Below, in pieces: positions 1 through 23,858 of a stretch of 23,858 nucleotides of DNA. Position 1 is the first letter of the stretch. Every line of letters begins with the position of its first letter. The position numbers and the translations under genes were made by a program. The stretch is taken from the IMG/VR virus record IMGVR_UViG_3300003267_000135, positions 42,605 to 66,462 of that record; one strand, given 5' to 3'. Source of the stretch: a virus. The notes below the pieces were generated by a model, which worked only from the letters and a program-made list of their open reading frames with translations, was not told where the DNA came from and made no database searches.

Positions 1-411
1 CTCCATCAGCCGCAGGCCGCAGCCGTAGTAGAGTTCGAACATGAGCCCGCGCGTGCCGGAGGTGAGCGCGAGTAATCGCTGCATTTCCTGCGGTGAGAGC
101 CAGACCGGCAGTCGGCGTGGAATGCGGGCACGTGACCATTGGCCCAGATCGCCGATCTCAATTTCGAGCACCTGTTTGAAGAGGAAAACAGCGGCGTTGA
201 GTGCGAGTGCCTGAGTCTTGGCGGCAACGCGCGGGGCCATTTCTTCGAGCCATCCGCGGATGCGATCCGAGGGCTTGGTGAATTCAGGGTGTGCGAGGCA
301 GAAGTCTAGAAACTTTCCGATTTCTGCGCGGTATCGCTGCTCGGTCTTAGGCTTGAAATGCCGTGTCTGGCATACGGCAGCGACGCGTTTGAGGATGTCG
401 GCTTTTTTCAT
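1..411 (-). CDS. intI: Integron integrase IntI-like tyrosine recombinase (N-terminal 137 residues, partial)
   Basis: The minus strand is open from an ATG at 409-411 to the left edge. IntI enzymes recombine attI with folded single-stranded attC sites to capture or shuffle gene cassettes. The visible part holds the SAM-like core-binding domain (HFKPKTEQRYRAEIGKF near residues 18-34, then an AHPE turn and the VAAKTQALALNAAVFLFKQVL helix), then the RRLPVWLSPQEMQRLL segment that opens the catalytic domain. The window ends at ELYYGCGLRLME, which contains the first catalytic arginine (residue 135). The YG.GLRLME form and the adjacent attC sites favour IntI over XerC/D. A good AGGAG lies three bases before the ATG. 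The IntI-specific insert and the HxxR and tyrosine motifs are off-window, so integrity cannot be judged. Confidence 0.88.
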   Translation of the reverse strand, partial: MKKADILKRVAAVCQTRHFKPKTEQRYRAEIGKFLDFCLAHPEFTKPSDRIRGWLEEMAPRVAAKTQALALNAAVFLFKQVLEIEIGDLGQWSRARIPRRLPVWLSPQEMQRLLALTSGTRGLMFELYYGCGLRLME

Positions 412-450
412 ACTCTCCTAGAAAGTTGGTCGGAGAATTACTTGTTAGGC
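412..450 (+). other. attI-like insertion site between integrase and first cassette
   Basis: Only 33 bases separate the integrase ATG from GTTAGGC at 444-450, a perfect GTTRRRY core whose expected cleavage point is between G444 and T445. An attI site is expected here, next to the integrase start and at the cassette boundary. The integrase ribosome-binding site (AGGAG on the minus strand, 416-420) lies inside it. On the minus strand the core supplies the TAA stop of the first cassette gene. The alternative is that it is the truncated end of an attC. The core is seen; the attI role is inferred from position. Confidence 0.55.
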
Positions 451-750
451 ATTAAGAGCATGGTGTGCCGTGTTGAGAATTTTCCGATAACCGTTCGGCA
501 GCCGCGCGACCTTGGAAATCGGGTTGTATTCGAAGTGGTGCTCGGTCTCGTCCATGATGACTTGCAGCGCGTTTTCGCAAAGCGTCAGGCGGCGCGCGGC
601 GTCACGAAGACCTTGGATTTCGCGCTGCTCTTCCTTGCGCGCGTCTTCATCGACCGCGCCGAGGGCGTGCAGCATTTCCTCTTTGTCATCCGCGAGGTGT
701 TTTAGCCAAGCGGGGCCTCCCAGTGGGACGGTTTCAGTTTTTGTGCTCAT
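445..750 (-). CDS. Cassette 1 hypothetical protein (101 aa)
   Basis: This minus-strand gene fills the first cassette. I chose the ATG at 748-750, giving an MSTKTETVPLGG N-terminus, because it lies 11 bases inside the neighbouring core site (762-768). A longer start at 783 would run through that attC. The product is hydrophilic and largely helical, with a charged stretch around DEDARKEEQREIQGLRDAARRL (about residues 33-54) suggesting a short coiled coil, and no signal or membrane segment. The TAA stop lies within the GTTAGGC core at 444-450, as is typical for cassette genes. No family is recognised. A plus-strand frame at 460-705 also exists but reads like an antisense shadow, rich in V, F and L. 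Confidence 0.6.
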   Translation of the reverse strand: MSTKTETVPLGGPAWLKHLADDKEEMLHALGAVDEDARKEEQREIQGLRDAARRLTLCENALQVIMDETEHHFEYNPISKVARLPNGYRKILNTAHHALNA

Positions 751-761
751 AGGTAATTCGT

Positions 762-858
762 GCCTAACTGTTGCTAGAGCCAACGCCGCTGGCGTCAGCC
801 GTTGAGTGATTTCGTTGCTCCGTCCGCGCCAGCGTCGCGGCTCACCGTTTTGTTAGGC
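762..858 (+). repeat. attC site 1 (97 bp)
   Basis: The site starts with GCCTAAC (762-768) and ends with GTTAGGC (852-858). Inside, GAGCC-A-ACGCCGCTGGCG pairs with CGCCAGCGTCGCGGCTC, leaving an unpaired A after GAGCC in the left arm. Canonical attC sites carry such extrahelical bases in the arm next to the RYYYAAC box, as in the aadA-type AAGCCGACGCC, so the recombination polarity reads as plus. The cassette genes around it are on the minus strand. Arm sequences are shared with attC sites 2 and 3. Confidence 0.85.
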
Positions 859-1092
859 GGAAGGCTCGCCACCCCACAGCGCGGGGGCGCGCTCAGTGGC
901 CATTGCGGCGTCGATGGCTGCGCGGGCCGTTTGGTGTTCCGTCGTGCGCGGCGGATCGACGCGAAAATCAACGAGCAGCCACGTTTCTCCGTCATCGGCT
1001 GGCCACACGTCGACGTTCATTGAGAGAAGCGCGTCGAGACGATGCTTGTCTCTTAGCAGTTCCGAGCATTGGTGTCCTTCGTAGGCGATCAT
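853..1092 (-). CDS. Cassette 2 hypothetical protein (79 aa)
   Basis: Small soluble protein that I do not recognise. It contains an acidic centre (MNVDVWPADDGETWLLVDFRV, split by a tryptophan-rich turn) that looks like two beta strands, and an alanine-rich helical C-terminus. I chose the ATG at 1090-1092 because it overlaps the stop codon of the upstream zinc-ribbon peptide as ATGA, a sign of translational coupling. A GTG at 1131 would give 92 residues. The TAA stop is inside the GTTAGGC core of attC 1. No function can be assigned. Confidence 0.55.
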   Translation of the reverse strand: MIAYEGHQCSELLRDKHRLDALLSMNVDVWPADDGETWLLVDFRVDPPRTTEHQTARAAIDAAMATERAPALWGGEPSA

Positions 1093-1178
1093 TTGTAGTC
1101 TATGGTTTTGTTGCAGAATTGGCAGCGCCACGCGCCGTCACGACACTCGCCGCCGCAGAGTCGGACAAAGCATCGCAA
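1089..1178 (-). CDS. Cassette 2 zinc-ribbon micropeptide (29 aa, TTG start)
   Basis: Very short reading frame at the 5' end of cassette 2. Translation from TTG at 1178 gives a cysteine-rich peptide containing LCGGECRDGAWRCQFCNK. Its cysteine pairs CGGEC and CQFC, with an aromatic between, resemble a minimal zinc ribbon. Its TGA overlaps the ATG of the next gene as ATGA, which supports both reading frames. The TTG lies two bases inside the core site of attC 2, where a cassette's first gene usually starts. No ATG is available in frame. An overlapping ATG at 1174 in another frame yields only 11 codons. The role is unknown; nucleic-acid or protein binding is a guess based on zinc ribbons in general. 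Confidence 0.4.
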   Translation of the reverse strand: MRCFVRLCGGECRDGAWRCQFCNKTIDYK

Positions 1179-1180
1179 AC

Positions 1181-1277
1181 GCCTAACCACACGCCAGAGC
1201 CAACGTCCCCGCTGGGGACGTTGGGAGCGTATCACGCGGGAAAGAGCGGGGCCGTGGCTCATCGTGGATCGTTAGCC
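1181..1277 (+). repeat. attC site 2 (97 bp)
   Basis: GCCTAAC at 1181-1187 and GTTAGCC at 1271-1277 bound the site. The arms GAGCC-A-ACG and CGTGGCTC pair with one unpaired A on the left arm, at the same place as in attC 1. A second palindrome, ACGTCCCCGCTGGGGACGT (about 1203-1221), forms a hairpin within the site. The gene of cassette 3 reads about a dozen bases past the core into the right arm and stops there (TGA at 1259-1261). Confidence 0.83.
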
Positions 1278-1558
1278 TCACGCAGAAATGGGCACCAATC
1301 CGGCGTCTCCTCGGTCCTGCCGATTAAGCGCCCGCCGTAGCTCTGGCGCTCGATAGCTTCGATGTGCGCGACGAGCCCTTCATGCCCAGGCACCTCTTCG
1401 CCTTTGAAGGCGTCCGGATGTGAGCACGCATAATCGCGCCACCCACTGGAGCCGCTACGTGTGCATAGGGAGCTGTGGCATTGGTGATATTCACAGATCC
1501 CGCATCTGGTCGTGACGCGGCTAGGGATCGTGAATCGAGTTGGTCCTTTGGTGTTCAT
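1259..1558 (-). CDS. Cassette 3 cysteine-rich protein with TPDWCP motif (99 aa)
   Basis: Starts with MNTKGPTRF seven bases inside the core site of attC 3, the usual position for a cassette start, without a Shine-Dalgarno. The product has an early cluster RCGICEYHQCHSSLC (about residues 18-32), then YACSHPDA, a GGRLIGRTEETPDWCP segment near residue 75-90, and a basic end. The spacing of CxxC, C-HPDA and TPDWCP recalls a widespread family of small metal-binding hypothetical proteins found in phages and accessory DNA. The function of that family is not established to my knowledge. The stop lies inside attC 2, so excision and re-insertion would alter the last few residues. Confidence 0.7.
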   Translation of the reverse strand: MNTKGPTRFTIPSRVTTRCGICEYHQCHSSLCTRSGSSGWRDYACSHPDAFKGEEVPGHEGLVAHIEAIERQSYGGRLIGRTEETPDWCPFLREANDPR

Positions 1559-1565
1559 AAGAAGA

Positions 1566-1680
1566 GGCTAACCAGTCGCTAGAGCACAACGCTCGGGGCT
1601 GGCCTTGTTATTCGGTTATGGGTTCAACGCTCGGAGCCGAGGGGTTATTCGCCCGAGCGTGGCTCACCTCGGTGTTGGGG
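1566..1680 (+). repeat. attC site 3 (115 bp)
   Basis: GGCTAAC at 1566-1572 and GTTGGGG at 1674-1680 are slightly degenerate core boxes. The arms GAGC-ACA-ACGCTCGGG and CCCGAGCGTGGCTC pair over more than ten bases, again with the surplus bases on the left arm. Two more copies of an ACGCTCGG-like word lie in the loop (about 1628-1635 and in the arms), making it longer than the other two sites. The family resemblance (GAGCxxAACG on the left, CGxGGCTCAC on the right) shows the three sites share descent. Confidence 0.8.
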
Positions 1681-1684
1681 GCCA

Positions 1685-1975
1685 TCAGGTCGAAGACTTG
1701 TGCCCGCAGATGGAGCATTTCAGAAAAGAAAGCCCGGCATAGAGCCAGAGACTGAACGCGCGTGCGCCGCACTTGGGGCATTTGAACGTCGTCGAGATCA
1801 GGCCATCATTCGCCGGCGAATCCTCATCGGCCCCCAACCCCTCCCCAGTGCCAACGCGCACAGTGAGCTCGCGAGATTCGGACGTGGCTTCTGCGCTCCA
1901 CCTTTTTAGGGCGCGCTGGTGGCGGCGAATGGCGCAATCGCGTTGATAAGCCGTCTGCTTTGGTGCTGTGCTCAT
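1685..1975 (-). CDS. Cassette 4 zinc-ribbon protein (96 aa)
   Basis: The N-terminal half is basic and helical (AYQRDCAIRRHQRALKRW). A flexible acidic linker follows (about residues 40-60), then a C-terminal zinc ribbon: FKCPKCGARAF, a hydrophobic strand, and LKCSICGHKSS, giving CxxC-x(about 18)-CxxC. Such ribbons bind nucleic acid or partner proteins; no specific role is evident. The ATG at 1973-1975 is preceded by a distant GGAG. The TGA stop falls just outside the core box of attC 3. No matching core box is visible directly upstream of the start, so this cassette's right boundary is damaged or lost. Confidence 0.65.
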   Translation of the reverse strand: MSTAPKQTAYQRDCAIRRHQRALKRWSAEATSESRELTVRVGTGEGLGADEDSPANDGLISTTFKCPKCGARAFSLWLYAGLSFLKCSICGHKSST

Positions 1976-2287
1976 TGGGCATTGTTCTCCGTTCAGGTGC
2001 GCGTCGGCACGTCTCGATTGTTAGCCGACATACGCGTGTGAATACTCAACCGCTTGAGCACTGCAAGCAAATAATCATTGACGACAAGCGGAAACGGTCC
2101 GATTCCGCAAACGCCGTCAGATATGTTCGCCACAACCGGCAGGCGAGAACGGGTGAGCGCGAAAGCGACAAAGTGAGTGAGGTGCGGGGCACAGCTCGCA
2201 GGAGGAGGAAATGCCCACCTTCGGATGATGTAACGCAAATGGCGATACGTCGCCACTCAACCGAACGTTAGAAAATCTCTCACTAAA
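1976..2287. other. Gene-poor junction between integron block and phage block
   Basis: About 310 bases lack a convincing gene. GTTAGCC at 2020-2026 is a half core site without a visible partner. Open frames on both strands (minus 1993-2256, plus 1960-2271) have no family resemblance, and their composition is unlike the neighbouring genes. The right end carries a hairpin with core-like flanks (2231-2273). No clear promoter for the capsid gene is seen. A TTGACG at 2078-2083 has no matching -10 box. Confidence 0.5.
2231..2273 (+). other. Hairpin with core-site-like flanks just before the capsid gene
   Basis: A perfect stem TGGCGA/TCGCCA (2240-2245, 2250-2255) closes a four-base loop. It is flanked by TAACG (2231-2235) and CGTTA (2266-2270), which can also pair. 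GTTAGAA at 2267-2273 resembles a GTTRRRY core except for the last base. The arrangement is reminiscent of a minimal attC, but it is shorter than typical sites and lacks extrahelical bases. It could equally be a transcription or mRNA structure 5' of the capsid gene. Confidence 0.25.
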
Positions 2288-3517
2288 ATGTCGTGCTCTC
2301 CGATTCCGATCGACCTTGCGACTCAGTTTTTCAGTCGTGACCCGACGCGCCTCTATGGCCCGATCGCGAAGTCACTTTTGACCGGCGTTCCTTACATCAG
2401 CGTTCTCCGCAGCGGCACGTTTCCGGCCGCGGTGGCGGCGACGCTCCTTTCCGTGGCGCAAGGGCGTCCGCGGATGGGCACTTCGCTGGCGAATCCGTCG
2501 TTCACGTCGATGATCGACTTGTGCGGCAGCGGTTCGCTGGTCGTGGACAAGAACGGCACGAACCAATACTCCTACGTTGCCGAGATCAACCAGGGCATGT
2601 CGGACAAAATCTGTCTGAATCAGGGTTTCAGCGCGTTCATGGGTTCGCTCACGGCGCAGTTGGAAGCCTATCAGACGGGCGTAACGGAGGTGATCAACGC
2701 CGACGTGCGTTATCAACTCTATCTGCGGTCCGGCGTGAAGGCCGTCGTTCAAGTCGGCGTCCAGCCGACGGCAATGATCACGGGCGGCGAGTATCAGATC
2801 GACACGCCGGTTCCGGCGATCGAGTCCGATGCGCGGCTCACGCAAAACCTGTTGCAGAGCTTCAACCGCTACATGCGGTCGGCACTGCGGGCGAAGCCGT
2901 TCGGTGCGGGGGCGCAGGCGCATTCGCGCTTGATCGCCTCGCCGGACGAGCTGGACGCCATCCGCGAAGACCTCGGCGGCGCGGCTGGTCCCGGTGGCGC
3001 AAACATCGTGCCGCTCGGTCAGGTTGCGGCCGGTGGCAACAAGATGGCGATCGACGCGCTGATCGGCTACCTGTTCGAGCCGCTTTACCGCGGCGTGCAA
3101 TACGGCGAAGACCCGATTCCGCTGCGCCTGAACTGGAACGGCGCTGGCTACGACCCGGTTGACCCGAACGCCGACTACTCGGCGACGGTCGGCACGGTCG
3201 CACAGGTCAGCTCGGATTGGCTGGAAGCGAGTCACGAAGTCGCGTTCCTGTTCTTCGACGGCTCGTTTGAGCGCCAAGTTCCGGCCCCATGGACCGGCGA
3301 GGGCAAAATTCGCTTCGCCCGGCAAATGTTCGGCGGGGACATTCAGTTCCTCAATCACCCGGACATGGTGTGCAATCTGTTCAGCGACTACGGCGTGATG
3401 GCCTACCGCATTGGCCGCGCGCTGCGTCCGCTGTATCCGTGGTTCGTTCTCCCCATCATCTACAAGCGATGCTTGGACGAGGCGAACCTCGACACTTGCA
3501 CGGGCGTTAGCGGCTAA
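2288..3517 (+). CDS. Major capsid protein (409 aa)
   Basis: First gene of the virion module and the best candidate for the shell subunit, probably HK97-fold. Support comes from its length, typical of podovirus capsid proteins, and its C-terminal pattern: an EVAFLFFDGSFERQVP strand, a GGDIQFLNHPDMVCN segment, then a conserved-looking C-terminal part with PLYPWFVLPIIYKRC. It is followed by a strong terminator and a T7-like order of tail and internal virion genes. The N-terminus (MSCSPIPIDLATQFF) has no signal peptide. There is no Shine-Dalgarno; ACTAAA precedes the ATG. Portal and scaffold genes, which precede the capsid gene in T7-like phages, are absent upstream. The family assignment rests on pattern and position rather than a diagnostic motif. 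Confidence 0.72.
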   Translation: MSCSPIPIDLATQFFSRDPTRLYGPIAKSLLTGVPYISVLRSGTFPAAVAATLLSVAQGRPRMGTSLANPSFTSMIDLCGSGSLVVDKNGTNQYSYVAEINQGMSDKICLNQGFSAFMGSLTAQLEAYQTGVTEVINADVRYQLYLRSGVKAVVQVGVQPTAMITGGEYQIDTPVPAIESDARLTQNLLQSFNRYMRSALRAKPFGAGAQAHSRLIASPDELDAIREDLGGAAGPGGANIVPLGQVAAGGNKMAIDALIGYLFEPLYRGVQYGEDPIPLRLNWNGAGYDPVDPNADYSATVGTVAQVSSDWLEASHEVAFLFFDGSFERQVPAPWTGEGKIRFARQMFGGDIQFLNHPDMVCNLFSDYGVMAYRIGRALRPLYPWFVLPIIYKRCLDEANLDTCTGVSG

Positions 3518-3539
3518 ACGCCGCCGGCACTCACTGCTA

Positions 3540-3587
3540 TGGGAGCGGTTCCGCGCGTTACGGCAGTCGGGACCGCTCCCATTTTTC
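3540..3587 (+). terminator. Intrinsic terminator after the capsid gene
   Basis: A 14-bp stem, TGGGAGCGGTTCCG (3540-3553) with CGGGACCGCTCCCA (3568-3581), is interrupted only by one G-T wobble. It encloses a 14-base loop and is followed by a TTTTT run. It lies 23 bases after the capsid stop codon. Its position matches the T-phi terminator after T7 gene 10, which limits expression of the downstream tail genes relative to capsid. Confidence 0.88.
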
Positions 3588-3595
3588 TAGGTAAA

Positions 3596-3608
3596 GTTTT
3601 CCGAAAAC
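3596..3608. promoter_or_regulatory. 13-bp palindrome upstream of fibre gene
   Basis: GTTTTC-C-GAAAAC is a perfect inverted repeat with a one-base centre, between the terminator and the next gene. Its form (6-1-6) matches the palindrome at 21684-21696 in the other sizeable intergenic gap, although the sequences differ. It could be an operator or part of a promoter region. No sigma-70 boxes are clear here. Confidence 0.3.
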
Positions 3609-3647
3609 GTCAGTGGATGGGGTTCTGAAAAATCCGATTATTACACC

Positions 3648-4814
3648 ATGGCAACAGGCGTTCTGATCTCGTCTTTTACGTATGTCGGAGTGCCGCCGTT
3701 GAGCGCGGTATTCGGGTTTTTCAAAACCTCGTCAGGCGTTCAAATCCAGCGGATTCAGATTTCGGCGCAAACGCCGCCCGTTGGTGGCAACATCACCGTT
3801 CAGCTCGTTGATGAGGCTGGAAACGCCTACGTTGGCGCTACTGTGGCGCTCCCAAGTGGATCGCCATATTACGATCAGCCGCTTGCGGCCCCGATTTCGC
3901 TAGGACTTGCGAAAATCGTTCGAGCGCAGATTACGGGCGTCGATCTTGGGGTGGCATCAGACCTCACCGTCAATTTGATTGGCGCAACAGCGCAAGGCAC
4001 GACGCCGCCCAGCGGATGCGGGCCGTCGAATTGCCAGCCACCGCAGGCACAACTTCTGTTTTTTCAGGGAAACGTCCAACAGCAGGTTGCCGAAGCGGCG
4101 GCGGAGGCAGCAGCGGCGGCAGCAAGTGCCACCGCGGCGAATGACTCGGCCGTTGCAGCGGCGTCTTCCGCCAGTGCTGCCGCGGGTTCTGCCAACGCAG
4201 CGGCGGCAAGTGATACGAACGCCGCCGCACAGGTTGTCTTGGCGGCGGGCTACGCGACGAATGCCAATAACGCAGCGGCAGCAGCCAACACGTATGCCGG
4301 ACAGGCGGCGACGAGCGCCACCAACGCGGCAACTAGCGCCGCCGAAGCGGCGGCAAGTGCTGCTGCCGCCAATACAAGGGCCGCGGCAACGATCGGGCTC
4401 ACAGTAGGAGCCACGCACACGATTCCCGACGCGGCTGAAACCGTGGTCAATTGGGACGGGGCCAATTTCGACGATGCGGCGTTCTGGAACTCGGGGGCTC
4501 CAAGCCGGATCACGGTTCCGGCAGACGTTACGCGGGTTCGTCTCAGCGCCGGCATTCGCTGGCCGTCTGCGGCAACGGGCTCACGCAAGATCACCATCAA
4601 GAAAAACGGCGGTGAGGCGTGGGCGACGTGTGATCTTTCCAGCGTCGATACCGGCAACGGCACGATTTTGACGCCAATCATCGAAGTGATCCCCGGCGAT
4701 TACTTTGAGGTTTATGTGGAGCAGGATTCCGGAGGCCCACTCGACTTGGAAACTTCCACGGTCAACGCCAACCGCAGCAATTTCTTTTGTGTTGAGGTGA
4801 TGGGGCAGTCCTGA
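3648..4814 (+). CDS. Fibre protein: AQTPPVG module, Ala-rich stalk, beta head (388 aa)
   Basis: A three-part adhesin-like protein. Residues 1-111 form a beta module with IQRIQISAQTPPVG that recurs in the gene at 21719. A short Cys/Pro linker (SGCGPSNCQPPQ) follows. Residues about 145-250 are an alanine-dominated, heptad-like stretch typical of a trimeric coiled-coil stalk. Residues 250-388 resemble the jelly-roll heads of phage fibres (VVNWDGANFDDAAFWN, then VPADVTRVRLSAGIRWP and ITIKKNGGEAWA). It probably decorates the capsid or tail and binds the host surface. It sits between capsid and adaptor genes, an insertion relative to T7. There is no Shine-Dalgarno; the start context CCGATTATTACACC resembles that of the next gene. 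Confidence 0.65.
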   Translation: MATGVLISSFTYVGVPPLSAVFGFFKTSSGVQIQRIQISAQTPPVGGNITVQLVDEAGNAYVGATVALPSGSPYYDQPLAAPISLGLAKIVRAQITGVDLGVASDLTVNLIGATAQGTTPPSGCGPSNCQPPQAQLLFFQGNVQQQVAEAAAEAAAAAASATAANDSAVAAASSASAAAGSANAAAASDTNAAAQVVLAAGYATNANNAAAAANTYAGQAATSATNAATSAAEAAASAAAANTRAAATIGLTVGATHTIPDAAETVVNWDGANFDDAAFWNSGAPSRITVPADVTRVRLSAGIRWPSAATGSRKITIKKNGGEAWATCDLSSVDTGNGTILTPIIEVIPGDYFEVYVEQDSGGPLDLETSTVNANRSNFFCVEVMGQS

Positions 4815-4828
4815 AGCCGATAATCACA

Positions 4829-6826
4829 ATGACGCGGCGCGACTGGCTCGCTGCCATCCTACAAACCAAACTCGCGATACAATTCTTCCATATGAGCTGC
4901 GGATGCCAACCCTCTTCGTCGAACTGCACGCCGTTCAATCCTTGCGCGCCTGAAAACTATGGCGGCATGTTCCCGTCTCTCGTGGGGCCAATGGGTCCTC
5001 CCGGTGGTCAGGGCACATTTCTGGAAAATTACGGGCTCCTTCGCGCGATCGATGCGACGGTTTTCCAAAACGGATATTTGGCCTACGTAGCCGGATACGC
5101 GGTGGCGGGCGACGGTGGTGAAGGAATCTTTCAATACCTTCCCGCGAGCGTGGCGGCAGATAACGACGGGACGATCATTTCGCCCGCCAATGCAATTGGC
5201 CGATGGCATCGCGTGTTCAGCGGATCGGTGAATGTGCGCTGGTTCGGCGCGAACAACAACGGCATAGTTGATGCCACGACCAAGGTTCAAAACGCGATCA
5301 ACTTCTGCAAGACATCCAGCAATCGCATTCTGTTCTTCCCGGTCGGAACGTATCTGGTGACGCAATCGCTCAACTGCACGTTCGATGCCGATGGGGAAGC
5401 GGCGTTTTGGATCGTCGGCGAGGACTGGAGAAAATCCATCATCAATGGGATTTTGACCGAGGCATATCCCGTTCTCGACTTCTCCGGTGACACGCGAGGC
5501 GGCATCAGAAACATCGAAGTTGTAGCGCCGACCGGATTGGCGACATGCACCGTGTTTTCGGCGAAACCAACTGCCGCCGCGAATTACGGTAACGTCTTCA
5601 CGGTGGATCACTGCGCCATCGGTTTGAAAACCGGAGTGACCGGAACAATCAACGACGTTGCGTTGGTCATTTACAACACTGACCTATCAAGCGTCTTCAA
5701 TTCCGAGATCAATGGTCCGACGGCCTGCACCGCGGGATTTGGGAAACGCGCTGCGATCACGTCGAAATATCAGACCACGCCAGCGTTGCAGGATAGCACG
5801 TTGATCAAGGTGCAAAATTGCATCTTCAATTCGTGGGCAGGCCCATCATTTGAATATACGGGCGGGGCCAAGCTGGTGTTGGACTTCTGCTATCTCGCGC
5901 TCGTGGGAGCCGGCTACACCTCGAACTTCAAGATCAGTGGAACGGGCGGAAAATCGGTGTATGCCCGTTCTCTTGAGATGGAAAACCAGAGCGTTCACGC
6001 CAACGTGGATGCCATCTATTTCGAAACGCCTTCCTTGTGCGGCGAAATATCGGGCGACATTGAGGCCGGCTCTGCGGGCGGTGACAGAATGTTCAATGCC
6101 CCGGTGTCACTCGGATCGTCGATGGCTCAATACAAGCTCATCGTTGCGAGTTCGGTTAATCCGATTTTCCGGTCCGGAACCGTTGTCAAAAACGTTCAGG
6201 TTTTCACCCAGCAGAACACGTTCGGCGGACCGCTGGACGCTACGAGTTACGGATTGGACATCGCAGAGAGCGCAGACAATTGGGGACGTGCGGCAAAAAC
6301 ACGATGGGCAGCTCGGATTGAGCGTCCCTTCGATGATAATGTCATCATGTCCGACGGCTCCGCAAGCGCCGATCCGCTGCTTCTGGAGCCCGATGTTCAA
6401 GTTTGGCCAACATTCCGAGACGCACGCTTGAGGGTCGCACGTTCGTCCGCCGAATGGCTGCAAATTGTTGGGTGCGCTGCCGGACACGTTGGCGGCGGTG
6501 CAAACAACATCATGGCGATTGACACGGTTGGAAATCCAAACGCTCGCCGGATCATCATTCGAAAGTCGGTCGATGCCGGCGCAACTTACACGCAGCTTGG
6601 GGCGATTTCGCTTTTGGGAGACATGGAGTTGTCGGGCACCGTTCAACCAAATGGTTATACTGTCGCCAACCTGCCGAGCGGCCTGACTCAAAGCTACGCT
6701 ATCGCATTCGTGTCGGATGCCACCACGGCACAGGGGGTCGGAAGTGGCTTGGCCCCGGTCGGCGGCGGCGCAAATAAGCGGCCCGTCTTTACCACCAACA
6801 ACGGGACGAACTGGCTGCAATTTTAA
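4829..6826 (+). CDS. Tailspike with pectate-lyase-like beta-helix (665 aa)
   Basis: The N-terminus has a Cys-rich patch (SCGCQPSSSNC) and a short collagen-like GPMGPPGGQG run near residue 53. From about residue 134 the VRWFGANNNGIVDATTKVQNA motif opens a pectate-lyase-superfamily beta-helix (compare the FGAxGDGxxDDTxAIQxA signature), with FFPVGTYLV following. The C-terminus (from about residue 570) has a KSVDAGATYTQLGAISL-like strand region and ends with NNGTNWLQF. Such spikes bind or cleave surface polysaccharide; no catalytic residues are assigned here. The start at 4829 is favoured by its context, CCGATAATCACA, shared with the preceding gene. An ATG at 4892 (MSCGCQ) is a credible alternative. 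It lies in the same insertion between capsid and adaptor. Confidence 0.75.
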   Translation: MTRRDWLAAILQTKLAIQFFHMSCGCQPSSSNCTPFNPCAPENYGGMFPSLVGPMGPPGGQGTFLENYGLLRAIDATVFQNGYLAYVAGYAVAGDGGEGIFQYLPASVAADNDGTIISPANAIGRWHRVFSGSVNVRWFGANNNGIVDATTKVQNAINFCKTSSNRILFFPVGTYLVTQSLNCTFDADGEAAFWIVGEDWRKSIINGILTEAYPVLDFSGDTRGGIRNIEVVAPTGLATCTVFSAKPTAAANYGNVFTVDHCAIGLKTGVTGTINDVALVIYNTDLSSVFNSEINGPTACTAGFGKRAAITSKYQTTPALQDSTLIKVQNCIFNSWAGPSFEYTGGAKLVLDFCYLALVGAGYTSNFKISGTGGKSVYARSLEMENQSVHANVDAIYFETPSLCGEISGDIEAGSAGGDRMFNAPVSLGSSMAQYKLIVASSVNPIFRSGTVVKNVQVFTQQNTFGGPLDATSYGLDIAESADNWGRAAKTRWAARIERPFDDNVIMSDGSASADPLLLEPDVQVWPTFRDARLRVARSSAEWLQIVGCAAGHVGGGANNIMAIDTVGNPNARRIIIRKSVDAGATYTQLGAISLLGDMELSGTVQPNGYTVANLPSGLTQSYAIAFVSDATTAQGVGSGLAPVGGGANKRPVFTTNNGTNWLQF

Positions 6827-6830
6827 CGAC

Positions 6831-7232
6831 ATGAACGACTCCGCATATTCCAACGAGATCGACCTTGGCCGCAAGGAGCCGGACCTTGGCGAGATCAAGC
6901 CCGCGTCGCCGGCCGGCAAGAAAGGCAAGCCGCGCGTGTTCTATCCCTCGCTCTACATTGATAACGTCGAAGGGATTCCATCGCTGCCCAAAGAGGGACG
7001 CATGTTGGTCGAGTTCCGTCGCAAGCGGATGAGCGTCGAGGAAAACATGGACGGCAAGGAAACGGCGGGAGTGACGCTCGAAATTCGCAAGCTCTGTCTG
7101 CCGGAAGACATGGCCGAGGAGGGAGACGACATGGCAAGCGCGATGAAGGATTTTGCCAAGGGCAACGGCGTGGACACAGGAACAGCCGAAGCCAAGGACG
7201 ATCGGGACGACGATGACGGCGACGAGGAATAA
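6831..7232 (+). CDS. Small acidic virion-associated protein (133 aa)
   Basis: Starts four bases after the tailspike stop. The middle reads RVFYPSLYIDNVEGIP, then a strand-rich EGRMLVEFRRKRMSVEE and VTLEIRKLCLP. The YPSLYI...G..L.VE..V pattern recalls small capsid cement or staple-like proteins of tailed phages, but I cannot confirm it. The C-terminus is extremely acidic (DDRDDDDGDEE), as in some scaffold or DNA-mimic tails. Position between tailspike and adaptor suggests a head-associated structural role. A scaffold role is worth considering, since no scaffold gene is otherwise visible. Confidence 0.55.
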   Translation: MNDSAYSNEIDLGRKEPDLGEIKPASPAGKKGKPRVFYPSLYIDNVEGIPSLPKEGRMLVEFRRKRMSVEENMDGKETAGVTLEIRKLCLPEDMAEEGDDMASAMKDFAKGNGVDTGTAEAKDDRDDDDGDEE

Positions 7233-7237
7233 TCAAC

Positions 7238-8215
7238 ATGATCGTCACGGTGCGCGACGCTTGGGAAGGTTCTAAAAATCCGGCCATACTCGGAATCGGT
7301 AGCCGCGATCTTTTTCTTGATTACCTGAAACGCGCTGTCGAGTTGGCAGCGTTCAAGGCCAATTATCAGGTCTGGCTTGGCACGCTGGATGTGTGCAGTA
7401 ATCATTGCGGCTACGTCACACTACCTTCGTTTGTGGGAACGGTGCTACAGGTGAACGTAGGCGGCGCTCCAACCATGTTCCGCAATCCGTGGTATGGCTT
7501 CCACGTCAACGGAGCTGGCGATCAGTGTTGCGGTCCAGCCGTCGGATTTTCAGACGATCTTGGCTACTCTCCTACGTTTCAGGACTTGAAGGAATGGAGC
7601 ATGGTCGCAGCCATTTGCGAGGACGCGATCGACGGCAACGGCTCGCTCAAGATGATCGTCGAAGGCGAGACGATGGATGCGATGAGCAATCCAAAGGAAG
7701 CCATCACGATTCCGGCAAGCGGCCCGTCGTTGTCCGGCGTGCAAATTCCGCTGATGCTTAATTGGGCCAGCAGCGATCCGGCGTTCACGTGGTTCAAGAA
7801 GATCACTCGCGTCACGAAGCCCGTCACCCGCGGTTATGTGAAGTTGATCGGTTTTCCGCAACGCTCGATGGCAACGGCGGTGACGCTCGGCTACTACGCT
7901 CCCAACGAGACAAATCCGATTTTCCGGCGCATTCGTGTAGGGTGCGCGTGCAGTTGGGTGCGCCTAAAATATCGCCGCGCGTCACTTGCCATGGTTAATG
8001 ATTGGGATGTTGTGCCGATCGGTAGCTATCAGGCGACGCTCGAATTGCTGAAGGCTATCCGGTTGGCGGATACAAACGACGTGGCCGCAAGTGAGGCGTA
8101 TTTGGCGCGTGCGGTGCGTTTGCTCAATGAAGTCGAAAGTATCCAAAATGGCAGCACATGGAGCCCGATCCAAGTTGAGCCGGGCTTTCTCTACGGGACA
8201 CTCGATTGGCGCTGA
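7238..8215 (+). CDS. Adaptor / tail tubular protein A-like (gp11-like, 325 aa)
   Basis: By position, immediately before a nozzle-like gene and downstream of the capsid gene, this corresponds to T7 gene 11, whose product forms the ring joining portal to tail. The protein is longer than T7 gp11 (196 aa). It has an N-terminal helix with RDLFLDYLKRAVELAAF, a Cys-rich loop (VCSNHCGYV and GDQCCG), a beta-rich centre, and a C-terminal helical hairpin ending in EAYLARAVRLLNEVESI, a form common in adaptor proteins. The start context AATAATCAAC lacks a Shine-Dalgarno. The function is inferred mainly from synteny. Confidence 0.55.
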   Translation: MIVTVRDAWEGSKNPAILGIGSRDLFLDYLKRAVELAAFKANYQVWLGTLDVCSNHCGYVTLPSFVGTVLQVNVGGAPTMFRNPWYGFHVNGAGDQCCGPAVGFSDDLGYSPTFQDLKEWSMVAAICEDAIDGNGSLKMIVEGETMDAMSNPKEAITIPASGPSLSGVQIPLMLNWASSDPAFTWFKKITRVTKPVTRGYVKLIGFPQRSMATAVTLGYYAPNETNPIFRRIRVGCACSWVRLKYRRASLAMVNDWDVVPIGSYQATLELLKAIRLADTNDVAASEAYLARAVRLLNEVESIQNGSTWSPIQVEPGFLYGTLDWR

Positions 8216-8218
8216 TCC

Positions 8219-10294
8219 ATGGAAACGCCACTGCCATCACGCATCACCGTCCAAGGTGGCAATTACAACGGGCAAGCCGTTGGATGGCCGCTTGGGGTGG
8301 ATAGCTTCAGCCATCCTCTGTTTGTGGACGCGCGCCAATTGCGCTGGCTGGAAAACGCTGTGACGCAGGGCGGCTTCATGCAGGTGCGGCCGGGATTTCT
8401 GACGCGTGGCGTGTTCGATGCCAACGTTCAGGGGAGCCTTGCAAATCTGTGGTGGATTGCAAATGAAGGCCCGTTGATGCACCCGCAAATGCTCGTGCGA
8501 TTTCGACCGAGTGGAGGATCATCGGACCAGTTGGTTTTTGCCGTCGCTGGCAGCGTGTTTTACTGCGCGGTCAATCCGGATGGATCGCTGGGGCCAATCG
8601 CGCAAATTCCGGGGCTGCGATTCAACCGTTATGCGGACGTGCTAGTAGGATGCCGGTGTGTGCAAACCGCGACGATTGAAGCTGGCATCTACAAGAACAA
8701 CGTCGCGCCACGGAACCTACTAATCATTCAGGACGGCGTTAATCGCGCCGGCATTTGGGATGGAAATGTGGGTGTTCACGCCAATCCCCAAAAGAAGATC
8801 ACGAACACGGCAACGGGAGACACGCTCTATCCCGAGGCGTGGAACCAGACGCGCATTGGCCTTTGGATGGCATGGAGTGGCAACCGTCTTTTCGTGTTTG
8901 ATGGTCCGAACGGCTATGCGTCCGACCTCAACGACCCAACGCATTTCACCGAGGAACTGAACTTACAGTCGTTCCCGAAATTTGTTTTTCCTGAGGACGT
9001 GACCGGGGCGATTGACCGTGGCACGAGCGGCACAACGCGGAGCCAAGTGGTCGTCTTCACCCAGACAACGACTTGGACGCTATGGAGCGGAATCCAAAAC
9101 CGCTTGCCGTCGCCGTATGGCGTGGGCTGGCAGTTCACGGACGATTTTCAGACGAAGATTTTCGATGCGGTCGGCTGCGTCGCGGGCAAGTCCGCGATCG
9201 TCCATCGCGGGCTGCTTTATTGGAAGTCGCAGGGCGGTCTTGTGCTGTTCGATTCCGCCCAGACGGTGAACAGCTCGCAAAACCTTCCGCCGATTGATTC
9301 GGAAATGGCGTATTCAAAAACCAAGGTATCGCCGGCAGCGGAGGGGATCGATCTGACCTGTGCGGGCCGATTCGACAACTATGTGTTTTGGTCTGTTCCC
9401 GTTGGGCGCGTGACCGATGGTCGTCGCTACTGCGCCCACACACAGGTCTTGGACCGCCAAACCACCGTTGTCCGCAGTTCGGGGGTGCAAGGCCCGTTCA
9501 GCGGCGGGAGCACGGGTTGGCAAGGCGTCTGGACGGGCATCCGTCCGGTCGAATGGGCGGGTGTGAAGGTTGGTGGACATGACCGCGCGTATGCGCTTTC
9601 CTTGGATGGTCCGGGGGCGGTCCGAATCTGGGAGGCGTTTCAGTCCAATCGAGCCGACAACGGGCGTCGCATACCGTGGCTTTTTGAAACAAGATCGCAT
9701 CCGGTCCAGCCGACGATTTTTGGATATGCGCAGTTCAACCACTTTCGACTTCTGATGGATCAGATTGGCGGCAACGTGGACTTGCTCGGCTACTGGCGTG
9801 GGATCAAGGGCACGTATCACCAGTTGCTAGATACGCGCATCACGGCGACGCCGGGGACCGTTCTGCTGCCGCTTCCGCAGTTCACGCCGATCACCAATGG
9901 CACTCAAAACGGCAGTTTGGCGCTTCAGGGGCGCACGGTGATTTCGCCGAATCACCTTGGGCCGACGGAATGCGGTTCGCAGAATGTCGAATCCGAGTGG
10001 GACGACTCAAAGGATCACGCTTTCAGCATTGCTGTTAGGGTCACGGGCCGAGCCGCAGTCTCCGCTTATATGCTGGCAGTCGATTCGCTGCGCGACAACA
10101 GTGACGGCACCGCGCAGAAGGCAACCGGCGTAAGTGAAGAGGGGTTCAATTTAATGCCCGAAGGCGGATGCCCGTCGCACGAGGACGGAGCGACGCCAGA
10201 TTATGTGGCCCAGCCGCAGCCGCCGCAGCTTGTGGCTTGCCCGTATCTGCCCGCACAAATGTTGACGGACGAATATATCGCACCCACGGCTTAA
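8219..10294 (+). CDS. Tail nozzle / tail tubular protein B-like (gp12-like, 691 aa)
   Basis: Large beta-rich protein following the adaptor-like gene by three bases. The N-terminus has the shape expected of nozzle proteins: a segment listing bound sites, FVDARQLRWLENAVTQGGFM, then QVRPGFLTRGVF, close to the 'N....G.....RPG' pattern seen in T7-like gp12 homologues. Repeated WxG/WSG strands (WMAWSGNRLFVFDG, VVFTQTTTWTLWSG, HRGLLYWKSQGGLVLFDS) suggest propeller-like blades. Length is near that of T7 gp12 (794 aa). The product would form the distal tail channel through which DNA leaves. Evidence is synteny plus repeat pattern. Confidence 0.62.
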   Translation: METPLPSRITVQGGNYNGQAVGWPLGVDSFSHPLFVDARQLRWLENAVTQGGFMQVRPGFLTRGVFDANVQGSLANLWWIANEGPLMHPQMLVRFRPSGGSSDQLVFAVAGSVFYCAVNPDGSLGPIAQIPGLRFNRYADVLVGCRCVQTATIEAGIYKNNVAPRNLLIIQDGVNRAGIWDGNVGVHANPQKKITNTATGDTLYPEAWNQTRIGLWMAWSGNRLFVFDGPNGYASDLNDPTHFTEELNLQSFPKFVFPEDVTGAIDRGTSGTTRSQVVVFTQTTTWTLWSGIQNRLPSPYGVGWQFTDDFQTKIFDAVGCVAGKSAIVHRGLLYWKSQGGLVLFDSAQTVNSSQNLPPIDSEMAYSKTKVSPAAEGIDLTCAGRFDNYVFWSVPVGRVTDGRRYCAHTQVLDRQTTVVRSSGVQGPFSGGSTGWQGVWTGIRPVEWAGVKVGGHDRAYALSLDGPGAVRIWEAFQSNRADNGRRIPWLFETRSHPVQPTIFGYAQFNHFRLLMDQIGGNVDLLGYWRGIKGTYHQLLDTRITATPGTVLLPLPQFTPITNGTQNGSLALQGRTVISPNHLGPTECGSQNVESEWDDSKDHAFSIAVRVTGRAAVSAYMLAVDSLRDNSDGTAQKATGVSEEGFNLMPEGGCPSHEDGATPDYVAQPQPPQLVACPYLPAQMLTDEYIAPTA

Positions 10295-10306
10295 CCATTC
10301 GCGACG

Positions 10307-11032
10307 ATGCCTAATCAGACTGTTCCAATCACACTGAGCTGGGGGCCGACAACGGGCGACGTGAGCGCGCTCGACATCAACCAGCTTGGCACGCTCATCG
10401 CGCAACAGTTGTCCGGTTCGTTGCGGGCAGACATTTCCTTCATCCCAATCGTCACAAACGATCCCGCGGCTTATCAGGGTCAGTTGATTTTCAACGTCGC
10501 CCAAAACCTATTCAAGTCGTGGAGCATTGGGGCCGGTGCGTATGTGGCCATTTCTCCTTACGCCGTGGGCGATGTGAAAAACACGTTTATCGGAAACGAT
10601 TCCGTCGTGACAGGGTGGGTCATTCTGAACGGGCGTAAGATTTCCGACATCACGGGCCTTTCGGCCGCACAGATTTCCAACTTGCAAGGGCTGTTTGGCG
10701 CGAGCGTTGATCAAGCCATTCCAAGTGTATCCCCCGCCAATGTGAGTGGATTGCCGCAGGGAAATGCATTTGGGAATATCCCTTGGGGTGGAAATCTCGA
10801 CCCAAGTGTTTTGCCGAATGCCGGCACGTTCGCATCAATGGCATTTACCAATCCCGTGACCGATACTGAGGCGACGGCGCTTGCCAATAATTGCGAGACA
10901 CTTCGCACGTCCACCGATCAAGCATTCACGGTGACAAAACAGATTCAGGCATTGTGCCAGCAGGTTCTCACGGCACTCAACACAGCCAGCACGCCGCCGC
11001 TCTACGCTTCCGTTTTCATAGGATACCCGTGA
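10307..11032 (+). CDS. Fibre- or decoration-like protein (241 aa)
   Basis: The first half contains DPAAYQGQLIFNVAQNLFKSW, and GAYVAISPYAVGD follows, a form often seen in phage head or tail fibre N-termini. The segment VVTGWVILNGRKISDITGL resembles a degenerate collar motif (G-W-x-L-x-N-G). The C-terminal 60 residues are helical with hydrophobic heptads. The gene stop overlaps the GTG start of the next gene (GTGA), so translation is probably coupled. Likely structural; the exact role is unknown. Confidence 0.5.
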   Translation: MPNQTVPITLSWGPTTGDVSALDINQLGTLIAQQLSGSLRADISFIPIVTNDPAAYQGQLIFNVAQNLFKSWSIGAGAYVAISPYAVGDVKNTFIGNDSVVTGWVILNGRKISDITGLSAAQISNLQGLFGASVDQAIPSVSPANVSGLPQGNAFGNIPWGGNLDPSVLPNAGTFASMAFTNPVTDTEATALANNCETLRTSTDQAFTVTKQIQALCQQVLTALNTASTPPLYASVFIGYP

Positions 11033-11553
11033 TCACCGTCCTTCCAACTGACGACGTTGAGATCGTAAACCGGCTGGCGAACCACCCGGACATTGCTCCG
11101 CACGTTCGCGATGACAGCGTTACGGGCACGATCGATCTGTCGTCGCTGTGCAATGGCGCAAACGTCTTCCTGTTGATTCAGTTCGACGGCGAGCCCGTCG
11201 GATTCGTCATCATGGTTAAAATCGCACAAGGCATCTATGAGCAACACAGCGGGATTTTGGCCGCACACCGCGGACGCGAGGCGTTGCACGCCGGCAACGA
11301 AGTGCTTCGGCACATGTTTCGCCGCACCGATTGCATGACGGTGGTGACATGGGCTTGGGTGACGGCTCGACACGTGCGTCTAATGGCGCGATTCCTTGGT
11401 TTTACGGAGCAGGCGCGCGAGCTGTGGCCCAACACCGTGAACGGGCTTCGTGCCGAGCGCGTAATTTTTACTCTGACTCTCGCTGAATGGGCGCAGAACC
11501 AGAAAGGAAAGGTTGAAGCATCATGCCAATCGCAGCCGCACTCCCTTATTTAG
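11029..11553 (+). CDS. GNAT-like protein, T7 gp13-like position (174 aa)
   Basis: The GTG at 11029 overlaps the TGA of the previous gene (GTGA). The frame extends upstream, but that part is the shadow of the previous gene. Signs of the GNAT fold are a FLLIQFDGEPVGFVIM hairpin, SGILAAHRGREALHAGNEVL at the acetyl-CoA loop position (degenerate R-x-x-G-x-G/A) and TARHVRLMARFLGF, matching the N-terminal-of-helix and GF motif near the end. T7 gp13 and its relatives occupy the same place and are also GNAT-like. Catalysis is uncertain because the pyrophosphate loop is imperfect. The 3' end overlaps the next gene by 31 bases, and that stretch encodes a tail (KGKVEASCQSQPHSLI) outside the fold. Confidence 0.65.
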   Translation: MITVLPTDDVEIVNRLANHPDIAPHVRDDSVTGTIDLSSLCNGANVFLLIQFDGEPVGFVIMVKIAQGIYEQHSGILAAHRGREALHAGNEVLRHMFRRTDCMTVVTWAWVTARHVRLMARFLGFTEQARELWPNTVNGLRAERVIFTLTLAEWAQNQKGKVEASCQSQPHSLI

Positions 11554-12332
11554 CTACCGCCGCTACGGTCGCGGGCACAGTTAGCAGCATCAACGCGAAC
11601 AAGAAACTCGCGGGCGCGGCGCAATCGGGTGTCGATGCGCAGCGCAACATTGCGGCTGATTTGAAATATCAGCCGATCGACATTGAAAAGCTGAAGTCAG
11701 ACGCGACCAAGCAAGCGATCCAGAACGCGACGCAATCTCTGGCCTTGGAGCGTTCGTTGCAACCGGACGTTGCCAACACGCGGGCCAATCTTGCCAGCAG
11801 CGTGAGCGATCAGCTTGCGCAAGGTGGGAACCTACCGGCCGACATCGCAAACAAAGTCGCAATGGAAGCGCGCACCGTGGGTGCTCGCAGCGGCACGCAG
11901 GACAACGTTGCGCCAGTCACGGCATCGCTCATCGGCCTGACTTCGCTGGACCTTCTCCGCAATCGACAGGGCGCAGCGGCCAACTTGCTTGCGGCTAATC
12001 CGCTGCAACCAACCGGCCTTGATCCCGGTGCAGTCGCGTCTGCGGAAGTTGCCCAAAATGCTGCGTTGAACGACTTCAATTTGGCGAAGGCTGGCGTGGA
12101 CTCCAATATCGCGCGCGGCCAAACCGGGGCTGATGCAGCCGCCATCGGGGCCAACGCGAGCGTGATCCCTGCGATCGGGTCGGCGCTGACATCGATCGGA
12201 TCACTCTTTCGTTCGACACCGACGACGGGCGCCACGGCTGGGCTTCCGAAAACGACAACGCTGCCGGCATTCAATTACGTGTTGCCCAAGACGAATTACT
12301 CTCTGTTGGGCGGTGCTGCGCCAGTCACCTAA
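11523..12332 (+). CDS. Internal virion protein B-like (gp14-like, 269 aa)
   Basis: Corresponds by order to T7 gene 14, whose product leaves the capsid and forms a pore in the host outer membrane. The N-terminus is short and hydrophobic (AALPYLATAATVAGTVSSI), followed by amphipathic helices rich in A, Q and N and a VRARTVGARSG-like basic patch near residue 120. It resembles the gp14 layout, with an N-terminal membrane-interacting segment and a helical body. This is one of the few phage genes here with a clear purine-rich ribosome site: AAGGAAAGG about 13 bases before the ATG, inside the overlapping upstream gene. Confidence 0.55.
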   Translation: MPIAAALPYLATAATVAGTVSSINANKKLAGAAQSGVDAQRNIAADLKYQPIDIEKLKSDATKQAIQNATQSLALERSLQPDVANTRANLASSVSDQLAQGGNLPADIANKVAMEARTVGARSGTQDNVAPVTASLIGLTSLDLLRNRQGAAANLLAANPLQPTGLDPGAVASAEVAQNAALNDFNLAKAGVDSNIARGQTGADAAAIGANASVIPAIGSALTSIGSLFRSTPTTGATAGLPKTTTLPAFNYVLPKTNYSLLGGAAPVT

Positions 12333-12337
12333 TAACA

Positions 12338-13603
12338 ATGGCTCCGACCTCTGGATTTCTCCTATCAGCCCTGCCGCGTTCGCCGGATGTTCCAGCGCGT
12401 ATCGGCCAGATCGATGCGCGGGAAATCTACGACAGTGTGCGGCAATCGCTCAGCACTGCGGAACAGATGCGCAGCGCAACGGGGCGCGTGATTCTGGCCG
12501 ACGAACAGATGCGCACGGGTGTTGCCGAGAACCAAGCGCGACAGGACACGCTGCCAACACTCACGCAGGCGACATTGACCGATGTCCCCTTGCGCAGCCA
12601 ATTGCTCGCCCAACAGGTGGAGGCTGGCCCCGCTCATACGCGATTACTTGCAGCGCAGGCGGCAGGAGCGGAAAGCTCACTAGCGGCTAACCAGTCGCTC
12701 CGGGATCAGCAAGCCGCGTTGCGCGCCAAGGCCACGGCGGAAATGCCGTCGTTGCTGCAAGAGCGTGAGGCAGCAAACAAGCTCGCCGGCTACAACGAAA
12801 GCGCCGCAGCACTCGGCAATCTGCGCGTCAAATATCCGTGGATCGCGCTTCCAGAATTTAAGGACACGCTGGGCAAGTCGCTCGACGAGGAACAGCAGGC
12901 CGCGCTTAAGGCGGCAAGTGCGCAGGCCGACCGCGAAAGCCGCGAGTCGATTGCAACCACGCGATCCGCGGGCACGGTGGACGCAGCTCGTGCGCGTGCG
13001 GAAGCCACCAAAACCGCGGCGGCGCTCCGCAATGGACCGCTGGCTTTGCTCAGCCGGCAAGCCGAGCTTATCGAAGCAGCCGGGTTGTTCCCGGATGATC
13101 CGATGATCGCGCAACAACTGGAGAGCGTGAACGCAGTTTTGCGCAATCAACAGGCGTCCGAGATGAAGAATCCAAACGCAGCCAAGGTTTCACCTCCCGC
13201 GGGATTGGTGTTGTTGCAGAACAAGCAAAAGCTCATCGCGGCCAAGGACGCCGCTCAAGCGGTGCTCGATCAGGCGTTGGACGATGGCGATCCCGAGGTG
13301 ATCGCGGCGGCACAAGCGGATTACAACACGGCGGCGGCGCTTGCTGCGGACGCGACAAACGAGCATCAGCTTTATCACGCCGAGCGCACAAAAAAGATTT
13401 CCAAGGGAATCGACGCTGCGGCAATCGACGCTCTTGCCAGCAAGCTAACGGGTGGCAAAACCACACCACCTGCCGCGACCCCTGCACATCCGACGGGCGC
13501 GAAGACGCTCACACCGGAAAAAGCAGCGGAATACCTGAAGGCCGCAGGAGGCGACAAGACCAAGGCGCGCGAACTGGCGCGCAAAGACGGATGGAGCTTC
13601 TAA
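12338..13603 (+). CDS. Internal virion protein C-like (gp15-like, 421 aa)
   Basis: Almost entirely helical, rich in A, Q, E and K, with long coiled-coil-prone stretches (for example LRDQQAALRAKATAEMP and KLIAAKDAAQAVLDQAL). The C-terminus reads LTPEKAAEYLKAAGGDKTKA and then RELARKDGWSF, a tail form I recognise from phage internal virion proteins (AxxYLxxAGGDKxxARxLARxxG). T7 gp15 is longer (747 aa). The gene lies between gp14-like and giant gp16-like genes, five bases before the latter. The start context AATAACA has no Shine-Dalgarno. In T7, gp15 and gp16 form the trans-envelope DNA ejection tube. Confidence 0.6.
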   Translation: MAPTSGFLLSALPRSPDVPARIGQIDAREIYDSVRQSLSTAEQMRSATGRVILADEQMRTGVAENQARQDTLPTLTQATLTDVPLRSQLLAQQVEAGPAHTRLLAAQAAGAESSLAANQSLRDQQAALRAKATAEMPSLLQEREAANKLAGYNESAAALGNLRVKYPWIALPEFKDTLGKSLDEEQQAALKAASAQADRESRESIATTRSAGTVDAARARAEATKTAAALRNGPLALLSRQAELIEAAGLFPDDPMIAQQLESVNAVLRNQQASEMKNPNAAKVSPPAGLVLLQNKQKLIAAKDAAQAVLDQALDDGDPEVIAAAQADYNTAAALAADATNEHQLYHAERTKKISKGIDAAAIDALASKLTGGKTTPPAATPAHPTGAKTLTPEKAAEYLKAAGGDKTKARELARKDGWSF

Positions 13604-13607
13604 GGCA

Positions 13608-16600
13608 ATGGATGTCTTTGACCAAGTTGCCACAGCCGAACCAAAGGCTGATGCCTTCGACGTAGCCGAGCAGGAGCTTTCTCGCCAACAGAAAGCCGCG
13701 GACCGTCGTGGCGAAGCAGAGAAGTTGTTGAACCGATTCAAACCCGTTGAATCGCCCTATGATGACCTTTACGCTACGCTAGGCAGTCGCGCCGGACACG
13801 AACTAACCAAGGCTGCGCTGTTGGCTGGTGGAAAAAAAACGGACATCGCGCTCGGCGTCTTGGCTCCACTTGCGGCGACAGTGGCGTCAGCACCGATTCC
13901 AATTCCCGGCAGCACCGCGGCGGCGGGTGCGTCTTCATCCGCAGCGGCAGATGCCTTGGTTCAGGCGCGCGAATATCTACGCGGTGAACGCGATGACTTT
14001 TCCAAGGGGCGTCTGCTGGCAAGTGGCGTCACGGGCGCGGTTGTTCCGCCCGGCGTCAAGGCGGCATCCACCCCATTGCTTACGGCGGCGAAAACCGTCG
14101 GCATCCGCGGCGCGCAGGGCGCTGGTCTTGGGGCCGCGCACGAAGCCATTTCCGAGGCAATAGACGAGGGCAAGTTGCATGGTGGGGCCATTCTATCGGC
14201 CGGGCTGTTGGGCACGCTCGTTGGGGCAGGATTCGGCACGCTAGAGGGCGCTGCGCCGCACATCATCAAGGCACTTCGCGGCAAGACCGTCGCGGAAGCA
14301 AAGAAGGTTATTGCCGAAGAACTGCCGAAGCTGGACGCCAACGAGGCGTTGAGCGCGGCAGAAAAGGCGGAAGTGCGCGGCGTATTGGAGGGAGCGCAAA
14401 AGCGGATCGACGATCTGCTTGGCGTGAAGCCCGACACGGTGGCTCCGACTGCCGGCGATAGCGCGCTTGCGCGGCAGGCGAATGCGGAAGCCGCCCTTGG
14501 TGGTGAAGCTCCGATCACGCGGCTGCAAAAGGCCGACGAACGCGCGGCAGCATTGGGCGCAGCTCGCGCCGAGGACGTGAAGGCATCGCTTCTTGCCCGT
14601 CAGTTGGGAGAAGGCGAATCCACGGTTTTGACCGGCGATGAGGTTCAGAACCAATTGACGAAACTGGAAACGCGTCCCGGCGAGTCGCGACGTGAACGCG
14701 CCCGGTTGCTGGCAAAACAAGCTCAAGCCACTGCGCCCGGCGATGAGGTTGCCGCTGAATTGTCGGCACAGGCGGATCGTGTGCTGCGCGCGGAGGGAAA
14801 TGAAGGCCAAGGGCCGACTCCGGTTCGCCGTCCGGCGTCAGCCGAAAAACCCGCACAATCGGAAGCGGTCCCACAAACTGAAAAGCCGCCTGTTGAGGCG
14901 GCTCCCACGGGTCAACCCGTGTCATCTGAGGTGCGGCCGGATACCGTGCCGACTCAGGCGACGGAGGCCGTTGCACCAACCAAGTCCGCGAGCAATCGCG
15001 AAATTGCCGACCAAAAACGGCGGATTCGGGACATGGAGCGACAGGCCGAAAAGCTGGACGCCATCGATCCGACGCGCGCGAACGATGTGCGCGACAAGTT
15101 GGAGGCTGAACGCCTGAAACTGGCTGGCATGGTGGCCAACAAGAAGGAGGGTGCGCGGCCAACCGTGGGCGTCGGACCCGACGGCACGCGCGACATTCTG
15201 ACGGACATCGCCGAATACGTCGGCACGCTGCGCACAGCTGGCGACAGCGAATCGAAGGCGCGGCTCAATGTGCTCCAAGGTATCGCCCGGCGTCTGCGCG
15301 GCGGCATTGAAGGAGCCGAATGGAGCGACGCGATCGAGACGCTGAACAGCATCGGCGCGCGTTCGAACAGCGAAGCAGGAGCATACAACTTCACGACCGC
15401 GGCAGAACTTGAGGACGCGATTTCCAACGCGCTTGCCGCACGGGAAAAGGCGCGTGGTTCGCTCAAGGTGGAGAATTACCAACAGCGCGTTGAAGAGGGG
15501 TTCATTGCTGCAAACGAGGAAGATGCTGCGCGGCTACTCGCTTCGGGCAAAGGGCGGCAGATCGAAGAGATCGGCGTGGGCGGAAAATTCAAGATCGACG
15601 GCGAGAAGTTCTCGATTGTTGGTGTCGAGGAAACAGCGAACGGCACATACGAATACATCGTCAAGGACGGGCATATGTTCCGCGTGCCCGAGGGAACTGT
15701 TGTCACGCCGGACAAAGGGAAGGTGACGCACGCCAAGCGACTTTCAAAGGCATCGACCGATTTTCTGCCTTCCGAAGATTTGCCGCAGTCTCCCCAAGGA
15801 GGAGCTGAGATTACGCCGAACGTTTCGCCGGAAGGGGCTGCGGCATCTAAAGCCGAAGGCTTCCGGCTCGAATCTGTCACAAACGAACAGCAGGCGGCGG
15901 AAGCTGCGGCAAAGCGCGAGCGTTTACTGGCGCAGGAGCGTAAGCAGAAGATCGAAACGCTTGCCGAAAAGCCGTTGACGGGCGACAGCTCGGACGTGGG
16001 CCAAGGCACGTTGCTCGCGGGCGACGAAGATTTGTTCAGCGGGCCGAGTGCGGAAACGTTGGCGAAGAAAGATCAGCGCGGCTCCATCGGCACCGGCCTA
16101 CTCTTCAGCACTCCATTGCAGTCCGCGTTGGGCGGCGTCGCTGGTGGCGTTTACGGATCAACGCAGGGCGCAACGCCGGATGAGCGTCGCCAAAACATGC
16201 TGCTAGGTGCGGCGGCTGGCGCGGCTGGTGGCGCGGGGCTACGCATCGCGGGAAAAGCTGTGCTCAGTCGCATGGGCGCGAAACCCGTTTACGAGATCGA
16301 CAAGCATCTTGCGCCGCCACCGTTGCCCAAGATCACTGAACAACTCGACAAAGTGCCGAGCACGATCAAGGCGGCGACGCTCTCGATTTATGCGCCGTTG
16401 GACAAACTCGTTGAGGACGTGCGCAAGGCGGCATCGTGGCTGTATGTTATTCCAAAGCGCGAGTTGCCGTTGAGCCGTGAGTTTGAACAGGTCGCAGGCG
16501 CAGCGGGCAAAGCCGGTCAGGATGTGAAGGATTACGTGCGCAACGTGCTCGATGCCGTGGGCGCGGATGATCGCCAGAACTTTGATCGGCTGGTGGCGCT

Positions 16601-19076
16601 CAAACGCATTGAACAGCGGTTGGCGTGGAACGACGCCAACGCCAGTGATCGCAAGGTTGTCGGCGACTGGACGCACGCCAAGGTTGCCGCGGATTTGGCG
16701 AAACTTGAAGCTGAGATCGGCGCACCACGCGTTGCCGAGTTGGACAAGATCGCGAGCGGCATCATGCAGACCGAGGCCGACGACGCGTTGCGGTTGCAGG
16801 TTCAAAGCGGCCGACTGTCACAGGAGTCCTACAACCGCATCAAGTCGGAGAACGATTTCTACGCGCCGTTCAAAGTGCTCGATCACTTGGAAGGATTCGA
16901 CACGGGCGCGTCGCGCGCGGTCGATACGCGGGACCAACTGGCAAAGGTCATCGAAGGCATCCACAGCACGGATTTCCATATTGAGAATCCGTCGGTTGCT
17001 CTGGCGCAGCACATTTTCAAAGGCCGCATTCTCGCCGAGAAAAACCTGAAAATGCTGGAGCTGGCAAAGCTCGCCGACAACGACGTATCGGGAACGTTGA
17101 TTCGTAAACTGCAACCTCACGACGAGCCGCGCCGTGGTTACGAGACGGTGAACTATTTCGACAACGGGACGCCGATGCGTCTTGAGGTGAAACCCGATGT
17201 TGCCGAAGCCGTGAAGGGGTTGAACGCCACGCAAGCGGGATGGGTCGCCAACTTCGCGCGCAAGGCGGCAGGCGTCTTCCGATTTGGAGCGACTACCGGC
17301 AACGTCGCGTTTCAGCCGGTCAACTTCACGCTGGCCGATCAGCCGAACGTCTGGCTCGTCAGCAAATACGGCCTGAAAGGCGCACAGGACATTTGGCGCG
17401 CACCGATTGATTTTATCCACGGCGGTTACGCGTCGATTTTCTCAAACCTGCTCGGCGGCGAGGGCGGGGCGTTCGCCAAGGTCGGCGCGCACGTGCCCGG
17501 CGTGAAACAGGCCAATGACGCAGCGGCAAAGCTCGCCCGCGAGTTCTATGAGAGCGGTGCGGCTGGCTCCAACTGGCAGGAGTTAATCGACACGATGGGC
17601 GGAACCGTGGACGAAAAGCGTTTGCTCGGATCGCTCAAGCTGGGTGAACACAGCCTGCTTGATTCAATCGGCTCCATCAACAAGGCGATCGAGGAGTCGT
17701 CAAAGATGATGGGATTCAAACGCGGTCTGCGCATTGAGGGCATCGACAAGATGACGCCGGCACAGGCCGAGGAGGCGTTGAAGAAAGTCGTCGCCGAGGT
17801 GCGCAATTTCGCGGGCTCGCCGGACTTCTTCCGCAGCGGTTGGGCAGTGCGCGATCTGAACAACCTTGCGCAAATGTTCCTGAATGCGCGCGTGCAGGGC
17901 ATCACCAACCTGACGGGACGACTGGCCGGCGCGGACGGCGTTGGACCGGCACGCGACGCTTGGTTGCGCATCGCCGGCACGATCGGCACAGGCGCGGCGT
18001 ATCTATGGTATCGCAATCACGCGCCGGAAAACGAAGCGGATTACAACGCGCGCAGCGAAGCCGAGCGGAAGAACTACTTCCTTTTCCCACGCTATGACGA
18101 GTCGGGCAAGCCGCTGTATAGCACCAACGAGTTTGGGCAGAGCGTGCGGGAATACTGGCGTTTGCCGAAGCGCGAAGTGCTGCAATACATGGGCAACACC
18201 GTGGAATCGGCGCTCGACTTCGCGCACGACAAAGACCCGGATGCGGTGAAGAACTACGGCGTTCAGATGCTCGAAAACTTGAGCCCAGTGAACGTCGGCG
18301 GGCGCAACGCACGGGAGCGATTTGAGAGCGTGATCGGCGGCGCAAACCCGTTGGTCAAAGTGCCGTTTGAGCAAGTGAGCGGGCGCGACACATTTCGGCA
18401 TCGCGACATTCTCCCGACCGATGATTTCAAGCGCGCGTCGCCCGAGAACCAATTCACCGAGACAACGCCAAAACTGATGGTGAGGGCGGCGCACGCGATG
18501 CCGTCATTTGCGCCGGACAATCTGCGCAGTCCGATGATGCTGCAAAACCTCGTCGAAGGCGCGAGCGGGCGTGTGCTCACGCAGTTCTTGCCGAAGAATC
18601 AACCGGAGGGACGCGATCCCACAGCGGCGGCGGTTGCCGGCAATCCACTGACCGCACGCATGGCCGGTTCGCTTTACGTGGACCGCAGCAAGGAGCAGGA
18701 GCAGATCGATACGCTGAAGCGTGCGGAAGCCGACACGCGCGTTGAAAAGAAGCGGGGCGCGAAGGAGACGATTTCCGAGTTGAAAACCCTGTCGGCTCCG
18801 GAGGTTTCACAGCGGCTCAAGGACATTGCGACCAATCGCCCCGAGCTGTTTGAGCAGATCATCACGGAGATGAACAAGTCCGAGCGCGACGTGATTGATC
18901 GGCAGTTGCTTGGTCTTGGCGTGAAGAACGGCGCACGGGCGCAATTCATCGTCGGCCAACTGCGCACCATGCAGCCGGACAAGATCGCGGATTATCTGAA
19001 GCGATTGAGCCAAGGCGATGAGGCTCCGCTGACGCCTGAAGTGTTTGAGCAAGTGACGGCGCTACTTGGGAAATGA
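13608..19076 (+). CDS. Giant ejection / large polyvalent-type virion protein (gp16-like, 1822 aa)
   Basis: The largest gene, in the T7 gene 16 position and longer than gp16 (1318 aa). In order: a soluble start; small-residue-rich hydrophobic segments near residues 80-115 and 190-215; a long charged, Pro/Ala-rich linker to about residue 530; a small beta domain at about 642-704 (VGGKFKIDGEKFSIVGVEE); and glycine-zipper-like segments near 829-880. From about 895 to 1480 the region matches my recollection of large polyvalent protein-associated domains (LPD38-like), including GVFRFGATTGNVAFQPVNF and DLNNLAQMFLNARVQG. A helical C-terminus follows. I see no N-terminal lytic transglycosylase of the kind in T7 gp16. 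The stop overlaps the next start (ATGA). AAGG lies two bases before the ATG. Confidence 0.68.
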   Translation: MDVFDQVATAEPKADAFDVAEQELSRQQKAADRRGEAEKLLNRFKPVESPYDDLYATLGSRAGHELTKAALLAGGKKTDIALGVLAPLAATVASAPIPIPGSTAAAGASSSAAADALVQAREYLRGERDDFSKGRLLASGVTGAVVPPGVKAASTPLLTAAKTVGIRGAQGAGLGAAHEAISEAIDEGKLHGGAILSAGLLGTLVGAGFGTLEGAAPHIIKALRGKTVAEAKKVIAEELPKLDANEALSAAEKAEVRGVLEGAQKRIDDLLGVKPDTVAPTAGDSALARQANAEAALGGEAPITRLQKADERAAALGAARAEDVKASLLARQLGEGESTVLTGDEVQNQLTKLETRPGESRRERARLLAKQAQATAPGDEVAAELSAQADRVLRAEGNEGQGPTPVRRPASAEKPAQSEAVPQTEKPPVEAAPTGQPVSSEVRPDTVPTQATEAVAPTKSASNREIADQKRRIRDMERQAEKLDAIDPTRANDVRDKLEAERLKLAGMVANKKEGARPTVGVGPDGTRDILTDIAEYVGTLRTAGDSESKARLNVLQGIARRLRGGIEGAEWSDAIETLNSIGARSNSEAGAYNFTTAAELEDAISNALAAREKARGSLKVENYQQRVEEGFIAANEEDAARLLASGKGRQIEEIGVGGKFKIDGEKFSIVGVEETANGTYEYIVKDGHMFRVPEGTVVTPDKGKVTHAKRLSKASTDFLPSEDLPQSPQGGAEITPNVSPEGAAASKAEGFRLESVTNEQQAAEAAAKRERLLAQERKQKIETLAEKPLTGDSSDVGQGTLLAGDEDLFSGPSAETLAKKDQRGSIGTGLLFSTPLQSALGGVAGGVYGSTQGATPDERRQNMLLGAAAGAAGGAGLRIAGKAVLSRMGAKPVYEIDKHLAPPPLPKITEQLDKVPSTIKAATLSIYAPLDKLVEDVRKAASWLYVIPKRELPLSREFEQVAGAAGKAGQDVKDYVRNVLDAVGADDRQNFDRLVALKRIEQRLAWNDANASDRKVVGDWTHAKVAADLAKLEAEIGAPRVAELDKIASGIMQTEADDALRLQVQSGRLSQESYNRIKSENDFYAPFKVLDHLEGFDTGASRAVDTRDQLAKVIEGIHSTDFHIENPSVALAQHIFKGRILAEKNLKMLELAKLADNDVSGTLIRKLQPHDEPRRGYETVNYFDNGTPMRLEVKPDVAEAVKGLNATQAGWVANFARKAAGVFRFGATTGNVAFQPVNFTLADQPNVWLVSKYGLKGAQDIWRAPIDFIHGGYASIFSNLLGGEGGAFAKVGAHVPGVKQANDAAAKLAREFYESGAAGSNWQELIDTMGGTVDEKRLLGSLKLGEHSLLDSIGSINKAIEESSKMMGFKRGLRIEGIDKMTPAQAEEALKKVVAEVRNFAGSPDFFRSGWAVRDLNNLAQMFLNARVQGITNLTGRLAGADGVGPARDAWLRIAGTIGTGAAYLWYRNHAPENEADYNARSEAERKNYFLFPRYDESGKPLYSTNEFGQSVREYWRLPKREVLQYMGNTVESALDFAHDKDPDAVKNYGVQMLENLSPVNVGGRNARERFESVIGGANPLVKVPFEQVSGRDTFRHRDILPTDDFKRASPENQFTETTPKLMVRAAHAMPSFAPDNLRSPMMLQNLVEGASGRVLTQFLPKNQPEGRDPTAAAVAGNPLTARMAGSLYVDRSKEQEQIDTLKRAEADTRVEKKRGAKETISELKTLSAPEVSQRLKDIATNRPELFEQIITEMNKSERDVIDRQLLGLGVKNGARAQFIVGQLRTMQPDKIADYLKRLSQGDEAPLTPEVFEQVTALLGK

Positions 19077-21661
19077 GCACAACCACCGATTTTTGCCTGA
19101 CGACGATCGGCGTTGCTCCCGTGCCGCCCGCGTCGGGAACAACGCTGGTTCTAGCCAGCGGAGTAGCGACATTCCCGCCCGCTCCATTTGACGCCGCGAT
19201 CTGGCCCAACGGCGTGCTGCCCAATCGCAGCAATATCGAAGTCGTCCGGGTCACAGAGGTCAATTTGCTGACAGGCCAATTCCGGATCATTCGTGCGCAG
19301 AATCAAACCACGGCTAAATCCGTGTTGGCCGGCTGGCAGATCGCCACCGTGATCGCGGAATTGGCGCTCGCCAGCGATGGCGTCGGGTTTGCCAATCCGA
19401 TGACGGCGATTGGCGATATGATCTATGGGCGCAATGCGGGAGTCGCGACACGCCTGCCGGGGAACACAACCCTACGCCGCAAGTTTCTCGCTCAAGCCGG
19501 GACGCTTCCGGTCAGTGCGCTGCCGCCAGTGTGGACGGATGGGCCGCGGTTCAACGTCCGCGATTTCGGCGCGGTGGGCAACGGCACCACGGACGACACG
19601 GCGGCAATCAACGCCGCTCGGGACGCGCTCGTAGCGGCTGGCGGCGGTGCGTTGTATTTTCCGGGTGGCAGCTACCGCACGGACGGGATTACGGCGATTA
19701 CGAGTTGCCCGGTGCATTTCGTCGGCGATGGCTTTTCGACTGCGACGATCATCAACTCGCACCTGACCAATCCCACGATTCAGGTGACAGGTCAGTTCAT
19801 GTCGATTGCGTGGCTCAAGTTCACTTGCACGCAAGACAGGATGAACGGCAATCCGTTGTTCAACATTGATGGCAACGGAACGGACGCGCTGGTGTATGTC
19901 TCCAATTGCCAGATACGCGCCAATGCGGACTGCTTCAAAGCATATCGCTGCCTCGCCAATTTCTCGCAAGTCACAATCAAGTGTCTGCGGCAAGGCGGCT
20001 ATGCCCTATGGTGCAAGTCGGCTGGGTTAACGGCGGTAAATTGTCTGTTCTTCACGGGGGGAACCAATCAGCCGCCGCTTTGGTTGCAGGGAACGGCCAC
20101 GTCGATTTCGATTGCAAACTGTGGCATCGCTGGGGCCGGTCCGCGCGCGTCCTACGTGCCGTCGTCCATCACAAGCACGGCGGGAAATTTCACGGTCAAT
20201 TTCTCGGTGAATCACACGTTCGCCGTGGGCGACTGGATCAACATTTCGGGAGTCACGCCGAGCGCGTATCGCGGCTTTTGGCGGATCGCGTCCAAGACCG
20301 CTACGAGCGTGACAATCACGTCGCCGATCAATCCCGGCAACGCCACGATCTCAATCGCAGCAACGGCATTGGTGGCGGATCAACGCTATGTCATCGGTGC
20401 GTTGGGAACAACCAACTGGACGACGGTGGGCGCAGCGGTCAACGCGGTCGGAATCCCGTTCAAGGCGAACGGGGCCGGCACTGGCAGCGGCACGGCAAAC
20501 GGGACGGTCTATTCGGTTTCATGCTCGGCGCTGATCGACAATGAGCTTGGGCCAATCAACGAATCCCAGATCACCGGCTCTCAATTCGGCGCGTCCGGAT
20601 ACCCCAAAGACCCCCTTTCCGTTGGTTTATACGTGGACGGACGGCGCGGGGATGGCGCGATAGAGGGGTGGCAACTCACCGCGTCCTACGTGGACATTGG
20701 CCGCGTTGGCGTGCTTCTGACAGGGAAAGGTCCCGCAGGCGCGGGCACAACCGGACGTTGGCTCATTGACTCGTGTTTTTTCGAGGGCAATGCGGGCGAT
20801 GGGGATTCCACCATGCTTGGACAGGTCTGGGTGGAGCAGTGTCCCGGCGTGACGCTGCGCGGCTTGAAGGGCAGCGACGCGGCAAAAGACTCGGACTGCA
20901 AGGCGCTCTATGTTTATTCCGACGGCGCGGCTCCGCTCTGTGATGGATTGAAGGTCACGGATTCGGAGCTGGGGACGTGTGAGAACTGGACAAGCGTGGG
21001 AGCGACCAACCTTGCCAAATACGGAGCGGCATTCGAGGGCCGGATCAATTACCTGACGTTCGCCAATAATACGGTCTGGGGAAAGACATCCCCGGTGCTG
21101 AACACAGGACCGGCAATTGATGCCACAACCGTAGTTAAGAGTTCCAATAATACATTTTTCACGGGCACCGTGTTTCCAACCACGCCGATTTATGTGCCGT
21201 TTTTCTCGAATGACGGCGGTGTTCCGGTCGGTGGGATCGTGCCATACTCGGGAGCTTTTGCGGATATTCCCTCCAATTGGGCATTGTGCGATGGTTCTGG
21301 CGGAACCGTTGATCTCCGAGATCGATTCATCCTTGGCACCGCTACCGAGGCCGACGTTGGCACCACGGGTGGAACCGCCCAACACAAACATGCCGCTGGA
21401 ACGCTTGCTGCCGATAGTGCCAGCGCCGGAACGCCAGCCGGAACCGTCACCGTCAATACGACGACCGCCAATGACACCGCGACAACGGGCGCGGGAGCGC
21501 GGGTTACTGCGGTCACAGGTGCGTCGTTTGCGGGCACTGCAATGGCCGGTCACACGCATACCATTTCCGGAAAGACTGCGGACGCGGAGGATGGCGGCGG
21601 GTCAACAGCCGATGTTCTGCCGCCATGGTTCAAGCTGGCGTTCATTCAACGCATGTCGTGA
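19073..21661 (+). CDS. Tailspike: virion-anchor, pectate-lyase-like helix, tail collar domain (862 aa)
   Basis: It occupies the T7 gene 17 (tail fibre) position. Residues 1-110 resemble a widespread virion-anchoring module (GTTLVLASGVATFPPAPF, NIEVVRVTEVN and IIRAQNQTTAKSV). From residue 160, FNVRDFGAVGNGTTDDTAAI is a textbook pectate-lyase-superfamily start, with YFPGGSYRT after it. An inserted module near 432-480 (YVIGALGTTNWTTVGAAVNA) is a common phage fibre unit. Residues 717-862 form a tail collar domain (GGIVPYSGAF, WALCDGSGGTVDLRDRFILG), ending with His-rich HKH and HTHTISG strands. It likely recognises or cleaves surface polysaccharide. Translation is coupled to the previous gene through ATGA. 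Confidence 0.85.
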   Translation: MSTTTDFCLTTIGVAPVPPASGTTLVLASGVATFPPAPFDAAIWPNGVLPNRSNIEVVRVTEVNLLTGQFRIIRAQNQTTAKSVLAGWQIATVIAELALASDGVGFANPMTAIGDMIYGRNAGVATRLPGNTTLRRKFLAQAGTLPVSALPPVWTDGPRFNVRDFGAVGNGTTDDTAAINAARDALVAAGGGALYFPGGSYRTDGITAITSCPVHFVGDGFSTATIINSHLTNPTIQVTGQFMSIAWLKFTCTQDRMNGNPLFNIDGNGTDALVYVSNCQIRANADCFKAYRCLANFSQVTIKCLRQGGYALWCKSAGLTAVNCLFFTGGTNQPPLWLQGTATSISIANCGIAGAGPRASYVPSSITSTAGNFTVNFSVNHTFAVGDWINISGVTPSAYRGFWRIASKTATSVTITSPINPGNATISIAATALVADQRYVIGALGTTNWTTVGAAVNAVGIPFKANGAGTGSGTANGTVYSVSCSALIDNELGPINESQITGSQFGASGYPKDPLSVGLYVDGRRGDGAIEGWQLTASYVDIGRVGVLLTGKGPAGAGTTGRWLIDSCFFEGNAGDGDSTMLGQVWVEQCPGVTLRGLKGSDAAKDSDCKALYVYSDGAAPLCDGLKVTDSELGTCENWTSVGATNLAKYGAAFEGRINYLTFANNTVWGKTSPVLNTGPAIDATTVVKSSNNTFFTGTVFPTTPIYVPFFSNDGGVPVGGIVPYSGAFADIPSNWALCDGSGGTVDLRDRFILGTATEADVGTTGGTAQHKHAAGTLAADSASAGTPAGTVTVNTTTANDTATTGAGARVTAVTGASFAGTAMAGHTHTISGKTADAEDGGGSTADVLPPWFKLAFIQRMS

Positions 21662-21667
21662 TTCGGA

Positions 21668-21696
21668 TTGAATACGGAATTTCCTGATACTATCAG
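21668..21696 (+). promoter_or_regulatory. Possible sigma-70-like promoter with palindrome
   Basis: TTGAAT (21668-21673) and TATCAG (21691-21696) are 17 bases apart, each matching four of six consensus positions. The -10-like box is half of a perfect palindrome CTGATA-C-TATCAG (21684-21696), which could be an operator. It lies in one of only two sizeable gaps of the phage block, so a separate transcript for the following fibre and lysis genes is plausible. The match is modest. Confidence 0.3.
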
Positions 21697-21718
21697 CCAG
21701 AAATAATCCTAACCGCCC

Positions 21719-22270
21719 ATGAGCCTTTTAGCACCAATCCAAGCCGGAAACACCGAAGGCGTGAAGTGGGCAAAACTGCAACGCTGGATGCGTCAGGCCG
21801 TCGATAATGCCGGCATCTCCTACACCATGAGCTATCCACTTACCGACATTGATCCGAGCGATACCGAAGGCGTGAAATGGGCAAAGCTCGGCGCGTGGAC
21901 ACAACTCCTTGCCGCGAATATCGTGCCCGCGGGCGGTGGCGGCGGCGGTCTCATCACGAGCGCAGTGCTCACAGGTGCGGCGGCGGTGAATGATATTGTT
22001 GGATACTACGCAGCTCCCGCGGCGACCACCATCAGCCGCGTGCAGATCGCGGCGCAGACTCCCCCTGTTGGCGCGGCGCTCAAAGTTACACTGGTGGACG
22101 GCAGCGGCGTCTCACTCGGCGAAATCGCCACGTTGGACGATGGCGCATCGTTTCAAGAAACCGTTCTTGGCACGCCACTCGTCCTCGCGCCGGGCGAAGT
22201 CGTGCGGTTCAAAATTACCCAAATCGGGTCAGGAACGTCGGGCGGCTACCTCACCATCAATCTGCTATGA
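21719..22270 (+). CDS. Short fibre-like protein with AQTPPVG module (183 aa)
   Basis: Residues 1-60 hold two copies of a TEGVKWAKL-x-x-W unit 37 residues apart. A glycine hinge (PAGGGGGG) follows. Residues 79-183 align over their whole length with the N-terminal module of the fibre gene at 3648 (RVQIAAQTPPVG, LKVTLVDGSG, LAPGEVVRFKITQI, YLTINLL). It is probably a structural or receptor-binding component sharing an attachment partner with that fibre. The stop overlaps the next gene start as ATGA. The start lies 58 bases after the tailspike stop, with no Shine-Dalgarno but an AATAATC upstream. Confidence 0.6.
   Translation: MSLLAPIQAGNTEGVKWAKLQRWMRQAVDNAGISYTMSYPLTDIDPSDTEGVKWAKLGAWTQLLAANIVPAGGGGGGLITSAVLTGAAAVNDIVGYYAAPAATTISRVQIAAQTPPVGAALKVTLVDGSGVSLGEIATLDDGASFQETVLGTPLVLAPGEVVRFKITQIGSGTSGGYLTINLL
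21749..21889 (+). repeat. Imperfect repeat encoding TEGVKWAKL units
   Basis: Two related segments, beginning at 21749 and 21860 and 111 bases apart, encode NTEGVKWAKL and DTEGVKWAKL. Third-codon-position differences (GTGAAGTGGGCAAAACTG against GTGAAATGGGCAAAGCTC) show the protein motif rather than the DNA is conserved. This argues for an old duplication kept by selection. Confidence 0.75.
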
Positions 22271-23172
22271 AAACACCCCTCATATTTTTCGCTTTCATCG
22301 CTTCGCCCCTGTTTGGCGCGGTCGCCATTCCTCCTTCGGACATTAGCCCGCTCGCGACCGGGACGGTGTTGGGGCGTTCCGCCGCGGGCAGCGGTCCGTC
22401 CTCTGCGTTGACCACATTGCCGAGTCCGGTTCAAGACAACATCACGCGGCTTGGGACGGTTACGAGTGGCACGTGGAATGGGGGCGTCGTAACTGGTCAA
22501 TACGGCGGCACTGGCGTAGCCAATACCGGAAAGACGATCACGCTCGGAGGAAACTTCACCACGTCGGGTGCATTTGCGACGACGTTGACCGTCACAAACA
22601 CCACGACTGTTACGCTTCCCACGTCCGGCACGCTGGCGACAACTGCGGCCACTGTGCCATCAATTGCCGGCACAAGCGGAATGGTGCTCGTTAATGGAGG
22701 GACTGGATCGGTGGCAGGCTCGGCGGTCACGCTTTCATTGCCGACAGCGATCACCGGGTTGGACTCCATCCTGTTCTCGACGGACGCGAAGCTGTCGCGG
22801 ACGCAAGCGGGCGGACTCAAGATCACGCACCCGGCCGGCAACAACCCGGTGTTGAAGTTCGAGGAGACCGCAACGCTGACCGCCCAATTCGAGACATTCA
22901 GCGGCGACTTCTACGTTTCGACGACCCAAAGCGGCAAATCGATCATCTTCCGGACGGCGGCACTGCAAACGGCGCTGACGCTCAATTCGTCCCAAAACGC
23001 CGTATTTGCCGGGAGCGTCACGACTGCGGCCCCGAACGGCGGCACGGCGGCAGCGTGGAAGAATGGTGCTGTTCGAACGAGCACGGGTTTACTCGTCTCT
23101 ACAACGACGGGCATCCAACTGGATGTAGCGGGCACGCTCTACACGCTGGCGGTATTGACCACAAACCCATGA
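22267..23172 (+). CDS. Secreted-type fibre/adhesin-like protein with signal peptide (301 aa)
   Basis: The N-terminus MKTPLIFFAFIASPLFGAVA is a textbook signal peptide with a likely cleavage after AVA. The rest is T/G/S-rich and beta-stranded. It includes GTVTSGTWNGGVVTGQYGGT and TLTVTNTTTVTLPTSGTLAT, both typical of phage fibre repeats, and a C-terminal KNGAVRTSTGLLVSTTTGIQ region typical of distal fibre tips. A signal peptide on a virion fibre is unusual, since virions assemble in the cytoplasm. It may be a surface adhesin expressed by the infected or lysogenic cell, or the hydrophobic start may have another role. The start overlaps the previous stop (ATGA) and the stop overlaps the next start. 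Confidence 0.65.
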   Translation: MKTPLIFFAFIASPLFGAVAIPPSDISPLATGTVLGRSAAGSGPSSALTTLPSPVQDNITRLGTVTSGTWNGGVVTGQYGGTGVANTGKTITLGGNFTTSGAFATTLTVTNTTTVTLPTSGTLATTAATVPSIAGTSGMVLVNGGTGSVAGSAVTLSLPTAITGLDSILFSTDAKLSRTQAGGLKITHPAGNNPVLKFEETATLTAQFETFSGDFYVSTTQSGKSIIFRTAALQTALTLNSSQNAVFAGSVTTAAPNGGTAAAWKNGAVRTSTGLLVSTTTGIQLDVAGTLYTLAVLTTNP

Positions 23173-23585
23173 TACCGAATTGGCCCATTGCGTTTTTAGC
23201 GATTGTCACTGGTGTCACATTGTATGCCGACCCTATCGATCTCACACGTCAGCAGGCGAGCGATCTCTTCGTGGCGCTGCAACGGATCGATCCGGGACTA
23301 TCGCCTGATAACGTCGTGGTGGCGGCGGACAACATCACCGCGTTAAAGCCGATCGTCGAAGCACTCGACAAGGGCAAGGTGCGTGCGCAACGCGAAATGG
23401 ACGCACTCTCTGGCGAAGATCGCGCCGCAAAGGCGTGGGCGATTCGTGACAAGATCGAGGCCAAGGGCGATGAAGTGGTGAAGATCGATCTGACGCGCAT
23501 GGAAATCACCGCGGACGAGATCAAGGCCGCGAAGGTGCGGCCGGCTGACTTGGCTCCGCTGCGCCAATTTCTGAAGAAGAAATGA
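23169..23585 (+). CDS. Small exported hypothetical protein (138 aa)
   Basis: Start chosen at the ATG overlapping the previous TGA (ATGA, 23169-23172); the frame upstream is a shadow of the fibre gene. The N-terminus MIPNWPIAFLAIVTGVTLYA looks like a signal peptide with cleavage after LYA. The remainder is charged and helical (about residues 22-138), with DALSGEDRAAKAWAIRDKIE and a basic end LRQFLKKK. Its place before a membrane protein suggests a lysis-cassette member such as a periplasmic spanin-like subunit. However, there is no lipobox cysteine, and the idea is speculative. Confidence 0.55.
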   Translation: MIPNWPIAFLAIVTGVTLYADPIDLTRQQASDLFVALQRIDPGLSPDNVVVAADNITALKPIVEALDKGKVRAQREMDALSGEDRAAKAWAIRDKIEAKGDEVVKIDLTRMEITADEIKAAKVRPADLAPLRQFLKKK

Positions 23586-23858
23586 ACCTCCCGCGTTATC
23601 GCGCAGGACCCGTTGAATACTGGCTCGCGGCGGCGGGAACTGAGTTCATCAACGGCTTTATTGCCGGGCTCGGCGGCGGTGCAATTGCGGGAGCCGGGAG
23701 CGGTGTGGCAGCTTCATCGACCGGCCTTTGGTCGGGCGCTGACTGGATCACGCAAGTGTTGATTGCGATTTTCGGCGCAACAATCGCGGCACTCGGAAAC
23801 GGGTTTAAGACTCTCATCGTCTGGCATCACAGCAACCCATTTCCTAATCCGTGGCCCA
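23582..23858 (+). CDS. Small membrane protein, holin-like (92 aa seen, 3' end cut)
   Basis: The ATG overlaps the TGA of the preceding gene (ATGA). The product has two hydrophobic stretches separated by a short turn: about residues 20-45 (EFINGFIAGLGGGAIAGAGS) and about 52-75 (DWITQVLIAIFGATIAALGN). A proline-rich NPFPNPWP end follows. Two membrane segments, small size and the position after the tail fibre genes match the T7 gene 17.5 holin, which forms lysis pores in the inner membrane. It runs off the right edge without a stop codon, so total length is unknown. Confidence 0.55.
   Translation, partial: MNLPRYRAGPVEYWLAAAGTEFINGFIAGLGGGAIAGAGSGVAASSTGLWSGADWITQVLIAIFGATIAALGNGFKTLIVWHHSNPFPNPWP

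Follow-up and report, generated by a model that had tools for sequence, protein, structure and literature searches.

Integrons in bacteria and phages

Integrons are regarded as bacterial platforms that are occasionally picked up by phages. Phage integrons and CALINs were reported in 2023 (Qi et al., PMC9892861); the main text of that report describes complete integrons in four temperate phages, two of them with host chromosomal integron fragments, and attC clusters lacking intI in virulent phages, the latter attC sites having been shown to work with IntI1. The suggestion of the first-pass annotation that a phage-borne integron would be a new way to move integron cassettes was thus partly anticipated. 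The loci analyzed here resemble those of Qi et al. in combining an integron integrase, an attI-like site, attC sites and cassettes, including methylase cassettes, within phages, but that work (PMC9892861) is not known to report virus-only IntI lineages, insertion among head genes or reversed cassettes. Bacterial chromosomal and class 1 integrons likewise share with our locus the IntI family, an attI or attI-like site beside intI and an attC stem whose left half carries an extra base, but their cassette genes point away from intI (reversed in 0 of 10 control loci). In the reverse integrons of Treponema (PMC3607928), intI is co-directional with the cassette genes, as it is here; however, there it is intI that is flipped and transcribed toward attI, whereas in our locus the cassette genes are flipped and the intI start lies beside attI. 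Finally, the deposited phage record Virus Rctr41k (KX853513.1, L023), which Qi et al. (PMC9892861) do not mention in their main text, carries an IntI-like gene annotated merely as xerD, together with methylase genes and five or more attC-like sites (4680-10101), but the 3' end of its intI faces the array, the layout known from Treponema, and its IntI shows only 38-39% identity. Within published open-licence papers, virus-only integrase lineages, reversed cassette genes and clean insertion between head genes appear to be new.

A small, probably phage-borne integron

The window, that is, the whole stretch of DNA analyzed (23,858 nucleotides), corresponds to bases 42605-66462 at the right end of a 66,462-b IMG/VR virus record (66.5-kb contig), which contains three NN scaffold gaps (907, 28837 and 42603). 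Our analysis makes it highly probable that this contig belongs to an environmental tailed phage carrying a complete small integron of its own, with reversed cassette genes and a presumably active integrase.

The first-pass annotation had recognized an IntI N-terminus at the left edge of the window. Indeed, codons 1-137 of intI occupy positions 1-411 on the minus strand, with the start codon at 411, and the gene is completed to the left of the window, ending at contig position 42035 (L004:12035-13015, minus strand). The full protein (326 aa) matches the NCBIfam model TIGR02249 'integron integrase' with 266.5 bits and passes its cut-off of 265 bits, even though the scaffold gap at contig positions 42603-42604, just left of window base 1, falls inside intI and costs the protein ~17 residues relative to the IntI of another phage, L014. 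The Pfam domains SAM_4 and Phage_integrase, the IntI-specific patch ...REWGWFWAFPS... and the active-site residues R, H, R, H and Y are all present; the active site predicted from these residues is intact and the enzyme may be capable of recombination.

Directly upstream of intI lies an attI-like site (412-449, plus strand), which ends in the core GTTAGGC (about 443-449, with the cut expected after G). The intI start codon is located ~32 bp from this core, and the 3' end of the gene does not face attI. Of the 38 bases that separate the intI start from the first core site, 31, counted by eye, are identical to those of L014. The three attC sites announced earlier are confirmed at 762-858 (attC1, score 21), 1181-1277 (attC2, score 19) and 1566-1680 (attC3, score 18), all with the top strand being the plus strand. 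No dinucleotide shuffle of positions 444-2287 contained three sites on one strand (0/300) and only 4/300 contained two, whereas the remaining 63 kb of the contig yield eight scattered hits, both strands together; a chance origin of the array is therefore unlikely. The bottom strand of attC1 folds better than the top strand (-26.3 vs -20.4 kcal/mol). In the integrated form, the outer box of attC3 is weak (GGCTAAC...GTTGGGG); as judged by eye, pairing of the outer boxes is best in circular cassettes, where the first bases of each cassette complement the left box of that cassette's attC (twice GTTAGGC/GCCTAAC, GTTAGCC/GGCTAAC and, as a doubtful fourth pair, GTTGGGG/CCCCAAC). The last pair involves a possible degenerate attC4 (CCCCAAC ... 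GTTAGCC; about 1832-2027, plus strand), recognized by eye and not called by the attC finder, which overlaps the ORF of cassette 4 and whose CCCCAAC pairs with the GTTGGGG opening that cassette.

Each cassette contains an ORF on the minus strand. The ORF of cassette 1 (445-750; 101 aa) points toward intI, has a codon score of +0.23 per codon, similar to phage genes, and takes its stop codon from the core site, whereas that of cassette 2 (853-1131; 92 aa, with ATG near 1092; codon score +0.11 to +0.15) has its stop codon within the attC1 core. Cassette 3 encodes a Cys-rich protein (1259-1558; 99 aa) with a codon score near zero, and cassette 4 a zinc-ribbon-like protein (1685-1975; 96 aa; Zn_ribbon_3, E 0.001, below cut-off). 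Searches returned no homologues for the cassette proteins of the window, including ORFs 1-3 among GenBank phages, and an Rfam search of positions 300-2600 gave chance hits only. With an IntI match and at least two attC sites with ORFs between them, the locus can be assigned to the integron family on its sequence features.

Insertion site and empty site in related phages

The left part of the contig encodes RecT, exonuclease VIII, a primase-helicase (phrog_239, 2e-91) and a terminase (phrog_2, 1.8e-7; contig 29487-31475). The terminase is followed by portal-like and scaffold-like ORFs and then by methyltransferase and glycosyltransferase genes, which precede the integron. To the right of the integron lies the major capsid protein candidate (2288-3517, plus strand; 409 aa). 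This label, proposed in the first-pass annotation, draws on gene order (terminase, portal-like, scaffold-like, ... capsid candidate, tail genes) and by 78-82% identity among relatives, but no match was found in Pfam, PHROG, NCBIfam or PDB; the portal is likewise a candidate by synteny, with no PHROG or PDB match, and AlphaFold predictions for the two candidates were uninformative (mean pLDDT 29 for the capsid and 37 for the portal). The description of the virion module as T7-like is supported only in part: its gene order is podovirus-like, but most of the virion proteins have no family match.

The search with the capsid candidate recovered nine related phages, which all share the gene order up to this gene and all lack the integron (9/9); in L007 and L012, the same methyltransferase and glycosyltransferase genes immediately precede the capsid candidate. 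A leader of ~200 nt ahead of the capsid candidate start (2074-2287, plus strand), with the invariant CCCACCTTCG, is conserved in the relatives and retained in the window. Its alignment comprises 36 predicted pairs, of which 6 are changed on both sides, but the covariation term is unfavourable; Rfam contains no match to it. The integron does adjoin the virion genes, as initially described, but since ~2074-2287 is phage leader, its right edge falls at about 2027-2050, short of the capsid gene. On the left, the edge falls somewhere between the stop codons of the glycosyltransferase gene and intI.

Two further features of the relatives were observed. In L005, L006, L008-L011 and L013, the terminase is on the opposite strand compared with contig 29487-31475, and therefore the block is inverted in one lineage. 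The capsid candidate of L008 (10001-11230) has an in-frame stop at 10279.

A family of viral integron integrases

A search with IntI identified L014, whose IntI is 74-76% identical to that of the contig, yet whose terminase (phrog_15, 2.4e-23) and portal (phrog_21, 8.6e-36) are unrelated to those of the contig. The attC stems of L014 have the same GAGCC.CG/CG..GGCTC core as those of the window, but its cassettes are different. That an unrelated phage combines a close IntI with other cassettes argues that the unit moves between phages. A search for relatives of L014 by terminase matched only L014 itself.

Alignment search revealed at least 80 viral IntI loci, and phage hallmark genes near intI were confirmed in L014, L027, L028, L029, L063, L067, L070, L074 and L084. 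A single-sequence IntI scan of genome contigs gave no hits, and a scan with a two-sequence alignment gave seven, with 39-46% identity; the closest known IntIs are thus viral. In a quick tree with a narrow bacterial sampling (60 IntIs from two groups), virus-only clades of 31 (support 99) and 9 rows (support 100) were recovered. The IntIs of the window and L014 form a pair (100) inside a virus-only clade also holding L027, L028 and L029 (98), and the tree requires 14 label changes between viruses and bacteria compared with 47.7 in shuffles. The residues R, H, R, H and Y are conserved in 82 of 82 viral IntIs, and dN/dS is about 0.05-0.15 in ten viral pairs (with saturated dS for L014 vs the window), which shows that purifying selection generally acts on viral IntIs.

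These results bear on the possibility that a single chance transfer from a host brought in the integron, which persists as a dead remnant with no role in the phage. The presence of the integron in only one of the ten phages of the group, the degraded appearance of attC4 and the orientation of the array, antisense to the late genes, all speak for such a fate. However, IntI is open except at the gap and keeps its active site, viral IntIs are generally under purifying selection, and a close IntI accompanies other cassettes in L014; we consider a remnant unlikely.

Reversed polarity of cassette genes

In the window, the cassette ORFs are directed toward intI, while the attC sites have the usual polarity. 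The top strand of attC was assigned by the extra base of the attC stem, using a home-made finder that calls the expected polarity at only about 78-80% of sites: attC is in the ordinary orientation relative to intI at 64 of 80 bacterial and 109 of 141 viral sites. Among cassettes with usual-polarity sites, 24 bacterial ones point away from intI and 1 toward it (10 loci vs 0), whereas 39 viral ones point toward intI and 13 away (21 loci vs 3); one of the three viral exceptions, L077, has a long array of the bacterial type. The contrast is smaller when loci with at least three attC sites are considered (5 toward vs 2 away in viruses, 0 vs 6 in bacteria). Codon scores were included in this comparison, which was too noisy without them. 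As neighbouring phage genes are often on one strand, false attC calls between ordinary genes of this kind could account for part of the signal; the window, L014 and L084 are cases in which a cassette gene lies between clear attC sites. Reversed cassette genes were confirmed by family in three instances: N6_N4_Mtase in L014, and DNA_methylase and DUF5131 in L084. A Treponema-type reversal was ruled out, as intI is in its usual position.

It could be argued that the true cassette genes of the window are on the plus strand, as in ordinary integrons, and that the minus-strand ORFs are spurious, considering that high G+C yields long ORFs on both strands and that one plus-strand ORF (358-705) also scores as coding. 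However, the other plus-strand ORFs score negative and three of the four minus-strand ORFs positive, family matches fix the coding strand in L014 and L084, and the contrast between viruses and bacteria persists with the same caller, all of which renders this reading improbable. Because the cassette genes are reversed, a Pc promoter at attI driving cassettes away from it is unlikely. A promoter search around the right end of the array gave no hit.

Integrity of the assembly

An exact direct repeat of 122 b is common to both contig ends (contig 1-122; window 23528-23649); given this repeat, the record probably represents a nearly complete genome. The two copies each precede diverging versions of a holin-like ORF, an arrangement that points to a genome with variants that is either circularly permuted or terminally redundant.

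A misassembly, whereby a fragment of a bacterial integron was wrongly joined to a phage contig, was named in the first-pass annotation as the main alternative, and both the scaffold gap within intI and our failure to find the same join in a second assembly (no other IMG/VR contig carries the exact right junction, so that the join is known from one assembly) speak for it. Nevertheless, both flanks form one synteny block, ordered as in L007 and L012, and each is joined to integron sequence inside its own scaffold piece, the left junction before the gap and the right one after it; therefore, assembly would have to have failed twice, independently, at either end of a single empty site. Moreover, the two halves of the contig IntI match the continuous L014 protein equally well, the nearest IntIs are viral, bacterial ones being 39-46% identical, and G+C is even along the contig. 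A misjoin is accordingly very improbable. A prophage inserted in a bacterial array, the other option considered initially, is made unlikely by phage genes in conserved order on both sides. A phage carrying its own integron is best supported, by the flanking virion genes, nine integron-free relatives, junctions in two scaffold pieces and L014.

A model of phage integrons

We propose that the phage acquired the integron between the glycosyltransferase gene and the leader that belongs to the capsid gene. During infection, the phage-encoded IntI would join attC sites of circular cassettes to the attI directly upstream of intI, with attC and attI in the usual relative orientation and only the gene inside each cassette inverted. 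The inverted genes and intI would then form one co-directional run, which lies on the minus strand here, antisense to the late genes, and in the sense of the phage operon in L014. Because the cassette genes are inverted, they may be expressed by phage transcription that enters the array at the end distal to attI, or by promoters of their own, instead of a Pc at attI, and a new cassette would enter at the promoter-distal end, opposite to the situation in bacterial integrons. Such a platform could let phages gain, lose and swap short accessory genes, for example, orphan DNA methylases.

Whether phages maintain an integron class of their own, with several virus-only IntI lineages, reversed cassettes fitting phage operons and exchange of cassettes among unrelated tailed phages and with bacteria, is a proposition to which we give even chances. 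If true, dedicated phage integrons would explain the shuffling of small accessory genes, such as methylases and unknown ORFs, among unrelated phages, and phages would serve as a reservoir of cassettes as well as a vehicle for them. The reversal of the genes also poses the question of whether the direction of a cassette gene is selected by the attC site or by the promoter that reads it.

Cassettes of phage integrons repeatedly encode DNA methylases, as in L014 (784-1683), L084 (6264-7193) and L023, which fits an anti-restriction role.

Follow-up and report, generated by a model that had tools for sequence, protein, structure and literature searches.

A fibre-like phage protein with a predicted signal peptide, encoded close to a holin-like gene, as a possible exported fibre tip

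The window analysed here, a stretch of 23,858 nucleotides, is the terminal part, 23.9 kb long, of a virus record of 66,462 bases (G000:C1:42605-66462). Its last genes lie downstream of a tail spike or fibre gene and include the main subject of this study, a fibre-like protein of 301 residues. The features referred to below are, in window coordinates:

1..411, minus strand: end of a tyrosine integrase gene (whole gene about G000:C1:42035-43015; PF00589, 3.9e-21, on L010:2038-3015, minus strand)
19073..21661, plus strand: virion-type tail spike/fibre, 862 aa (PF12708, pectate-lyase-like, 1.8e-11; PHROG tail spike matches)
21719..22270, plus strand: 183-aa protein, no signal by the home-made scorer, overlapping the 301-aa gene by ATGA
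22267..23172, plus strand: predicted signal-bearing, fibre-like protein, 301 aa (open reading frame, scorer and fibre match)
22267..22326, plus strand: predicted signal peptide, residues 1-20, cut after AVA (score 5.70)
22450..22641, plus strand: fibre GGTG module, about residues 62-125 (79% identity to a full-length fibre; relatives in 6 viral loci)
22678..23169, plus strand: C-terminal part, residues 138-301 (relative searches gave none)
23169..23585, plus strand: charged protein, 138 aa, whose N-terminus may be a signal peptide or an anchor (overlaps the gene on either side by ATGA)
23582..23857, plus strand: holin-like small membrane protein, allele A, open at the contig end (hydrophobic segments; relatives)

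The two open reading frames singled out by an earlier, sequence-only reading of this DNA, 22267-23172 (301 aa) and 23169-23585 (138 aa), are present as that reading placed them. ATGA overlaps at 22267, 23169 and 23582 chain the genes of the 183-aa, 301-aa, 138-aa and holin-like proteins and thereby support the annotated start codons; in the 301-aa frame the next in-frame starts are GTG34 and TTG35. When positions 21500-23858 were searched for promoter-like sites (sigma-70 consensus only), one was found against a shuffle mean of 0.7, which is not above chance. Because the chained block lies directly before the holin-like gene and no promoter rises above chance, the 301-aa gene is more likely to be expressed with the late genes than in a lysogen. 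Upstream, the 862-aa spike or fibre, which also shows a weak match to collar domain PF07484 (0.0052, below the family cut-off), is likely to be the virion's receptor-binding protein. The 183-aa protein shares 39% identity with L011:14661-15107, a small protein encoded downstream of a related phage's capsid gene, and 34% over 109 aa with the product of window 3648-4811.

No end repeats are listed by IMG/VR for the 66,462-base record. The first and last 312 bases of the contig (L008:1-312 and window 23547-23858) share 122 identical bases, diverge in the middle and are identical again over the final 25 bases. The 122 shared bases comprise the end of the 138-aa gene and the start of the holin-like gene, and the divergence falls in the middle of the latter, the two ends being versions of one holin-like gene that look like alleles within the population. 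Since both ends carry holin-like alleles, the contig probably closes into a single map of about 66.15 kb, this being the simplest, albeit unproved, reading of the sequence. On a closed map the order would be 862-aa tail spike, 183 aa, 301 aa, 138 aa, holin-like protein, 69-aa lipoprotein and 120-aa transmembrane (TM) coiled-coil protein, beyond which the open reading frames are mostly on the opposite strand. The holin-like protein has two hydrophobic segments at threshold 1.4 and one at 1.5, the other allele having one and the L020 relative two; it is 57% identical to L008:36-332 and 55% identical to L020:5001-5321, and family searches gave no significant match. Among the genes searched, no endolysin was identified. 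The lipoprotein (L008:332-541) and coiled-coil TM (L008:538-900) genes overlap and resemble a spanin-type pair in reversed order, and the 120-aa coiled-coil protein matches phrog_7686, an Rz-like family, at E 0.25 only. Scans of the genome collection for a host with the holin-like and terminase alignments gave no match, and in the phage collection only Salinibacter phages match the terminase, at 22%.

Signal peptides were sought with a home-made, rule-based scorer, for which seven known signal peptides served as controls; six from E. coli score 5.35-6.98, and the seventh, PhoA, was missed. The N-terminus of the 301-aa protein, MKTPLIFFAFIASPLFGAVA followed across the predicted cut by IPPS, scores 5.70, within the control range, a value reached by 4/5000 shuffles of the whole protein and 12/5000 shuffles of the first 36 residues. 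It has K2, an uncharged hydrophobic run from residue 5 and A18-V-A20, with no second TM window at 1.4; as judged by the rule-based scorer only, these are the features of a protein secreted by Sec and cut by SPase I. The protein contains no Cys and no lipobox, which leaves unexplained how it would reach an outer receptor before lysis. Relative searches with its N-terminus found none, and the 10 records examined for P0001, G010 plus nine capsid relatives and many of them fragments, did not contain it.

The evidence is weaker for the neighbouring 138-aa protein, which the earlier reading also took to be exported. Its N-terminus, MIPNWPIAFLAIVTGVTLYA followed by DPID, scores 4.26; the n-region has no positive charge, Leu occupies position -3, and this score is reached by 58/5000 whole-protein and 145/5000 first-36-residue shuffles. 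Export of the protein, or an N-terminus that serves as an anchor, is plausible. With phrog_23683 the protein aligns colinearly but weakly (E 0.088), a match that was given no weight because 6/14 control genomes match that family, whereas 0/13 records, this contig included, do so at E<=1. The viral-contig scan returned no relative of the 138-aa protein.

Across L008, L009 and the window, 81 largely non-overlapping open reading frames of >=60 aa were scored, and three reach >=5.0 when scoring is confined to the frame's first start or its first ATG: the lipoprotein, the 301-aa protein and L008:6333-7223. The last was rejected, its score arising at an ATG 83 codons inside the frame. Once further starts are admitted, flags also fall on the 120-aa TM protein and on a few internal-start frames of this contig; the internal-start flags at L008:7438-8310, L008:18148-18735 and the capsid frame 2288-3517 were set aside. 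By our judgement of the sequences, the contig's credible candidates for export or signal anchoring would be the 301-aa protein, more weakly the 138-aa protein, the lipoprotein and the coiled-coil TM protein. With the other flags dropped by the same judgement, these four and the holin-like gene form one block once the contig is closed.

Beyond its predicted signal, the 301-aa protein carries a module shared with phage tail fibres, of the kind that have GGTG modules, S74 chaperones or Gly-rich tips. L038 encodes a full-length fibre of 559 aa with a Peptidase_S74 chaperone, and residues 115-176 of that fibre match residues 62-123 here at 79% identity, and related fibre segments occur in 6 viral loci at 38-70% identity. 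In the 5/6 loci with the fibre N-terminus in view (that of L003 is cut off), starts before the module, within the first 90 codons, score <=2.92. The N-terminal region of a fibre is the part that joins it to the virion. Where the full-length relative has 114 residues ahead of the module, the 301-aa protein has the predicted signal and about 40 residues, so that its predicted mature form would begin about 40 residues before the module without the longer virion-joining region; the signal thus sits where the full-length fibre has its N-terminal part. The module is homologous to those of virion fibres, but the N-terminal attachment region is missing, and Pfam and PHROG searches detected no virion-attachment domain. 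The sequence-only reading had described a textbook signal peptide joined to fibre-like repeats: a predicted signal and the fibre-like character are borne out, and one GGTG module is seen in place of a series of repeats. No phage match at E<=10 was obtained for residues 181-301, and for the whole protein Pfam gave no family and the best PHROG match was at E 0.43. Together, Pfam, PHROG, PDB and phage-record searches returned nothing significant for the 301-aa and 138-aa proteins, and AlphaFold models from single sequences (mean pLDDT 33.0 and 37.7) gave no usable fold, including for the C-terminal half of the 301-aa protein.

Signals on fibres of this type are rare. A viral-contig scan with the motif YGGTGVANTGKTIT returned at least 120 stretches, and all loci listed were examined. 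Among the matches listed, there are 120 motif open reading frames; in 93 the N-terminus is complete, these representing 72 different sequences over the first 60 residues, and four were flagged at >=4.2. Three of these flags (L086, L093 and L135) were rejected because they start at internal TTG codons within frames that begin normally, leaving a credible signal peptide in 1/93, that of L085. A second scan took in 41 whole or nearly whole contigs (40 of 50 records plus G010; eight longer than 60 kb and two already covered were omitted) and found a signal-like start in 16/1332 frames of >=80 aa; by reading, three of these are fibre-like, two in G010 and one in G018/L038. A scan of 151 loci, in which frames with a further TM segment were dropped, again returned G010 and G018/L038, plus L085. 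Of the capsid relatives L023, L024, L025 and L026, parts were read; L023 gave a single flag, at an internal GTG, and L026 two weak flags, and by reading none of these is a fibre tip. The open-licence literature, as far as its accessible parts extend, yielded no description of signal-bearing fibre tips.

A signal combined with a fibre-like protein was therefore found in three further phage contigs, G010/L020, G018/L038 and G011/L085, indicating that the combination in the 301-aa protein is not a single-contig oddity and strengthening the earlier proposal of a signal-bearing, fibre-derived product. G010 is a distant relative of G000 (holin-like protein 55% identical, terminase 27% over 477 positions). 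On L020 the order is a 181-aa signal protein, a 717-aa signal protein, then proteins of 90 and 165 aa and the holin-like gene. The 717-aa protein (L020 1994-4147) matches phrog_5313 (unknown function) at 2.3e-39 and proteins in 31 phage records, 23 of them from Streptomyces phages, several being annotated as minor tail or tail fibre proteins. Its 181-aa neighbour can be called fibre-like only from its look and from one weak match at E 0.02, and a scan for relatives returned its own contig only. The 264-aa signal protein of L038 matches, through residues 45-263, only positions 379-604 of the 690 in phrog_863, a tail-fibre PHROG, and also Gly_rich_2 at 2.1e-9; a 103-aa two-TM protein is encoded two genes later, and the same contig carries the ordinary 559-aa fibre. 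A relative scan with the 264-aa protein likewise returned its own contig only, with no match in the phage collection. L085, a siphovirus-like contig, encodes a 202-aa signal protein with a GGTG module and two further small signal-bearing proteins (57-506, 1793-2401 and 2962-3357 being the three loci), all among head-tail genes; their signals have Gln after the cut, which we take to be Bacteroidota-like, and for the 131-aa protein the phage collection yielded no match. Between the four phages, the signal proteins have no more than short modules in common, or none. They may be of independent origin, a common origin of the arrangement in G000 and G010 being possible.

An association with small two-TM genes was examined by counting proteins of 60-160 aa with two TM segments encoded within four downstream open reading frames on the same strand. 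At threshold 1.4, a background that leaves out G010 and G018 and includes near-duplicate contigs gave 38/876 for all frames and 3/28 for motif fibres (those with GGTGVA), against a hand count of 3/4 for the signal-fibre phages (Fisher p 0.015 versus fibres, 0.0004 versus all frames). At 1.5, where the G000 holin-like protein shows one segment, the corresponding values are 32/876, 2/28 and 2/4 (p 0.066 versus fibres). If G000 and G010 are treated as a single lineage, the count becomes 2/3 at 1.4 (p 0.060) and, at 1.5, either 1/3 (p 0.27) or 2/3 (p 0.037) depending on the representative chosen. With near-duplicate contigs in the background, a post hoc test and few cases, the tie between signal-fibre proteins and a two-TM or holin-like gene is suggestive only.

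Cor of lambdoid phages is said to inactivate the receptor functions of FhuA, and Llp, the protein of phages T5 and BF23, which is not known to be a piece of a fibre, would be the closest working model for the 301-aa protein. According to the available portions of one account, llp in T5 adjoins the receptor-binding gene, and Llp blocks the receptor, excludes superinfection and is presumed to lower the loss of progeny on debris (PMC4728585). As far as that account goes, the likeness lies in an exported phage protein (predicted export in the case of the 301-aa one) whose gene stands beside a receptor-binding gene; the difference is that Llp is a lipoprotein expressed early, whereas the 301-aa protein, lacking the lipobox cysteine of an Llp-type protein, is built from a fibre module. 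Tentatively, then, and as the best of the readings considered though less likely than not, we read the 301-aa protein as an exported, unattached fibre tip that would mask the receptor around lysis, Llp-like but fibre-built. This reading is drawn from a signal beyond chance, a fibre module that follows some 40 residues on (residue 115 in the full-length fibre), the chained genes, their place in one block with a holin-like gene, similar proteins elsewhere and the precedent of Llp. The protein would be the distal end of a fibre with a Sec signal in place of the virion-attachment part, translated, presumably late, with the late genes and coupled to the 138-aa and holin-like genes. It would be exported to the periplasm and released or exposed once the envelope fails, whereupon the tip may bind the phage's own receptor on the envelope of the infected cell and on debris, so that progeny would not be lost on the dead cell and re-infection would be prevented.

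The main result against a role timed to lysis is L085, whose signal proteins lie in the head-tail module away from lysis genes and favour a role in the virion. The 301-aa protein could likewise be a minor virion fibre, either passing through the periplasm, cut by signal peptidase and joining particles at lysis, or docking on the virion by its hydrophobic N-terminus. Its module is common to virion fibres and its gene lies downstream of virion-type genes; the N-terminal part of the full-length fibre is nevertheless absent, full-length GGTG fibres differ in having that longer part, and 92/93 complete N-termini among the matches listed carry no credible signal. Tailed phages assemble in the cytoplasm, which also argues against this explanation, and on balance we consider it doubtful. 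That the signal is a false prediction, the hydrophobic start of a cytoplasmic fibre fragment, would accord with a home-made score and an N-terminus for which no relatives were found, but the shuffle tests and the signal-like N-termini on fibre-like proteins of three further phages make it improbable.

The earlier reading had proposed that the lysogen might make the protein as an adhesin on its surface or to exclude other phages. Such a role would fit a signal peptide that directs export and also the probable lifestyle of the phage, since the integrase gene spanning the window start and an HTH regulator at L009:8099-8323 suggest a temperate phage with a likely lysogenic state. A glycosyltransferase-like gene (L010:1172-1912, PF13704, 3.4e-9) adjoins the integrase. 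The proposal, like that of a coat on the infected cell, found no support in the position of the gene, which is chained behind virion-type genes in the block before the holin-like gene, or in the sigma-70 search, and we regard it as very unlikely. An accessory function in lysis, whereby the 301-aa and 138-aa proteins would assist the lipoprotein and the coiled-coil TM protein in disrupting or releasing the outer membrane, draws on the adjoining holin-like, lipoprotein and TM coiled-coil genes. Fibre modules have no known part in lysis, however, and the spanin-like call is itself weak, making this the remotest of the explanations considered.

Phages can lose progeny to receptors on a cell that has just burst. 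If an unattached tip is indeed exported around lysis, fibre genes would be doubly used, for attachment and for receptor masking; genome sequences would directly reveal soluble proteins that bind receptors, and proof should be required before a fibre gene with a signal is annotated as encoding a virion protein. Phage-exported proteins that interfere with receptors are already known, and it is the fibre-made version that would be new. More broadly, the sequences might represent a class, not found in the accessible parts of the open-licence literature, in which at least three lineages have freed and Sec-exported a fibre tip by replacing its attachment part with a signal, in two of them beside a holin as a lysis-fired decoy or receptor mask; this generalization is unlikely as a whole.

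Another comparison is offered by the targets of diversity-generating retroelements. The surface-displayed cellular targets are described, in the available part of one report, as binding proteins that begin with a signal or a TM segment (PMC8144416), an organization resembling that of the 301-aa protein insofar as the latter binds a receptor. They differ in that the signal-bearing targets are cellular, the phage versions being without signal peptides in the accessible part of a survey (PMC6199706). A few signal peptides, untied to fibres, are mentioned for two Bacteroides phages in the portion available of a rumen-phage paper (PMC5723332).
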